From Flavobacteriales bacterium (GTDB lineage Bacteria; Bacteroidota; Bacteroidia; Flavobacteriales; UBA7312): DNA of 64,000 nucleotides. Below are positions 1 through 64,000 of the stretch, piece after piece. Each line of letters opens with the position of its first letter. Position 1 is the first letter of the stretch. The notes under the pieces are model-generated. The model was not told where the DNA came from. It saw nothing but the letters and a program-made list of their open reading frames with translations, and made no database searches. The stretch is taken from assembly GCA_016779935.1 (NCBI GenBank), contig JADHMQ010000002.1, positions 1 to 64,000 on the forward strand, written 5' to 3'. A program made the position numbers and the translations under genes.

Positions 1-540
1 GGAAACCCTGGTGTCAAGTACGAAAATACAAGACACAATATAGGATTTAAAGTATTGGACGCTCTAGCCGAGTCGTCCAATACTTCTTTTAAAGAGGAAA
101 AACACGCTTACTACACTTCCATAAAACATAAGTCCAGAACCTATCACCTTATTAAACCTACCACTTTTATGAATTTGAGTGGCAAAGCCTTAAACTATTG
201 GATGCAACATCTAAAAGTTAAAGTCGAAAATGTTCTTGTGGTGACCGATGATATTGCTTTGCCCTTTAGTGTCATGCGACTTAGAGGCAAAGGCTCAGAT
301 GGTGGACACAACGGTTTAAAAGACATCAACTATTACTTAGGACATACTAAATATGCCCGTTTACGCTTTGGAGTAGGCGATCAGTTTTTGAAAGGGCAAC
401 AGGCTCAATACGTCTTATCGGAGTGGACAACAGACGAAGAAAAGGACTTGTCAGAACGCATTCAACACGCCACAAAGATGGTACTCGCTTTTGGCACTAT
501 TGGCTTGGCACGAACCATGAGTGATTTTAATGGAAAATGA
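1..540 (+). CDS. pth: Peptidyl-tRNA hydrolase, 5' end outside the window
   Basis: Releases tRNA from prematurely dropped peptidyl-tRNA by cutting the ester bond, so the tRNA can be reused. The reading frame is open from base 1, giving 179 residues, with only roughly the first ten missing. The fragment opens with GNPGVKYENTRHNIGF, the family signature; His12 of the fragment is the catalytic histidine. FMNLSG and GGHNGLKDI carry the conserved substrate-binding asparagines, and VVTDDIALP the conserved aspartate. A TTG at 55 is internal and not the start, because the signature lies upstream of it. Identification is secure. Confidence 0.95.
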   Translation, partial: GNPGVKYENTRHNIGFKVLDALAESSNTSFKEEKHAYYTSIKHKSRTYHLIKPTTFMNLSGKALNYWMQHLKVKVENVLVVTDDIALPFSVMRLRGKGSDGGHNGLKDINYYLGHTKYARLRFGVGDQFLKGQQAQYVLSEWTTDEEKDLSERIQHATKMVLAFGTIGLARTMSDFNGK

Positions 541-576
541 TTCCTTAGTTCAAGGTATCGCAGTTTCCCTACCTAA

Positions 577-1380
577 CTAATTTACCTTTCTTATCAGCCA
601 AATATCTTGTGTAGCTTTTCCATTTATAATATCTCCAGCAATATGCTCTAGTACTTTATGTTTGCCCACGAGTTTATGGATAAAATTTTTAGGATGATGA
701 CTAGCAAAACTTCGATGTACTACTTTAATGCTTTTATGCTCTATGAGTTTATCGTCAAAAAACCGTTCTTTTTCTTCATCTGATAATTTGTTGATGAAAG
801 CCTCTCCACTTAAAGTAATCTGTAATGTCCCATTTGGTTTAAGAATGCGAATCAATTCATCAAACCATTTATAGTGCAATTCTTCAGAAAGATGAGTGAA
901 AATAGAAATGCCATAAATAGCATCAAAGGTATTTTCATTGTAGTTTGTAGGTGGATATAATTGATTGGTACTGAATTGAATATTCTTAATATTTTTTGTG
1001 CACCAATTGATATACTTTAAATTATAATCTGTTCCGTAGCATATGCAATTTGGACTAAGTATTTTTGGAAAATGTCTTATTACCCTAGCTGTTCCACAGC
1101 CCCAATCTAAAAGCTTAATGTTGTCGATAGGCATATATTTATTGAAACGCTTAAGAATATGCTTTGCTGTTTCAATACTCCCAAAGTAATACGTATTATA
1201 ATTACTTATTCCAAATGCTTCATACATATAATAGGCTGGAGGTAGAATAATGTGAGGATTACTTTTTTTAAATCGTAATCTCTGTGTTGTACTTTTAATA
1301 TAGTGATAAAGAAAAAATAAGTAATCAACTATAAGTATAAAGAAAGTAGGTCTTAATGTTTTAAGAAGTAATTTTTTCAT
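577..1380 (-). CDS. Class I SAM-dependent methyltransferase
   Basis: A 267-residue protein with a Rossmann-fold methyltransferase core. LLDWGCGTARV (residues 90-100) is motif I, which binds S-adenosylmethionine; GTDYN is motif II-like; FDAIYGISIFTHL and LIRILKPNGTLQI fit motifs IV and VI. The first 30 residues are basic then hydrophobic (TFFILIVDYLFFLYHYI), suggesting a membrane anchor. The substrate cannot be told; this type is common in polysaccharide loci. Its ATG overlaps the TGA of the upstream T9SS gene by four bases, so the two are probably co-transcribed. The sequence is visibly more AT-rich than the housekeeping genes nearby, which may mean recent acquisition. Confidence 0.8.
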   Translation of the reverse strand: MKKLLLKTLRPTFFILIVDYLFFLYHYIKSTTQRLRFKKSNPHIILPPAYYMYEAFGISNYNTYYFGSIETAKHILKRFNKYMPIDNIKLLDWGCGTARVIRHFPKILSPNCICYGTDYNLKYINWCTKNIKNIQFSTNQLYPPTNYNENTFDAIYGISIFTHLSEELHYKWFDELIRILKPNGTLQITLSGEAFINKLSDEEKERFFDDKLIEHKSIKVVHRSFASHHPKNFIHKLVGKHKVLEHIAGDIINGKATQDIWLIRKVN

Positions 1381-2975
1381 TGAATAACTAAACTACTAAT
1401 ATATGATTTTTTGTCATTGCTTAACTCAATAAAATAGATACCTGTTCTTAAATTCGTTTTAATTGGGAAGTACTTGTCTGAATATTGGCCATTTTCAAAA
1501 ATTAGACGACCTGATGAATCATAAATATTTATTCTATTTATTATATCTTCACTATCGATTTTGAAATTACCTTTACTTGGGTTAGGATAAATTTTCACAA
1601 CACTATTGTTATCAATTTCATTTCGTCCTCTTAAATTTGCTCCCAAATCAATATACTTTTTAGCTTCTAATTTAACGTTGCAACCTTCTTGAAATGATAC
1701 GTTTTTATTGATGTATATTTCTTCACCATAAAAGTTGATTTCAGAGTTATTTAGAAAATTAATGTTACAATTATTACCTCCTAGGGATATCTTTTTCGCA
1801 AATACATCAGGGTATTTGGTCCAGTATGTTTTATTACATACGTTAATGTAAATTTCAAAGTTATCCACAACTCTAAACAGTTGTCCTTCTCCTTTTTCTA
1901 AGTAGGCGTTTAAAAAAGCCCCAGTAGTTAATTCGTTTTCAAATTGATTTAAAATTGAATAATTATCGTTAAAGTTTAATTTTAGGCTTAAACCATTTTT
2001 TATACTCTTGTTGAAAATCCAAAAATAATTATTCTCATATTTATCTTCCATAAACGAAATAACAAAATTTGACATATTAGAATTATTATTTGTTTCAATA
2101 GGATTTTGAGCGTCAAAAAGACTATTGAAAAATAAGTCGTTCTGTAAGTTCTGCCAATTCGATTGTGAAGGAATGATTGTTGTTTGGTTTTCTCCAATAC
2201 CTGTGTTCGTAGAATAGTGATATACATTTTTTAATTCTAAAGAAAATAATAAATCCCCATTATCGATTAAATTACCGTGTAGTTCTTTCAAACTTTCTTT
2301 TGTGGTTTGGCTTACAAGATTATCCCAAAATTTCGACCCTAACCAAGAATGATTAGAGCAATTGATGCTATATCCATTGCCACAGCCACCTGCTTGACCC
2401 TCTCTAGCCCAATAGAAAATTCCTTTTGATCCGTAAACTAAATTAGAGAAGATAACGTAGTTAAATTCAGCAATTTTTTTCCCTTCACCTGAGGGCATTC
2501 TTGGTGTAAACATTATAAAATATGGGAGATTATACTCTTTACCTAATGAAGAAAGAATTTGTAAGTTTTGAAAGTAATTTGTGTTGCCACTCATTGGGTA
2601 GTGGTCTACAGATAAAAAGTTCGGATTAGTTATATTTATAAAATCTTTTATGTAATTTTTATACTGTTGTATGTTAGCCTGTGGGCCAATATATTCATGA
2701 TTTATTTCTAATTGATTTTTTGTTGAGTAATTTGGGTATAAATTAGAAAACCTGATTTTATTGTCACTATAATTATGTATAGCATCAGAAAAAGGTTTAG
2801 TTGTTGAAAAGTGTGCGTTTTTTGATGGTTCGTCGACAATATGCCACCCAATTACTGCTGGGTGTGAACCATAATAATTTAATGCCGAACTACATTTTTC
2901 AAAGTCAAAATTTGGGTTGTCATTATTTCTATATACACTTATTTCGTGACAATTTAAAATAACTTTCAGATTCAA
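1377..2975 (-). CDS. Glycoside-hydrolase-like T9SS type A protein, N-terminus missing
   Basis: At least 532 residues. The visible N-terminus is already inside a TIM-barrel enzyme: LKVILNCHE is a beta-strand, GWHIVDEP resembles the acid/base Glu motif of clan A glycosidases, and GSKGIFYWAREGQ resembles a late barrel strand. The C-terminus, from VVKIYPNPSKGNF to the end, is a T9SS type A sorting domain, so the protein was made for export to the surface. There is no signal peptide and no in-frame ATG near the front. The listed start is an internal TTG; the frame stays open to 3146 and reads sensibly to about 2999 (DFLSRAHSLNLKV). The gene therefore looks decapitated, by deletion, rearrangement or misassembly. 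Substrate unknown. Confidence 0.7.
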   Translation of the reverse strand: MNLKVILNCHEISVYRNNDNPNFDFEKCSSALNYYGSHPAVIGWHIVDEPSKNAHFSTTKPFSDAIHNYSDNKIRFSNLYPNYSTKNQLEINHEYIGPQANIQQYKNYIKDFINITNPNFLSVDHYPMSGNTNYFQNLQILSSLGKEYNLPYFIMFTPRMPSGEGKKIAEFNYVIFSNLVYGSKGIFYWAREGQAGGCGNGYSINCSNHSWLGSKFWDNLVSQTTKESLKELHGNLIDNGDLLFSLELKNVYHYSTNTGIGENQTTIIPSQSNWQNLQNDLFFNSLFDAQNPIETNNNSNMSNFVISFMEDKYENNYFWIFNKSIKNGLSLKLNFNDNYSILNQFENELTTGAFLNAYLEKGEGQLFRVVDNFEIYINVCNKTYWTKYPDVFAKKISLGGNNCNINFLNNSEINFYGEEIYINKNVSFQEGCNVKLEAKKYIDLGANLRGRNEIDNNSVVKIYPNPSKGNFKIDSEDIINRINIYDSSGRLIFENGQYSDKYFPIKTNLRTGIYFIELSNDKKSYISSLVIQ

Positions 2976-2982
2976 AGAGTGA

Positions 2983-3345
2983 GCACGACTTAAAAAGTCT
3001 AGTACTGGAGTTGTTTCAGTATTTGAAACAGACTCTAACGGTTGTGCGTCTGATACAGCAAAACTTACGGTTACGATTGATTCTACAGTAAGTATAGTAG
3101 AAAAAGAGACTCTGAATATTAGAGTATACCCTAATCCATTCGAAAACTATACAGCAGTAGAGTTTGATAATCCTCAAAGTGAGCATTACACAGTAAAATT
3201 AATAGATGTTAGAGGGAGGTTAGTTCATCATCAAGAAGTAATTACAGAACGATTAGTCATTTATAGAAATCAAATGCAAAGGGGTATCTATTATTTGGAA
3301 GTTGATGGTAAACGTAAGGCTCGAGAAATAGTAATTATTCAATAA
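2983..3345 (+). pseudogene. C-terminal remnant of a second T9SS type A protein
   Basis: Frame 1 is open from just after a TGA at 2980 to the TAA at 3343 and has no start codon with a signal peptide. It reads as the tail of an adhesin-like protein: FETDSNGCASDTAKLTVTI resembles the end of an Ig-like or PKD-type repeat. After it comes NIRVYPNPFENYTAVEF, then LIDVRGRLV and RGIYYLEVDG, a complete type A sorting domain. It has no upstream body: at about base 3000 it runs into the glycosidase-like gene on the opposite strand. It has no ATG near its beginning. A strong terminator follows directly. Confidence 0.7.
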
Positions 3346-3346
3346 A

Positions 3347-3377
3347 ATATAAAAGCCCCAATTTGGGGCTTTTATAT
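3347..3377. terminator. Bidirectional terminator between T9SS remnant and glyS
   Basis: A 13-bp perfect stem, atataaaagcccc (3347-3359) with ggggcttttatat (3365-3377), and a 5-base loop. The GC core is flanked by A-runs on one side and T-runs on the other. It can end the plus-strand T9SS gene and the minus-strand glyS transcript. Confidence 0.85.
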
Positions 3378-3392
3378 TTGAGTTTTGAGGCA

Positions 3393-4922
3393 TTATAAGT
3401 AGTTTCTAAAATCCACTTTTTTTGAAACAAGTGCATGTAAGCTGTCTATTGCTACTCGCTCTTGAGTCATAGTGTCTCTGTCTCTAACTGTTACTGTATT
3501 GTCTTCCAAGCTTTGGTGATCTACCGTAATGCAATAAGGTGTACCTATAGCGTCTTGACGTCTATAACGTTTACCAATGGAGTCTTTTTCTTCGTATTGG
3601 CACAGGAAGTCGCACTGAAGAAGACTCAAGATTTCACGAGCCTTTTCTGGCAATCCATCCTTTTTAGTTAGGGGCAAAATCGCTGCTTTCACAGGAGCCA
3701 ATAATGCAGGGATTGACAATACTAACCTGTTTTCGCCATTCACCTCTTCCTCTTTATAAGAGTTGCTAAGAATAGTTAAAAACATTCGGTCAAGACCAAT
3801 GGAGGTCTCTACCACATAAGGGACATAGCTCTCATTAATCTCAGGGTCAAAGTATTGCACTTTTCGTCCTGAATGTTCCTGATGACTTTTCAAATCGAAG
3901 TCTGTACGAGAATGAATTCCCTCTAATTCTTTGAACCCAAAAGGAAACTTAAATTCAATATCGCAAGCAGCATTAGCGTAGTGGGCCAAATTGTCGTGGT
4001 CGTGAAAACGGAAAAGTTCTTTGTCGATTCCAAGACTCAAATGCCATTTCATTCTAGAGTCTTTCCAATGTTCATACCATTTCATTTCCTCGCCAGGACG
4101 AACAAAAAATTGCATTTCCATTTGCTCAAACTCGCGCATACGGAAGATAAATTGACGCGCTACAATTTCGTTTCTAAATGCCTTCCCAGTTTGTGCTATA
4201 CCAAAAGGAATTTTCATACGAGCAGTTTTCTGCACATTCAAAAAATTAACAAAAATACCTTGAGCGGTTTCAGGTCTGAGGTAAAGGTCAGTAGCCCCAT
4301 CGCTTGTCGACCCCATTTGTGTTTTGAACATTAAATTGAACTGACGAACATCGGTCCAATTTTTTGTGCCAGACACAGGGCAAACGATTTCTAACTCTTC
4401 AATAAGTGCTTTAACATCATCCAATTTATTAGCACTCATAGATTCGCTAAAGCGTTGCATAATGCTTAGGCATTTTGACTTGTAACCCAAAACTCTAGGG
4501 TTAGTGCTTACAAATTGTTCTTTGTCGAAACTATCGCCAAAACGCTTGATAGCTTTTTTGACTTCTTTATCAATTTTGCCTTCAATTTTAGCCACATAGT
4601 CTTCAATAAGAACATCGGCTCTGTATCGTTTTTTAGAATCTTTATTATCTATGAGAGGGTCGTTAAAAGCATCAACATGACCCGACGCTTTCCAAGTGGT
4701 AGGGTGCATAAAAATAGCAGAGTCCAAACCCACAATATTTTCATTCATATTAACCATTGACTTCCACCAATAGTTGCGAATATTATTCTTTAGTTCAGAG
4801 CCGTTAGGGCCATAATCATATACTGCTGCTAGTCCATCATACAACTCACTAGATTGAAAAATAAAACCATACTCTTTAGCGTGAGCAACGACTTTTTTAA
4901 ATACCTCTTCATAATTTGCCAT
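3393..4922 (-). CDS. glyS: Glycine--tRNA ligase, alpha2 type
   Basis: Charges tRNA-Gly with glycine. The 509 residues match the single-chain dimeric glycyl-tRNA synthetase, not the alpha2beta2 form. Class II motifs are visible: the N-terminal SSELYDGLAAVYDYGPNG, motif 2 in AFRNEIVARQFIFRMREFEQ, and motif 3 in ETSIGLDRMFL. A C-terminal anticodon-binding domain follows (PVKAAILPLTKKDGL). The gene stands alone, with its own promoter box five bases ahead of the ATG and a shared terminator behind. Confidence 0.96.
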   Translation of the reverse strand: MANYEEVFKKVVAHAKEYGFIFQSSELYDGLAAVYDYGPNGSELKNNIRNYWWKSMVNMNENIVGLDSAIFMHPTTWKASGHVDAFNDPLIDNKDSKKRYRADVLIEDYVAKIEGKIDKEVKKAIKRFGDSFDKEQFVSTNPRVLGYKSKCLSIMQRFSESMSANKLDDVKALIEELEIVCPVSGTKNWTDVRQFNLMFKTQMGSTSDGATDLYLRPETAQGIFVNFLNVQKTARMKIPFGIAQTGKAFRNEIVARQFIFRMREFEQMEMQFFVRPGEEMKWYEHWKDSRMKWHLSLGIDKELFRFHDHDNLAHYANAACDIEFKFPFGFKELEGIHSRTDFDLKSHQEHSGRKVQYFDPEINESYVPYVVETSIGLDRMFLTILSNSYKEEEVNGENRLVLSIPALLAPVKAAILPLTKKDGLPEKAREILSLLQCDFLCQYEEKDSIGKRYRRQDAIGTPYCITVDHQSLEDNTVTVRDRDTMTQERVAIDSLHALVSKKVDFRNYL

Positions 4923-4926
4923 GTCG

Positions 4927-4934
4927 CAAAAATA
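4927..4934 (-). promoter_or_regulatory. -7 box of glyS
   Basis: TATTTTTG on the minus strand matches TAnnTTTG, the -7 element of the Bacteroidota primary sigma factor. It ends four bases before the glyS ATG, which implies a leaderless or nearly leaderless mRNA. Confidence 0.6.
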
Positions 4935-4968
4935 AACATATTAGTTACACTTTTACATCCTCTTTTGT

Positions 4969-4976
4969 TATCTTTG
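4969..4976 (+). promoter_or_regulatory. -7 box of the DUF3109 gene
   Basis: TATCTTTG matches TAnnTTTG and stops five bases before the ATG at 4982. No clear -33 TTG stands at the best spacing. The glyS box lies 34 bases away on the other strand. Confidence 0.6.
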
Positions 4977-4981
4977 TATAG

Positions 4982-5554
4982 ATGGTTCAGATTGAAGACA
5001 AGATTATTTCATTAGACGTGTTTGACAGACAATTTGCTTGCGACTTATCCGCTTGCAAAGGAGCATGTTGCGTTGACGGAGATGCTGGAGCCCCATTAAA
5101 TGATGATGAGCTTTTTGTACTGTCTGAAATTTTTGATGAGGTAAAACCATATATGCGTCAAGAAGGAATTGACGCTATTGAAGAACAAGGCTTTTATGTC
5201 GTTGATTCAGACGGTGATAATACCACTCCCTTAATCAATAATAATGAATGTGCATTTGTTTCCTTTGATGTTGACGGCACAGCAAAATGCAGCATCGAAC
5301 AGGCTTATAATGAGGGTAAAGTCGACTTTAAAAAGCCTATATCTTGTCATCTTTTTCCGATAAGAATTGAAAAGTATAAAGATTTTGACGCAGTTAATTA
5401 TGAAGCCATAGACATTTGCAAGCCAGCTTGTGATTGTGGGGAAAAATTACAAATGCCTGTCTTTCGTTTTTTAAAAGAACCACTTATTCGACACTATGGA
5501 GAAAAATGGTTTGAGGAGCTGTGTGAAGCCGACAAACTTTTAAAAAATAGTTAA
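4982..5554 (+). CDS. DUF3109 family cysteine-rich protein
   Basis: A 190-residue soluble protein of unknown function, common in Bacteroidota. The cysteines are highly patterned: CDLSACKGACC near the front, then NNECAF, AKCSIEQ, ISCHLFPIRI and ICKPACDCGEK. That set resembles the YkgJ-like group and suggests a bound zinc ion or iron-sulfur cluster, but the ligand is not known. ATG 4982 is chosen because a promoter box sits directly before it. It is followed by the long nrdB leader, so it is probably monocistronic. Confidence 0.8.
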   Translation: MVQIEDKIISLDVFDRQFACDLSACKGACCVDGDAGAPLNDDELFVLSEIFDEVKPYMRQEGIDAIEEQGFYVVDSDGDNTTPLINNNECAFVSFDVDGTAKCSIEQAYNEGKVDFKKPISCHLFPIRIEKYKDFDAVNYEAIDICKPACDCGEKLQMPVFRFLKEPLIRHYGEKWFEELCEADKLLKNS

Positions 5555-5923
5555 TCAACGAGCTAATAATTTTTGTTTTTCAATTTTTTGAAACGTAAAA
5601 TGACATCCATTTTTTTTTGAAAAAAATCTTGACTTTTTGAAAAGTTTCAACTTGCTCGGTTAAGCAATTTTTTTTTGAAATAAAAAAAACAGAGGACTGT
5701 TAACAACTTGAATTTATTGTGAATAAAATTGAATTGCTTTCGTCTTTTTTTTTTGAAACATTTGTTGTGAGCTAATTCATATATCAAACGCACTGTTTGA
5801 ATTTACAAAAGTTGAATTGGTTGTGTTTTAGGAGTAAATCCCATAAAATGTAAAGCTAACCTGAAAGGTGGAGAAATCAAAATTTTCTCTAGGAAAACCT
5901 TTCGCTAAATTTTAAAATGAAGA
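5555..5923 (+). promoter_or_regulatory. 369-base non-coding nrdBA leader
   Basis: There is no plausible gene on either strand. The first part is T-rich and holds five runs of the form T(5-10)GAAA, ending at G5590, G5619, G5639, G5677 and G5755. The last 70 bases hold a nested hairpin (separate entry) that ends 17 bases before the nrdB ATG. No exact TAnnTTTG box is visible; TAAAATTG at 5724-5731 is one mismatch away. No NrdR-box pair was recognised. Control of nrdBA probably resides here. Confidence 0.5.
5854..5906 (+). promoter_or_regulatory. Nested hairpin in the nrdB 5' leader
   Basis: AGC (5854-5856) pairs with GCT (5904-5906), GAAAGGT (5863-5869) with ACCTTTC (5897-5903), and GAGAAA (5871-5876) with TTTCTC (5884-5889). 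This gives a two-stage hairpin with an asymmetric internal loop (5890-5896). It has no T-tail, so it is not a plain terminator. A regulatory RNA or a ribosome-access switch is possible. I do not recognise it as a known riboswitch class. Confidence 0.45.
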
Positions 5924-6907
5924 ATGGCAACAGCTATTGAACCCATACTCAAAGAGAACGCAAATCGTTTCGTTTTATTTCCTATAGAACACGACGATAT
6001 TTGGAAGTGGTATAAGAAACAAGAAGCTAGTTTTTGGACTGCTGAGGAGATTGATTTGCATCAAGACCTAGTAGACTGGGAATCAAAGCTGAATGACGAT
6101 GAACGCTACTTCATCAAGCATATATTAGCGTTCTTTGCAGCAAGTGATGGTATCGTAAATGAGAACCTAGCTGAGAATTTTGTAAACGAAGTTCAGTATA
6201 CTGAGGCAAAGTTCTTTTACGGTTTTCAAATTATGATGGAGAACATCCATTCAGAAACCTATTCGTTATTAATTGATACCTACATCAAAGACAAGAAAGA
6301 AAGAAACCAGTTGTTTACTGCCATTGAACATTTTGATGCTATTAAGAAAAAAGCAGATTGGGCAATCAAGTGGATTGGAAGCGATTCTTTTGCTGAAAGG
6401 CTAATTGCTTTTGCAGCTGTTGAGGGAATTTTCTTCTCCGGCTCATTTTGTTCTATCTTCTGGCTCAAGAAAAGAGGACTTATGCCAGGTCTTACGTTCT
6501 CAAACGAGCTTATAAGTAGAGATGAAGGTTTACATTGTGATTTTGCATGTCATTTACATAATCACCACCTAATCAATAAAGTTCCTAAAGAGAGAATAAA
6601 AGAAATTATAGTAGACGCATTAGATATCGAAAGAGAGTTTATCATTGAATCTTTACCAGTAAAATTAATTGGTATGAATTCGGATTTAATGACCAAATAT
6701 TTAGAGTTTGTTACCGATCGCCTGTTAGTAGAATTAGGCTGCGAGAAGGTTTACAATTCTGAAAACCCATTTGATTTTATGGAAATGATTTCCTTAGAAG
6801 GAAAAACAAATTTCTTTGAAAAAAGAGTAGGTGATTACCAAAAAGCGGGAGTATTAGGTGAATCATCAGACTCAAAAGATAATTTTTCGTTTGACGACGA
6901 TTTTTAA
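5924..6907 (+). CDS. nrdB: Ribonucleotide reductase class Ia small subunit
   Basis: Carries the di-iron/tyrosyl-radical cofactor that starts reduction of ribonucleoside diphosphates to deoxyribonucleotides. At 327 residues it resembles the eukaryotic-like R2 group. Metal ligands can be placed: Asp75 in [13 protein letters not shown], Glu106 and His109 in [10 protein letters not shown], then the Glu of [10 protein letters not shown] and the Glu and His of [11 protein letters not shown]. Tyr113 is the radical tyrosine. The C-terminus NFSFDDDF is the tail that docks onto the large subunit. nrdA follows 35 bases later, so the pair is an operon with the structured leader in front. Confidence 0.96.
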
Positions 6908-6942
6908 TAGAAGTAAGTTACTTAACAAGTAAAAATAAAAGG

Positions 6943-9330
6943 ATGTTTGTAGTAAAAAGAGATGGAAGAAAAGAGTCAATAAAGTTTGATAAGATTACGG
7001 CTCGAATTCAAAAGTTATGTTATGGCTTTAGTGACTTGGTAGAACCTACCGCAGTTGCTATGAAAGTAATTGAGGGAATTTATGAAGGTGTAACTACTTC
7101 GGAGCTAGATAATTTAGCTGCTGAGGTGTCAGCTTCAATGACCACCCGTCACCCCGATTATGCCTTATTAGCTTCCAGAATCTCCGTTTCTAACTTACAC
7201 AAAGACACCAAGAAATCGTTTTCCGAAACGATGACTGAGCTATACAATTACATCAACCCAAAGACGGGCAAGAAAGCACCATTGATTGCTGACGATGTTA
7301 TTAAAATTATCAAAAAGAACGCCGAGCTTTTAGACTCTACCATCATTTACGATAGAGATTTTTGCTACGATTACTTCGGCTTTAAAACATTAGAGCGTTC
7401 TTATCTTTTGAGATTAAATGGTAAAGTTGCTGAACGACCACAGCACATGCTTATGCGTGTAGCTATTGGTATTCACAAAGAAGATATACAGTCTGCTATT
7501 GAAACGTATGAGTTGATGTCGCAGAAATATTTTACACATGCTACTCCTACATTATTTAATGCTGGAACGCCTAAGCCACAAATGTCATCTTGTTTTCTAT
7601 TAACAATGAAAGACGATAGTATTGATGGGATTTACGATACACTAAAGCAATGTGCAAAAATTTCTCAATCAGCAGGTGGTATAGGTCTAAGCATTCACAA
7701 TGTACGAGCAACAGGCTCGTATATTAGAGGAACTAACGGGACGTCTAATGGAATCGTTCCAATGCTAAGAGTATTCAACGATACAGCACGCTACGTTGAC
7801 CAAGGCGGTGGCAAAAGAAAGGGTTCATTTGCTATTTACTTAGAACCTTGGCATGCTGATGTTTTTGATTTCTTAGACTTAAGAAAAAACCATGGTAAGG
7901 AAGAAATGAGAGCAAGAGATTTATTCTTCGCTTTATGGACTCCAGATTTATTCATGCAAAGGGTTAAAGAAGACGGAGAATGGACGCTAATGTGTCCTAA
8001 CGAATGTCCAGGTTTAGCAGATACTTACGGAAAAGATTTCGAGAACTTATACAAAAAGTACGAGAAGGCAGGGAAAGGCAGAAAGACGATTAGAGCAAGA
8101 GAGTTGTGGGAAAAGGTAGTAGAGTCTCAAGTTGAAACGGGCACACCTTACATTCTTTACAAAGACGCTTGTAATGAGAAGTCTAACCAAAAGAACTTGG
8201 GAACTATTCGTTCTTCCAATTTATGTACTGAAATTATAGAGTACACTGCGCCAGATGAAGTTGCTGTTTGTAACCTTGCTTCAATTGCATTACCAATGTT
8301 TATTGATGAGGAGAAAAATGTATTCGACCACGAAAAGCTATATAACATCACTCGTGTAATTACTAAAAACCTAAACAAAGTAATTGATAGAAATTACTAC
8401 CCTGTTGCAGAAGCTAAAAATTCAAATATGCGTCACAGACCTGTTGGACTCGGAGTGCAAGGTTTAGCAGATGCATTTATTAAACTTCGTTTACCTTTCG
8501 ATTCTCCGGAAGCAAAAGTGTTGAATGAAGAAATTTTTGAGACCATTTATTTTGCTGCTTTAACATCATCAATGGAATCCGCGAAAGAAGAGGGGGCATA
8601 TCAAACTTATGAAGGCTCTCCAATCTCTCAGGGTCTGTTCCAGCACAACTTGTGGGGTAAGAAAGACGAAGAGCTAAGCGGAAGATGGGCTTGGGGAGAA
8701 CTAAGAAATCAGATAAAAGAAAATGGTGTGCGTAACAGCTTATTATTAGCTCCTATGCCAACAGCATCCACTTCTCAAATCTTAGGAAACAACGAATGTT
8801 TCGAGCCATACACATCAAACATCTATACTAGACGTGTGTTGTCAGGAGAGTTTGTTGTCGTAAACAAACACCTACTACTTGATTTGGTACAGTTAGGCTT
8901 ATGGAACGATGAAATGAAAAATGAAATCATTAAAGCAAATGGTTCTGTTCAAGGTATTGAATCAATTCCTGAAAACATCAAAGCACTTTACAAAACCGTT
9001 TGGGAAATTAAGATGAAAGATATCATTGATATGTCAGCCGATAGAGGACACTTCATTGACCAATCTCAATCTCTAAACTTATTTATTGATCAGCCTAACA
9101 TTGGCAAGATTACATCAATGCATTTTTACGCTTGGGAGAAAGGTCTCAAAACAGGGATGTACTACCTAAGAACAAAAGCGGCTACTCAAGCGATACAGTT
9201 TACGGTACAAAAGCAAGCTAAATCTCAACTCGAACCAGTTGTTGCTAATAAAGAAGGAGAGTACACTTCTGAAGAAGCGATAGCATGTTCAATTGACAAT
9301 CCAGACGATTGCATAGCTTGTGGTTCTTAG
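6943..9330 (+). CDS. nrdA: Ribonucleotide reductase class Ia large subunit
   Basis: Catalytic and allosteric subunit of the same enzyme. Its 795 residues begin with an ATP-cone ([18 protein letters not shown]), so activity should be switched by the ATP/dATP ratio. SSCFLL holds the first redox cysteine, SNLCTEIIE the thiyl-radical cysteine, and [10 protein letters not shown] the second redox cysteine. The C-terminal tail DDCIACGS carries the CxxC that is reduced by thioredoxin or glutaredoxin. [18 protein letters not shown] is the conserved late barrel segment. It follows nrdB and is closed by a strong terminator. Confidence 0.97.
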
Positions 9331-9350
9331 ATAGAAACTAATTAAGTTAG

Positions 9351-9388
9351 TCATAAAAAAAGCTCGCATTTGCGAGCTTTTTTTATGA
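9351..9388. terminator. Bidirectional terminator between nrdA and acyl-CoA dehydrogenase gene
   Basis: A 17-bp perfect palindrome arm pair (tcataaaaaaagctcgc with its complement) around the 4-base loop attt. The core agctcgc/gcgagct is flanked by A6 and T6. It serves nrdA on the plus strand and the dehydrogenase gene on the minus strand. Confidence 0.9.
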
Positions 9389-9405
9389 TGTGATTTATAT
9401 ATTTT

Positions 9406-10584
9406 TTATACAAAGGCATTTTCACCAGTAATATCCAAACCTGTGATGAGTAGGTGAATGTCGTGCGTACCTTCATATGTAACTACAGACTCTAAATTCA
9501 TCATGTGACGCATGATAGGGTATTCACCAGTAATTCCCATACCACCCAACATTTGTCGAGCATCACGAGCAATTTTTAGTGCCATATCTACATTGTTTCT
9601 TTTACACATAGAAATTTGAGCAGAAGTTGCTCTGCCTTCATTACGAAGAACACCTAATCTCCATGTAATAAATTGTGCTTTTGTGATTTCCGTAATCATC
9701 TCAGCTAATTTTTTTTGTTGAAGCTGAAAGCCAGCAATGGGTTTACCAAACTGAATACGTTGTTTAGAATATCTAAGAGCTGTATCGTAGCAGTCCATAG
9801 CTGCACCGATAGTTCCCCAAGCAATTCCATAACGGGCCGAGTCCAAACATCCTAGCGGCGCACCTAAACCGTCTTTATTTGGCAATAGGTTTTCTTTTGG
9901 TACTTTAACATTATCAAATACCAATTCGCCAGTAGCTGAAGCCCTTAGACTCCATTTGTTGTGAGTTTCTGGAGTTGAAAAACCTTCCATTCCTCTTTCT
10001 ACAATTAATCCTTTAATTCGTCCATCTTCATTCTTTGCCCAAACAATAGCAATATCTGCAAAAGGAGAATTAGATATCCATAGTTTCGCGCCATTTAACA
10101 AATAGTGGTCGCCCATATCCTTAAAATTAGTTACCATCCCACCTGGGTTAGAACCAAAATCAGGCTCGGTCAAACCAAAACAACCTACCATTTCACCACT
10201 TGCTAATTTTGGCAAGTATTTCTGACGTTGCTCTTCGTTACCATATTTGAAAATAGGGTACATTACTAAGGAAGATTGAACGGAAGCAGTAGAACGAATT
10301 CCACTATCGCCTCTTTCCAATTCTTGCATGATTAGTCCATAAGAAATTTGGTCAAGTCCAGCGCCACCATATTCAACTGGAATATATGGGCCAAAAGCAC
10401 CAATTTCTGCTAACCCCGAAACAAGATGATTAGGAAATTCAGCTTTTTGACAGCTTTCCTCAATAATTGGCGACACCTCTCTTTTTACCCAATCACGTGC
10501 TGCATCACGAACAAGCTTGTGTTCTTCAATCAGTAAGTCATCGAGTTGAAAATAATCTGGTGCTTGAAATAAATCTGTAGACAT
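9406..10584 (-). CDS. gcdH: Glutaryl-CoA dehydrogenase-like acyl-CoA dehydrogenase
   Basis: FAD enzyme predicted to oxidise and decarboxylate glutaryl-CoA to crotonyl-CoA in lysine and tryptophan breakdown. The 392 residues show the acyl-CoA dehydrogenase order: N-terminal helices, GCFGLTEPDFGSNPGG (FAD and substrate binding), LNGAKLWISNSPFADI, then the C-terminal domain with RIQFGKPIAGFQLQQ and QMLGGMGITGEYPIMR. SVVTYEGTHDIH holds the catalytic glutamate in the context typical of glutaryl-CoA dehydrogenase, which separates it from short-chain relatives. Monocistronic, with its own -7 box. Confidence 0.88.
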   Translation of the reverse strand: MSTDLFQAPDYFQLDDLLIEEHKLVRDAARDWVKREVSPIIEESCQKAEFPNHLVSGLAEIGAFGPYIPVEYGGAGLDQISYGLIMQELERGDSGIRSTASVQSSLVMYPIFKYGNEEQRQKYLPKLASGEMVGCFGLTEPDFGSNPGGMVTNFKDMGDHYLLNGAKLWISNSPFADIAIVWAKNEDGRIKGLIVERGMEGFSTPETHNKWSLRASATGELVFDNVKVPKENLLPNKDGLGAPLGCLDSARYGIAWGTIGAAMDCYDTALRYSKQRIQFGKPIAGFQLQQKKLAEMITEITKAQFITWRLGVLRNEGRATSAQISMCKRNNVDMALKIARDARQMLGGMGITGEYPIMRHMMNLESVVTYEGTHDIHLLITGLDITGENAFV

Positions 10585-10606
10585 AATGTTGTTTATTAAG
10601 TGAGTA

Positions 10607-10614
10607 CAAAATTA
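10607..10614 (-). promoter_or_regulatory. -7 box of the glutaryl-CoA dehydrogenase gene
   Basis: TAATTTTG on the minus strand, an exact TAnnTTTG match. It lies 22 bases before the ATG, giving a short leader of roughly 18 bases. Confidence 0.5.
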
Positions 10615-10660
10615 TTGAATAATTTATGATAAATGGCTAAATTGCAATAAAATCCACCAG

Positions 10661-11014
10661 ATGAAACAAACGATTTTTACTTTTTTTATGCTATTGCTTA
10701 TAATTTCTTCTTGTAAAAAGGAGGAATTAACGGAGCCTATTGAGCCAATAGAACCTCAAGTTGAGACGTATGCCTCTATAAAAAGCATTATTGATAATAA
10801 TTGCGTGCTATGTCATGCCATAAATCAAAATGCATACATAACGGATTTCACATCATACGACAACATTAGTTCTTACTTAGATAACCCAGATAATACAATG
10901 ATTGATAGACTAAATTCCGATGATGAATTTTATAAAATGCCTCCAAACGGTGAGCTTTCTCAAACGGATAAAGGACTCTTAATTTCATGGATTAATGACG
11001 GCTATATTCAATAG
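10661..11014 (+). CDS. Small cytochrome c-like lipoprotein
   Basis: A 117-residue protein with a lipoprotein signal: hydrophobic TIFTFFMLLLIIS ending in the lipobox IISSC, so Cys18 would be lipidated. A Glu/Pro-rich linker follows (EPIEPIEPQVE). The rest resembles the c-type domains of Bacteroidota surface lipoproteins: CVLCH is a heme-binding CxxCH motif, KMPPNG offers a methionine as sixth ligand, and GLLISWINDGYIQ is the closing helix. It may carry electrons in the periplasm; the partner is unknown. The next ORF starts on the base after its stop codon, and hemD comes after that, which fits a heme link. Confidence 0.7.
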   Translation: MKQTIFTFFMLLLIISSCKKEELTEPIEPIEPQVETYASIKSIIDNNCVLCHAINQNAYITDFTSYDNISSYLDNPDNTMIDRLNSDDEFYKMPPNGELSQTDKGLLISWINDGYIQ

Positions 11015-11644
11015 ATGGATTTAATTGCAGAGGCATATAATTCGCCCAATCAAGAGTGGGTATTTATTCTTTTTATTTTCTTCTTTTCATATATAACATT
11101 TCTGAAGTATAATTATTTCTCAAGATTTGTTTTAATACTTAAGTCGCCATTTAGCCAAAAACATGCTAATCAGTTTCTAAGAGAAGAATCTAGATCATCC
11201 AATAAGTTGTATTTATTACCTCTTTTTGCTGCCTTTTTATCAATGTATGTTGTTGCTCAGTCCTTCTCGATGGTTTCTTTTATTTTTCATTTTAGTTGGA
11301 TTATATCCTTCCTTTTTTTTAAATATTTATTTTTAGTTTGGTTGGCATATATATTCCAGAAAAAATATCAATTTGAAGAAATAATTTTTCAATCTTTTCT
11401 GTATGAACGTGTGGCAGCTATAGTGATATTCCCTTTACTATTGCTTTTGTTTTACACTAGTATACCACAAAACTTAGTTCTAAATTTTATTTATATTTTT
11501 CTTGTTTCATTTACAATTTATAAAATTGTCAGAATGGCCTATTTGAGTTTTTTTAACTCATCATTTTCTAAAGCACATATAATTATATATCTTTGCACAC
11601 TTGAAATTCTACCGTTAATAATCTTGTCAAAATATCTTTGTTAG
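11015..11644 (+). CDS. DUF4271 family integral membrane protein
   Basis: A 209-residue protein with about six hydrophobic segments (for example FILFIFFFSYITFL, LPLFAAFLSMYVVA, IISFLFFKYLFLVWLAYIF, IVIFPLLLLLFY, FIYIFLVSFTIY). It fits DUF4271, a Bacteroidota family usually found directly before hemD, as here. Function is unknown. The ATG immediately follows the TAG of the lipoprotein gene, suggesting translational coupling. A role in heme handling or in anchoring the neighbouring cytochrome is only a guess from context. Confidence 0.75.
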   Translation: MDLIAEAYNSPNQEWVFILFIFFFSYITFLKYNYFSRFVLILKSPFSQKHANQFLREESRSSNKLYLLPLFAAFLSMYVVAQSFSMVSFIFHFSWIISFLFFKYLFLVWLAYIFQKKYQFEEIIFQSFLYERVAAIVIFPLLLLLFYTSIPQNLVLNFIYIFLVSFTIYKIVRMAYLSFFNSSFSKAHIIIYLCTLEILPLIILSKYLC

Positions 11645-11684
11645 ACTTATTTGCGGTGTTGTTTATAATTAAAAACATTTCTTT

Positions 11685-12440
11685 TTGAAAGAGAATAAAG
11701 TTAGAACTATTCTGGTTTCACAGCCAAAACCTGAGTCAGACAAGTCGCCGTATTTTAGTTTAGCTAAGAGGTGTAATGTTAAAATTGACTTTAGACCATT
11801 TATACATGTTGAAGGATTATCGGCTAAAGAATTTCGTCAACAAAAGATTAGTATTTTGAGTCATGATGCTGTAATTTTTACCAGCAAGAACTCAATGGAC
11901 CATTTCTTTAGAATGTGTGAGGCTACAAGGATTACTGTTCCAGAAGAAATGAAATACTTCTGTGTTTCAGAAGCAATTGCTTACTATCTCCAAAAGTATA
12001 TTACTTACAGAAAAAGAAAGGTATTTATCGGAAAGCAAAAGATTGAAGATTTACATCCAGTATTCAAGAAAAATAAGGAAAGTAAATTCCTCTTACCATG
12101 TTCTGATATTCTGAAAGATAGTATTCCAGAATTTTTGGCTGATAATGGTTTCGACTTTACCAAAGCCGTAATGTATAACACAGTATGTAGCGATTTATCC
12201 GATTTGGAAAATGTATTTTATGACATATTAGTATTCTATAGCCCATCAGGAATAAAGTCCCTTTATCAGAATTACCCTGACTTTAAGCAAAACAATACTC
12301 GAATAGCAGCTTTTGGACCTACAACGTCAAAGGCAGTAGCGGATGCTGGATTGACATTAAACATCAAGGCGCCAAGCCCAGAGTATCCGTCTATGACAAT
12401 GGCATTAGAGCAGTATATAAAAACTGCTAATAAGCGTTAG
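11685..12440 (+). CDS. hemD: Uroporphyrinogen-III synthase
   Basis: Closes hydroxymethylbilane, with inversion of ring D, into uroporphyrinogen III, the branch point to heme. The 251 residues open with KVRTILVSQPKPESDKSPYF, the typical start of the Bacteroidota enzyme. The two-domain fold is visible, with AVIFTSKNSMDHFF in the first lobe and VFYSPSGIKSLYQNYP and IAAFGPTTSKAVADAGL in the second. The start is a TTG at 11685: the frame is closed by a TAA at 11670 and no ATG lies between. It comes 40 bases after the DUF4271 gene. Confidence 0.88.
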   Translation: MKENKVRTILVSQPKPESDKSPYFSLAKRCNVKIDFRPFIHVEGLSAKEFRQQKISILSHDAVIFTSKNSMDHFFRMCEATRITVPEEMKYFCVSEAIAYYLQKYITYRKRKVFIGKQKIEDLHPVFKKNKESKFLLPCSDILKDSIPEFLADNGFDFTKAVMYNTVCSDLSDLENVFYDILVFYSPSGIKSLYQNYPDFKQNNTRIAAFGPTTSKAVADAGLTLNIKAPSPEYPSMTMALEQYIKTANKR

Positions 12441-12452
12441 AATCACTTTATT

Positions 12453-12830
12453 ATGGCCTTATTTAGTTTTAGTAAAAAAGAAAGGCTAAAAAACAAACAA
12501 GAAATAGAGTCTTTATTTTCAGAGGGCGACCGCCTGTTTGAATACCCTTTTAATGTTATTTGGAAATTAGAATCTACTTCAGACTCTACACTAAAAATGG
12601 CTGTTAGTGTTCCTAAAAAGAAAATACCTAACGCAACGGATAGAAATAAAATTAAACGATTAGTAAGAGAAGCTTTTCGTAAAAATAAGACCATTATTCA
12701 GCAACCACTTGAAGAGAAAAACGTAAAATTACATCTCATGCTCGTTTATTCTCAGTCAAACATAATGTCAATGTCTGAAATAGAAGATAAAATAAGTGTA
12801 ACTTTACAACGTTTAGCTGAACAGATATGA
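12453..12830 (+). CDS. rnpA: Ribonuclease P protein component
   Basis: Protein subunit of RNase P, which trims the 5' leader from tRNA precursors together with the catalytic RNA. At 125 residues it is of normal length. It has the basic motif DRNKIKRLVREAFR, which is the RNR motif that contacts RNA, and the start FSFSKKERLKNKQEIESLF is typical. It sits 12 bases after hemD and overlaps yidD by four bases. rpmH and dnaA, its usual partners elsewhere, are not in view. Confidence 0.95.
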   Translation: MALFSFSKKERLKNKQEIESLFSEGDRLFEYPFNVIWKLESTSDSTLKMAVSVPKKKIPNATDRNKIKRLVREAFRKNKTIIQQPLEEKNVKLHLMLVYSQSNIMSMSEIEDKISVTLQRLAEQI

Positions 12831-13048
12831 GTCGATTGTTTTCAGTTGTTTTTCGGGCCTTAATAATGCTTTACAGAGGAGCAATTTCACCGTTGTTTTC
12901 TCCAATATGTAGATATACTCCTAGCTGTTCTGAGTATGGTCTTAAAGCGATTGATAAGCATGGACCATTTAAAGGTATGTGGCTAACGCTTAAACGACTA
13001 AGCACTTGCCATCCTTGGGGAGGACACGGACACGACCCAGTTCCTTAA
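12827..13048 (+). CDS. yidD: Membrane protein insertion efficiency factor YidD
   Basis: A 73-residue amphipathic protein that helps YidC insert membrane proteins. The conserved features are all present: IMLYRGAISPL, CRYTPSCSEYGLKAIDKHG, and the end CHPWGGHGHDPVP. Its ATG overlaps the TGA of rnpA, the usual pairing. yidC itself is not nearby. Confidence 0.95.
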   Translation: MSRLFSVVFRALIMLYRGAISPLFSPICRYTPSCSEYGLKAIDKHGPFKGMWLTLKRLSTCHPWGGHGHDPVP

Positions 13049-13065
13049 TTTTAATTTTTAGATTA

Positions 13066-14727
13066 ATGAAAAAAATAAAAAAATACGCCTTAATATTATT
13101 ACTGTCTTTTGCCTCAATTTTCTCTGTTGGCTTTGTAGATAATTATTTTGAGATTTCTAAAAATCTAGATATTTTTAGTTCTCTATACAAGGAGCTAAAC
13201 ATATTTTATGTTGATGAAACTGACTCTGGTGAATTGATGAAGACCGCCATAGACGCCATGCTAGAATCATTAGACCCTTACACAACATATATTCCTGAGT
13301 CTGAAAAAGAAGACTTTGAATTTATGACAACAGGTCAGTATGGAGGCATAGGAGCAGTCATTACAAAAAATGGAGATTGGGTTTATGTTAGTGAACCCTA
13401 TGAAGGCTTTCCTGCTGATAAAGCCGGTTTAATTGCTGGTGATAAATTTGTAGAAATAGCTGGTAAATCGGTTGAAGGTAAATCAACTGAAGATGTAAGT
13501 AAAGTGCTAAAGGGTGAACCAAATACTTCTGTTAAAGTTCTTGTTGAAAGAGAGGGCGTTAACAAACCATTTGAGGTTGAAATTACTCGCGAAGAAATCA
13601 AATTAAACTCCGTCCCATATTATGGCATGGTTTCTGATAGTATTGGATATATTAAAACACGTTCTTTTACCAGAAATATTTCAAAGGAAGTAAGTGACGC
13701 TTACAATGAATTAAATTCTGACAATCAACTAAAAGGACTTGTACTAGATTTGAGAAGTAATCCTGGAGGCTTGCTAAATGAGGCGATAAAAATGTCAAAT
13801 TTATTTATCGACCAAGGTCAAGAAATCGTTTTTACAAAAGGAAAAGTAAAAGAATGGGATAAAAGCTACAAAACAAGAAGTACTGCACTTGACACTACAA
13901 TGCCTTTAGTAGTATTGATAAATAGAAGTTCTGCTTCGGCATCCGAAATTGTTTCAGGAGCTATACAAGACCTCGATAGAGGGGTAGTTTTGGGTCAAAG
14001 AAGTTTTGGAAAAGGACTAGTTCAGCAAACTCGAAAGCTCAGTTATAATGCACAACTAAAGGTTACTACTGCTAAGTATTATATCCCAAGCGGCAGATGT
14101 ATTCAAGCCCTTGACTATTCCAATCGTGATGAAGACGGTAGTGTTGGAAAAATTGCAGACAGCTTACGAACAGAATTCAAAACTTTAGTAAACAAACGAA
14201 CAGTGTATGATGGTGGAGGGATAACCCCTGATATAGAAATTGAACCACATAAATACAGCAATATACTAAGAAGTATTATTAGCAAACGACACATTTTTAA
14301 TTTTGCCAATAGCTTTAGAAGTGCAAATGATAGTATTTCCTCAGCCAAAACCTTTGTAGTTACTGACGCTATTTACGATGATTTCAAACAGTTTCTTAAC
14401 GACAAGGAGTATGAGTATGAAACGAAAACAGAAAAGACTATTAGCGCTATAAAAAAAGATGCGGAAAAAGAAAAGTATCTGGAAGACTTAGAAGAAGAAT
14501 TAGAAGCTCTTACTCTTAAAATGGAGCAAAGTAAGAATAATGATATTGAACGTTTTAGAGATGAAATTGTTGAAGTCTTAGAGGCAGAAATAGCTACGAG
14601 GTATTATTATCAAAAAGGTAAGATAGAAGCAACGCTTAAACATGATGAAGAGTTGGCAGAAGCAATTAATGTGCTAAATGACCTAGAAAAATACAATGCC
14701 ATTTTATTGGGAGATAGCATAGAGTAA
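13066..14727 (+). CDS. ctpA: S41 family carboxyl-terminal processing protease
   Basis: Periplasmic serine protease that degrades or trims proteins from their C-terminus. It has 553 residues from ATG 13066; an in-frame upstream start at 13006 would overlap yidD and spoil the signal sequence. Order: signal anchor (residues 5-24), a PDZ domain around residues 95-165 (EPYEGFPADKAGLIAGDKF), then the S41 core. The Ser/Lys dyad is Ser291 in SSASASEI and Lys316 in SFGKGLVQQ, at the 25-residue spacing seen in Prc. A long charged helical tail (residues about 455-520) may be a coiled coil. The stop overlaps the next ATG. Confidence 0.92.
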   Translation: MKKIKKYALILLLSFASIFSVGFVDNYFEISKNLDIFSSLYKELNIFYVDETDSGELMKTAIDAMLESLDPYTTYIPESEKEDFEFMTTGQYGGIGAVITKNGDWVYVSEPYEGFPADKAGLIAGDKFVEIAGKSVEGKSTEDVSKVLKGEPNTSVKVLVEREGVNKPFEVEITREEIKLNSVPYYGMVSDSIGYIKTRSFTRNISKEVSDAYNELNSDNQLKGLVLDLRSNPGGLLNEAIKMSNLFIDQGQEIVFTKGKVKEWDKSYKTRSTALDTTMPLVVLINRSSASASEIVSGAIQDLDRGVVLGQRSFGKGLVQQTRKLSYNAQLKVTTAKYYIPSGRCIQALDYSNRDEDGSVGKIADSLRTEFKTLVNKRTVYDGGGITPDIEIEPHKYSNILRSIISKRHIFNFANSFRSANDSISSAKTFVVTDAIYDDFKQFLNDKEYEYETKTEKTISAIKKDAEKEKYLEDLEEELEALTLKMEQSKNNDIERFRDEIVEVLEAEIATRYYYQKGKIEATLKHDEELAEAINVLNDLEKYNAILLGDSIE

Positions 14728-15908
14728 TGAAACTTAAAGGCATTCTTTTAATATCGCTTGCTTTTTTTCTGCCAATCTCAATTTTTGTTACTGATGTACT
14801 AGTTTTTTCAATAGCTATTTTTTGGCTAGTTGATGGAAGCATTTCAATGAAGTGGAAAAAAATAAAGGGTAGCAAATGGATGCTCTCTTTATTACTCCTT
14901 TTTGCTGTTTATCTGCTCGGCATGTTGTGGGGTACAAACCATTTAAATGGCAGTTGGATTCTTCAAAAAAGTGCTATTCTGTTACTACTTCCTATTTTAT
15001 ATTCCTTTGACTTTTCGGATAAGCAGATAAAAAATTCGCTTTATGCTTTTGTGCTTTCAATGACACTATCTTCAGTGATAGCCTTACTGATTAATCTAAA
15101 ATGGATAAAACGCCTCTTCAAGTACTCTGATATTTTTGCTAAAAACTGGAGCAACTCTGTTTTTATACCTTACACAGACCACAACGTATTCTTAGCATTT
15201 ACAATTTTACTGTGTCTGATTTATGGACTTTATCTATTTAAGAACAAACGTCAATCTATCCCACTTCTAATAGTTGTAGTAGTATGTATGATTAGCCTTT
15301 TTACTGAAAAGGGTAGAGCAGGTCAAATAGCATTTCTTTTAGGCACAACTATGTTTTTAATATTTACTTTTTGGAATAAAAAAATGTGGTTAGCTTTTTC
15401 ATTTATTTCTTTGATTTCAATAGTTGTTTTATCCTATAATTTTTCTTCTACCTTTAATGAAAGAATACACAGCTCATTAAATCAAACTCAACAACTTGAT
15501 GAGGAAAACAAAAATTCTCTGAACACACGGTATTTCCTTACGAAATATACTATTGATAAATTAAAAGAAAGGCCTGTATTGGGTTTTGGAACAGGTAGTT
15601 TCGTGCAGGAATTCTCGTCTATAAACGAACATGCTACAAAAATTCTGGACGGGAATAAACATAGAACACCACACAACAATTATTTGTTTGTATGGTTTGA
15701 ATTAGGATTGATTGGACTACTCACCTTTATCTCCATTTTTTATTTTCAAATCAAAGAAATATACAAACAGCCTAATGGAAAATTTAGGATTATTATGCCC
15801 GTAATGTTTTTGATAATAATGCTATTCGACACCTATTTTCAGAACCACAATTCGGCAGTTTTATACGCTTACTTATCCTTTGCGTTTACCTATTATTCGT
15901 TTAAATAG
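14727..15908 (+). CDS. O-antigen ligase/polymerase-like membrane protein
   Basis: A 393-residue multipass protein with about ten hydrophobic segments. It fits the Wzy/WaaL family, which joins or polymerises undecaprenyl-linked sugar chains. Typical marks are the Arg/Gly-rich loop after the middle helices (FTEKGRAGQIAF), RPVLGFGTGSF, and TPHNNYLFVWFELGLIGLL, where the His of PHN is the conserved family residue. It is coupled to ctpA by a one-base overlap. Its end overlaps the convergent alr gene by 16 bases. Ligase and polymerase cannot be told apart from sequence alone. Confidence 0.8.
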   Translation: MKLKGILLISLAFFLPISIFVTDVLVFSIAIFWLVDGSISMKWKKIKGSKWMLSLLLLFAVYLLGMLWGTNHLNGSWILQKSAILLLLPILYSFDFSDKQIKNSLYAFVLSMTLSSVIALLINLKWIKRLFKYSDIFAKNWSNSVFIPYTDHNVFLAFTILLCLIYGLYLFKNKRQSIPLLIVVVVCMISLFTEKGRAGQIAFLLGTTMFLIFTFWNKKMWLAFSFISLISIVVLSYNFSSTFNERIHSSLNQTQQLDEENKNSLNTRYFLTKYTIDKLKERPVLGFGTGSFVQEFSSINEHATKILDGNKHRTPHNNYLFVWFELGLIGLLTFISIFYFQIKEIYKQPNGKFRIIMPVMFLIIMLFDTYFQNHNSAVLYAYLSFAFTYYSFK

Positions 15909-16975
15909 ATACGTTTTATACGCCTGTTAAGCGTTGCCATAATTTCATAAGGAATGGTTTTCAGTTCGCTCGCTAGAAGAGATACCGAATGTTCTGGGCT
16001 AAAAATAATGACCTCATCGCCTTCTTTTATAGTAAGACCAGAGACATCAGCAATAAAACTATCCATGCTGATATCGCCAATTATTGGACATTTATTACCC
16101 TCAATTAATACATGCCCTCTTGAGTTGCCAAGTTTACGGTTTAACCCATCAGCATAGCCTACTGGAACAACCGCAATTTTCATCTTTTCATTAGCGGTAA
16201 ACGAATTTTGATAGCCAACATTATCACCTTCTTTTACCTCTCTAATTTGGCTTATTACACTTTTTAGTGTGAAAATTTGCTCTAACTCACTATGATGCAT
16301 GCCACCAAATAAGGAAATACCTAGCCTCACCCAATCCGTAGACTTTATGGAAAAGCGTAACGCACCATTACTATTGACAATGTGTGTTGGGATGTCTACA
16401 TTAAAATAAGTATTCACACTATTGCTAATACTATTAAACAGTTTTATTTGACGTTGACTAAATTCATCTTTATTTGGATCATCAGACGCTGATAAATGCG
16501 AGCAAATGCTTTTTAATTTTAAATTGGGATGTTGACTGATTTTTTCCAAAATTTGATTAACATCATCCGCCTCAAATCCATATCTATTCATTCCAGTATT
16601 AAACTTTAAATGAATATTTACTTGAGTGTCAACTGTTGAATATAAATTCAACATCCTATGATTGAAGATAACAGGCTCTAGCTCATTTTTTAAAATAACA
16701 TCCACACTTTTAGAACCTGGATTTGCTACAATGATTGGTAGGCTTACACCAGCATGTCTTAGCTGTACACCTTCATCAAAATCTGCTACCCAAAAAGCAT
16801 CAACTCCTAAGTTTTCAAGTTTTTTAGAAATCTCTACATCACCAAGACCATAAGCATAGGCTTTTACTACAGCAACTATATTATTATCCTTTGATAGCTT
16901 GCTTTTTAAATACTTGAAATTTTCTTCAAGTGTTTTTAGATTAACATACAATACGGTCTCGTGAATATGGGTCAT
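15893..16975 (-). CDS. alr: Alanine racemase
   Basis: PLP enzyme that makes D-alanine for peptidoglycan. In its 360 residues Lys38 of VAVVKAYAYGLG is the PLP lysine, and Tyr255 of NVGYQNSF is the second catalytic base. HLKFNTGMNRYGF and WVRLGISLFGGM are conserved barrel segments, and GDISMDSFIADVS is in the C-terminal beta domain. It lacks the N-terminal MurF fusion found in some Bacteroidota. It overlaps tdk by one base and shares its promoter. Confidence 0.95.
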   Translation of the reverse strand: MTHIHETVLYVNLKTLEENFKYLKSKLSKDNNIVAVVKAYAYGLGDVEISKKLENLGVDAFWVADFDEGVQLRHAGVSLPIIVANPGSKSVDVILKNELEPVIFNHRMLNLYSTVDTQVNIHLKFNTGMNRYGFEADDVNQILEKISQHPNLKLKSICSHLSASDDPNKDEFSQRQIKLFNSISNSVNTYFNVDIPTHIVNSNGALRFSIKSTDWVRLGISLFGGMHHSELEQIFTLKSVISQIREVKEGDNVGYQNSFTANEKMKIAVVPVGYADGLNRKLGNSRGHVLIEGNKCPIIGDISMDSFIADVSGLTIKEGDEVIIFSPEHSVSLLASELKTIPYEIMATLNRRIKRIYLNE

Positions 16976-17532
16976 TACTTTCTATAACAATTTCTACACC
17001 TCGCTTCGTACTCATTCTTTTCGCCTAAAAGAATTCGTTCATTTTTCTCTACTATTCGGTACGAGTAATTGGCTAGACTACCGCATTGAACACATATTGC
17101 CCTTACTTTAGTTACTTCATCAGCTACTGACAATAGTTGTGGGATTGGTTCAAAAGGTTGCCCTTCATAATCCATGTCCAAAGCGGCAATGATTACCCTT
17201 ACACCATTATTAGCTAATTCGTTACATACGTCAACTAATTCAGCATCAAAAAATTGTCCTTCATCTATACCTAAAACATCAATTCCCTCAGAAAACGTAA
17301 ATATTTCAGAGGCTTTACTAATCGTTTTACAATCAATTGATATTTGATTGTGTGAAACAACTTTTTCACTATCATACCTGTTTTCTATAGATGGTTTACA
17401 GATTACTACGCGTTGTTTGGCAATTTCAGAACGCCTTAATCGACGAATGAGCTCTTCCGTTTTACCTGAAAACATGGAGCCGCAAATGACTTCAATGCTC
17501 CCTCTTTTTTCTTTACTCTTTTCTAAAAACAT
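16975..17532 (-). CDS. tdk: Thymidine kinase
   Basis: Phosphorylates thymidine in the salvage route to dTTP. It is 185 residues, the type II (TK1-like) size. The P-loop GSMFSGKT lies at residues 18-25, [10 protein letters not shown] is the Walker B/catalytic Glu region, and the zinc-holding cysteines are CVQCG near residue 140 and CRNC at the end. [10 protein letters not shown] belongs to the lasso loop that closes on thymidine. First gene of the tdk-alr unit. Confidence 0.95.
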
Positions 17533-17537
17533 TCAAT

Positions 17538-17545
17538 TAACTTTG
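17538..17545 (+). promoter_or_regulatory. -7 box of the DUF2279 gene
   Basis: TAACTTTG, an exact TAnnTTTG match, 34 bases before the chosen ATG at 17580. It lies four bases from the oppositely directed tdk box. Confidence 0.5.
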
Positions 17546-17549
17546 TAAA

Positions 17550-17557
17550 CAAATGTA
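17550..17557 (-). promoter_or_regulatory. -7 box of tdk-alr
   Basis: TACATTTG on the minus strand, an exact match, 17 bases before the tdk ATG. The predicted start sites of the two opposed promoters fall within or next to each other's boxes. Confidence 0.55.
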
Positions 17558-17579
17558 AGCATTGATTTTATTTTACAAT

Positions 17580-18455
17580 ATGCCAAAGTATTTTCTTATT
17601 TATCTTTTATCATTTTTAATAGTAAAGTCATCATTTGCTCAGTCCGATACATCGAAGGTTAACCCCTATAAGCTCGCTTTAGTGTTAGGAAGTGGAGCTT
17701 CAGTTTTGGGCGGCTCCTACATTTATGTGCAAAACTCTTGGTGGAGTGACCAGTCTACTGAATTTCACTTCGATGACGGCACGGATTTACGCTATGCTAA
17801 AAATATTGACAAAGGTGGACATTTCTTTGGTGGAGTATTGGTTTCTGATTTTTTTCACTCTAATTTGAAATGGGCAGGAGTACCTGAAAAGAAAGCCTAT
17901 TGGTATGGTGCGGCCATGGGGTCGTTTATTCAGTTAGCCATTGAAATGAAAGATGCTTATGCACCTTATTGGGGATTTAGCTTATGGGACTTTGGAGCAG
18001 GATCAATAGGTGCTTTAGTGCCAATAGGGGAGCGCTACTGGAAGCCTATGGAATACATAGATTTTAAATTCAGTTACTACAAAAGGAGTAATCATTATTG
18101 GGATTTAGGAATTGCTCAAAAGCCTTGGGCGCCACCACATCCACATGCATATCAAGATGATTATATAAACCAAACCTATTGGCTTACGGTATATCCTTTC
18201 AAAGACCAAAATATAGACGTCGGTATTTCTATAGGCTTTGGACTTGATGACACTCAGTACCTCAATGAATATAATTCTAAAGTGAGTGGCAATAATGAAA
18301 TATATCTTGCTCTGGATTATGATTTGAAAAGAGTGCTTAAAAAATGGAATACTCCAACAGCAAAGCGAGTAAAACATTGGCTTAATTATATAAAAGTGCC
18401 TGCTCCAACACTCATAATCAGCCCAGAGACCAAATTTTACCCTATTTTCTTTTAA
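17580..18455 (+). CDS. DUF2279 family exported protein
   Basis: A 291-residue protein starting at ATG 17580; the TTG at 17562 would add six residues in front of a clean signal peptide (MPKYFLIYLLSFLIVKSSFA). After cleavage it begins QSDTSKVNP. The body has a glycine-rich hydrophobic stretch (LALVLGSGASVLGGSYIY), DKGGHFFGGVLVSDFF, and a membrane-proximal AYAPYWGFSLWDFGAGSIGALVP, as in DUF2279 (YfiM-like). The second half is rich in aromatic residues and looks like beta strands, so an outer-membrane location is likely. Function unknown. Confidence 0.75.
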   Translation: MPKYFLIYLLSFLIVKSSFAQSDTSKVNPYKLALVLGSGASVLGGSYIYVQNSWWSDQSTEFHFDDGTDLRYAKNIDKGGHFFGGVLVSDFFHSNLKWAGVPEKKAYWYGAAMGSFIQLAIEMKDAYAPYWGFSLWDFGAGSIGALVPIGERYWKPMEYIDFKFSYYKRSNHYWDLGIAQKPWAPPHPHAYQDDYINQTYWLTVYPFKDQNIDVGISIGFGLDDTQYLNEYNSKVSGNNEIYLALDYDLKRVLKKWNTPTAKRVKHWLNYIKVPAPTLIISPETKFYPIFF

Positions 18456-18460
18456 ATTTG
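18453..18460 (+). promoter_or_regulatory. -7 box of rsmI
   Basis: TAAATTTG, an exact match; its first three bases are the stop codon of the preceding gene. It ends five bases before the rsmI ATG, predicting a leaderless mRNA. Confidence 0.55.
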
Positions 18461-18465
18461 TAGTA

Positions 18466-19137
18466 ATGGCAAAATTATTTATCGTTCCTACTCCAATCGG
18501 AAACTTAGAAGACTTAACCTATAGAGCCGCAAGAGTTTTAGAAGAAGTTGACCTTATTCTAGCGGAAGACACTCGAACGAGTGCTAGGCTTTTAGCTCAT
18601 TATTCCATTTCTACTCCTATGCGTTCGCACCATATGCATAACGAACATAAGACAGTAGAAAAGTGGGCAAATGAAATATCTTCTGGGAAAAATATTGCTT
18701 TAATAACAGACGCTGGAACACCTGCAATCTCTGACCCTGGATTTTTATTAGTTAGAGATTGTGTTGAAAATCAAATTGAAGTGGATTGTTTACCAGGAGC
18801 TACTGCTTTTGTACCCGCATTAGTTAATTCCGGTTTACCTTGTGACAGATTTACCTTTGAAGGTTTTTTGCCTCAGAAAAAAGGGCGTCAAACACGATTA
18901 AAGGCTTTGGCGACTGAAAGCAAGACGATGATTTTTTATGAATCACCTTATAGGATTGTAAAAAGTTTGCAGCAGTTTGGTGAATATATGGGTTTAGATA
19001 GACGAGTTTCTGTTTCAAGAGAAATAAGTAAAAAATTCGAAGAAACAGTGCGAGGGACTTTAGCTGATGTAATTGATCATTTTACTGAAAAAGAACCGAA
19101 AGGAGAGTTTGTAATTGTTTTAGAAGGACTTAGATGA
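18466..19137 (+). CDS. rsmI: 16S rRNA (cytidine-1402-2'-O)-methyltransferase
   Basis: Methylates the ribose of C1402 in the decoding centre of 16S rRNA, using SAM. At 223 residues it is slightly shorter than the E. coli protein (286). The tetrapyrrole-methylase-type fold is clear from LFIVPTPIGNLEDLTYRA, ILAEDTRTSARLL, NIALITDAGTPAISDPGF, LPGATAFVPALVNSGL and RFTFEGFLPQKKGRQ. Its stop overlaps the next start by four bases. Confidence 0.95.
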   Translation: MAKLFIVPTPIGNLEDLTYRAARVLEEVDLILAEDTRTSARLLAHYSISTPMRSHHMHNEHKTVEKWANEISSGKNIALITDAGTPAISDPGFLLVRDCVENQIEVDCLPGATAFVPALVNSGLPCDRFTFEGFLPQKKGRQTRLKALATESKTMIFYESPYRIVKSLQQFGEYMGLDRRVSVSREISKKFEETVRGTLADVIDHFTEKEPKGEFVIVLEGLR

Positions 19138-20198
19138 AGGATATAAAAAATCAACAATTTCCAAAACCATTAATTATTGCAGGGCCGTGTAGTGCAGAAA
19201 GCCTAGAGCAAGTAATGTCTACTGCTAAAGGTTTAGTAAATAAAGCAACCATCTTTAGAGCTGGAATATGGAAACCACGCACGCGTCCTAATTCGTTTGA
19301 AGGTATTGGCGAAAAAGCGTTGCCATGGCTAAATGAGGTCCAAAAAGAAACAGGACTAAAAGTAGCAACAGAAGTAGCTAATGCTCAGCATGTAGAAGCT
19401 TGTTTAAAGTCAGGCATAGATTTTCTTTGGATAGGAGCTAGAACTACCGTAAACCCCTTTTATGTTCAGGAAATTGCAGAAGCCTTGAAAGGGGTAGACG
19501 TTAGCGTTATGGTAAAAAATCCATTACACCCTGAGTTAAGTTTATGGATGGGTGCTTTAGAGCGATTAAACCAAGTAGGAATAGATAGACTTTCTGCCAT
19601 TCACAGAGGTTTTTTCACTTTAGAAAAGTCCGCTTTCAGAAATGAGCCCAAGTGGGAGTTGCCAATTAAATTGAAACGATTAAACCCTGGATTACCAATT
19701 ATTTGTGATCCTAGTCATATTTCAGGTTCACCACAAATGTTAGCAGAAGTTTCACAAACGGCTATGGATTTGAATATGGATGGATTGATGATAGAAACAC
19801 ATTACAATCCATCTGTCGCATTAAGTGATGCTCAGCAGCAAATCACTCCTAATGAATTAGGCGTATTATTAGACAATCTTATTTTACGAAGCTCAACCCA
19901 TCCAAATGATCAGTTTAGAACTGCCTTGAACAAGTTAAGGTTAGAGATAGATTTGATTGATAAGAAACTTGTTGACATCTTAGGTCAACGCACCGAAATA
20001 GTCAAAGAAATTGGGCGATACAAAAAAGAAAATGCAGTTACTATTTTGCAAATAGAAAGGTGGTTTGAAATATTAAGCTCTCGAAAAGATTGGGGGGAAG
20101 AGATGAATCTAGATCCTCAAATGATAGCCGAATTATTCGAGCTAATACATAAGCATTCTGTTCTCACTCAGTCTCATATTTTAAAAAATAATGACTAA
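19134..20198 (+). CDS. Bifunctional DAHP synthase / chorismate mutase type II
   Basis: Joins the first committed step of aromatic amino acid synthesis to the step leading to prephenate. Of 354 residues, about 1-255 form the DAHP synthase: LIIAGPCSAES, FRAGIWKPRTRPNSFEGIGE, LWIGARTTVNPF, VMVKNPLHPELSLW, LPIICDPSHISG and GLMIETHYNPS. About 265-350 form an AroQ-type chorismate mutase (LNKLRLEIDLIDKKLVDILG, then RTEIVKEIGRYKKEN). This fusion is standard in Bacteroidota and likely gives feedback control by prephenate. It overlaps rsmI by four bases and recJ by eight. Confidence 0.93.
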   Translation: MKDIKNQQFPKPLIIAGPCSAESLEQVMSTAKGLVNKATIFRAGIWKPRTRPNSFEGIGEKALPWLNEVQKETGLKVATEVANAQHVEACLKSGIDFLWIGARTTVNPFYVQEIAEALKGVDVSVMVKNPLHPELSLWMGALERLNQVGIDRLSAIHRGFFTLEKSAFRNEPKWELPIKLKRLNPGLPIICDPSHISGSPQMLAEVSQTAMDLNMDGLMIETHYNPSVALSDAQQQITPNELGVLLDNLILRSSTHPNDQFRTALNKLRLEIDLIDKKLVDILGQRTEIVKEIGRYKKENAVTILQIERWFEILSSRKDWGEEMNLDPQMIAELFELIHKHSVLTQSHILKNND

Positions 20199-21879
20199 TA
20201 AATGGACATTAAAGCCTCTGCCAGATTCTAAAATTGTTAAAGATTTGAAAGATAGCCTTGGCGTATCCTCTGTCATTGCCACCCTCTTAGCACAAAGAGG
20301 GATAACAGATTTTGATGATGCCAAAACATTTTTTAGACCACAATTAAGTCATCTTCACGACCCTTTTTTAATGAAGGATATGGATAAAGCCGTTCAGCGT
20401 TTGACTAGGGCAATCTCCAATAATGAGAAAATATTGGTTTATGGTGATTATGATGTTGACGGCACGACTGCAGTTTCCTTAATGTACCTTTTTCTAAAGC
20501 GGTTTTCTGAAAATATTGAGTATTATATTCCTGACCGTTATACTGAAGGATATGGCGTTTCTTATAAAGGAATAGACTATGCAAATGATAATGGCTTTTC
20601 ACTGATTGTTTGCTTAGACTGCGGCATAAAAGCCGTTGACAAGGTATCTTACGCCAAGGTAAAGGGAATTGATTTTATTATATGCGACCACCACAGGCCA
20701 GCTGAGGTGCTTCCTGAAGCAATTGCAGTTCTTGACCCTAAACGTAATGACTGCGATTACCCCTTTAAAGAATTGTGCGGATGTGGTGTTGGTTTCAAAT
20801 TAGCACAAGCCTACTGTCAATTTCACAATCATCCTTTTGAAGACTTAATACCCTTATTAGATTTAGTATTGGTAAGTATAGCTGCCGATATTGTTCCAAT
20901 TGTAGGAGAAAATAGAGTACTATCCTTCTTTGGATTGCAACAGATAAATTCAAATCCAAGAAATGGTTTAAAAGCATTGATGGAGGTGTCTAACAGAAAA
21001 GATACCTTTAATATTTCGGATGTCGTTTTTGGAATAGCACCAAGAATTAATGCTGCTGGTCGGATTGAGCATGGCAACAAAGCGGTTGAATTGCTCATTC
21101 AAAATGATTTTGCCCAAGCCAAAGAAAAAGCAGAATATATTGACCAACACAATCATACTAGAAAAGAACTGGATAAAAGCATTACCCAAGAAGCTCTTGA
21201 AATGATTGTACCTAATGCTAAAAGTACAGTTGTTTGCAATGATAATTGGCATAAAGGGGTCGTTGGAATAGTAGCCTCACGCTTAATAGAAAGTCATTAC
21301 AGGCCAACCATTGTACTCACAGAAAGTAACGGAAAACTGACAGGCTCTGCACGATCAGTTAAAGGCTTTGATGTGTATAATGCCATTGATGAATGTTCTG
21401 ATTTATTAGAGCAATTTGGAGGGCACAAATACGCTGCTGGGCTTACATTAAAGAAAGAAAATTTAGCTGCATTTACTCAGCGTTTTGAAGAGGTTGTTAG
21501 TGCCACTATCTCTGAAGATATGCTAGTTCCCGAAATAACCATCGATTTGGAAATAGATTTCAATGACATAAATTTTAAGACTTATAGAATCTTGCAGCAA
21601 ATGGCTCCCTTTGGCCCATCAAACAATAGGCCAGTATTAATGTTAAAGGGGGTAGTTGACAATGGAAGGGGTAGATTAATTGGAAGCGATCAATCCCATT
21701 TGAAATTAGGTCTAACAGATACTGTGGGTAGTAAAGTATTCGATGGGATAGGTTTTGGAATGGCAAATCATTTTCCAAAAATAAAGAATAAAGAATCTTT
21801 TGATGTTTGCTTTGTGTTAGAAGAAAACGAATGGAATGGAAATACAAACCTCCAATTGAGGCTAAAGGATATTAAGTAA
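20191..21879 (+). CDS. recJ: Single-stranded-DNA-specific exonuclease RecJ
   Basis: 5'-3' single-strand DNA exonuclease for recombination and repair. In 562 residues the DHH phosphoesterase motifs are present: VYGDYDVDGTT (residues 83-93) binds metal, CDHHRP (165-170) holds the DHH triad, and the DHHA1 domain shows TGSARSVKGFDVYNAI and FGGHKYAAGLTL. A C-terminal OB-like domain follows. The ATG lies inside the previous gene, showing coupling. It ends with zero spacing against the convergent dnaG stop codon. Confidence 0.95.
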   Translation: MTNKWTLKPLPDSKIVKDLKDSLGVSSVIATLLAQRGITDFDDAKTFFRPQLSHLHDPFLMKDMDKAVQRLTRAISNNEKILVYGDYDVDGTTAVSLMYLFLKRFSENIEYYIPDRYTEGYGVSYKGIDYANDNGFSLIVCLDCGIKAVDKVSYAKVKGIDFIICDHHRPAEVLPEAIAVLDPKRNDCDYPFKELCGCGVGFKLAQAYCQFHNHPFEDLIPLLDLVLVSIAADIVPIVGENRVLSFFGLQQINSNPRNGLKALMEVSNRKDTFNISDVVFGIAPRINAAGRIEHGNKAVELLIQNDFAQAKEKAEYIDQHNHTRKELDKSITQEALEMIVPNAKSTVVCNDNWHKGVVGIVASRLIESHYRPTIVLTESNGKLTGSARSVKGFDVYNAIDECSDLLEQFGGHKYAAGLTLKKENLAAFTQRFEEVVSATISEDMLVPEITIDLEIDFNDINFKTYRILQQMAPFGPSNNRPVLMLKGVVDNGRGRLIGSDQSHLKLGLTDTVGSKVFDGIGFGMANHFPKIKNKESFDVCFVLEENEWNGNTNLQLRLKDIK

Positions 21880-23784
21880 CTATTTAAGAATAGTCCTTCC
21901 GAGTTTAGCTGAAATTTCTTTCTTCAATTTTGAAAGCGAATTTATCTCTGATAATATTTCAAATTCAGCATCCTCAGTCGCTGCTTTAAGTTCCTCGTTT
22001 TTGTTTTGAATAAGTTCGCCAATTTTAGCAATCTTCAAGGAATAAATGGCTGTTTCAACAGCTGGTTTTAATTGCATCTCTTCAGTTTCAGTATAGATAC
22101 CGTGGTCTTTCCATCGTGTACTCATTGAATGTGGAGAGCTAATGATATCCGCAGCTAATCGAGAAACATTTGGATTTTTATGTAGAGTGAAAAATTCTTG
22201 TTTTAAAAGTTCTTCTTTAGCGAGTGCTTGACAATAAGCATCAAAAATAAGCTGGTAATTAGGATTCGAAAACTCAATTTCATTTTCAAGTTCTGAAACA
22301 ATAAACTGAGCAACGTACATTTCATTACTGTCAAATTCAACCAGCTGATCACTGTACTCCAACAAAAACCGAATAATGTCCTTTTCTTGATACTCGGAAG
22401 TGCTTTTGCTTTGCTTTACTGTATTGACATTGTTTTCTTGTGTCGGCTTCTTCTCTGCTCGCGGCGTTTTTTGGTTTTGACGACCAGAGCGTTTTATGTC
22501 AATGATTTTATTGCTAATTTCTGTTTCTCCTATTTCCAAAAGCTTAGAGCATTCTCTTATGTAAACAGCTCTAGTAATCTCATCAGGAATCATAGCTATT
22601 GAATTAACTATTTCGTTGATGAGGTTTACTTTTTTGATAGGGTCATTTTTACTTTCGTCCTTTAACAGATTTGTTTTGAAAGTCAAAAAATCTTGCGCTT
22701 CATCTGTTATAAATGACTGTATTTTTTCTTGACCTAAAATTTTGGCGTAGCTATCTGGGTCTTCTCCTTCGGGAAATAGAACCACTTTTACATTCATGCC
22801 TTCAGAAAGGATGAGGTCAATACCTCTAAAAGAGGCCTTAATACCTGCAGAATCGCCATCAAACAATATGGTGATATTCTTAGTAAATCGCTCTATAAGT
22901 TTGATTTGCTCAGAGGTTAATGCTGTTCCTGAAGAGGCAACCACATTTTCAATGCCGTGTTGATGCATAGATATAACATCAGTATAGCCTTCTACCAAAA
23001 AACAATTATCTTGTTTTACGATAGCTGATTTAGAAAAATAAATACCATATAAGACTTTACTTTTATGGTAAATATCGCTTTCTGGAGAGTTCAAATACTT
23101 TGCAGCCTTTTCACTATTTTTAAGAATTCTGCCGCCAAAACCCAATACTCTTCCTGACATACTATGAATGGGAAACATTATTCTTCCTCTAAAGCGGTCA
23201 AATGACTTTTTATCTTTTACGATACTTAAGCCCGTTTTTTCTAAGTACTCAATTTTATACGAGTTACCCAATGCTGATTTTGTAAATGAATCCCACCCTT
23301 CAGGGTTATAGCCTAACTGAAATTTGTCAATCATTTCGCTTGATACTCCTCTTTCCTTAAAATAGCTTAGACCAATTGCTTTACCCTCATTGCTTTTGTG
23401 CAGACTATCTTTGAAATAATCACGAGCATATGAGTTGACTACAAATAAACTTTCTCTCGCATTGGCTTTTTCTATTTGCTCTGGTGTTTGCTCTTCTTCA
23501 ACCAGTTCAATATTGTATTTTTTGGCAAGGTAGCGAAGCGCTTCAGGGTATGAATACTGCTCGTGCTCCATAACAAAGTTGATGGAATTGCCACCCTTTC
23601 CACAACCGAAGCATTTAAATATTCCTTTGACTGGTGAAACGGTAAATGAGGGAGTTTTCTCATCATGAAATGGACAATTACCTAGAAGATTAACCCCTCT
23701 TTTTTTGAGAGTAACAAAGTCTCCTACAACCTCCTCAATTCGGACGCTATCGTAAATAGTGTCAATCGTTTCTTTTGGAATCAT
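21880..23784 (-). CDS. dnaG: DNA primase
   Basis: Makes the RNA primers for replication. Of 634 residues, the CHC2 zinc finger comes first (Cys37, His40, Cys58, Cys61 in NCPFHDEKTPSF and KCFGCGKGG). The TOPRIM core follows, with FLVEGYTDVISMHQHG and ILFDGDSAGIKAS supplying the metal-binding Glu and Asp residues. The C-terminal helicase-binding part diverges after a low-complexity linker (about 430-465). The ATG overlaps the TGA of the polyprenyl synthase gene, so dnaG depends on that gene's promoter. Confidence 0.96.
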   Translation of the reverse strand: MIPKETIDTIYDSVRIEEVVGDFVTLKKRGVNLLGNCPFHDEKTPSFTVSPVKGIFKCFGCGKGGNSINFVMEHEQYSYPEALRYLAKKYNIELVEEEQTPEQIEKANARESLFVVNSYARDYFKDSLHKSNEGKAIGLSYFKERGVSSEMIDKFQLGYNPEGWDSFTKSALGNSYKIEYLEKTGLSIVKDKKSFDRFRGRIMFPIHSMSGRVLGFGGRILKNSEKAAKYLNSPESDIYHKSKVLYGIYFSKSAIVKQDNCFLVEGYTDVISMHQHGIENVVASSGTALTSEQIKLIERFTKNITILFDGDSAGIKASFRGIDLILSEGMNVKVVLFPEGEDPDSYAKILGQEKIQSFITDEAQDFLTFKTNLLKDESKNDPIKKVNLINEIVNSIAMIPDEITRAVYIRECSKLLEIGETEISNKIIDIKRSGRQNQKTPRAEKKPTQENNVNTVKQSKSTSEYQEKDIIRFLLEYSDQLVEFDSNEMYVAQFIVSELENEIEFSNPNYQLIFDAYCQALAKEELLKQEFFTLHKNPNVSRLAADIISSPHSMSTRWKDHGIYTETEEMQLKPAVETAIYSLKIAKIGELIQNKNEELKAATEDAEFEILSEINSLSKLKKEISAKLGRTILK

Positions 23785-24755
23785 TTTTTTCTTTCGATGA
23801 CGAAATTTACTAAAAGTTCTAGAGACTTTCGGCTTTCATTGTCGTCAAAAGTTTTCAACAAAGACAAGGCTCTATTTTGATAGCCTTTCATTTTTTCAAT
23901 GGTGTATTCAATACCGCCACTTTGTTTGACTAGCGATAATACTTTGGATACGCGTTCACTATCAGTATTGTGTTTTTTTACTGTTTGGATAATGAATTTG
24001 CAGTCTTTTTTTGAGACGTGTTTTAAGGCATATATCAGAGGTAAAGTCATTTTTTGCTCCTTAATATCTATCCCAGTTGGTTTTCCAATAATATCATCAT
24101 TATAGTAGTCAAATAAATCATCTTTCATCTGAAATGCTATACCCACAAGCTCACCAAATTCTCTCATTTTATCGATAGTCTTTTCGTCTTGTTTTGCTGC
24201 AGTAGCACCACAAGCACAACATGCTGCAATAAGCGTAGCTGTTTTTTGTCTAATGATATCAAAATAAATATCTTCTTCTATATCGAGATGCCTGGCTTTT
24301 TCAATTTGAAGTAACTCGCCTTCACTCATGTCTTTTACAGCTTTGGATACAATTTGTAGTAAATCATATTCTTTGTTTTGCAAAGACAACAATAAGCCTT
24401 GAGATAGTAGAAAATCACCCACTAAGACGGCAATTTTATTTTTCCATAAGGCGTTTATTGAAAAGAAGCCTCTTCTTAAATTGGCATCATCAATAACATC
24501 ATCATGTACTAAAGTAGCAGTATGTAAAAGCTCTATAAGAGAAGCTGCTCGATAAGTGCTCTCATTAATTTCTCCAAACATTTTGTTGCAAAGGAAAACG
24601 AACATAGGCCGCATTTGCTTCCCTTTTCGTTTTACGATATAGTGTAATACCTTATCTAAAAGAGGAACGTTACTCTTTAAGGACTCCTTAAATTTAGTTT
24701 CAAACAAGAGCATCTCTTGTTGAATAGGGGTCTTAATCTTTTTAATCGAGTTCAT
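23781..24755 (-). CDS. ispB: Polyprenyl diphosphate synthase
   Basis: Extends allylic diphosphates with IPP to long-chain polyprenyl diphosphate, for the menaquinone side chain or as a lipid carrier. The 324 residues are counted from ATG 24755; the upstream TTG at 24785 lies beyond the promoter box and is excluded. The first aspartate-rich motif is HDDVIDDANLRRG and the second is FQMKDDLFDYYND, with GKQMRPMFVFL for IPP binding. Product chain length cannot be read with certainty. First gene of a two-gene unit with dnaG. Confidence 0.9.
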   Translation of the reverse strand: MNSIKKIKTPIQQEMLLFETKFKESLKSNVPLLDKVLHYIVKRKGKQMRPMFVFLCNKMFGEINESTYRAASLIELLHTATLVHDDVIDDANLRRGFFSINALWKNKIAVLVGDFLLSQGLLLSLQNKEYDLLQIVSKAVKDMSEGELLQIEKARHLDIEEDIYFDIIRQKTATLIAACCACGATAAKQDEKTIDKMREFGELVGIAFQMKDDLFDYYNDDIIGKPTGIDIKEQKMTLPLIYALKHVSKKDCKFIIQTVKKHNTDSERVSKVLSLVKQSGGIEYTIEKMKGYQNRALSLLKTFDDNESRKSLELLVNFVIERKK

Positions 24756-24774
24756 TTGAAGAAATAAGGAGGTA

Positions 24775-24782
24775 CAAAGATA
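24775..24782 (-). promoter_or_regulatory. -7 box of polyprenyl synthase-dnaG
   Basis: TATCTTTG on the minus strand, exact match, 19 bases before ATG 24755. It decides the start: a TTG at 24785 would lie upstream of the transcription start. Confidence 0.6.
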
Positions 24783-24791
24783 CAAATATCA

Positions 24792-25841
24792 CTAGGATTT
24801 GACTAGCTTATTAGCTAATTGTCCACAAGCGGCATCAATGTCTTTCCCTCTGCTTCTTCTGACGTTTACAATTAGGTTTTTACTTTCTAAATAGCTTACA
24901 AAAGCATCTACCTTTTCTCTTTTGGCCTGTTGGAACTCCCCATCGTCAATTGGGTTGTATTCAATAATATTGATTTTACACGGCGTTATTTTTGCAAATT
25001 GAGCCAGCTCAATAGCGTCACTGATTTCATCATTAAAGCCTTTAAAAATAATGTATTCGTAGGTTAGTCTCGTGCCAGTCTTTTCATAAAAATAGATAAT
25101 GGCTTCTTTAAGAGACTCCAATGAGTTTTGCTCATTGATAGGCATTATGTAATCTCTTTTTTTGTCGTTTGCAGCATGAAGAGATAAAGCAAGGTTAAAC
25201 TTAACTTCATCGTCACCTAGTTTTTTAATGAGCTTGGCAATACCAGCTGTTGAAACCGTAATTCGTTTTGGTGACATTCCTAGACCATCATTTGAGGTGA
25301 TTTTTTCTATGGAATTTATCACATTTCTATAGTTCAATAAAGGCTCACCCATTCCCATGTAGACGATATTACTCAGTTTTTGCTGGTAATTTTTTTGAGC
25401 AAGTTCATTAAGCATGAATACTTGATCGTACATCTCATCTGGGTTCAGATTTCTTAGTCTATCAAGTTTGCCAGTAGCACAAAATTTACAGCTCAAGCTA
25501 CAGCCTACTTGAGAGGAAATACAAGCAGTCATTCGTGATTTTGTAGGGATAAGTACACCTTCCACATTGTTGTCATCAAATAGTTTAAAGGCTGATTTAA
25601 TGGTGCGGTCTGTACTCTTTTGAGACTCAGAAATTTGAATATGTTGAATAACGAATTTTTCGTCTAGCAATTCAATAATTTCTTTAGATATATTTCTCAT
25701 GTCTGAAAATGATGACACGGATTTTTTCCACAACCACTCATAAACTTGCTTTGCTCGAAAGCTAGGGTGTTTATGGTCAACAAAAAAGTCTTTTAACTCT
25801 TCTAAGGTCAGTTCACGAATGTTTTTTTTCTGTAAAGACAT
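24792..25841 (-). CDS. rlmN: Dual-specificity 23S rRNA/tRNA adenine C2 methyltransferase
   Basis: Radical SAM enzyme that methylates A2503 of 23S rRNA and A37 of some tRNAs. It has 349 residues. The 4Fe-4S cysteines are Cys114, Cys118 and Cys121 in VGCSLSCKFCATG, and the late DAACGQLANKL carries the second catalytic cysteine. IVYMGMGEPLLNYRNV and RITVSTAGI are conserved. Its ATG is only 29 bases from the divergent amidohydrolase ATG. Confidence 0.96.
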   Translation of the reverse strand: MSLQKKNIRELTLEELKDFFVDHKHPSFRAKQVYEWLWKKSVSSFSDMRNISKEIIELLDEKFVIQHIQISESQKSTDRTIKSAFKLFDDNNVEGVLIPTKSRMTACISSQVGCSLSCKFCATGKLDRLRNLNPDEMYDQVFMLNELAQKNYQQKLSNIVYMGMGEPLLNYRNVINSIEKITSNDGLGMSPKRITVSTAGIAKLIKKLGDDEVKFNLALSLHAANDKKRDYIMPINEQNSLESLKEAIIYFYEKTGTRLTYEYIIFKGFNDEISDAIELAQFAKITPCKINIIEYNPIDDGEFQQAKREKVDAFVSYLESKNLIVNVRRSRGKDIDAACGQLANKLVKS

Positions 25842-25845
25842 GGCG

Positions 25846-25853
25846 CAAAGATA
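25846..25853 (-). promoter_or_regulatory. -7 box of rlmN
   Basis: TATCTTTG on the minus strand, four bases before the rlmN ATG. With the next entry it forms the perfect inverted repeat CAAAGATAGTATCTTTG (25846-25862). Confidence 0.65.
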
Positions 25854-25854
25854 G

Positions 25855-25862
25855 TATCTTTG
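25855..25862 (+). promoter_or_regulatory. -7 box of the amidohydrolase gene
   Basis: TATCTTTG on the plus strand, eight bases before the ATG at 25871 and one base from the rlmN box. The -33 region of this promoter must lie inside the rlmN coding sequence. Confidence 0.65.
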
Positions 25863-25870
25863 TACACTCT

Positions 25871-27007
25871 ATGCGCTACTTAACTTCAGATATAGTTTTT
25901 ACATCAATAGGACCACCTATTCTTAATGGTGTTCTTGTGGTAGATGACAGCGGTAAAATAGTAGATATCCTTTCAGATAAAGAAGGTCTAGACTCATCCA
26001 GTATAGAATACTTTGAGGGGGCTTTATGCCCAGGCTTTATTAATACCCATTGCCATTTAGAATTGTCTCACCTCAAAGATAGAATGAAAGAAAAAACAGG
26101 TTTGCCATACTTTATTTCTAATATTGGAAAAATACGTAAGTCATCTGATGATGAGATACAATCATCTATTAAATATGCGGATAAATTAATGTTTGATAAT
26201 GGGATTGTAGCTGTTGGCGATATTAGTAATACTGCTGATTCATTTGCGATTAAAGACGAGAGTCCCATTTATTACCACTCATTCATTGAGCTTTTTGCTT
26301 CTGACCCTTCAAGAGCAGATGAGGTTTTTCAAAATGGACTGCATTTATTGGGACAATGCAAGCATAAGGCTTCTTTAACCCCACATGCTAATTATTCTGC
26401 TTCTAAACAATTATTTGAAAAAATACGTTCTCACAATTCTGGAGAAATAATTACCATTCACAATCAAGAAACGCCAACAGAAGATCAGATGTTTATAGAG
26501 GGTTCTGGAGAGTTGTTAAATGAACTCATCGCTAGGCACTTTTTTAAATTTACAGGTAAAACAGCGCTAAAAAGTACATTAACACAATTGCCAGATGCTC
26601 CCGTATTGATGGTTCACAATACATTCACAACAAAAGAGGACATTCATTGGGTAAGTAAAAATTTCGATAATGTTTTTTGGGCAACTTGCCCCAAAGCAAA
26701 CATATACATTGAAGACGCATTGCCCACATATGATTTTTTTATTGAGAAAAAAGCCAAAATGACATACGGAACAGATAGCTTAGCGTCCAACGATACTCTT
26801 TCGATTTTAGAAGAAATGAAAACTATAAAAAGTAGCGTGTCATTAGATAAGTCCATTGAATGGGCTTGTAAAAATGGAGCTGAATTTTTACAAATTGATG
26901 AGTGTTTTGGAACTTTTGAAAAAGGGAAAAGCCCTGGCATTAATCACCTGAAAAACTTGGAAAATTTTGAGTTAACCGATCAGAGTTCTGTTAGTCGCTT
27001 GATTTGA
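25871..27007 (+). CDS. Metal-dependent amidohydrolase, deaminase-like
   Basis: A 378-residue protein of the amidohydrolase superfamily (ATZ/TRZ-like deaminases). The N-terminal beta sandwich ends in GALCPGFINTHCHLELSH, where HxH binds the metal. ITIHNQETPTEDQMF and LMVHNTF supply further histidines, and YGTDSLASNDTLSILEEM holds the metal-binding aspartate and the deaminase-type loop. The substrate is not evident: aminodeoxyfutalosine, S-adenosylhomocysteine and guanine are family options. No menaquinone gene of the futalosine route is in view. Its end overlaps convergent ispD by 17 bases. Confidence 0.75.
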   Translation: MRYLTSDIVFTSIGPPILNGVLVVDDSGKIVDILSDKEGLDSSSIEYFEGALCPGFINTHCHLELSHLKDRMKEKTGLPYFISNIGKIRKSSDDEIQSSIKYADKLMFDNGIVAVGDISNTADSFAIKDESPIYYHSFIELFASDPSRADEVFQNGLHLLGQCKHKASLTPHANYSASKQLFEKIRSHNSGEIITIHNQETPTEDQMFIEGSGELLNELIARHFFKFTGKTALKSTLTQLPDAPVLMVHNTFTTKEDIHWVSKNFDNVFWATCPKANIYIEDALPTYDFFIEKKAKMTYGTDSLASNDTLSILEEMKTIKSSVSLDKSIEWACKNGAEFLQIDECFGTFEKGKSPGINHLKNLENFELTDQSSVSRLI

Positions 27008-27662
27008 GGTACATCTCAGCAATTTTCAAATCTTCTGGCGTTGTGATTTTAATATTTTCTTTATTACCGTTAATTAAAATAATTTTTTCGCCAATTGCTT
27101 CAACTACTGAAGCATCATCTGTGAATGATTCATTGTAGTTAAGTTCGTATGCTTTTAGGATTGTATCGCTTTTGAAACATTGCGGGGTCTGAACAATCTT
27201 ATAGTTGCTTCTATTTACGACTATACTTGTATCGTCTTTAAGTTGCCGTACACTTTCAATCACATCTAGGGATGGAATGGCACTTCCTTCAGCTTTTGCG
27301 GTTGCCATACATTTTCTTAATACCTCTTGGCTAATTAGTGGACGTACACCATCGTGAATGGCTACAACACCCTCTTCTTTAACAAATGCCAAGGCATTTT
27401 TTACGGATTCAAATCGTGTTTCTCCGCCTTTAGATAAATGATGATTAATAGTTAGGTAGTGTTTTTCACACAATTCTTTCCAGTATTCGAACTGTGACTC
27501 TGGAAGAGCCACTATGAATTCGGCATTCGGAATAAACCGACTTAAGCGTTCAAGGGTATGTATAAGAATAGGTTTAGAGTTAAGCTCTAAAAACTGCTTA
27601 GGGATAGAAGAACCCATTCGGTTTCCGCTACCCCCAGCTACTATAATTATATATTCTTTCAC
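26991..27662 (-). CDS. ispD: 2-C-methyl-D-erythritol 4-phosphate cytidylyltransferase
   Basis: Couples methylerythritol phosphate to CMP in the non-mevalonate isoprenoid route. The 223 residues start with IIIVAGGSGNRMGSSIPKQFLEL, where the glycine-rich loop and PKQ bind CTP. VAIHDGVRPLIS holds the metal-binding Asp, and TDDASVVEAIG the MEP-binding part. It lies two bases after queA and is probably co-transcribed. ispG, another gene of the same route, lies at 43.7 kb. Confidence 0.95.
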   Translation of the reverse strand: MKEYIIIVAGGSGNRMGSSIPKQFLELNSKPILIHTLERLSRFIPNAEFIVALPESQFEYWKELCEKHYLTINHHLSKGGETRFESVKNALAFVKEEGVVAIHDGVRPLISQEVLRKCMATAKAEGSAIPSLDVIESVRQLKDDTSIVVNRSNYKIVQTPQCFKSDTILKAYELNYNESFTDDASVVEAIGEKIILINGNKENIKITTPEDLKIAEMYLKSSD

Positions 27663-27664
27663 TT

Positions 27665-28720
27665 TTATAAAATCAGCATCGCATCACCGTAAGAGAAAAA
27701 ATTATACTTCTCTTTGATAGCTTCCTTGTAAGCACTCATGATTAAATCATGTCCTCCAAAAGCAGAAACCATCATCAATAATGTCGATTTCGGAGTATGG
27801 AAGTTAGTAATCATACAGTTTGCAATATTAAAATCGTAAGGAGGATAAATAAATTTGTTAGTCCACCCTTCATATGGAGTAATAAGCCCTTGAGTAGTAA
27901 CTGAAGTTTCTATCGCTCTCATAGATGTTGTTCCTACAGCACATACTTTTCGTTTGTTTTGAATACCACTATTGATGAGGTGTGCAGTGTCAGCATTGAT
28001 AAATAATTCCTCTGAATCCATCTTATGTTTGCTCAAGTCTTCTACTTCCACCGATCTAAATGTTCCTAGACCAATGTGAAGGGTAATGTTGGCAAAATCA
28101 ACACCTTTGATTTCTAAACGTTTTAGTAATTCACGACTAAAATGTAAGCCAGCAGTTGGAGCTGCAACAGAACCTTCATTTTTTGCATAAATGGTCTGAT
28201 AACGTTCTTCATCTTCGGCATCTGGCTCTCTTTTAATGTATTTTGGAAGAGGTGTTTCGCCTAAATCTTTTAGCTTTTGTCTAAACTCCTCATAACTTCC
28301 GTCATAAAGAAAACGTAAAGTCCTTCCTCTAGAAGTTGTGTTGTCAATTACTTCAGCAACTAAATCGTCATCACCAAAGTATAGTTTATTTCCTATTCTA
28401 ATTTTTCTTGCGGGGTCAACTAAAACATCCCACAATAGATTTTCTTTGTTAAGTTCTCTCAACAAAAAGACTTCAATCCTAGCGCCAGTTTTTTCTTTAT
28501 TTCCATACATTCTTGCTGGAAACACTTTAGTTTCATTGAAAATCATCACATCACTTTCGTCGAAATAATCAATTAAATCTTTGAAAAGTTTGTGTTCAAA
28601 TTTACCGGCCTTTCTATCTACTACCATCAAGCGAGCTTCATCTCTGTTGGCAGAGGGTCTTTCCGCTAAAAGTTCTTCAGGTAATTCAAAATTAAATTGT
28701 GATAGCTTTCTTTTTATCAT
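27665..28720 (-). CDS. queA: tRNA preQ1(34) S-adenosylmethionine ribosyltransferase-isomerase
   Basis: Transfers and rearranges the ribosyl part of SAM onto preQ1 in tRNA, making epoxyqueuosine. It is 351 residues, the usual length. Conserved pieces are [20 protein letters not shown] at the front, [54 protein letters not shown] and [16 protein letters not shown]. It starts the queA-ispD unit. Confidence 0.96.
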
Positions 28721-28754
28721 GTTTATCTTTTTGTAAATGAATTAAAAAAGTTCG

Positions 28755-28762
28755 CAAATATA
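28755..28762 (-). promoter_or_regulatory. -7 box of queA-ispD
   Basis: TATATTTG on the minus strand, exact match, just after the truB stop codon and 34 bases before the queA ATG. It separates queA-ispD from the ftsX-truB operon upstream. Confidence 0.5.
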
Positions 28763-28767
28763 CTAAA

Positions 28768-29475
28768 TTAAAGCGGAGCATTTTGATTATTCTGAGGAGA
28801 AAAAGAATCTATAAACTCATGAATATCAACAGCTTGGGAAAGATTAAAATTTCCAATTCGTGTTCGTGTCAATTGACCAAGATAGGCTCCGCTATTTAAA
28901 TACTGACCAAATGAATGCGCCAAAGACCTTATGTATGTGCCTTTACTACATACGATCCTGAAGTGCACGGCAGGTAATTCTACTTTAGTAATTTCGAATT
29001 CACTGACCTGAACCAGACGTTCTTTAATTTTTACATCCTCTCCTTTTCTGGCGTGTTCGTACAAGCGTTTTCCATTTTGCTTTATGGCCGAGTAAATAGG
29101 GGGTATTTGTAAAATTTCGCCAGTCAGAGATTTCGTGGCTTTCTGAAAATCATCTTCATTTATGTGATCAATAGGGTATTCCTTGTCCACCTCAGTTTCA
29201 AGGTCATATGAAGGGGTTGTAGCTCCCAAAATAAACTTGCCAGTATATTCTTTTTCTTGGCTTTGAAATTCATTGATGCGTTTCGTAAATTTGCCTGTAC
29301 ATACTATGAGCAAACCATCTGCCAAAGGGTCTAAAGTGCCGGCATGTCCGACTTTTATTTTTTTGACTTGAAGATGAGAGCGAAGGGTATTTCGTATTTT
29401 TTTTACAGCATCAAAAGATGTCCATCGAAGTGGTTTGTTAATCAATAAAAAATGTCCTTCGAGAAAGTCAATCAT
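28768..29475 (-). CDS. truB: tRNA pseudouridine-55 synthase
   Basis: Converts U55 of the tRNA T-loop to pseudouridine. The catalytic aspartate is Asp49 in KVGHAGTLDPLADGLLIV. IPPIYSAIKQNGKRLYEHAR and VCSKGTYIRSLAHSFG are the other conserved boxes. At 235 residues it has little or no C-terminal PUA domain, which is common in this phylum. The ATG directly abuts the stop of uppP. Confidence 0.95.
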   Translation of the reverse strand: MIDFLEGHFLLINKPLRWTSFDAVKKIRNTLRSHLQVKKIKVGHAGTLDPLADGLLIVCTGKFTKRINEFQSQEKEYTGKFILGATTPSYDLETEVDKEYPIDHINEDDFQKATKSLTGEILQIPPIYSAIKQNGKRLYEHARKGEDVKIKERLVQVSEFEITKVELPAVHFRIVCSKGTYIRSLAHSFGQYLNSGAYLGQLTRTRIGNFNLSQAVDIHEFIDSFSPQNNQNAPL

Positions 29476-30279
29476 TTAGAAAGTAGAAAATACGATTGCT
29501 AGTGTACCAACAATGAAGCAGTAATAAGAGAAGTACTTTAGCTGACTATTTTTGACTAAGGAAATCATCCATTTGCAGGCTAACAGACCCGTGATAAAAG
29601 CAGCCATAAAGCCTACAATTAATGGGATTAGTGTAGCGCTTTCTGAAGAAATTTCACCACTCAATATATCCTTTGCCATTTTTCCAAGAATCAGCGGAAC
29701 GACCATTAAAAATGAAAACTTAGCCGCCTTTTCTCTGTCAATACCCAATAAAACAGAAACGGATATAGTGGCTCCTGACCTAGATATACCTGGTAAAATA
29801 GCAATGGCTTGAGCAATACCAATTAAAATAGAGCTTGAATAGCTTACGTTTTTGTTAGTGTTTTTTGCTTGATCGGCAACATATAGTAGTAGTCCTGTGA
29901 GAATAAGCATAGCACCTACAAACAAAATTTGACCGCCAAAAAGGCTGTCAATTTGCTCGTCAAAAATAAGCCCAATAAGAGCTGCGGGTATCATGGATAA
30001 AATGATTTTCAAAGAAAATTTAAATTCATCATTCCATTTGAATTGAAGAATACCTTTGATGATTTCACTTACTTCTTTACGAAATATGTACAAGGTACTT
30101 AAAGCGGTTGCAGCATGAAGAACAACCGTCATTAGCAAATTCTCTTCAGGCAAACCCGTATTGCCAAAATGTTTGAGGATAAAGGCAGTGATTTCAAGAT
30201 GACCACTACTGCTAACGGGTAAAAATTCAGTAAGCCCTTGGACAATCCCCAAGAGAATAGCTACAATAATTTTACTCAT
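29476..30279 (-). CDS. uppP: Undecaprenyl-diphosphatase
   Basis: Integral membrane phosphatase (BacA) that recycles the undecaprenyl carrier of cell-wall and surface sugars; high levels give bacitracin resistance. It has 267 residues from ATG 30279, since an in-frame TTG at 30324 only adds a non-family extension. The catalytic glutamate region GLTEFLPVSSSGHLEI and the second motif LPGISRSGATISVSVLLG are intact. The start lies eight bases inside the DUF3098 gene. Confidence 0.95.
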   Translation of the reverse strand: MSKIIVAILLGIVQGLTEFLPVSSSGHLEITAFILKHFGNTGLPEENLLMTVVLHAATALSTLYIFRKEVSEIIKGILQFKWNDEFKFSLKIILSMIPAALIGLIFDEQIDSLFGGQILFVGAMLILTGLLLYVADQAKNTNKNVSYSSSILIGIAQAIAILPGISRSGATISVSVLLGIDREKAAKFSFLMVVPLILGKMAKDILSGEISSESATLIPLIVGFMAAFITGLLACKWMISLVKNSQLKYFSYYCFIVGTLAIVFSTF

Positions 30280-30493
30280 CTTTTGCTTTGTGAAGTATGG
30301 CAAAGACTTCAACAACAAATCCACTTACAAGAAAAATTGTTGATAGTGTTAGCCTTCTGAAGTTAAAAATAGCATCGCTGAACACCTCTGGGTCTTCAGA
30401 CTTTCCGCCACTCATTAAAATGTAGCCACATATAATGAGTACTACTCCTAAAATCATTAATTGATAATTTCTTTTTCCAAAATTGAATTCCAT
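30272..30493 (-). CDS. DUF3098 small membrane protein
   Basis: A 73-residue protein with two hydrophobic helices (YQLMILGVVLIICGYIL and LSTIFLVSGFVVEVFAIL) around a polar loop holding SGGKSEDPEVF. It fits DUF3098, a Bacteroidota family that sits between ftsX and uppP, as here. It may link division-coupled wall hydrolysis to carrier recycling; that is inference from order only. It is three bases from ftsX and overlaps uppP. Confidence 0.8.
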   Translation of the reverse strand: MEFNFGKRNYQLMILGVVLIICGYILMSGGKSEDPEVFSDAIFNFRRLTLSTIFLVSGFVVEVFAILHKAKDE

Positions 30494-30496
30494 AGT

Positions 30497-31375
30497 TTAA
30501 TGGTATAAATCGTTTTCGTTCATTTTAAGGTATTTGCCAACGGCAATATTGGTAACAATTACACTCATCAGCACACCAAATAAAAGTATTCCAATAAAAA
30601 TAAGAACAATGGTATACATGTCTTGTAGTACTAATAATTCAGGCATTTCTTTATGTAGACTAAACAACACAGAAATCAGTAAAATCACACCAATCAAACC
30701 AGAAAAAACACCTTGTATAATTCCACTTCTTAGGAAAGGTTTCCTTACGAAAGAATTAGTAGCCCCAACAAGTTTCATAGTTCTAATGATAAAGCGTTTT
30801 GAATATACTGTTAGCCTTATAGTGTTATTAATTAGAGCAATAGCCACAATCAATAGAAGGACACAAAAAGAAACTAATATTAAACTTAGTTTTCTGACGT
30901 TGGAGTTGATAGAGTCAATTAAATCTTTTTGAATAATTATTTCTTTGATGATTTCATTGCCTTCAATTTCTTTTTCTAAAGCCGTAAAGTTTTGTTCACT
31001 CGCATACTCTGCATTTAAAAAGACTTCTATGCTTGCAGATAAGGGGTTAAAGCCTAAAAAAGATATAAAATCTTCGCCCAAATCACTTTCTAATATTTTA
31101 GCAGCTTCATCTTTACTCACAAAGCGACTACTCTTAACCCATGGTGATGCATCAAGATTTTTTTGAAGCTGGAAACGGTCTACTTTCTTAATGTTATCTT
31201 TTAGAATTAGGCTAACACCTACATTCTCTTTTATGTAATTTGTAAGTCGGTTTGTATTAATATAAATAAAACCCATAGAGCCAAGCATAAGCAACACTAA
31301 AGAAATACTCAACATAGTAGACAATGAAGAAGTTCTGAGCTTACGTTTTATGTGTCTTTCTTGTGCTTGTTTCAT
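30497..31375 (-). CDS. ftsX: Cell-division ABC transporter permease FtsX
   Basis: Membrane half of the FtsEX complex that transmits ATP use to periplasmic wall hydrolases. It is 292 residues with four hydrophobic segments: one at about 20-40 (SISLVLLMLGSMGFIYIN), an extracytoplasmic domain, then three near the end. KLVGATNSFVRKPFLRSGIIQG is the conserved cytoplasmic loop. ftsE is not adjacent, as is usual in this phylum. The gene heads the ftsX-DUF3098-uppP-truB operon. Confidence 0.93.
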   Translation of the reverse strand: MKQAQERHIKRKLRTSSLSTMLSISLVLLMLGSMGFIYINTNRLTNYIKENVGVSLILKDNIKKVDRFQLQKNLDASPWVKSSRFVSKDEAAKILESDLGEDFISFLGFNPLSASIEVFLNAEYASEQNFTALEKEIEGNEIIKEIIIQKDLIDSINSNVRKLSLILVSFCVLLLIVAIALINNTIRLTVYSKRFIIRTMKLVGATNSFVRKPFLRSGIIQGVFSGLIGVILLISVLFSLHKEMPELLVLQDMYTIVLIFIGILLFGVLMSVIVTNIAVGKYLKMNENDLYH

Positions 31376-31383
31376 TACGCTTG

Positions 31384-31391
31384 CTAAGGTA
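31384..31391 (-). promoter_or_regulatory. Possible -7 box of the ftsX operon
   Basis: TACCTTAG on the minus strand, one mismatch from TAnnTTTG, eight bases before the ftsX ATG. The position is right but the match is imperfect. Confidence 0.3.
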
Positions 31392-31423
31392 ATAATTTTT
31401 GGTGCTTAGTTTAGACGATTGAT

Positions 31424-31431
31424 TAACTTTG
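31424..31431 (+). promoter_or_regulatory. -7 box of leuS
   Basis: TAACTTTG, exact match, with a TTG about 22 bases upstream. It lies 20 bases before ATG 31452 and downstream of the alternative start at 31419, which it rules out. Confidence 0.6.
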
Positions 31432-31451
31432 CTGATAAATTATTTTTTGGA

Positions 31452-34223
31452 ATGGAATACGATTTTAAGAGTATCGAACAAAAGTGGCAAGACAATTGGA
31501 GAAAATCCAAGACCTATAAAGTGGAGGAGATTGACAATAAGCCTAAATTTTATGTGTTGGATATGTTTCCTTATCCATCAGGAGCCGGCTTACACGTAGG
31601 TCATCCTCTCGGTTATATAGCATCGGATGTATATGCTCGTTTTATGAAGCATAAAGGTTACAACGTTTTACACCCAATGGGTTACGATTCTTTTGGCCTT
31701 CCTGCTGAGCAATACGCCATTCAAACTGGACAACACCCTGCCATTACAACAGAAAATAATATTAATAGATACCGCGAGCAACTTGACAAAATTGGTTTTT
31801 CATACGATTGGGACAGAGAAGTACGAACTTCTGACCCCAATTATTATAAATGGACCCAATGGATATTTAAGCAGTTATTCGATTCCTATTACTGTAACAT
31901 TCAGCATAAGGCTAAACCAATAGATGAACTAATTCGTTCCTTTTTTGACAGTGGTAATGAAGAAGTTAATGCCGCTTGCGATGAAGATACACCACAGTTT
32001 ACGGCTGAGCAATGGCACGCTTTTTCTGAGCAAGAAAAAGAAGAGATTTTACAAAAATACCGCCTTACATTTTTATCGGAAACATGGGTAAATTGGTGCG
32101 AAGGACTGGGGACTGTACTTGCAAATGATGAGGTAAAAGATGGCCGCTCAGAGAGAGGTAATTTCCCTGTAGAGCAAAAACTAATGAAGCAATGGTCTAT
32201 GCGAATTACCGCTTATGCCGAACGCTTATTGACGGATTTAGATACATTAGATTGGAGCGATTCTATAAAGGAAATTCAACGCAACTGGATAGGTAAATCA
32301 AAAGGGGCATCAGTATCATTCAGCGTAGAAGGAACAGAACAACAAATAGAGGTTTTTACTACTCGTCCAGATACTATTTTTGGAGTGACCTTTATGGTTT
32401 TAGCTCCTGAGCATGAGCTGGTGAGAAAAATTACGACTGCTGAACATAAAGAAGAAATTGAAAAGTACTGTCATTTAGCGGCATTGAAATCGGAAAGAGA
32501 TAGACAAGCAGACGTCAAAACTGTCACAGGTGCATTTACAGGAGCTTATGCAATACATCCATTTACCAATGAAAGGGTTCCTATTTGGATTGGCGATTAT
32601 GTTCTGGCTTCTTACGGAACTGGAGCGGTTATGGCTGTACCTTGTGGCGACCAAAGAGACTGGAACTTTGCCACTCTTTTTGGTATTGAGATAAAAAACA
32701 TTTTTAAAGATACAGACATCAGTGAAGGAGCAAATGAAGATAAGTCCGCCATCATTGATCATTCAGATTTTTTATCAGGACTAAGCTCCAAAGAAGCTAT
32801 TCAAAAAGTCGTAGAATCCTTAGAAGAAAAAGGCATAGGAGAAGGAAAAATCAATTACAGGCTAAGAGATGCTATTTTTAGTAGACAACGCTATTGGGGT
32901 GAGCCTTTTCCAATTTATTATGACGGTGGTATCGCTAAAGCCACACCCACCAACGACTGTATTGAATTACCTCCAGTAGATAAATACTTACCGACAGAAC
33001 AGGGGGAGCCCCCTTTAGCAAGAGCAAATAAGGAGGATTGGAATATTTTTCATGGAGAACGAATGGAATACAATACTATGCCAGGTTGGGCAGGTTCATC
33101 CTGGTATTTCTTAAGGTATATGGACCCCCATAATGAGGAGGCATTTGTGTCCAAAGAAAAAGCAGATTACTGGGGGCAAGTAGACCTTTATATAGGCGGA
33201 GCAGAACATGCCGTTGGTCATTTGTTGTATTCACGCTTTTGGACGAAATTCTTGTGCGATAGAGGCTTTATTGGCTTTGATGAACCATTCAAGAAAATGA
33301 TCAATCAAGGAATGATATTGGGACGTTCCAATTTTGTTTACAGAATAAATGATACCAATACATTCGTAAGTTTTGACAAGCGAAAAGAGCACAAATGCAG
33401 CCGACTACACGTTGACATCAACTTAGTGAATAATGATGTTTTGGATGTTGAAGCGTTCAAAAGCTGGAGAGAAGAATTTAAAGATGCCGAATTCATCCTC
33501 AGTGATAATGGAGAATACCTCTGTGGTTTTGAAGTTGAAAAAATGTCTAAATCAAAATATAATGTTCAGACCCCAGACGATTTGGTCGAAAAATTTGGAG
33601 CCGACACATTAAGGATGTATGAAATGTTTTTAGGGCCTTTGGAACAATTCAAGCCTTGGGATACAAAAGGCATCAATGGCGTTCATAATTTCTTAAGAAA
33701 ATTTTGGCGATTAGTACACGACGAAGACAACAATTTTGACATAGAACACTCCGAGCCAAACAAGGAAGAATTTAAAGCATTGCATAAATGCATCAAAAAA
33801 GTGACAGAAGATATAGAAAGGCATTCTTTTAATACGGTGGTGAGTACCTTAATGATTGCCGTTAATGAACTCAACGATTTAAAAAGTAAAAACAAAACAA
33901 TCGTTTCGGAATTAGTAGTTTTAATTTCGCCATACGCACCACATTTCGCCGAAGAGATGTGGCAAAAACTAGGAAATACGAACTCAGTTACCTTAGCAAA
34001 ATGGCCACAGTTTGATGAAAAGCACTTACAAGAAGACGCCTTTACCTATCCAGTATCTTTCAACGGCAAAATGCGTTTTACTATGGATTTATCGGCAGAC
34101 TTAAGCAAGGACGATATCGAAAAAGCCGTGCTCTCATTTGAGAAAACGATCCAATATTTAGAAGGTAAAAGCCCAAAGAGGGTGATAATAGTCCCAAAGA
34201 AAATCGTTAATATCGTAGTATGA
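31452..34223 (+). CDS. leuS: Leucine--tRNA ligase
   Basis: Charges tRNA-Leu. It has 923 residues from ATG 31452, selected because the promoter box lies between it and the longer ORF start. It is a class I synthetase: HVGH at 48-51 is the HIGH motif and EKMSKSKYN the KMSKS loop. The CP1 editing domain is seen in VFTTRPDTIFGVTFMV and YGTGAVMAVPCGDQRD. An insertion near residues 145-210 (HKAKPIDELIRSFFDSGNEE onward) is a common Bacteroidota feature. Confidence 0.96.
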   Translation: MEYDFKSIEQKWQDNWRKSKTYKVEEIDNKPKFYVLDMFPYPSGAGLHVGHPLGYIASDVYARFMKHKGYNVLHPMGYDSFGLPAEQYAIQTGQHPAITTENNINRYREQLDKIGFSYDWDREVRTSDPNYYKWTQWIFKQLFDSYYCNIQHKAKPIDELIRSFFDSGNEEVNAACDEDTPQFTAEQWHAFSEQEKEEILQKYRLTFLSETWVNWCEGLGTVLANDEVKDGRSERGNFPVEQKLMKQWSMRITAYAERLLTDLDTLDWSDSIKEIQRNWIGKSKGASVSFSVEGTEQQIEVFTTRPDTIFGVTFMVLAPEHELVRKITTAEHKEEIEKYCHLAALKSERDRQADVKTVTGAFTGAYAIHPFTNERVPIWIGDYVLASYGTGAVMAVPCGDQRDWNFATLFGIEIKNIFKDTDISEGANEDKSAIIDHSDFLSGLSSKEAIQKVVESLEEKGIGEGKINYRLRDAIFSRQRYWGEPFPIYYDGGIAKATPTNDCIELPPVDKYLPTEQGEPPLARANKEDWNIFHGERMEYNTMPGWAGSSWYFLRYMDPHNEEAFVSKEKADYWGQVDLYIGGAEHAVGHLLYSRFWTKFLCDRGFIGFDEPFKKMINQGMILGRSNFVYRINDTNTFVSFDKRKEHKCSRLHVDINLVNNDVLDVEAFKSWREEFKDAEFILSDNGEYLCGFEVEKMSKSKYNVQTPDDLVEKFGADTLRMYEMFLGPLEQFKPWDTKGINGVHNFLRKFWRLVHDEDNNFDIEHSEPNKEEFKALHKCIKKVTEDIERHSFNTVVSTLMIAVNELNDLKSKNKTIVSELVVLISPYAPHFAEEMWQKLGNTNSVTLAKWPQFDEKHLQEDAFTYPVSFNGKMRFTMDLSADLSKDDIEKAVLSFEKTIQYLEGKSPKRVIIVPKKIVNIVV

Positions 34224-34281
34224 TTTCAAACATACCACAAGACCTATTATATTGATAGATATGCATAAAAAATAACGACCT

Positions 34282-35277
34282 ATGGAATTGACAAAAGAGA
34301 TTAAAGAAAAGTTAGAGAAATTAGATAAGAAGTACGCTTCAATAGGTCAAGATTTACCGGCATATTTAGATGGCTTATTATATGCCAACCCCTTACACTA
34401 TTGGGACTACACCTATGTTGACACTCTACTAAGTCTGCAGCACCCAAAGACAGACTTCCCTGATGAACAAATATTTATCATTTATCATCAAATTACGGAG
34501 CTATACTTTAAGCTTGCTCTCTTAGAATTAGAACAAATTTCCAATAATGGCAAGAAAATGTCCGATGAAGGAAGAGATATGGGGTGGAACGATAGCCTGT
34601 CTTCAGACTTTTTTGTTGAAAGGTTAAAACGAATAAATAGTTATTTTGAAGTCCTTACTAGTTCATTTGGCATTATGGTCAATGGAATGGAGAAAGAACA
34701 ATTTCTAAAATTTAGAATGTCTCTCTTACCATCTAGTGGTTTCCAATCTGCCCAATACCGATTAATTGAAATCTCCTGTTCTTACCTTATTAACCTCACA
34801 GACAAAGAACAGCGTGAAAAACTAAAAGACGCTAGTATTGAAGAAATGGCTCAACACTTCTACTGGAAAGATGGAGCTATTGATGTTAAAACAGGCAAGA
34901 AGACCTTGATGCTTGAGAATTTTGAGAAAAAATACATGGCTCAATTTATTGAAAGAGCCCATCAGTTCAAGGACAAAAATTTAATGGCTAAATATCAACA
35001 ATTGAGTGTTGAAGAACAGCAGAAAGAAGATTTGATACATCAACTTCGTTTATTAGATTTGAACGTTAATGTTAACTGGCCTTTGGTTCACTATAAGTCT
35101 GCCGTTAGGTATTTATCCTCAGGCAAAGAAGACATTGATGCAACAGGAGGAACGAATTGGCAAAAATATTTGCCGCCACGTTTTCAAAAGCGAATATTCT
35201 TCCCAGAGTTGTGGACCGAGGAGGAAATGAATAATTGGGGAAGGCAATGGGTAGTAAAAGCCCTCAGCGAAAGTTAA
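34282..35277 (+). CDS. kynA: Tryptophan 2,3-dioxygenase family protein
   Basis: Heme enzyme that opens the indole ring of tryptophan to N-formylkynurenine, the first step of the kynurenine path. The 331 residues match the family: YANPLHYWDYTYVDTLLSLQ, IFIIYHQITELYFKLALLEL with the distal His, FEVLTSSFGIM, SGFQSAQYRLIEI, and NWPLVHYKSAVRYL with the likely heme-ligand His. ATGGTNWQKYLPP near the end is the substrate loop. It is somewhat divergent, so another indole substrate is possible. Other kynurenine genes are absent here. The next gene begins nine bases later. Confidence 0.82.
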   Translation: MELTKEIKEKLEKLDKKYASIGQDLPAYLDGLLYANPLHYWDYTYVDTLLSLQHPKTDFPDEQIFIIYHQITELYFKLALLELEQISNNGKKMSDEGRDMGWNDSLSSDFFVERLKRINSYFEVLTSSFGIMVNGMEKEQFLKFRMSLLPSSGFQSAQYRLIEISCSYLINLTDKEQREKLKDASIEEMAQHFYWKDGAIDVKTGKKTLMLENFEKKYMAQFIERAHQFKDKNLMAKYQQLSVEEQQKEDLIHQLRLLDLNVNVNWPLVHYKSAVRYLSSGKEDIDATGGTNWQKYLPPRFQKRIFFPELWTEEEMNNWGRQWVVKALSES

Positions 35278-35285
35278 AAACTAGA

Positions 35286-36506
35286 ATGACAAAAACACAT
35301 ATTAAACTAGGTTTATTTGGAATTATAGCCTGTATTTTAATAGTGTTTTCTTCTTGCAATTCTATAGAATCAGCCCCCCCCACTCCAAGCACTTTCGAAT
35401 ACGGAATTTGTGTAGATACCTTTAAAGTAGTAAAGGGTCAGGTTGAGGCTGGTCAAACACTTGGAGCTATACTTTACCTTAACCATATCAATCATGGAAC
35501 AATTGATAAAATTGTAAGAGCATCAAAAGGCATTTTTGATTTTAGAAAAGCCAAAGTGGGTGAAAATTATACTGTAATATGTTCTGACGATTCTATTCAA
35601 AAAGCTAAGTACTTTATTTATGAAACATCGAGTACTGACTATGTGGTTTTTGATATCAGAGATACTATCAAAGTTTATACTGGACAAAAAGAAATTGAAG
35701 TTAGAATAAAAAAGTCAAGCGGTAAAATAGAGTCGTCTTTGTGGAATGCTTTAGTAAATAATAACATGAGTCCAGCTTTAGTGATGGAGCTGTCAGGAAT
35801 ATACGCATGGACAATAGATTTCTTTAGGATACAAAAAGGCGATTACTTCAAGATAATTTATGAAGAACGCTTTGTAGAAGATGAATTTATAGGAATAGGG
35901 CGAGTCTATGCCGCTTTATTTAACCATGCTAACGAAGATTTTTATGCTTTTTACTTTGAAGAGGAAGAAAACTATGGCGATTATTTTGATGACGAAGGAG
36001 GAGCTTTACGCAAAGCCTTTTTACGAGCACCATTAAACTTCTCCCGAATAAGCTCAAGCTATAGCAAACGTAGAAAGCACCCCGTAACGGGAAGAGTAAA
36101 AGCACATTTGGGAACGGATTATGCAGCACCTACTGGAACGCCAATTTTATCAACAGCTAATGGTACGGTTACACATGCTAGGTACAAAAGAAACAATGGT
36201 AACTATGTAAAAATTCGCCATAATAGTACCTATACAACTCAGTACCTGCATATGTCAAAAATAAAATCTGGTATTCGACCAGGAGTGTATGTCAAGCAAG
36301 GCGATGTAATTGGCTATGTGGGAAGTACTGGACTAGCAACAGGTCCGCACGTGTGTTACCGTTTTTGGAAAAATGGTAGACAAGTTGACCCATACAAGCA
36401 AAAACTACCCCCTTCAAAACCGGTTAAAAAAGAAAATAGAGCGGAATTCGATAGTATTAAGGACAGCTTAATGAATATACTAGTTGAAATTCCTTCCGAT
36501 TTTTAG
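35286..36506 (+). CDS. M23 family metallopeptidase lipoprotein
   Basis: Predicted periplasmic peptidoglycan endopeptidase of the LytM type. It has 406 residues from ATG 35286; earlier in-frame starts lie inside the upstream gene. The front is a lipoprotein signal with lipobox VFSSC (Cys24). The middle resembles the LysM-like/OapA-like region of Bacteroidota M23 proteins. The peptidase domain keeps all zinc ligands: HLGTDYAAP (His and Asp), YLHMSK and GPHVCYRFWKNG. The intact ligands suggest an active enzyme and not an EnvC-like activator. Confidence 0.9.
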   Translation: MTKTHIKLGLFGIIACILIVFSSCNSIESAPPTPSTFEYGICVDTFKVVKGQVEAGQTLGAILYLNHINHGTIDKIVRASKGIFDFRKAKVGENYTVICSDDSIQKAKYFIYETSSTDYVVFDIRDTIKVYTGQKEIEVRIKKSSGKIESSLWNALVNNNMSPALVMELSGIYAWTIDFFRIQKGDYFKIIYEERFVEDEFIGIGRVYAALFNHANEDFYAFYFEEEENYGDYFDDEGGALRKAFLRAPLNFSRISSSYSKRRKHPVTGRVKAHLGTDYAAPTGTPILSTANGTVTHARYKRNNGNYVKIRHNSTYTTQYLHMSKIKSGIRPGVYVKQGDVIGYVGSTGLATGPHVCYRFWKNGRQVDPYKQKLPPSKPVKKENRAEFDSIKDSLMNILVEIPSDF

Positions 36507-36520
36507 TCCCATAGATTCAT

Positions 36521-36528
36521 TATCTTTA
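36521..36528 (+). promoter_or_regulatory. Likely -7 box of the T9SS trio
   Basis: TATCTTTA, one mismatch from TAnnTTTG, five bases before ATG 36534. The spacing is the same as that of exact boxes elsewhere in this window. Confidence 0.4.
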
Positions 36529-36533
36529 CCCCT

Positions 36534-39500
36534 ATGAGGGGGATATTAATAGGCTTACTTTTCTACTCTTGGGCATCCATAGCTCAAAACCTTTTTTTTA
36601 TTGAAAATAAAGGGCAATGGGATATTCCGTTTGAATCAAAAATAGACATCGCAAATGGAGCATTATTTTTAGAAGAAAAAGCCTTGACCTTTAATTTTGT
36701 AGACGCTTCATTTTTCACTCATCAACATGAAGCCAAGCCCCAAAGTGACAGCCTTTCTGCTCATGCTTACCGTTGGAATTTTTTAAAAGCTAATACGCCA
36801 GTAATATCATATTCCAAGCCTCTAGAAGGAGAACACAATTACTTTACAAATCGGCAAAAGGTATCGAACTTAAAAAAGCATCAAAAAGTAACCTACAACA
36901 ACTTGTATGATGGAATAGATTACACCATTTATACCTATGGAGATGGGCTAAAATACGATTGGATAGTACAGCCCAATGCTGACCCAACTGACATAAAAAT
37001 GAGGTTGGACGGCATTGACCAAATTGAGTTAAGAGAAGGCCGTTTACACCTTTTTACCTCTTTAAACCTTATTACAGAAGAGCGACCCTACGCCTATCAA
37101 TGGATTGATAATGAAAAAATAGATGTGGAGTGTCATTTTATATTGAAAAACAAAAAACTCTCTTTTGATTTCCCAAAAGGGTACAATACCAATTATGAGT
37201 TAATTATTGATCCTGAAATGATATTCTCATCCTATTCTGGTTCGGTAGCCAGCAACTTTGGTTATACCGCAACCTATGATGATTATGGGTTTTTATATGC
37301 AGGAGGGACCGCTTATGACATTGGCTATCCCATAACAGTTGGTGCATACCAAACAGCATACAATGGCGGAGTTGTAGGCAACGATGTGGTATTGACCAAG
37401 TATGACACAACGGGTTCATTTTTAATATACTCTACCTATTTAGGTGGGGCAGGTGATGAGGTACCTCATAGCCTAATAGTATATGAAGAAGAGTTGTTTG
37501 TCTTAGGAACTACTGGCTCTTCAGACTTTCCTGTTACGGCAAATGCTTTTGATAACACTTTTAACGGAGGACCTTTTTTAGCAGTAAATGGAGTAGGAGT
37601 TAACTACTCAAATGGCTGTGATATTTATGTAAGCCGCCTAAGTGCTGATGGGACAGAGCTCTTATCCTCAACTTTTTTGGGAGGGACTGACAACGATGGC
37701 TTCAACAGCTCTTTAACTTTACGTTACAACTATGCCGACCAAATGCGAGGAGAAATAGATATTGATAGTGAAGGAAATTGCTATATCGCTTCCTCTACCT
37801 TTTCCAATGACTTTCCTATTGTGAATAGTTTAATTCAACCGGCTAATAATGGCGGACAAGATGGAGTATTAGTGAAAATGGACAAGTCCCTAGAAAATAT
37901 TTTATGGAGCTCCTATTGGGGCGGAACTAGTGATGATGCCCTCTATTCGTTAGCTTTTGACAATAACAATAATATCTATGCTGCTGGTGGAACATCGTCA
38001 GCAAATCTAAACACCTCTGCTACGGCATATGCTCCCGATTATTTAGGAGGTGGTGTAGATGCTTTTGTTACACATTTTTCTAATGATGGAGATGATATTA
38101 TAAACTCTACCTTTTTTGGTTCTGACCAATACGACCAATCGTATTTTATAGAATTGGATAATGATGGAGATGTCTATCTTTTTGGTCAAACTTTAGCCCC
38201 CAATAATACTCTTGTTTTCAATGCTGTATTTTCACAACCGAATAGTGGGCAGTTTGTCTGTAAATTAAATTCAGAGCTTTCATCCTTAGAGTTTTCTACT
38301 GTATTTGGCTCGGGTAGTGGTGGAATAGACATCTCGCCAACAGCCTTTTTGGTAGATGCTTGTAACCGAATTTATTGTTCCGGATGGGGAGGAGCTACAA
38401 ATGGTGCCGATAACTTAGGTCCTGGCGGCAACACTTTGGATTTAGTTACCACTTTTGACGCCTTTCAATCGGAAACGGATGGCAGTGATTTTTACCTAAT
38501 TATTTTTGAAGATAACGCAAACACCTTATCCTATGCTTCATTTTTTGGTGGCGACCAAGCTGAAGAACACGTAGACGGCGGAACCAGTCGATTCGATAAA
38601 AAAGGAACGGTCTATCAATCTGTATGTGCTGGCTGTGGTGGATTTTCCGATTTTCCTACTACTGAAGGAGCCTATTCATCAACCAATGGAGCAAGTTGTA
38701 ATAATGCTGTCTTTAAGTTTGATCCAGATTTCCCATTGACTATTGCAAACTTCTTTGCACCCTCACTAACTTGTGACTGGGAGGTTCCTTTTGAAAACCT
38801 AAGTATTGGTGATAATAATTCTTACTCATGGGACTTTGGCGATGGTAATACCTCAACTGAAACAACGCCTGTACATACCTATACAGCTGAGGGAGTTTAT
38901 GAAGTTACACTTGTTACAAATGACCCGACTTCTTGTAACCTTACAGACACTTTAAAGAAAAACATTACAATAGATAAAAATGAATTTTCAGAGCAAAGCG
39001 ATTTATTCATTTGTAAAGACGATAGCGTATTATTAAACCCTACTACTCTGGCAGATTTTGAATACCAATGGTTTCCAGCAAGCGGATTAGAAAATAGCTT
39101 TGACGTTTCAACTACTGCTTCACCAAGCACTACCACCGAATATTATTTAATTGGTCAGTACGAAAACTGCTTTGATAGTATTAGGCAGTTAATAAGAGTA
39201 GATGATGTTGATTTGGTATATAACCCTCAGGCTGAAATATGTGGCTTGCCCATTTATCTTAAGGCATTTGTAGGTGATTCAACGGAACTAAGCTGGTCAA
39301 CCAGTGCAGATTTTAGCACTACTGTTGAACAAGATAGCTTTTTGGTTTCTTCACATGGTACCTATTATTTAAGGGCTACCAAAGACGATTGTGTGAAAAC
39401 TGGAGCCATTGATGTCGCTCTTTCTGACGACTGCTGTTCGGACAAAAACATCATTATTCCAAATGCCTTCACGCCAAACGGTGACCTGTTAAACGATAGA

Positions 39501-39725
39501 TATAGAATTAAAGATGAGCTTAATATTATCCGAGAATTTGAATTAAATGTCTTTAACAGATGGGGTCAAAAGGTGTTTTTTACAACACAAAAAGACGACA
39601 GTTGGGACGGTTATTTTAAAGGAGAATTACAGCCTACTTCCGTGTTTGATTATCATTTAACTATTGGATGCGTTGGTGGAGAGAAGCAATTTTTTAAGAA
39701 AGGAAACATTTCGCTTATTAGATGA
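36534..39725 (+). CDS. Large T9SS type B cargo protein (propeller, PKD, gliding-motility CTD)
   Basis: A 1063-residue exported protein. After a signal peptide (to about residue 17) comes a DUF7948-like N-terminal domain (QNLFFIENKGQWD). SBBP-type propeller repeats run to about residue 740, recognised by recurring blocks such as STYLGGAGDE, STFLGGTDNDG and SSYWGGTSDDA. A PKD domain holds YSWDFGDGNTS. The end, IIIPNAFTPNGDLLNDRYRI to NISLIR, is the type B (gliding-motility-associated) sorting domain. Such proteins are carried by T9SS and attached through a PorP/SprF partner, which is the next gene. Ligand unknown. Confidence 0.88.
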   Translation: MRGILIGLLFYSWASIAQNLFFIENKGQWDIPFESKIDIANGALFLEEKALTFNFVDASFFTHQHEAKPQSDSLSAHAYRWNFLKANTPVISYSKPLEGEHNYFTNRQKVSNLKKHQKVTYNNLYDGIDYTIYTYGDGLKYDWIVQPNADPTDIKMRLDGIDQIELREGRLHLFTSLNLITEERPYAYQWIDNEKIDVECHFILKNKKLSFDFPKGYNTNYELIIDPEMIFSSYSGSVASNFGYTATYDDYGFLYAGGTAYDIGYPITVGAYQTAYNGGVVGNDVVLTKYDTTGSFLIYSTYLGGAGDEVPHSLIVYEEELFVLGTTGSSDFPVTANAFDNTFNGGPFLAVNGVGVNYSNGCDIYVSRLSADGTELLSSTFLGGTDNDGFNSSLTLRYNYADQMRGEIDIDSEGNCYIASSTFSNDFPIVNSLIQPANNGGQDGVLVKMDKSLENILWSSYWGGTSDDALYSLAFDNNNNIYAAGGTSSANLNTSATAYAPDYLGGGVDAFVTHFSNDGDDIINSTFFGSDQYDQSYFIELDNDGDVYLFGQTLAPNNTLVFNAVFSQPNSGQFVCKLNSELSSLEFSTVFGSGSGGIDISPTAFLVDACNRIYCSGWGGATNGADNLGPGGNTLDLVTTFDAFQSETDGSDFYLIIFEDNANTLSYASFFGGDQAEEHVDGGTSRFDKKGTVYQSVCAGCGGFSDFPTTEGAYSSTNGASCNNAVFKFDPDFPLTIANFFAPSLTCDWEVPFENLSIGDNNSYSWDFGDGNTSTETTPVHTYTAEGVYEVTLVTNDPTSCNLTDTLKKNITIDKNEFSEQSDLFICKDDSVLLNPTTLADFEYQWFPASGLENSFDVSTTASPSTTTEYYLIGQYENCFDSIRQLIRVDDVDLVYNPQAEICGLPIYLKAFVGDSTELSWSTSADFSTTVEQDSFLVSSHGTYYLRATKDDCVKTGAIDVALSDDCCSDKNIIIPNAFTPNGDLLNDRYRIKDELNIIREFELNVFNRWGQKVFFTTQKDDSWDGYFKGELQPTSVFDYHLTIGCVGGEKQFFKKGNISLIR

Positions 39726-40645
39726 AAAATTGGATTTACATACTTCTTTTGTGTCCATTTCTTGGCTTTACTCAAGATATCCAATTTAGTCAGTGGTACA
39801 ATAACCCCTTTTACCTAAACCCTGCTAATACTGGTCTGTTTGATGGCGATTACAGAATAACAGCTCATCAACGTGAGCAATGGGCAAGTGTAAGTATTCC
39901 TTTTAACAGTACATCTGTGGCTTTCGATATGCCTTTTAAATCGTGGGGCTTTGGAGCCCAATTGTTAAGGGATCAGTCCGGGAGTTCAAATTTATCACTA
40001 ACACAATTATCCATATCAGCAGCACGTTTTGTAGAACGCTGGAGCTTTGGTTTACAACTTGGATTTGCTCAACAGAATATTGATTACTCTGAATTGTACT
40101 TTCTGGATTCTGGCGAACAAATCCCCTCTTTAAGTAAGAGCTTTATGGACATAGGACTTGGCATAAATAACACCCTTTACATTTCTGATTCAGAACTTAA
40201 ACTCGGCTATTCATTGGCCCATATAAATAAGCCTAACCGTTCGTTTTATTCCAATGAGGATTTGCTAGCGGTAAAGCATCAGATAAGTACCGTTCTACAG
40301 AAACCCCTTAACACTGAATGGTCCTTAGAGCCTTTTTTCTATTATGCTTTGCAAAGCAAACAAGCACAATCTATGATAGGCTCGAAGCTTACATTTGATA
40401 TCAGCGAATATTACTTCCAAGATATAAAATTAGAAGCCGGTAGTTTCTACCGCTTCGGTGATGCGGTGGGCTTATTAGTTGGTATTAATTGGCAAAGCAG
40501 TCATTTAGCATTTTCTTACGACTGGAACGTATCGGACCTAGTGCCAGCAAGTAACTCATTAGGTGCTTGGGAACTTTCGTTTAGACATATTATAAAATCT
40601 TCGATGCCTCGACCATCGTACAAAACGTGTCCAACCTTCTTATGA
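39722..40645 (+). CDS. PorP/SprF family T9SS outer-membrane protein
   Basis: A 307-residue protein with a short signal (IYILLLCPFLGFTQ) followed by the family start DIQFSQWYNNPFYLNPANTG. The rest alternates polar and hydrophobic residues, as expected of a beta barrel. PorP/SprF proteins secure type B CTD cargo at the cell surface. It overlaps the cargo gene by four bases and the next gene by four bases. This is a cargo-specific copy and need not be the gliding SprF itself. Confidence 0.9.
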   Translation: MKNWIYILLLCPFLGFTQDIQFSQWYNNPFYLNPANTGLFDGDYRITAHQREQWASVSIPFNSTSVAFDMPFKSWGFGAQLLRDQSGSSNLSLTQLSISAARFVERWSFGLQLGFAQQNIDYSELYFLDSGEQIPSLSKSFMDIGLGINNTLYISDSELKLGYSLAHINKPNRSFYSNEDLLAVKHQISTVLQKPLNTEWSLEPFFYYALQSKQAQSMIGSKLTFDISEYYFQDIKLEAGSFYRFGDAVGLLVGINWQSSHLAFSYDWNVSDLVPASNSLGAWELSFRHIIKSSMPRPSYKTCPTFL

Positions 40646-42522
40646 AACACCAATTATTTACATACCTCTTTTGCCTAATGGCAACGTTTTCTTTCGGACA
40701 AAACAAGTCCGCTTTGGTTAACGAAGGCAATTATTATTTTGAGCTCAAGGACTACTTTTCTACTATATACTTTTACGAATTAGCCTTGGAAAAGGACAGT
40801 ACATTAAGCAGTTTGTGGCACCCTTTAGCAGAAAGCTATCACCTCACCCATCAGTATTCCAAAGCCATTAGGTATTTTCAAAAGGCAGAGGCTTTAAAGC
40901 AAGATGCTAAGTACCCCAACATTCTTTTGTATTTAGGGATGTTACATAAAAATATAGGCAGTTATGAGGAGGCTTCTACCTACCTTCAAACTTTTTTGGA
41001 TGAACATCCCTATCCATCTGATTATTGGTACAGAAAAGGCTTGATGGAACTCAAAGGCAGTGAGTTAGCACAATTCATGAAAGATAAGGATGAGGTAAGT
41101 GTAGAACATTTGGACGATAAGGTAAACTCTTCAGTATCTGATTTTGCACCCTTTACAGACGACAAGGGGCATTTGTATTTTTCATCAATGGAAAAAGATG
41201 ACGGACTTGCAAATGAGCTATATATTGGACACCGTTCTAAACTGATGATTGCCGACAAAGGAGGGATTGCAAAAGCCTTCAATGTCTTCAACGATTTGGA
41301 TTATCATATTGCTAATTTATCTTTAAATCCTGATGGTACTGAAGCCTTTTTTACCAAGTGTAAGAATGAAAAAAATGAGATACAATGCTATTTATACAAG
41401 AGCATTTTAAAAGATGGTTTGTGGCAAACACCTCAGCTAATGGACGAACGCTTTAACACTACGAATGCCAAAAATACCCATCCGCAATGGGCGTTGTGGG
41501 AAGGCGTTGAAGGGCTTTTTATCTCATCGGACAGAAGAGGAGGAGAAGGCGATTTGGACATTTGGTTTATACCAATGCAAGGCAGTCCTCAACACTTAGG
41601 TAATGGCATTAATACAGTAGGCAAGGAAGTAACGCCATTTTACCATTCGACAGAAAGGGTATTGTATTTTAGTTCTGATTTTCATCCTGGTTTGGGAGGC
41701 TTTGATATTTTCCAAACACCTTGGGAAGAAAATTGGGGTTTAGTATCAAATGTTGGAAAACCGCTAAACAGCAGTGCCAACGATTTGTACTATAGCTCAC
41801 GATTGGACAGCCCTTTGTTGGGGTATTTTTCTTCTAACCGAACCGGCTCACAAACCCTTAGCTACGAAAGCTGTTGTAATGATATTTATGCCTTTGAAAA
41901 AACAGAAGAATGCGTTTGTATAAAAATAGACAGCCTAGCCACTGCTATGCGTCTTAACTTGCCTTTGAGTTTGTATTTCCATAACGATGAACCTAATCCA
42001 AATACTAGAGACACTACAACAACTCTTTCTTATACCGATGCTTATGATTCTTTTGTTAGCCTAAAGGAAGAATACGTCAAGCGATTTGCTTCCGTTTTGG
42101 GAGGTACAGCAAAAAATCAGGCGGAAAGACAAATGCGCACCTTTTTTGACCAAAGCGTTAATCAAGGTATGGCACAACTGCAAGCATTTGCCCAACAACT
42201 GCAAGAGGCTATGGCATTGGGTGCTAGCATTGACCTTAAACTAAAGGGCTTTACCTCACCACTGACTGATAGCGATTACAACACTCTATTGGCAAAACGA
42301 CGTATTTCTAGTGTAGAAAACTACTTAAGAGCCTACAACGAGGAGGTGCTTTTACCTTATTTAGAAAGCGGAAAACTGACCCTCGTAGAGTTGCCTTTGG
42401 GCGAAACCCAAGTCAATATGGAGGTGAGTGACAATCCGAATGACAGGCGTAATTCGGTTTACAGCATAAAGGCATCAAGAGAAAGGCGTATTGAGATTCA
42501 ATCCATTTCTGTTGAATTTTAG
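40642..42522 (+). CDS. OmpA/PorE-like protein with TPR and propeller repeats
   Basis: 626 residues from ATG 40642 (an earlier in-frame start at 40627 lies inside the previous gene). A signal peptide ends near TFSFGQ. TPR-like helices follow at about residues 25-125 (NYYFELKDYFSTIYFYELAL, SKAIRYFQKAEAL), then PD40-type propeller segments (FAPFTDDKGHLYFSS, GLFISSDRRGGEGDLDIWF). The C-terminus resembles OmpA: LKGFTSPLTDSDYNTLLAKR and SRERRIEI. PorE of T9SS has this build and ties the machine to peptidoglycan. The Asp expected after GHT in OmpA is replaced here (GFTS), so wall binding may differ. Confidence 0.8.
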   Translation: MKHQLFTYLFCLMATFSFGQNKSALVNEGNYYFELKDYFSTIYFYELALEKDSTLSSLWHPLAESYHLTHQYSKAIRYFQKAEALKQDAKYPNILLYLGMLHKNIGSYEEASTYLQTFLDEHPYPSDYWYRKGLMELKGSELAQFMKDKDEVSVEHLDDKVNSSVSDFAPFTDDKGHLYFSSMEKDDGLANELYIGHRSKLMIADKGGIAKAFNVFNDLDYHIANLSLNPDGTEAFFTKCKNEKNEIQCYLYKSILKDGLWQTPQLMDERFNTTNAKNTHPQWALWEGVEGLFISSDRRGGEGDLDIWFIPMQGSPQHLGNGINTVGKEVTPFYHSTERVLYFSSDFHPGLGGFDIFQTPWEENWGLVSNVGKPLNSSANDLYYSSRLDSPLLGYFSSNRTGSQTLSYESCCNDIYAFEKTEECVCIKIDSLATAMRLNLPLSLYFHNDEPNPNTRDTTTTLSYTDAYDSFVSLKEEYVKRFASVLGGTAKNQAERQMRTFFDQSVNQGMAQLQAFAQQLQEAMALGASIDLKLKGFTSPLTDSDYNTLLAKRRISSVENYLRAYNEEVLLPYLESGKLTLVELPLGETQVNMEVSDNPNDRRNSVYSIKASRERRIEIQSISVEF

Positions 42523-42535
42523 AGATAAAGTCTTT

Positions 42536-42543
42536 TAGGTTTG
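42536..42543 (+). promoter_or_regulatory. Probable -7 box of the nucleotidyltransferase gene
   Basis: TAGGTTTG, exact match, with TTG about 21 bases upstream. It would give a leader of roughly 34 bases. TATATTTT near 42552 is a weaker alternative. Confidence 0.4.
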
Positions 42544-42581
42544 ATTTATTATATATTTTCGCAAAAAATTAACCTTTTTAT

Positions 42582-43478
42582 ATGAAACCAGCACTTTTAA
42601 TATTAGCCGCAGGAATGGGAAGCCGATATGGTGGACTCAAGCAAATTGATGGTATAGGACCGAATGAAGAACCCATCATAGAATATTCTATTTATGACGC
42701 TATACAGTCTGGTTTCGGAAAAATTGTATTTGTTATTCGTAAAGAATTTGATGAAGCCTTTCGTTCCCGTTTTGCTAAGTTCGAAAGTATGATTGAAATC
42801 GCTTATGCTTATCAGCCTGTACAAGTCGAATTAGAAGGGGTTGATTTGGTAGAACGTCAAAAGCCATGGGGAACGTCCCATGCTGTATTGGTTGCAAAGG
42901 AATGTATTAATGAGCCTTTTGCAGTTATCAATGCCGATGATTATTACGGAGCCAACTCCTTTAAAATAATGGCTGATTTTCTAAGTAATGATTGCTCGCC
43001 ATCGGTAATGTCTATGTTAGGTTATGTTTTGGAAAATACCCTATCAGAGCATGGTACAGTAAACCGAGGGGTGTGCGAAGTAAACGCCAATAACGAACTT
43101 ATTGAAGTGATTGAACGCACCAAAATTGCCAATGTTAATGGTAAGGTAGAGTATAATTTAGGTGAAGAGGGTGGAGCAGAACTTAACCCCAAAGCCAGTG
43201 TGTCTATGAACTATTGGGGTTTTCACCCTTCCATATTTGAGCACATTGAAAATGGCTTACATACCTTCATGAAAGTACATTCACAAGACCCTAAGGCAGA
43301 GTATTACATTCCAAATATAGTAACCGATTTAATCAATAATGGTACTATGGCAGTAAGGGTAATTCCTACTACTGATACTTGGTTTGGTGTTACCTACAAA
43401 GAAGACAAGCCTATGGCAGTTGCTGCCATTGCCGAACAAATCGAAAAGGGCGTTTACCCAACACCTTTGTGGGGCTAG
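42582..43478 (+). CDS. Sugar-phosphate nucleotidyltransferase family protein
   Basis: A 298-residue enzyme of the NTP-transferase fold, expected to activate a sugar phosphate with a nucleoside triphosphate. LLILAAGMGSRYGGLKQIDG is the nucleotide loop with the signature Arg. PWGTSHAVLVAKECI and FAVINADDYYGANSFK (metal-binding Asp) follow. It has the catalytic half without an added hexapeptide domain. The exact sugar and nucleotide are not readable. It appears to stand alone. Confidence 0.85.
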   Translation: MKPALLILAAGMGSRYGGLKQIDGIGPNEEPIIEYSIYDAIQSGFGKIVFVIRKEFDEAFRSRFAKFESMIEIAYAYQPVQVELEGVDLVERQKPWGTSHAVLVAKECINEPFAVINADDYYGANSFKIMADFLSNDCSPSVMSMLGYVLENTLSEHGTVNRGVCEVNANNELIEVIERTKIANVNGKVEYNLGEEGGAELNPKASVSMNYWGFHPSIFEHIENGLHTFMKVHSQDPKAEYYIPNIVTDLINNGTMAVRVIPTTDTWFGVTYKEDKPMAVAAIAEQIEKGVYPTPLWG

Positions 43479-43656
43479 GATTATAGTTTCAATAGTTTTT
43501 GACTTTGTGGATGTCCAACAAAAAGTAATACGAAGAGTAGCGTTTTTTCAATAGCAAAGAGTCTTTAAGTTTAACAATTATCACCAAGTTAAAAAGTTAA
43601 TTCAACAAAAAATTGTAAACTTTTTTAAAAAAGAGATGGTTTCTTACGCCTTCAAA

Positions 43657-45588
43657 TTACTTAGGCTCAACCCAATCGCCATAGGTTTTGATAAGGTCAA
43701 TGAGGGCATCCACGGCTTGGTCTTCAGGAATGTTGCGTTGCACCACTTCTTTTTCTTTGTAGAGGGTAATTTTTCCTACACCTGTACCAACATATCCGTA
43801 GTCGGCATCGGCCATTTCACCAGGTCCATTAACGATGCAACCCATTATACCAATTTTTAACCCTTTGAGGTGGTTGGTTTTGGCACGAATTTTGGCCGTT
43901 GTTTCTTGCAAATCAAAGAGTGTACGTCCACAGGACGGGCAAGAGATGTATTCGGTTTTGGAGATACGCGTTCGTGTGGCTTGTAGTATGCCAAAAGCCG
44001 TTTGATTAACGGTTTGGTCAGAGCCGCAGTTTTCAGCAGCAATGAATATACCATCGCCTAGGCCATCAAGTAATAAAGCTCCCATATCGGTTGCAGCATG
44101 CAGTTGCAACTCTTCCTCTTTGAGGTTGCCGTAGGCACGACCGATAATAACCGGAACGTTGCATTTTTCATTCATGAGCTCAACGAACAAACGCCTTTGT
44201 TCTGCCATGCCGTGAGCGTTCCAGCTGTCAATAAGTAAAACAGCAGTAGGGTCGCTTTTCAGAGCATTGATAAGTTCAGCGCTGAGGTCAGGTAAGCAAG
44301 CATAAATAATATTCAGTTGTTCCGAAAAAGTGTCTTTTTCTAAATACTGTTTGTGAGTTAGAAAAGGATAAACTCTGTCTTCATTTTGGTGCTTTAGCCA
44401 AGTGTCGTAATGGTAAACGACGCCTAATGTTCCTGGAATGTTGAAGTCAATTTCTTCATCGCCCAAAAAGACATAATCGCATGCCATATCGCCAATGTTC
44501 CATTTGTCTGTCGGCACAGAATAGCGGTAGCCTAAGGCAAAAAAGGAAGCTGGACTTAGTTTTTTCTTGAGTGAAAAATCAGCCATAACAATAGGCACTT
44601 GCTTTTCGCCAATGTTTAAGACTTTATTGCTTTCCCTTCGGACGTAGTTATAGCTATCTATAGGGTAGCTTGTAATGGCTTTTATGTTTTGGTGTTTCTT
44701 TCTGGTGCCGTAACGCTTTACTAATTCTCTTGCTACTGGGATTTCATATTCAGGCTCTTCTGTTAGTGATACACGAACCGTGTCGCCAATGCCATCTTCT
44801 AAAAGTGTACCAATACCTACAGCAGATTTAATACGTCCGTCTTCGCCCTCACCGGCTTCGGTTACACCCAAATGTAAGGGGTAATTCATATTTTCCTCCT
44901 TCATCTTTGCAATCAAAAGGCGATAGGCTTGCACCATCACTTGGGTGTTGCTTGCCTTCATGGAAAGGATGATGTTGTGGTAGTCTTCTTCTTGACAAAT
45001 ACGCAAAAACTCTAAGGCAGATTCTACCATGCCTAGTGGAGTGTCGCCATAACGCCCTAAAATCCTATCGGAAAGCGAGCCGTGATTGGTGCCTATTCGC
45101 AAAGCAGTACCTTCTTCCTTACAAATTCTGACTAATGGAACGAAACGTTCTTTGATGCGTTGAAGTTCTTGCTGATATGTTTCATCAGTATATTCTAACT
45201 CTTCAAACTTTTTCTTATCGGCGTAGTTGCCAGGGTTTACTCTTACCTTTTCGACTATTCGAGCCGCTATTTCGGCAGCGTTTGGGGTAAAGTGTATATC
45301 GGCAACCAAAGGGGTATCATAGCCTCTAGCTCTTAATTCGTCTTTTATATTTTGAAGGTTCTCGGCATCTTTTTTAGAAGGAGCAGTGATTCTCACAATT
45401 TCACAACCTGCTTCTATCATTCGAATACTTTGCTCTACAGTTGCTTGAGTGTCCATAGTATCGGTCGTGGTCATGGACTGTATGCGTATAGGGTTGTCAC
45501 CTCCAACACCCACATTTCCTACCATCACTTCTCTTGTTCTTGAGCGGCTGTATCTTGTTAAGCTATTACAATAAGAGGGTTTAGTCAT
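43657..45588 (-). CDS. ispG: 4-hydroxy-3-methylbut-2-enyl diphosphate synthase, large type
   Basis: Iron-sulfur enzyme of the MEP isoprenoid route that makes HMBPP. At 643 residues it is the large form seen in Bacteroidota, Chlamydiae and plants, with an extra domain inserted between the TIM barrel and the cluster domain. The barrel begins GGDNPIRIQSMTTTDTMDT, and VRVNPGNYADKK is conserved. The 4Fe-4S domain has CPSCGRTLFDL and IGIMGCIVNGPGEMADADYG, giving three cysteines and a glutamate as ligands. Upstream, near-match -7 boxes are seen but none is exact. Confidence 0.96.
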   Translation of the reverse strand: MTKPSYCNSLTRYSRSRTREVMVGNVGVGGDNPIRIQSMTTTDTMDTQATVEQSIRMIEAGCEIVRITAPSKKDAENLQNIKDELRARGYDTPLVADIHFTPNAAEIAARIVEKVRVNPGNYADKKKFEELEYTDETYQQELQRIKERFVPLVRICKEEGTALRIGTNHGSLSDRILGRYGDTPLGMVESALEFLRICQEEDYHNIILSMKASNTQVMVQAYRLLIAKMKEENMNYPLHLGVTEAGEGEDGRIKSAVGIGTLLEDGIGDTVRVSLTEEPEYEIPVARELVKRYGTRKKHQNIKAITSYPIDSYNYVRRESNKVLNIGEKQVPIVMADFSLKKKLSPASFFALGYRYSVPTDKWNIGDMACDYVFLGDEEIDFNIPGTLGVVYHYDTWLKHQNEDRVYPFLTHKQYLEKDTFSEQLNIIYACLPDLSAELINALKSDPTAVLLIDSWNAHGMAEQRRLFVELMNEKCNVPVIIGRAYGNLKEEELQLHAATDMGALLLDGLGDGIFIAAENCGSDQTVNQTAFGILQATRTRISKTEYISCPSCGRTLFDLQETTAKIRAKTNHLKGLKIGIMGCIVNGPGEMADADYGYVGTGVGKITLYKEKEVVQRNIPEDQAVDALIDLIKTYGDWVEPK

Positions 45589-45649
45589 CAGCGTAAAAAT
45601 ATAAAAACACCGTTAATATAAGTTTAACTTATCTTAAAATTAATATCGA

Positions 45650-47893
45650 CTATCGGTTTAAGACAATTTTCTGAGTGTTAATGATATCTCCACTTTGCAC
45701 TTTAACAACATAAATACCATTTGAAAGAGTATCTAAATGAAGGGCCTTCTTCTGGGTATTTTCTCCCCATTTTTCTTCAACTATTTTTTGTCCGTTTACA
45801 GAATAGACTTCAACAGTTGTAGGTATTCTTGTTGAGGCATCATCTCTTTCAATAAATACTGTTCCTTCACTTACAGAAGGGTAGATGTTAAAGTTTATCA
45901 TTGTGTGATTATCTATGGATACGCCATTTGTTACTCTAAACGAATGCACTATAGCTGAGCCAAAGTCTTTGTTAAATGAACGAAATACTGAAATGGTATC
46001 GTAGTACATGAAATTTATAAAACCACTACCATCAGGTTGACCAACATTGTCCCAGTACCAAAAGTCGAGCCCATCGCCACCGGTATCATCTATTCTAAAG
46101 GTGTAACAGCCATTTCCTAAGGTAACAGTATCGTTGTAGAGGGTGTTGTTGGCACAGTTATCACGTGAATAAACGACTTCATTATTACTGTTTTTAATTG
46201 TCCAAGAGCTTTGGCTACCATAATTGTTGGTTTTTAATCGCACTAAGAATGACGGCTTATAAACGGGTAAGTCTTCAAACTCTGATTCCATAGTGTCGTT
46301 GTCGCTATGCAAATCTGTTGTGCCATTAGGGTTTGATAAAGTAACGATGAATTTATTTTCATTTCCATCATGAATCATTGGGTCAAGTGTTACTTCTTCC
46401 TCTTCCATAAACTTAAGGCTACCTGTCCATTGGTAAGTTTGCATTGTGCCACCTTTTACACCGTATCGAATATCTACAGAAGTTAGAATATCTTTTCCTG
46501 AGTTTCTAATTTTAATAATTGGATTGGAACAGATAGGGTTAAATCTTGAATAGACATCCTGCTTAGATGGGGCTAAAATATCAGTGACTTCAGCATCTAA
46601 GGTGAAGTTAGGCTCTGTGTACTGAAAAAGGTGTACAGCACATGAGTAAGAGGCATCTCCGTTTGGGTTGTAGTTGCTAAAATTAATGTCAATGGCAACG
46701 GAATCTAGTGACATACCAACATATGGGGTGATTTCGTGATTGTAAATAGGCACTGCCTCGCCAGGGCACCAGTTGGCACGGTCAAAAATCCATGTTCCAC
46801 CTTGTGGCCAAATGGCATTAAATCCGCAATCGTCTTTCCAAATAGTATTTCCTCCGACGATACTTCCGTTTACTTTAGCAGTATAGCTAACGCCCGAAGT
46901 AAACTCTCCTGCTTGTCCGTGGCCTGATGGAACGAACTGTAATTTATATTCTTGAGCAGAGGGCAGTAAAGCAACTTTAGCCTCTGGCATCTGCGTTGAT
47001 TCAAAACTATTGGAGTTGGAATAGCCATAGCTTGAAGCACCATTTTTATATACATTGGATAGTTTTAAAGGTGTTCTTGGTGGTGTTCCTTCTATAAATT
47101 CAAAGTCTAACTTTACGCTAAAACCACTGCTCCACCCTGCATAAAAAGCGTCAATTTCTACAGAGTCTTTTAGTAAATGTTGGAAGTCTGTAACATCATA
47201 GGTGAAGATGTGTTTCCAGTTTTCGTCATAACCATTAGTGCCATAACTTCCATTGGCAGGGTTCATATACGTACCGTAAGGCGTGATGGCTCTACCCAAC
47301 TCAAAATCTTCAATTACTTCGAAGACATTATAGGTTACGGTGTTGTTAAGGTATAGCGTTGTATCAGCAGCAATAAGTGTAGAGTCAGTGATTACTCCTT
47401 GGCTATCAAATGTTGGATTATAGTAGTCAGCGGCATAAACATATTGTGTATCTGTTACTATAAAAGGATCGTCTTGGTCTTCAAATAAGAGTAATACCAT
47501 TGTGTCGTTAGCAACGGAAGTAGTTCCATTTACGCTATCCCAATTATTTGTGAATGTTGGAGAATAACTGAAGGTAGCGGAATCTACAATTTCATTATTT
47601 AATTTAAATGAAGGGGCTAAGACCATATTTGAATCCAATACACCTGTACGGTTTCTCAATAGAATATGCACGTCATAGTCCCATCCGCTACAGCCAGTAG
47701 AAGCACAGCCCATAGTGAAGTGCATAAGCACTTTTCTGTACGATTCGCCACTATTAGGAAATTCTCCCCAGTCTTTATAATGACCGTACCATGTCATATC
47801 GGTATTGTCATGGACTTGTACAAATGTAGTGTCACCATTTTCAGCGGTTGCTACTAGGCTTGAAAGACATAAAAGGAATAATAATCTTATCAT
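45650..47893 (-). CDS. PNGase F-like T9SS type A secreted protein
   Basis: A 747-residue exported protein. A signal peptide ends near VATAEN. The opening FVQVHDNTDMTWYGHYKDWG with KVLMHFTMGCASTGCSGWDYDV is typical of peptide-N-glycosidase F-related proteins, which may cleave N-glycans from glycoproteins. Further beta domains follow, including a stretch like an extracellular binding module (SWTIKNSNNEVVYSRDN). The end, NFNIYPSVSEGTVFIERD to KIVLNR, is a type A sorting domain. Whether the catalytic acids are in place was not settled by eye. It stands alone with its own promoter. Confidence 0.8.
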   Translation of the reverse strand: MIRLLFLLCLSSLVATAENGDTTFVQVHDNTDMTWYGHYKDWGEFPNSGESYRKVLMHFTMGCASTGCSGWDYDVHILLRNRTGVLDSNMVLAPSFKLNNEIVDSATFSYSPTFTNNWDSVNGTTSVANDTMVLLLFEDQDDPFIVTDTQYVYAADYYNPTFDSQGVITDSTLIAADTTLYLNNTVTYNVFEVIEDFELGRAITPYGTYMNPANGSYGTNGYDENWKHIFTYDVTDFQHLLKDSVEIDAFYAGWSSGFSVKLDFEFIEGTPPRTPLKLSNVYKNGASSYGYSNSNSFESTQMPEAKVALLPSAQEYKLQFVPSGHGQAGEFTSGVSYTAKVNGSIVGGNTIWKDDCGFNAIWPQGGTWIFDRANWCPGEAVPIYNHEITPYVGMSLDSVAIDINFSNYNPNGDASYSCAVHLFQYTEPNFTLDAEVTDILAPSKQDVYSRFNPICSNPIIKIRNSGKDILTSVDIRYGVKGGTMQTYQWTGSLKFMEEEEVTLDPMIHDGNENKFIVTLSNPNGTTDLHSDNDTMESEFEDLPVYKPSFLVRLKTNNYGSQSSWTIKNSNNEVVYSRDNCANNTLYNDTVTLGNGCYTFRIDDTGGDGLDFWYWDNVGQPDGSGFINFMYYDTISVFRSFNKDFGSAIVHSFRVTNGVSIDNHTMINFNIYPSVSEGTVFIERDDASTRIPTTVEVYSVNGQKIVEEKWGENTQKKALHLDTLSNGIYVVKVQSGDIINTQKIVLNR

Positions 47894-47918
47894 AATTGTG
47901 CTTATATTGAATGTGCAT

Positions 47919-47926
47919 CAAATATA
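47919..47926 (-). promoter_or_regulatory. -7 box of the PNGase F-like gene
   Basis: TATATTTG on the minus strand, exact match, 25 bases before the ATG at 47893. Confidence 0.5.
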
Positions 47927-47945
47927 AGAAGAAAAGGGAAAAAAA

Positions 47946-49766
47946 TTAGTTGAAATTTTGATAATCAATGAGTCTCTTATAAGCTCCATTTTTTTGACTT
48001 AGTTCATCGTGAGTACCTTGCTCTATAATTTCTCCCTTTTTAATGAGTATGATATTATCGGCATTTTGAATTGTAGACAATCGGTGAGCAATAACCAATG
48101 AAGTGCGTGTTTTCATGAGTTTGCCAAGTGCGTCTTGTACTAGTTTTTCAGATTCAGTATCCAAAGAGGAGGTGGCTTCATCCAAAATCAAAATAGGTGG
48201 GTTTTTATAAATGGCACGTGCTATACTTAAGCGTTGTTTTTGTCCCCCAGAAAGTTTAGCTCCATTTTCGCCCACAGTGCTATCGTAACCTTTTGGCATC
48301 TCCATAATAAAGTCGTGGGCATTGGCGGCTTTTGCAGCAGCAATGACTTCTTCTTTATTGGCATTCTCATTGCCAAGTGTAATGTTATTAAAGACGCTAT
48401 CGTTGAATAAAATAGAATCTTGTGATACAATGCCCATAAGTCCTCTTAAGTCGGTCAGCTTATAGTCTTTGATATTAACGTTGTCGATTAATATTTCGCC
48501 CTTTTCAATATCGTAAAATCGTGATAGTAAATCTGCAATGGTAGATTTTCCACTTCCTGATTCTCCCACAAGGGCTATGCTTTTTCCTTTCTTTATTTCA
48601 AGGCTTAAATTCTTTAAAACGGCTTGATTATCGTACTGAAAAGACACGTTTTTGAACGCTATGCTCGACTCAAAATTACTTTTTCCTTTAGCTTGTTTTG
48701 GCTCTTTTATTGGATTGTCCGTTTCCAAAATACTCAGTACTCTTTCTGCCGATGCGCTTCCTTTTTGGAGGTAATAGAATGCTGTGGTAAAGGACTTGGC
48801 AGGAGGAATGATTTGAGAAAATATAGCAATGTAACCGATAAAGGCTTCTGGCGATAACACATTGTCGGCCCCTAATACCAATTGTCCGCCGAACCACATA
48901 ACACAGACTAGAACAATGGTACTCAAAAATTCACTCATTGGAGATGATAAATCTTTTTTACGGAGCAGCTTGGTCATTATATAGCGGTAATCGTCGCTGT
49001 TTTCTTCAAATTTTTCTTGAATTTTTTCTTCAGCATGAAAGCCTTTAATGATGCGTAAGCCTCTTATGTTTTCTTCAATAATAGAGAGGAGTTCGCCCAT
49101 TTTATTTTGTCCTCTATCTGATGATTTCTTGAGGCTTTTGCCAATTCGAGCAATTAAAAAACCAGCAATAGGGAATAGTACAATTACAAAAATAGTGAGC
49201 TGTGGACTAATAACGATTAGAGTAGCTAAAAAGATTATAATATTCAAAGGGTCTTTGAATATCATTTCCAATGAGCTCATTATAGACCATTCAATTTCTA
49301 CTAAATCAGTTGTCATTCGGGCAATAATATCCCCCTTCCTTTTTTCGGTATAAAAGCCAAGTGGTAAAGACAGCACCTTTTTGTGTAAGGCATTACGCAT
49401 ATCTCTAACTACCCCATTTCGTATTGGAGTTAGAAAGTATAGTGCCAAATACCTAAATAAATTTCGGAACATAAACATTACCAATACCAAAAGGCATATG
49501 AACAATAAGGCATCAATTTCTCCTCTTGTCTCTATAATTTGTGTGATTTGAAAATAGAAGTTTTCTTTGATGGATGAAGTACTGAAAGCCAATTCCGGCG
49601 CTTCATATACTTTTTCTTGTGTGCCAAAAAGTAAGCCTAAAAACGGAATTATCATGGTAATGGACACCAAAGAAAAGATTACCGTTAGGATGTTAAAGAC
49701 GATATTAAATACGGCATAAACCCAGTAAGGCTTGGCAAATCGTAAGACTTTAAAAAAATCTTTCAT
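47946..49766 (-). CDS. MsbA-like ABC exporter, fused permease and ATPase
   Basis: A 606-residue half-transporter that would work as a homodimer. The six-helix membrane domain covers about residues 1-320. The nucleotide-binding domain has Walker A VGESGSGKSTIADLL, signature LSGGQKQRLSIARAI and Walker B ILILDEATSSLD, followed by the switch histidine in IAHRLSTI. MsbA-like proteins flip lipid A-core or other lipids, and the organism clearly makes LPS. The cargo cannot be proven from sequence. Its promoter box stands four bases ahead of the ATG. Confidence 0.9.
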   Translation of the reverse strand: MKDFFKVLRFAKPYWVYAVFNIVFNILTVIFSLVSITMIIPFLGLLFGTQEKVYEAPELAFSTSSIKENFYFQITQIIETRGEIDALLFICLLVLVMFMFRNLFRYLALYFLTPIRNGVVRDMRNALHKKVLSLPLGFYTEKRKGDIIARMTTDLVEIEWSIMSSLEMIFKDPLNIIIFLATLIVISPQLTIFVIVLFPIAGFLIARIGKSLKKSSDRGQNKMGELLSIIEENIRGLRIIKGFHAEEKIQEKFEENSDDYRYIMTKLLRKKDLSSPMSEFLSTIVLVCVMWFGGQLVLGADNVLSPEAFIGYIAIFSQIIPPAKSFTTAFYYLQKGSASAERVLSILETDNPIKEPKQAKGKSNFESSIAFKNVSFQYDNQAVLKNLSLEIKKGKSIALVGESGSGKSTIADLLSRFYDIEKGEILIDNVNIKDYKLTDLRGLMGIVSQDSILFNDSVFNNITLGNENANKEEVIAAAKAANAHDFIMEMPKGYDSTVGENGAKLSGGQKQRLSIARAIYKNPPILILDEATSSLDTESEKLVQDALGKLMKTRTSLVIAHRLSTIQNADNIILIKKGEIIEQGTHDELSQKNGAYKRLIDYQNFN

Positions 49767-49770
49767 TATG

Positions 49771-49778
49771 CAAATGTA
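49771..49778 (-). promoter_or_regulatory. -7 box of the ABC exporter gene
   Basis: TACATTTG on the minus strand, exact match, four bases before the ATG at 49766; a leaderless transcript is predicted. Confidence 0.6.
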
Positions 49779-49808
49779 TTAAAATGCTCTTTTAAGGTTC
49801 TAAAAATT

Positions 49809-49816
49809 TATCTTTG
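49809..49816 (+). promoter_or_regulatory. -7 box of rbfA
   Basis: TATCTTTG, exact match, four bases before ATG 49821. It is divergent from the ABC exporter promoter 30 bases away. Confidence 0.6.
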
Positions 49817-49820
49817 TTCT

Positions 49821-50159
49821 ATGGAAAGTACAAGACAGAAAAAGGTTTCGAGACAATTGCTGAAAGATTTATCTGAAATTTTACAATTACATGGTAGGGA
49901 TTTAATTGGCACTTCTTTTGTGTCAGTTACTGTAGTGCGTGTATCGCCAGATTTGTCTATTGCTAGAGTATATATCAGTGTGTTTGGTACAGATGATAAA
50001 GACGCTTTGCTTGAAAGAATGAATAAGCAAGGCTATGCTATTCGTAAAAAATTAGGGCAACGTATTCGTAATCAAATGCGAAAAGTTCCTGAGCTCAAAT
50101 TCTTTTTAGACGATTCGGTTGACTACTCTCAGCAGATTGAAGATTTACTAAAAGAATAG
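49821..50159 (+). CDS. rbfA: Ribosome-binding factor A
   Basis: KH-type protein needed for maturation of the 30S subunit and 16S rRNA 5' end. It is 112 residues, normal length. ESTRQKKVSRQLLKDLSEIL opens the fold, VTVVRVSPDLSIARVYISVFG is the central strand pair, and RNQMRKVPELKFFLDDSVDYSQQIEDLL is the family ending. The next gene begins two bases after its stop. Confidence 0.95.
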   Translation: MESTRQKKVSRQLLKDLSEILQLHGRDLIGTSFVSVTVVRVSPDLSIARVYISVFGTDDKDALLERMNKQGYAIRKKLGQRIRNQMRKVPELKFFLDDSVDYSQQIEDLLKE

Positions 50160-50161
50160 CA

Positions 50162-51361
50162 TTGAGAGTAGCCTTATACATAGCTAAACGGTATTTGTTC
50201 GCCAAAAAATCTAAAAATGTTGTTCATTTTGTAAGTCTAGCGTCAATGATAGGCGTAGCGGTAGGTACTGCAGCTTTGGTATTGATTTTGTCTGTTTTTA
50301 ATGGCTTTGAACAACTTATTTTATCCCTTTACAATTCTTTTGATCCGCCTATAAAAGTATCCGTTTTAGAAGGGAAAGTTTCTGATTTTGAAGAGGCAAA
50401 GGCCTATCTCAACGAAAATAATATTCTGTATTCAGAAGTTTTGGAGGAAAAGGTGCTTTTGCGTTATCAAGAAAAAGAATACATCGCTACACTAAAGGGT
50501 GTTGATGATAATTTTAAAAATATCAATTCTATAGATAGCTTACTTGTTGCAGGTGAATACATGTATGTTTATGAGTCGAAGAATACAGCTATAGTAGGAC
50601 AAGGGGTGGCGTACTATTTGTCTATGCGTATAGGAAATGCTTTTGAGCAGCTGAAAGTATATGTTCCGGATCGAGAAAAAAATAACCTTTTACGCCCTGA
50701 AGAATCTTTTATTCAAAAAAGCATCTTGCCTGTTGGAGTGTTTAGCATTCAATCTGATTTTGATGCCGAGTATGTTATTGCACCAATATCATTTATCAGA
50801 GAAATTTTAAACAGAAAGGGACAGTCTTCCTCGCTTGAGATAAAATGTAGTGACTCGGAAATAGCCGGTATTCAAGCTGATTTGCAAGAAATATTGGGCA
50901 GTCAGTTCGAGGTGAAAAGTCGATTTGAACAACATGCTTTTCTTTACAAAATACTGAGTTCTGAAAAACTAGCTGTTTTTCTCATATTGACCTTTATTTT
51001 AATCATTGCCACTTTTAATATTATTGGTTCGCTTACCATGTTGTTGATTGAAAAAAAGAAGGATATTGAACTGCTTTTTAATCTTGGGGCAAACCGTTTA
51101 TTAATCAAAAACATATTCTTCTATGAAGGACTTTTGACTACTGCTTTAGGGGCTGTAATTGGTTTACTATTTGGTTTGCTGATAGCCTATGTACAAATAT
51201 ATTTTGGAATAGTAAAGATGGGCAATGGGTCTTTTGTTGTCGATAGTTATCCAGTAGTTGTAGAGGCTATAGATGTAGTATTGGTTGGCTTTATTGTAAT
51301 GCTAATAGGAAGTGTAGCTAGTATTATTCCTTCTAGGCAACTGAGTAAGCAGCTGCTTTAA
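50162..51361 (+). CDS. LolC/LolE-like ABC transporter permease
   Basis: A 399-residue FtsX-superfamily permease. It has one helix near residues 25-50 (VSLASMIGVAVGTAALVLILSV), a large periplasmic domain, and three helices near the end (FLILTFILIIATFNIIGSL, ALGAVIGLLFGLLIAYVQIY, VLVGFIVMLIGSVASII). FAKKSKNVVHFVSLASM is characteristic of lipoprotein-releasing LolC/E proteins, which lift lipoproteins off the inner membrane. The start is TTG two bases after rbfA; no nearby ATG fits. lolD is not adjacent. It overlaps convergent rluF by four bases. Confidence 0.85.
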   Translation: MRVALYIAKRYLFAKKSKNVVHFVSLASMIGVAVGTAALVLILSVFNGFEQLILSLYNSFDPPIKVSVLEGKVSDFEEAKAYLNENNILYSEVLEEKVLLRYQEKEYIATLKGVDDNFKNINSIDSLLVAGEYMYVYESKNTAIVGQGVAYYLSMRIGNAFEQLKVYVPDREKNNLLRPEESFIQKSILPVGVFSIQSDFDAEYVIAPISFIREILNRKGQSSSLEIKCSDSEIAGIQADLQEILGSQFEVKSRFEQHAFLYKILSSEKLAVFLILTFILIIATFNIIGSLTMLLIEKKKDIELLFNLGANRLLIKNIFFYEGLLTTALGAVIGLLFGLLIAYVQIYFGIVKMGNGSFVVDSYPVVVEAIDVVLVGFIVMLIGSVASIIPSRQLSKQLL

Positions 51362-52083
51362 TTATCTATAGTTTTAGAGGAGTCAGCCAATAAATTATTG
51401 AGCTCTCTGAATTCTTCTTTTGTCATTTCCCTGTATTTTCCATTGGGCAAGTCTAAATGAATATTCATTATTCGCACCCGCTTTAGTACTTGTACGTGAT
51501 AGCCGAGGTATTCGCACATTCGGCGTATCTGGCGATTTAGTCCTTGAGTAAGAATAATCTTGAAACGCACCCTGCTAAGTTGCTCCACTTTACATGGTCG
51601 AGTAATAGTATCTAATATTGGCACCCCCTGACTCATCTTTTTAACAAAGTCTATGTCAATGGGTTTGTTTACTTGAACGATGTATTCTTTCTCATGGTTA
51701 TTTCTAGCCCTCAGTATTTTATTGACGATATCGCCATCATTGGTAAGCAATATCAGTCCCTCACTGGCTTTGTCAAGTCTGCCTATTGGGAAGATACGTT
51801 TTGGGTAGTTTATGAAGTCAATAATATTATCTTTTTCTACTCGAGTGTCGGTGGTGCAAACAATGCCCCTTGGCTTGTTTAAGACCAAGTAAACGGCTTT
51901 TTCATCCTTTTTGACAACACTTTTACCATCTACCTTTACAACATCACCCTCTACAATTTTAGTGCCCATAAGTGGTACTTCGTCATTAATGGTTACTCTA
52001 CCTTCTTCGATGAGTTTATCTGCAGCTCTTCTTGAGCAATAGCCTGCCTCGCTGAGGTATTTATTTATTCTGGTTTCTTTCAT
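51358..52083 (-). CDS. rluF: 23S rRNA pseudouridine synthase, RluF-like
   Basis: Converts a uridine in 23S rRNA to pseudouridine. The 241 residues consist of an N-terminal S4 RNA-binding domain (RINKYLSEAGYCSRRAADKL), then the RsuA-type catalytic domain. The catalytic aspartate is in IFPIGRLDKASEGLILLTNDG, and ILTQGLNRQIRRMCEYLGY is conserved. The KPRGIVCTTD and HEKEYIVQV pattern fits RluF best; RluB is the alternative. The ATG directly follows the dusB stop. Confidence 0.88.
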   Translation of the reverse strand: MKETRINKYLSEAGYCSRRAADKLIEEGRVTINDEVPLMGTKIVEGDVVKVDGKSVVKKDEKAVYLVLNKPRGIVCTTDTRVEKDNIIDFINYPKRIFPIGRLDKASEGLILLTNDGDIVNKILRARNNHEKEYIVQVNKPIDIDFVKKMSQGVPILDTITRPCKVEQLSRVRFKIILTQGLNRQIRRMCEYLGYHVQVLKRVRIMNIHLDLPNGKYREMTKEEFRELNNLLADSSKTIDN

Positions 52084-53079
52084 TTAACTAAATTGGGAGC
52101 TGCCAAATTTCATTTTTATTTCATCCAAAATATCAAAAAGTTCTTCAGGCTCTTGGGTGGTAACCAATCGCATTCTGTAATCTTTGAAGTTTGGAATATG
52201 TTTGAAATAATTGGTGTAGTGTCGTCGAGTTTCTACTACTCCTAGTATAGGGCCTTTCCATTTTAATGAAAATTCCAAATGCTCTTTACACGTTTTTATT
52301 CTGTCCACCATTGTTGGCTTTTCTAGGTGTTCGCCAGTCTTTAAATAGTGTTTTATTTCGTTAAAAATCCATGGGTAGCCAATGGCTGCACGACCAATCA
52401 TTATGCCGTCAATGCCGTATTTTTCTTTTTTGAGCTTTGCTGCTTCTGGACTATCGACGTCTCCATTTCCAATGACAGGAATATGCATTCGACTGTTGTT
52501 TTTCACATCGGCAATTAGGCTCCAATCGGCTTCCCCTTTATACATTTGTTTTCGTGTACGTCCGTGAATAGAAATGGCTTTTATGCCAACGTCTTGCAAG
52601 CGTTCCGCGACTTCAACAATATGTTTGCTATTGTCGTCCCATCCTAAGCGTGTTTTGACGGTTACTGGCAGGTGAGTGGAATTCACAATTTCTTTTGTCA
52701 TGGACACCATCTTAGGAATATCTTGTAATATCCCTGCACCCGCACCTTTACAAGTTACTTTTTTTACTGGACAACCGTAGTTTATGTCTATGAAGTCGGG
52801 TTCGGCAGCCTCACAAATAGTTGTTGTTTTTCTCATGGACTCTATATCGTGCCCGAAAATCTGAATGGCTAGTGGACGTTCGTATTCGAAGAAATCCAAT
52901 TTTTGAACGCTTTTGGCGGCATCTCTAATAAGTCCCTCTGAAGAAATGAACTCGGTGAACATAACGTCTGCACCATTTTTTTTGCATAATGCTCGAAAGG
53001 GAGGATCACTTACGTCTTCCATTGGAGCAAGCAGTAAGGGGAAGTCTCCTAAATCGATATTACCTATCTTTACACTCAT
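52084..53079 (-). CDS. dusB: tRNA-dihydrouridine synthase B
   Basis: Flavin enzyme that reduces a uridine in the tRNA D-loop to dihydrouridine. It has 331 residues from ATG 53079. An in-frame TTG at 53088 overlaps the promoter box and cannot be used. LLLAPMEDVSDPPFRALCKK opens the FMN barrel. DINYGCPVKKVTCKGAGAG holds the catalytic cysteine, and ISIHGRTRKQMYKGEADW and VIGNGDVDSPEAA bind FMN. It heads a two-gene unit with rluF, both acting on RNA. Confidence 0.95.
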   Translation of the reverse strand: MSVKIGNIDLGDFPLLLAPMEDVSDPPFRALCKKNGADVMFTEFISSEGLIRDAAKSVQKLDFFEYERPLAIQIFGHDIESMRKTTTICEAAEPDFIDINYGCPVKKVTCKGAGAGILQDIPKMVSMTKEIVNSTHLPVTVKTRLGWDDNSKHIVEVAERLQDVGIKAISIHGRTRKQMYKGEADWSLIADVKNNSRMHIPVIGNGDVDSPEAAKLKKEKYGIDGIMIGRAAIGYPWIFNEIKHYLKTGEHLEKPTMVDRIKTCKEHLEFSLKWKGPILGVVETRRHYTNYFKHIPNFKDYRMRLVTTQEPEELFDILDEIKMKFGSSQFS

Positions 53080-53085
53080 CTTTTG

Positions 53086-53093
53086 CAAAACTA
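53086..53093 (-). promoter_or_regulatory. -7 box of dusB-rluF
   Basis: TAGTTTTG on the minus strand, exact match, six bases before ATG 53079. It overlaps the TTG at 53088, which excludes that start. Confidence 0.6.
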
Positions 53094-53110
53094 ATTAAAT
53101 ATTATTTTCT

Positions 53111-53998
53111 ATGAAGCTGAAAGGGATTTATCAATCACATTCGTTATCCAAGCAGTTTATCCTCTTATTTCTTCTCATATTTAGCTGTTTTTTTGTGGCA
53201 AACCTCATTGGTATGTCTGGTTCTTTGTTGTTCGGAGCCTCTTCATTGACCGATTTGCAGAGTCAAGAGACCATATTCTCATTGAAGTTTTTACAAGCGT
53301 GGAGTTCGGCGGGGATTTTTATTGCACCGCCTTTTCTTTTTGCATATTTAAGTGGCAATTCATTGTCTTTTAAGTCGGTAAGCCGACAACAGCTGATGTT
53401 AACTGTCGTGATTATGTTGTTTGCTATGCCTTTAATAAATGGTTTATCGTTTTGGAATGAGCAATTGCATTTGCCTGCCTTTCTGGAGTCGGTAGAAGCT
53501 TGGATGAGAGCAGCTGAGGCTAAAGCTATGGCAATTACTGAAGCCTTTTTGTCTGTTAATACTGCTCTTGGATTAGCTGTAAATATTGTCATTATAGCCA
53601 TAATTCCGGCTTTGGGAGAGGAATTGCTTTTCAGAGGTGTTATTCAAAAAGAGTTATCAAAATGGAGTGGGAAAATTCATTTGAGTATTTGGATAACCGC
53701 ATTTCTTTTTAGTGCTATGCACTTACAGTTTCTAGGTTTTCTCCCTCGCTTTTTAATCGGTGGTCTTTTGGGGTATTTGTTTTATTGGAGCGGTTCTATT
53801 TGGCTTCCTATTCTAGCTCATTTTGTAAATAATGCAGCAGCAGTCATTCTATCTTATATGGTTGTAAAGGGAAGGCTTACAGCAGATGTTGAAACCATAG
53901 GGGTTAATCAGGGGCAAACGTCTATGCTATTGATAGCCTTGCTTTCTGTGGGGCTGTTATTGTATTTGCTTAAAGAAATTTCTCTCAAAAAGGTATAA
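53111..53998 (+). CDS. CPBP family intramembrane metalloprotease
   Basis: A 295-residue membrane protein with about eight helices. The CPBP (CAAX protease/bacteriocin-processing) motifs are present: EELLFRGVIQKEL with the catalytic Glu pair, FLFSAMHLQFLGFLPRFLIG with a His, and LPILAHFVNNAAAV with the second His and Asn. Substrate unknown; roles in prenyl-protein processing and in peptide immunity are known for relatives. It stands alone, divergent from dusB by 31 bases and closed by a terminator. Confidence 0.9.
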   Translation: MKLKGIYQSHSLSKQFILLFLLIFSCFFVANLIGMSGSLLFGASSLTDLQSQETIFSLKFLQAWSSAGIFIAPPFLFAYLSGNSLSFKSVSRQQLMLTVVIMLFAMPLINGLSFWNEQLHLPAFLESVEAWMRAAEAKAMAITEAFLSVNTALGLAVNIVIIAIIPALGEELLFRGVIQKELSKWSGKIHLSIWITAFLFSAMHLQFLGFLPRFLIGGLLGYLFYWSGSIWLPILAHFVNNAAAVILSYMVVKGRLTADVETIGVNQGQTSMLLIALLSVGLLLYLLKEISLKKV

Positions 53999-54001
53999 AA
54001 A

Positions 54002-54021
54002 AAGCCCTCTAAAGAGGGCTT
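54002..54021. terminator. Bidirectional terminator between CPBP gene and exbD
   Basis: AAGCCCTCT (54002-54010) pairs with AGAGGGCTT (54013-54021), with an A-run before and taaattttttc after. It serves the CPBP gene on the plus strand and the exb operon on the minus strand. Confidence 0.85.
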
Positions 54022-54040
54022 AAATTTTTTCTTGAAAATC

Positions 54041-54508
54041 TTATTGTACCGCTTTTCTCGTAGAGTAATTTATTTTGAGTGCGTTAGCCTTACGGAGTTC
54101 TTGTTTTACGTCCGTTACGATTCCCATTTTAGTGTCTTTATCTACTTTGATAGAAGTTGTCATGAAAGGCACCTCTTTTTCATCTCTTGCAGCACGTTCT
54201 GCAGTAATGTATTGAGGGATGTCATCCACAGTAGCAAAAGCATCGTTCAATTGAATACGGGCTTTAGTACCGTAAGTTGTTTGCATTCGCTCAACAGGAC
54301 TACCTATGTAAATGTAGCTTACTAAAGATTTTTTCTCTAATTTTTGGATTTCACTGGCTTGCGGAAGGCTTTGTTTTACCATGATGGTTGTCTCACGCAT
54401 TACAGTTGTTACCATGAAGAAAAATAACAGCATAAAAACAATATCAGGTAAGGATGCTGTTGAGATACCCGGAGTATCTTTGTTGTTATCTTTTTTAAAC
54501 TTAGACAT
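54041..54508 (-). CDS. exbD: ExbD-type biopolymer transport protein (second copy)
   Basis: A 155-residue single-helix protein that works with ExbB to turn proton flow into motion of TonB. STASLPDIVFMLLFFFMVTTVM is the membrane helix, with the key Asp in LPD. The periplasmic part has IKVDKDTKMGIVTDVKQELRK, the usual ExbD/TolR dimer region. Last gene of the operon. It differs clearly from the 181-residue copy before it, so the two may form a mixed complex. Confidence 0.92.
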   Translation of the reverse strand: MSKFKKDNNKDTPGISTASLPDIVFMLLFFFMVTTVMRETTIMVKQSLPQASEIQKLEKKSLVSYIYIGSPVERMQTTYGTKARIQLNDAFATVDDIPQYITAERAARDEKEVPFMTTSIKVDKDTKMGIVTDVKQELRKANALKINYSTRKAVQ

Positions 54509-54510
54509 AA

Positions 54511-55056
54511 TTATTTTCCTATGTTTTTAGGTTCTGCTTCAGAAATCTTTTGAGGATATTCTTCTCTAACTTCCTTTTGTTGACGCTTAGATAAATCGCT
54601 GTACATCAGGCCAAATTTTTTCATTGAACTGGCATCTCTTAATTCACGATAAGCTGCGGCCAATTCATTCTGCACCTGTATATAGGTTTCGTATGAAGTA
54701 CCTCTATCATTTTGTAATGATATTATGGCTTTTTGTGGATTGTCTGATGATTCTGGGTCTCTACCTTTATTGTTAATAAAGGCTTTAGCCCCAGCTCTTA
54801 GCTGAGAAATATCTAGGAATTCATTTTCAACCAGCAACTGATTGTTGGAGTTGATAAGAACTACATAGATGTTCTTGGCTTTTATTTGAGAATCGTCTTG
54901 TTCAATTTCTTCTTCAGGCATTGGAGGGAGCTTACGAGCCAAGCCCGTATCAACATCCATGGTAGTAGTTACCAAAAAGAAGATAAGAAGTAAGAAAGCA
55001 ATATCGGCCATAGAGCCTGCATTGATTTCCGATGCGCCTTTTGCTCTTCTTGCCAT
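54511..55056 (-). CDS. exbD: ExbD-type biopolymer transport protein (first copy)
   Basis: A 181-residue relative of the next gene. AGSMADIAFLLLIFFLVTTTM is the membrane helix with the conserved Asp. The periplasmic region is longer and ends in a charged tail (KQQKEVREEYPQKISEAEPKN). It follows the small membrane protein by four bases and precedes the second exbD by two. Two adjacent exbD genes are usual in Bacteroidota Exb operons. Confidence 0.92.
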   Translation of the reverse strand: MARRAKGASEINAGSMADIAFLLLIFFLVTTTMDVDTGLARKLPPMPEEEIEQDDSQIKAKNIYVVLINSNNQLLVENEFLDISQLRAGAKAFINNKGRDPESSDNPQKAIISLQNDRGTSYETYIQVQNELAAAYRELRDASSMKKFGLMYSDLSKRQQKEVREEYPQKISEAEPKNIGK

Positions 55057-55060
55057 AGTT

Positions 55061-55399
55061 CTACTTTTTAAATAGTTTTCCTAGTTCAGCATAAAGAACT
55101 GCAACAATAGCTCCAATAGAGAGGATGTAAAAGGTAATTAAACCCATTCCCACTCTTTTGGTAGAGCCTTCAGTCATTCCAAACTTTTCAGAACCAGGGA
55201 AGTTCATAATATCTCCTGATGCGATAATGTATGAAAGGATGCAAATAAGCACCAATCCACCCACTCCCATCAGCGCGTTTTTTCCTTTAGACGGATTCTT
55301 TGCCAAGAACATAAGCGGATAAACGATGGCTGCAAGGGCAGCAACGCCTATCATTAAGTAGGTAAGAATCAATCCAGCGTTGATTAGAAAATCTGACAT
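55061..55399 (-). CDS. Small membrane protein of the Exb operon, function unknown
   Basis: 112 residues with three predicted helices: about 7-32 (AGLILTYLMIGVAALAAIVYPLMF in parts), 43-62 (LMGVGGLVLICILSYIIASG) and 84-106 (GMGLITFYILSIGAIVAVLY). Between helices 2 and 3 is a polar loop (DIMNFPGSEKFGMTEGSTKR). It is set between exbB and exbD with three and four base gaps, so it is surely co-expressed. I recall similar proteins in the Exb operons of related bacteria but no assigned function. A stator accessory part is the natural guess. Confidence 0.75.
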   Translation of the reverse strand: MSDFLINAGLILTYLMIGVAALAAIVYPLMFLAKNPSKGKNALMGVGGLVLICILSYIIASGDIMNFPGSEKFGMTEGSTKRVGMGLITFYILSIGAIVAVLYAELGKLFKK

Positions 55400-55402
55400 G
55401 CT

Positions 55403-56215
55403 TTATTTGATTTTATTTTTCACTAAAATGTCTACGAAAGAAATAGATGCATCTTCCATAGTGTTTACGATGCTGTCAATTTTAGCAACGATGTAGTTGT
55501 AAAAGATTTGAAGTATCATCGCTACGATAAGACCGAATACCGTTGTTAAAAGTGCTACTTTAATACCTCCAGCAACTAAAGATGGAGAGATATCACCTGC
55601 TGCTTCAATAGCATCAAAGGCACCAATCATACCAATTACAGTACCCATAAAACCAAGCATAGGTGCTAGGGCAATGAATAATGAAATCCAAGAAAGACCT
55701 CTTTCTAATAATCCCATTTGTACACTTCCGTATGCTACAACTGATTTCTCTACAACATCAATACCTTCACCTGAACGGTCTAAACCTTGGTAGAAGATAC
55801 TTGCTACAGGACCAGCAGTGTTTCTGCACACCTCTTTAGCACCTTCAACGTTTCCTGAAGATAATGCACCTTCAATGTCGTTTAGTAATTCATCAGCGTT
55901 TGTAGTCGCTTTGTTTAGGTAGATGATACGCTCAATACATAGTGCTAATCCTAAGATAAGACACAATAGAACGATACCCATGAACGATGGACCACCTTCA
56001 ATAAATTTTTGTTTGATTACTTGGTGAAAAGAAGGGTTTTCAGCGACTTCAGCGCTTTCTGTTGCAGTTGTTTCTACAACTTCTTCTTCAACAGTTTGAG
56101 TTTCTTCAACTTGGGCGGTTGTGTCCACTTCATCTTGAGTAATAGCATATGAAACCTGACTTGTGCCTATTGAAAGGGAAATAGTCAGCATAAAAAGTGC
56201 TAAGAGATTTTTCAT
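55403..56215 (-). CDS. exbB: MotA/TolQ/ExbB proton channel family protein
   Basis: A 270-residue channel subunit of the TonB motor. It has an N-terminal signal-like helix, then an acidic, Thr/Glu-rich stretch (residues about 25-60, TQVEETQTVEEE in part). Three membrane helices follow: FMGIVLLCLILGLALCIERI, ISLFIALAPMLGFMGTVIGMI and VALLTTVFGLIVAMILQIFY. The last two carry the conserved pore residues (GTVIGM, TTVFGL). First gene of exbB-(112 aa)-exbD-exbD. Confidence 0.93.
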   Translation of the reverse strand: MKNLLALFMLTISLSIGTSQVSYAITQDEVDTTAQVEETQTVEEEVVETTATESAEVAENPSFHQVIKQKFIEGGPSFMGIVLLCLILGLALCIERIIYLNKATTNADELLNDIEGALSSGNVEGAKEVCRNTAGPVASIFYQGLDRSGEGIDVVEKSVVAYGSVQMGLLERGLSWISLFIALAPMLGFMGTVIGMIGAFDAIEAAGDISPSLVAGGIKVALLTTVFGLIVAMILQIFYNYIVAKIDSIVNTMEDASISFVDILVKNKIK

Positions 56216-56255
56216 TTTGATATTGTTTTAATTTGATTTAAAATTTTAAGTATCG

Positions 56256-56263
56256 CAAATCTA
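56256..56263 (-). promoter_or_regulatory. -7 box of the exb operon
   Basis: TAGATTTG on the minus strand, exact match, 40 bases before the exbB ATG. Confidence 0.5.
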
Positions 56264-56355
56264 CATAAATAATTTTTAAAAAAATACACTCTAAATACAT
56301 ATGTTGCGTCCAATAAGCTTAATGTGTTTTTGTCCTTAGATTCAAAAAATCAAGT

Positions 56356-56520
56356 ATGTTGGATTTTAATCAATTATTTTCGTTCTTGTATTATTTAACT
56401 CACCAAGATGAGATAGTTCTAAGTCAAGATTTTAGTTTCATCATATATTCTATTATTGGTGCTTCTTCTGTTTTCTTTGCACCCCTATTGCAGAAATTTT
56501 TTAATCGATTGTTCAAATAA
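56356..56520 (+). CDS. Possible 54-residue small membrane protein
   Basis: An ORF from ATG 56356 to TAA 56520 in an otherwise empty gap. It encodes a mixed front half, then a hydrophobic helix (FIIYSIIGASSVFFAPLLQK) and a basic end (RLFK), which would suit a single-pass small protein. No family is recognised and no promoter box lies just upstream. A random ORF in AT-rich sequence is a real alternative. Confidence 0.3.
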   Translation: MLDFNQLFSFLYYLTHQDEIVLSQDFSFIIYSIIGASSVFFAPLLQKFFNRLFK

Positions 56521-56542
56521 CTTAAAAGGTTTTTCCATTGTT

Positions 56543-56566
56543 GGCGCGAGCATCCTTGCTCGTGCC
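56543..56566. repeat. REP-like GC-rich palindrome
   Basis: GGCGCGAGCA (56543-56552) pairs with TGCTCGTGCC (56557-56566) over a 4-base loop, with one G-T pair. It is far richer in GC than the region around it. It has no T-tail, so it is unlikely to be a terminator. Such palindromes are typical of scattered extragenic repeats moved by RAYT transposases. Only this one copy was found in the window. Confidence 0.45.
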
Positions 56567-56592
56567 ACTCTATTTTAGGTCTTTAAATAGAA

Positions 56593-56615
56593 AAAACACC
56601 CTTTTGGGTGCTTTT
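56593..56615 (-). terminator. Terminator downstream of tRNA-Ser
   Basis: On the minus strand GCACCC, loop AAAA, GGGTG, then T6 directly after the tRNA gene. The stem is short but the T-run is good. Confidence 0.65.
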
Positions 56616-56623
56616 GTCTATTG

Positions 56624-56708
56624 CGGAAAGGAAGGGATTCGAACCCCCGATACGTTTCCGTATACACGCTTTCCAAGCGTGCGCCTTAAGCCACTCGGCC
56701 ACCTTTCC
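56624..56708 (-). tRNA. tRNA-Ser (GGA)
   Basis: 85 bases reading GGAAAGGTGGCCGAGTGG at the 5' end. The acceptor stem GGAAAGG pairs with CCTTTCC. The anticodon loop TTGGAAA carries GGA, which reads UCC and UCU serine codons. A long variable arm (tatacggaaacgtatc) marks a class II tRNA, and the T-loop is GGTTCGAATCC. The discriminator is G, as in serine tRNAs. CCA is not encoded (the next bases read CAA), so it must be added by the CCA enzyme. Confidence 0.96.
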
Positions 56709-56719
56709 AGTAGGGTTGG

Positions 56720-56727
56720 CAAATCTA
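56720..56727 (-). promoter_or_regulatory. -7 box of tRNA-Ser
   Basis: TAGATTTG on the minus strand, exact match, 11 bases before the mature tRNA 5' end, implying a short leader for RNase P to remove. It lies between ansA and the tRNA gene. Confidence 0.6.
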
Positions 56728-56738
56728 CTAAATGAAAT

Positions 56739-57743
56739 TTAATTGGTGAGTTCTCCCCTCATTGAAATTTGAAGAAGTTCCTTAATCTTTTCAATTGGAT
56801 ACCCTTCGCCAATTAAGTACATGAGTTTGGTTAATGCCGCTTCAGTAGTCATATCTTTACCACTAACCACTCCCAACTCTTCTAGCTTTGAGCTGGTTTC
56901 ATATAATCCTTGGCTAACGCTTCCGGAGAGGCACTGACTGATATTCAAAATGATTTTATTGTTTTCTATGGCTTCTTTCAAAGCATCAATAAACCAGTCT
57001 GAAGTAGTAGCGTTCCCTGAGCCAAAAGTTTCTAGAACAATAGCTTTGTAAGGCAATCTAAGGGTGCTTTGAATAAAATTTTTATTCATGTTTGGGAACA
57101 GTTTTAGCATCATTACGTCATTGGACAGTGAGGTATGAACGGCAAATTCCTTGTCAGTATGGTCGTAACTGATAGGGTTGTATTTTATTTGTAAGCCAGC
57201 TTCTGCAAGGGGGATGAAGTTGGGACTTTTAAAAGCTTCGAAGTGCTCGGCATTTATTTTTATACTTCGGTTTCCTCTCAGTAGTCGGTATTCAAAGTAA
57301 ACGCAAACTTCAGGCACTTTTCCTTCAGCTGCAATTTCTATGGATGAGATAATATTTTCTTTGGCATCCGTTCGTCTTACACCTATGGGCAGTTGTGCGC
57401 CTGTTAGTACTACAGGTTTATGTAGGTTTTCGAGCATAAAGCTCAATACAGATGCCGTATATGCCATAGTATCAGAGCCGTGAAGGATTACAAAGCCATC
57501 AAATTTGGTATATTCTTTTTGTATGATTTCAGCCAGTTGTACCCATACGTCTTGATTCATGTTTGAGGAATCAATAGGGGGGTCAATGCTAGTGGTATGT
57601 ATTTTGATATCAAAGCTATTGAGTTCAGGAATTTGACTTTTAAGTTTTTCTAAATCAAAGGCTTTGAGGCCGCCATTGCCTGACTTGTACATGCCAATAG
57701 TTCCGCCAGTATAAATAAGTAGTACAGATTTTAAATGTGTCAT
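56739..57743 (-). CDS. ansA: Type I L-asparaginase
   Basis: Hydrolyses L-asparagine to aspartate and ammonia in the cytoplasm. In 334 residues the two catalytic threonine regions are visible: LLIYTGGTIGMYKS (residues 8-21) and FVILHGSDTMAYTASVLSFM. VVLTGAQLPIGVRRTDAKEN is also conserved. No signal peptide is present, which matches the cytoplasmic type I. It overlaps tatD by four bases. Confidence 0.93.
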   Translation of the reverse strand: MTHLKSVLLIYTGGTIGMYKSGNGGLKAFDLEKLKSQIPELNSFDIKIHTTSIDPPIDSSNMNQDVWVQLAEIIQKEYTKFDGFVILHGSDTMAYTASVLSFMLENLHKPVVLTGAQLPIGVRRTDAKENIISSIEIAAEGKVPEVCVYFEYRLLRGNRSIKINAEHFEAFKSPNFIPLAEAGLQIKYNPISYDHTDKEFAVHTSLSNDVMMLKLFPNMNKNFIQSTLRLPYKAIVLETFGSGNATTSDWFIDALKEAIENNKIILNISQCLSGSVSQGLYETSSKLEELGVVSGKDMTTEAALTKLMYLIGEGYPIEKIKELLQISMRGELTN

Positions 57744-58507
57744 AATTTAAATAATGTATTAGCATTGTGAGTGGTCCTTTCGGCAACTTCTTCTATGTTA
57801 ATCTCATGAATGTCTGCCAGTTTTTGTGCCATTAAAGGTAAAAATGAGCTTTCATTACGCTTGCCTCTATGTGGTGTAGGAGCGAGGTAGGGACTGTCGG
57901 TTTCCAAAATAAGATGTTCTAAGGAAAACTCTTTTAGAGTCTTGTCCAGTCCGCTATTTTTGAAGGTAGCTACTCCTCCAACCCCTAGCATAAAGCCTAG
58001 CTCTATGGCTTTTTTTCCTTGTTCGACGGTGCCAGTAAAGCAGTGAAAAACGCCTCTTAACATGTCGTCATTCACCTCTTCAATAACTTCAAATACCTCA
58101 TCAAAACTTTCTCGTATGTGAATGGCTACTGGCAAATTGTACTTCTTTCCCCACATGAGTTGTTGATGAAACGCCTCTTTTTGAATGTGTAAAGTACTTT
58201 TGTCCCAATACAAATCGATGCCTATTTCGCCCACCGCGACATATTTTCCTTTGTCTAAATGAGCTTTGATGATCTCCAATTCCTCCAAATAGTTTTCCTT
58301 TACATCGCAAGGGTGAAGACCCATCATTGGAAAGCAATGTGAAGGGAAATCTGCACATAGTTTATGCATAGCATCAATGGTTTCGCTACTGATGTTGGGG
58401 AGCAACATTTTGCTTACGCCTTTGTCAATGGCATTTTGAACAACTTGATGTCTGTCTTCATCAAATTGACTGCTAAACAAATGGGTATGTGTATCAATCA
58501 GATTCAT
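57740..58507 (-). CDS. tatD: TatD family deoxyribonuclease
   Basis: Metal-dependent 3'-5' nuclease linked to DNA repair and turnover, with 255 residues. IDTHTHLFS (His7 and His9) binds metal, VAVGEIGIDLYWD supplies a Glu, HIRES and HCFTGT histidines, and LETDSPYLAPTPHRGKRNE the final Asp. ansA follows in the same unit. The promoter box lies five bases before the ATG. Confidence 0.93.
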   Translation of the reverse strand: MNLIDTHTHLFSSQFDEDRHQVVQNAIDKGVSKMLLPNISSETIDAMHKLCADFPSHCFPMMGLHPCDVKENYLEELEIIKAHLDKGKYVAVGEIGIDLYWDKSTLHIQKEAFHQQLMWGKKYNLPVAIHIRESFDEVFEVIEEVNDDMLRGVFHCFTGTVEQGKKAIELGFMLGVGGVATFKNSGLDKTLKEFSLEHLILETDSPYLAPTPHRGKRNESSFLPLMAQKLADIHEINIEEVAERTTHNANTLFKL

Positions 58508-58512
58508 GGGGG

Positions 58513-58520
58513 CAAAATTA
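58513..58520 (-). promoter_or_regulatory. -7 box of tatD-ansA
   Basis: TAATTTTG on the minus strand, exact match, five bases before the tatD ATG. Confidence 0.6.
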
Positions 58521-58532
58521 GGATAATTTATT

Positions 58533-58540
58533 TAGCTTTG
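58533..58540 (+). promoter_or_regulatory. -7 box of the GT9 gene
   Basis: TAGCTTTG, exact match, four bases before ATG 58545, divergent from the tatD box 12 bases away. Confidence 0.6.
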
Positions 58541-58544
58541 AACG

Positions 58545-59486
58545 ATGTCTAAACCAATGAAAATATTAGTTATTCGCTTGAGTTCTATTGGTGATATTGT
58601 ATTGACATCTCCTGTTGTTAGAGTATTGAAAAAGCAGCTTAATGCTGAGGTTCATTTCCTTACAAAAAAGGCATTTGCAAAATGGCTATGCCATAATCCA
58701 TACATAGATAGGATTCGCCATTATGAGGATGGCACAGAGCCTTTGCAAACTGAAGGCTATGATTTTGTGGTGGATTTGCATCATAACTTACGTACTCTAA
58801 AAATAAAACGGGCATTGAAGCTACCGTCTACAAGTGTTAATAAATTGAATATTAGAAAGTTTTTATTGACAACTTTTAAGATAAACCTCATGCCTCCTAT
58901 ACATATGGTAGATAGAAACATAGCTACTGTAGAGCATTTGGGCGTAAAAAACGACATGCAGGGCTTAGATTTTTTTATTCCTGAGACAGAATCTTTACCA
59001 AAGGCCTTTCAATTAAAAGACCCATTCGTTGCTGTAGTTATTGGGGGGCAACACTCTACTAAGATACTACCAACCTTCAAACTCATTGAATTGTGTAAGC
59101 AACTAAACCGAAAGTTTGTTTTGGTTGGTGGGTCTGAGGATGCTGAACGTGGTAGAGAAATTATAAGTCAAACGGAATTTGGACTAAATGCTTGTGGAGA
59201 ATTATCGCTTACCCAATCGGCATTATTGGTGAAAGGGGCAGAATTTGTAGTATCACACGATACAGGAATGATGCATATTTCAGCAGCTTTAAAGAAAAAG
59301 ATTTTTTCTGTTTGGGGCAATACGGCACCCCCTTTTGGGATGGTTCCTTATCTTCCTGACCCTGAGTCAGTAATTGTAGAAAATAAAGAACTAGGCTGTC
59401 GCCCTTGTTCAAAAATTGGCTATTCGAAATGCCCAAGAGGACATTTTAAATGTATGAAAGAAATAGATTTATCGCCTATTAAGTAA
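58545..59486 (+). CDS. Glycosyltransferase family 9 protein
   Basis: A 313-residue relative of the LPS heptosyltransferases. KILVIRLSSIGDIVLTSPVV is the family start, and the second half has VSHDTGMMHISAALKKKIFSVWGNTAPPFG, the sugar-nucleotide site. A Cys-rich end (LGCRPCSKIGYSKCPRGHFKCM) is a common form of this family. It likely adds a core sugar to lipid A. Which sugar is unknown. A second Met at codon 5 is a possible alternative start. Its end overlaps the convergent thioesterase gene by eight bases. Confidence 0.88.
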   Translation: MSKPMKILVIRLSSIGDIVLTSPVVRVLKKQLNAEVHFLTKKAFAKWLCHNPYIDRIRHYEDGTEPLQTEGYDFVVDLHHNLRTLKIKRALKLPSTSVNKLNIRKFLLTTFKINLMPPIHMVDRNIATVEHLGVKNDMQGLDFFIPETESLPKAFQLKDPFVAVVIGGQHSTKILPTFKLIELCKQLNRKFVLVGGSEDAERGREIISQTEFGLNACGELSLTQSALLVKGAEFVVSHDTGMMHISAALKKKIFSVWGNTAPPFGMVPYLPDPESVIVENKELGCRPCSKIGYSKCPRGHFKCMKEIDLSPIK

Positions 59487-59988
59487 ATAAGGCTTTCAGT
59501 TCAGAAGCTTCTTCTGGCTTCATTCTTCCCGATAAAATAAGACTTAATTGTCGTCTTCTCAAAGCCCCTTCAAAGCGTTCTTTTTCCAATTCAGATTCTG
59601 GTGCGATAGATGGAACAGCAATAGGACTTCCTAATTGATCTACAGCTACAAATGTATAAATGGCTTCATTGCATTTTTGTCTGCCTTTAGTCGATTGGTT
59701 TTCCATCCACACATCTACAAATACTTCCATAGAGGATTTGAATGCTCTGGAAATTTTAGCTTCTAATGTAACAATACTTCCTCTAGGAATTGGTTTTTCA
59801 AAGGATACGTTATTGACTGAAGCAGTTACTACGATTCTGCCACAATGGCGATGTGCAGAAATAGCGGCTGCTATATCCATCCAATGGAGCAGTCGACCTC
59901 CCATTAAATTATCTAAATTATTGGTATCGTTAGGAAGAACCATCTCTGTAAGAGTGGCTAAACTTTGTAAAGGTTTTTTAGAAGACAT
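59479..59988 (-). CDS. Acyl-CoA thioesterase, hotdog fold
   Basis: A 169-residue cytoplasmic enzyme that releases fatty acids from CoA. DTNNLDNLMGGRLLHWMDIAAAISAHRH holds the active-site region with the conserved Asn and Asp, and VTASVNNVSFEKPIPRGSIVTLEAKI is the family core. It resembles YciA/ACOT-type proteins. The gene is three bases downstream of the HU/SPOR gene, so it is co-transcribed with it; the reason for that pairing is not evident. Confidence 0.88.
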   Translation of the reverse strand: MSSKKPLQSLATLTEMVLPNDTNNLDNLMGGRLLHWMDIAAAISAHRHCGRIVVTASVNNVSFEKPIPRGSIVTLEAKISRAFKSSMEVFVDVWMENQSTKGRQKCNEAIYTFVAVDQLGSPIAVPSIAPESELEKERFEGALRRRQLSLILSGRMKPEEASELKALFT

Positions 59989-59991
59989 TGT

Positions 59992-60987
59992 TTAGTGTGT
60001 TGAAAGAAGCCAAGCGCTAGGGTTGGTCTTCTTAATTTCTCGTAAAGCCAAAATTGCATCGGATGAATTTACGAATCCATCATAAGATACTCTGTAAAGT
60101 CCAGACTTACTTTTGCCTACAATTTTGGAAGTTGAAAAGTTTGATTTCTTTAAGCTTGAAATCATTTTGTTAGCATTTCTTTCAGAAGAAAAAGCCCCTG
60201 CAATAATGAAGTGTTTTGGAACCTCATTTACTTCTTCAACAACAGTGGTCATAGAATTCTTTGCTTCATAAAAAGATAATACAGCCTCTTCAATGTTGTT
60301 GGTTGGACTTTCTACATCGAATGTAGATGAATGGGTAGTTACAGTTTCTGCCACTTCCACAACTGTTGAGTTTGACGACCCAAAAGGGGATAGGTTAGCA
60401 TAGACAGAGTGTATCTTGCCTTTATTAGAAATGCCTAAAGCACTCACCATCAAAAGTGGAATGAGGACTGCTGCTGCTCTAAGCCAAGGCTTTTTGTTGC
60501 TTGGTAAATGAGCTTTATCAATATGTTTGATTTTCTCCTCAAAACGTTCTTGAACAGAAGTGCGCTGAATAGCTGGATATTGAATGGTAGAAAAGCCATA
60601 ACTATCAAGCAAGTGATTCCTTGAATTTGATTGAACAAACAACACTTTATTTTCAGAAGTTAGCAATAATGTTCCAAGCTCATCAATGAATACCTTTTTA
60701 TGTAGTGATAAAGATTCATTTAAATTAAGGACGTATTTGTCCAGTTCTTTTTTAGCTTGTTTGAAGGTTAGACCTTCTCCAACTGCAATTTCATTAACAA
60801 GTAGTCCGTCGTTATTTTTAAGACTTCTATTGAAAACAATAGACTTCTTTGGAGCAAACATATGATTCGTTCTACTATCGATAAAAGCAGATTCGTAGTT
60901 GGCTACAAAGCCGCCAAACTCTGGGATAATCACGCAGTTATGTTCGCAAAGTAAATCTGAAATATGCTTGTTAATGTTTGTTTTCAT
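59992..60987 (-). CDS. HU-CCDC81 and SPOR domain protein
   Basis: A 331-residue protein with three parts. Residues 1-130 form an HU-like (CCDC81-type) domain (ISDLLCEHNCVIIPEFGGFVANY, VFIDELGTLLLTSENKVLFV). A single helix lies at about 165-182 (AAAVLIPLLMVSALGI). Residues 255-331 are a SPOR domain (FIIAGAFSSERNANKMISSL, SGLYRVSYDGF), which binds denuded septal glycan. The layout puts the HU-like part in the cytoplasm and SPOR in the periplasm at the division site. Only a near-match -7 box lies upstream. Confidence 0.88.
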   Translation of the reverse strand: MKTNINKHISDLLCEHNCVIIPEFGGFVANYESAFIDSRTNHMFAPKKSIVFNRSLKNNDGLLVNEIAVGEGLTFKQAKKELDKYVLNLNESLSLHKKVFIDELGTLLLTSENKVLFVQSNSRNHLLDSYGFSTIQYPAIQRTSVQERFEEKIKHIDKAHLPSNKKPWLRAAAVLIPLLMVSALGISNKGKIHSVYANLSPFGSSNSTVVEVAETVTTHSSTFDVESPTNNIEEAVLSFYEAKNSMTTVVEEVNEVPKHFIIAGAFSSERNANKMISSLKKSNFSTSKIVGKSKSGLYRVSYDGFVNSSDAILALREIKKTNPSAWLLSTH

Positions 60988-61017
60988 CGTGTTGCTAAAA
61001 TATTATTTTCGATAAGT

Positions 61018-61728
61018 CTACCCAAATCTTTCAATAATTTTTTTCAAATCTTCTTTAGTATCTACCGAATAGGTGTCAAAAGGCGTTATTTTAACCGTAA
61101 TATTATAGCCATTTTCTAACCATCGCCATTGTTCTAATTTTAACTCAATTTCTTTTGGAGACGGCTTCAGTTCAGATATTTCTTTCAGTATATCAGAACG
61201 AAAAGCATACAGTCCTATATGTTTGTAGAAAGTATTCGCCTTGAATGGGCTACTGACGATTCTATCAAATGAAACCGCCATTTCATTTTCATCAAAAAGA
61301 ACCTTTGGCTTATTGTAATTTTGTAGTTCTTCAGCTTCTTCAATTCGCTGAGCTAGGGTAGATATCTGCGTATTGGCGTTTTCAAAAGTATCAATAAGTT
61401 GGTTGATCTGTTCTGCTTCAATGAAAGGCTCATCACCTTGAATATTTACCACAACATCAAAGTCATTTGAAAACCCTTCAAAAACTTCTTTACATCTGTC
61501 AGTGCCGCTGAGGTGTTTATCAGAAGTCAGTTTTACCTTACCTTTAAATGATAGAACTTCATGTACAATTCGTTCATCATCAGTCGCAACAAATACATCA
61601 TCTAATCTTGATTTTTTAGCTTGTTCATACACGCGTTGAATCATGCTTTTGCCAAGTATATCGGCTAGAGGTTTTCCTGGAAATCTACTGGACTGGTATC
61701 TGGCAGGGATTATACCAACTGTTTTCAT
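61018..61728 (-). CDS. kdsB: 3-deoxy-manno-octulosonate cytidylyltransferase
   Basis: Activates Kdo as CMP-Kdo for the inner core of LPS. The 236 residues start GIIPARYQSSRFPGKPLADI, the CTP-binding loop. VATDDERI, SGTDRCKEV and VVNIQGDEPFI are conserved, with the metal-binding Asp in GDEP. KHIGLYAFRSDIL and YSVDTKEDLKKI close the fold. The ATG overlaps the stop of the TonB receptor gene by four bases. Confidence 0.95.
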   Translation of the reverse strand: MKTVGIIPARYQSSRFPGKPLADILGKSMIQRVYEQAKKSRLDDVFVATDDERIVHEVLSFKGKVKLTSDKHLSGTDRCKEVFEGFSNDFDVVVNIQGDEPFIEAEQINQLIDTFENANTQISTLAQRIEEAEELQNYNKPKVLFDENEMAVSFDRIVSSPFKANTFYKHIGLYAFRSDILKEISELKPSPKEIELKLEQWRWLENGYNITVKITPFDTYSVDTKEDLKKIIERFG

Positions 61729-64000
61729 ATCTTAAGACTAAATTTTACAGAAAGGGAACGAGGAGGCATCATGTTTGATGGTCTGGTTTGATATTCTCTG
61801 TTTAGTAGATTGTTAGCGATTAATGACAGAGATAGTTCGTTTGAAAGTTGATAAATTAACCTGGCATCAACAATGAAGTCGCCATTTTTTAATTTTTCTC
61901 TTGATTCAGCTATTCCAGGCACTACCGTTTCAAAAATAGGGGAGACAAAGATATAGTCGATATTTTGCATGAAGCTGTTGTATCTAAAGCTTGTACCAAA
62001 AGACACTTTTTCTCTTTTAAATTCGATGTCTAATTTGGCAATGTGCTTGTGTCTATATTTTAGAAATAGGGTGTTGGAGTCTAGCGAACTGGTATTGTAG
62101 TAGTTTAGTTCCAAACCGTAAATATCTTCTCCATATGGTTTCTCAGGGTTTTTTGGAATAGCATCAATGTAAGTGTATCCACCTAATAGGTTGATTTCTG
62201 TATTGTTTATTTTACCACTAGCAGCAGTTGAGAATTCGATACCTGATATTTTTGTGTCACCAATGTTTATGGATTTAAAGCCAATGCCTAAACTTTCACT
62301 ACTAACTTCTTGCCACTGTCCAAAGCTAAATTCCATCATGTTTTCATATTCCATAATAAAGGCAGCTACATCAATATATCCTTGCCATTCACTTATTTGA
62401 TAACCCTGCTTTATGGCTATTTCTGAACTCCATCCTTCTTCTGGCTTTAGCTCAGGATTTTGAAACACGTATATTCCTCCTGAAACCTCGGTTTCAATAA
62501 ATAATTCTGCAATACTTGGAAATCTATACCCTTGACCTATTGACGATCTCAAAAAAGTACCTTCACCAATTTGGTAATTTACACCTGCTCTGAAAACAGG
62601 TTTCGCTGCTTTGAATGAATTTATCGAGTCACCATCTATTAAATACAGTTCACTAGTTTCTAATTTAAATTGCTCGTACCTGGCTCCGAAGGATAAATTA
62701 ATTCGATTTCCAAACTTTTTATCCAATTGGGTGAAAATAGCATTGTTTAATCTGAAGTTTTTTCCATTGAACAAATCGGCTTCGGCATCAACGTATTCGT
62801 TCATCAATCCGCTAGTCCAATTAAGCCTAAGAGGTTCTATAGTTTTTTGATATTGGTATTCAGTATAATAGGTGGAGGACTCATTATCTTGACCGTCAGG
62901 GTCATCTTTAGTGTCGTTATCGTTTATAACTCTCATGTAGCGAGTTCTTAAATTATGTTTGTCACCATTATTTGGATTCACATAGGTTATGAAAGGGTCA
63001 ATATTGTAGACATCTCCACTAGTTTTTGTTACGGAACTATCCAAAGGAATATAGGCTTCGTCATAACTTTGCCAAATTAGCGCTGAAGCTGTTTCGTTGA
63101 ACAGAAAATTAGCATTAACACCATACGATAGCCCCTCTATTTTTTGATTTTTATAACGCGTATTAAAATTAAAACGTTTTCGACTTGTTTCCTCATCATA
63201 CCTATATCCTTCATCTTCCAAAAGAAAACCGCCTAATACTAAGTCAAGATTGCCAACCTTTTGTTTATGTAAAAAGTCAACACCATGTATAGTTCTTTTA
63301 TTATCTCCCCACCAGTTAAGACTTTCACGACGGGCATCGTCATAGTAGCCAATATGAAAATTCACTTTTGTTTCTGGCCTATTAGTAGGGTATGCTGTTC
63401 GAATATTTATAACACCATTTAAAGCAGAAGAGCCATAAAGCGCTGAGGATGCTCCTTTAATAATTTCTACTTGATTGATGTTTTCTGTAGAAATTAAATT
63501 CCATTGAGCTTGACCGGCATCGCCAGAAATTAGAGGCATATCATCTACTAATACTTGAACTCTTGTTCCAGCACCATAGCTCCATCCACTTCCTCCCCTT
63601 ATGTTGGCTTGTCCATCGGTAATATTTACACCTGGCACTTGATCAATCGCTGTTTGAATATTTGTTGTGTTTTTATTGGCAATAAAAATGGGTTTAATTA
63701 CTTCAACAGAAACTGTAGTTTCTTCAAGGCGTTGCTCGAACTTGCCCGCCGAAACAACAACAGTTTCTATAAGTTTAGCATTATCTGACATTTTGATTGT
63801 CTCTTGCCTAGACTCTCCATTTTTCAGCTGAATGTTTCTTACTTCATCTTCAAAGCCTATGTAACTAAAGGCAATAGAGTGTTTTTGTTCTGTAAGTGTA
63901 ACCTCAAACTTACCGTCAATATCTGAAGTTGTAACACCTTTGTTATCCAACAGTATATTAACCCCAATGAGAGGTTCAGAATTAGACTCATCAACAACAC
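61725..64000 (-). CDS. TonB-dependent receptor, N-terminus cut by window edge
   Basis: Outer-membrane transporter driven by the TonB/Exb motor. The frame is open to the end of the window, giving about 758 residues. It begins inside a carboxypeptidase-like regulatory domain (SEPLIGVNILLDNKGVTTSD), continues with the plug (NTTNIQTAIDQVPGVNITDG, NIRGGSGWSYGAG, IKGASSALYGSSALNGVI), and ends as a 22-strand-type barrel with the terminal LSVKFSLKI. No SusD partner follows, so it is probably a siderophore- or vitamin-type receptor. Substrate unknown. Confidence 0.92.
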   Translation of the reverse strand, partial: VVDESNSEPLIGVNILLDNKGVTTSDIDGKFEVTLTEQKHSIAFSYIGFEDEVRNIQLKNGESRQETIKMSDNAKLIETVVVSAGKFEQRLEETTVSVEVIKPIFIANKNTTNIQTAIDQVPGVNITDGQANIRGGSGWSYGAGTRVQVLVDDMPLISGDAGQAQWNLISTENINQVEIIKGASSALYGSSALNGVINIRTAYPTNRPETKVNFHIGYYDDARRESLNWWGDNKRTIHGVDFLHKQKVGNLDLVLGGFLLEDEGYRYDEETSRKRFNFNTRYKNQKIEGLSYGVNANFLFNETASALIWQSYDEAYIPLDSSVTKTSGDVYNIDPFITYVNPNNGDKHNLRTRYMRVINDNDTKDDPDGQDNESSTYYTEYQYQKTIEPLRLNWTSGLMNEYVDAEADLFNGKNFRLNNAIFTQLDKKFGNRINLSFGARYEQFKLETSELYLIDGDSINSFKAAKPVFRAGVNYQIGEGTFLRSSIGQGYRFPSIAELFIETEVSGGIYVFQNPELKPEEGWSSEIAIKQGYQISEWQGYIDVAAFIMEYENMMEFSFGQWQEVSSESLGIGFKSINIGDTKISGIEFSTAASGKINNTEINLLGGYTYIDAIPKNPEKPYGEDIYGLELNYYNTSSLDSNTLFLKYRHKHIAKLDIEFKREKVSFGTSFRYNSFMQNIDYIFVSPIFETVVPGIAESREKLKNGDFIVDARLIYQLSNELSLSLIANNLLNREYQTRPSNMMPPRSLSVKFSLKI

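Follow-up and report, generated by a model that had tools for sequence, protein, structure and literature searches.

Homology-facilitated illegitimate recombination (HFIR), described in S. pneumoniae, A. baylyi, P. stutzeri and E. coli, leaves foreign DNA flanking the event at one end and, at the opposite end, a non-homologous join that truncates genes (PMC3240628). Integration hotspots in which variable cargo lies between two conserved core genes, with no recognised mobile element and with an incongruent flanking core gene, are driven by recombination at the flanking core genes, and homologous recombination has been proposed at both flanks (PMC5635113). In the T6SS clusters of V. cholerae, for which an HFIR-type mechanism has been proposed, effectors are displaced sequentially as incoming modules anchored on one side replace part of the resident gene and leave remnants behind (PMC5361080). 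The locus analysed here lies at the left end of a 64,000-nucleotide stretch (hereafter the window; positions 1 to 64,000 of contig JADHMQ010000002.1, assembly GCA_016779935.1) from a member of the Flavobacteriales family UBA7312, and it presents what is probably an event of this known kind, with a foreign flank, variable cargo between core genes, no recognised mobile element, an incongruent flanking core gene, and a putatively non-homologous join at which a module that would be anchored on one side truncates genes and leaves remnants. It departs from the HFIR cases in that the homologous end would lie beyond the contig and in being a natural event read from one metagenome assembly; from the core gene-flanked hotspots in having a native right flank and a join that falls inside a probably resident gene; and from effector displacement in the genes involved and in showing no sign of selection for the remnants, both of which are probably dead. 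The two remnants resemble T9SS type A cargo proteins (Por_Secre_tail, PF18962/TIGR04183) in that each keeps a complete C-terminal sorting domain, and differ from such cargo in having no N-terminal signal peptide.

Comparison with the other genomes of the family provides the context for the junction. In six of the eight readable relatives (G001, G002, G004, G007, G008 and G009) pth and glyS converge as adjacent genes, their matched regions separated by 33-77 bp, whereas in the window the same gap extends over 2.85 kb (541-3392) and holds a methyltransferase gene, two truncated genes referred to here as A and B, and a terminator (Table 1). The gap is also filled in the remaining two relatives: in G006 by an HTH/C5-methylase/NgoPII-like endonuclease set and a T9SS gene, and in G003, read from two contigs that both end inside the gap, by a methyltransferase homologue (65% amino acid identity, contig G003:C10) that immediately follows glyS on one of them and by a T9SS gene next to pth on the other. 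As the site is empty in six relatives and carries different cargo in the window, G006 and G003, the sequence comparison identifies it as an insertion hotspot, a context that the preliminary description had missed together with the switch of ancestry across the region. We detected no tRNA in window positions 1-12000 and saw no integrase or recombinase in the open reading frame list for 1-9000, which was inspected mostly by eye with few frames searched against families; nor did we find a donor genome with an intact gene A or methyltransferase gene adjoining pth. Within the filled gaps, the G006 set (L051:6740-8975, on G006:C2) consists of an HTH regulator, a C5-cytosine methylase and an NgoPII-type endonuclease placed between glyS and pth, at the same site as the window insert. 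The G003:C10 methyltransferase homologue (L050:6351-7154) contains one in-frame TAG and may be a pseudogene, and one TAG is likewise reported within the matched range of the G006 glyS (L026; G006:C2:231018-232532), near the C-terminus.

Table 1. Features of the pth-glyS region, numbered from the first nucleotide of the window.
Feature	Positions	Strand	Evidence
pth (peptidyl-tRNA hydrolase), 5' end cut by contig start, g3 type	1-540	+	DNA identities, AU test
Class I SAM methyltransferase, intact	577-1380	-	Pfam Methyltransf_25/11; start codon overlaps gene A stop
Gene A, glycosidase-like, T9SS sorting domain, beheaded	1377-2999	-	Por_Secre_tail; homologues L063-L068 with intact N-terminus
Junction, about 14 bp at most readable in both genes (TCTAGTACTGGAGT = 2998-3011)	2995-3012		Frames; homologue and paralogue alignments
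Gene B, T9SS protein, final 114 residues, front missing	2998-3345	+	49% over 114 aa to C7 paralogue; Por_Secre_tail
Bidirectional terminator	3345-3379		17-bp perfect inverted repeat; common to C7 paralogue
glyS (glycyl-tRNA synthetase), native g1 type, right hotspot flank	3393-4922	-	90% DNA identity to G001; tree

The minus-strand gene A had been described as reading sensibly up to about 2999 without a start or signal peptide, and our analysis bears this out. Its stop is at 1377, and the most upstream ATG, GTG or TTG of the frame is an internal TTG at 2975; the frame stays open to 3146, but that part runs only antisense to the plus-strand gene B. The body of the protein is similar to roughly 400-residue proteins found in other families of the order (best identity 37%), one of these proteins matching the GH42 model. 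In these homologues about 107 profile positions, signal peptide included, precede the alignable core, and gene A keeps about 37 of them, so that by comparison about 70 N-terminal residues, including the signal peptide, are missing. The gene A protein ends in a T9SS type A sorting domain (Por_Secre_tail) that scores above both the Pfam and the NCBIfam cut-offs. A degenerate-pattern scan of the genome contigs returned no relatives of gene A, the catalytic part found no match in a PDB sequence search, and a single-sequence AlphaFold2 model was unusable (mean pLDDT 35).

Gene B, on the plus strand, has an intact paralogue in the same genome (G000:C7:55821-56162, minus strand, in a 769-aa frame), to which its residues align full length (1-114) from position 3001. 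Upstream of the homology the frame encodes a non-homologous ARLKK and then meets a TGA, in agreement with the earlier observation that this frame makes sense only from about 3000. Its Por_Secre_tail sorting domain, like that of gene A, exceeds the Pfam and NCBIfam cut-offs; both genes do keep complete sorting domains and have lost their fronts at the same point, as originally noticed. The core of the terminator (AAAGCCCCAATTTGGGGCTTT) is found elsewhere in the window genome (G000) only behind the C7 paralogue, with 3 mismatches, and gene B is thus most likely the end of a resident gene. On the assumption that it is the recipient's gene, recipient DNA was lost at the join, as the front present in the intact C7 paralogue is absent here.

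Because two independently recognisable genes are both without fronts at one place, the paired truncation is not a chance reading of open frames. Outside the join, genes A and B show no relationship, their sorting domains being 19% identical, and their frames may overlap by up to about 14 bp (2998-3011), so that the join could be placed anywhere in this interval. No start codon followed by a signal sequence occurs in either frame, and because both are without an N-terminal signal peptide, export of either product as it stands is predicted to be impossible; both are presumably pseudogenes, and the fact that the two frames are still open suggests that the beheading event is recent. The contig crosses position 3000 without an N and without a fork, and the 22-mer spanning the junction has no match in IMG/VR. 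Two small hairpins lie beside the junction, at 2987-2999 (GACTTAAAAAGTC) and at 3008-3035 (an 11-bp stem inside gene B), which together are no stronger than those of shuffled sequences (z = -1.74).

The genes on the two sides of the insert differ in their affinities. We denote as g1 the genus of the window genome and its genus-mate G001, and as g3 the sister genus that includes G007 and G006. At the DNA level the window pth (1-540) is 97.8% identical to G007, 95.3% to G006 and 77.8% to the genus-mate G001, whereas glyS is 90% identical to G001 and 78-81% to g3. Across the window from glyS rightwards, identity is 83-94% to G001, compared over about 14 kb, and 64-86% to g3 up to about 60 kb. In line with these values, the window pth groups with G007 in phylogenetic trees, glyS (support 100) and the next gene group with G001, and the AU test rejects a grouping of the window pth with G001 (p = 0.00013). 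The flanking core gene pth thus disagrees phylogenetically with glyS and with the remainder of the window, which is a recombination signal, and as pth is of g3 type and the sequence from glyS rightwards of g1 type, identities and trees place a switch of ancestry between 540 and 3393. Codon usage does not discriminate the genera for the methyltransferase gene or for genes A and B. With gene B and its terminator native in appearance and the window methyltransferase having its sole family homologue in G003, a g3 genome, the switch would most simply coincide with the junction near 3000.

We consider the junction to be probably a genuine recombination scar between genera, with 541-3392 as cargo in the pth/glyS hotspot. 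In the one-step mechanism that we envisage, an incoming fragment from a co-occurring g3 population would have carried pth, the methyltransferase gene and gene A, and would have paired by homology at or upstream of pth, in which case the left breakpoint would lie beyond the contig start. Its other end would have joined illegitimately inside the resident gene B next to glyS, with no more than about 14 bp of microhomology (TCTAGTACTGGAGT); the resident gene would have lost its front, gene A would have been kept only as far as the fragment carried it or trimming spared it, and two non-secreted pseudogene tails would have been left back to back. A real junction is favoured because each flank sits where synteny predicts, an outcome that a random misjoin would seldom produce; because the contig is unforked at 3000, although forks do break this assembly and leave shared tips of 139 bp; and because gene B and its terminator match the g1 paralogue, pth is of g3 type and the sequence from glyS rightwards of g1 type. 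Whether the wider proposition also holds, namely that two co-occurring genera of uncultured marine Flavobacteriales, about 78% identical in DNA, exchanged core genes flanking a cargo hotspot (pth, perhaps with rplY and prs), with an illegitimate end that beheaded a gene on each side, appears to us evenly balanced; were it to hold, cross-genus chromosomal recombination would be active in these small-genome bacteria.

The structure of the assembly bears directly on the main rival explanation, a chimeric contig in which the left 3 kb, from a g3 strain in the same metagenome, was misjoined by the assembler or through a chimeric read to a g1 contig at about 3000, each real genome having an intact gene there. 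Where contig ends of the window genome meet or fork, the overlap is exactly 139 bp, as it is in G006. Three tips are common to both bins at this length (G000:C2:1 with G006:C2:237557, the start of G000:C11 with the start of G006:C8, and the end of G000:C14 with the start of G006:C13), so that both bins, although from different genera, derive from one metagenome assembly graph. The tips at window base 1 and at the end of G006:C2 are also overlapped, but by only 137 bp, by contig G006:C32, where prs, rplY and the start of pth lie. Under the logic of an assembly graph, there should therefore be another shared node, about 141 bp long, whose second upstream neighbour diverges from C32 immediately before window base 1. 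This second neighbour does not occur in the bin, in which native prs and rplY were not found, and the left end of C32 overlaps no contig of G000 and no other contig of G006. A cross-species chimera is therefore conceivable, and the g3-like left tip on an otherwise g1 contig is what such mixing would produce.

These points give the chimeric join, one of the possibilities raised in the preliminary description, some circumstantial weight. Against it, the two sides of the join are correct syntenic neighbours, and intact copies of A and B in the sample should have forked or broken the contig at 3000, whereas sequence from 2850-3150 recurs at none of the 112 contig ends read in the two bins, which thus offer no source for the missing fronts. 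Although this argument from the unforked contig leans on assembler behaviour and is no substitute for reads, we judge a chimera unlikely and a real recombination junction the more probable origin. Repeated sorting domains do break this assembly: the right end of G000:C5 (L069) and the left end of G000:C14 (L070:1-230) share a T9SS sorting-domain stretch with 99.6% identity across 230 bp, after which the two diverge before the stop, similar repeats occur at C18_end, C19_end and C20_start, and such repeats may reflect recent gene conversion or domain exchange.

A deletion had also been put forward, and in its fullest form two complete divergent T9SS genes would have stood between pth and glyS until a later deletion took both starts and the intervening DNA, the foreign pth having come with the island or separately. 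The divergent arrangement of A and B, which a single deletion would behead together, and the location at an island site fit such a history, but the ancestry switch then requires an extra event and A and B occur together in none of the relatives, and we regard it as improbable. The third suggestion, a site-specific or repeat-mediated inversion that joined the tails and moved both fronts elsewhere, is rejected as extremely improbable, whether as a simple inversion or as a shufflon, given that pth and glyS retain their ancestral convergent order, that no fused fronts were found and no long inverted repeat at the junction, where there are small hairpins only, that no recombinase was seen among the frames of 1-9000, inspected mostly by eye, and that the sorting domains are as divergent as the preliminary description held when it doubted a shufflon on that ground, even though near-identical T9SS sorting domains at other contig ends of this genome show that sorting-domain repeats exist.

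Should the contig prove chimeric, it would serve as a warning that a contig tip in a bin with an estimated contamination of 0.01 can carry the DNA of another genus. If instead the junction is a real scar of recombination between genera, it would preserve a fresh and readable record of cargo entering a hotspot without a mobile element, homologous at one end and illegitimate at the other, with the genes on both sides beheaded and a core gene carried across the genus boundary.
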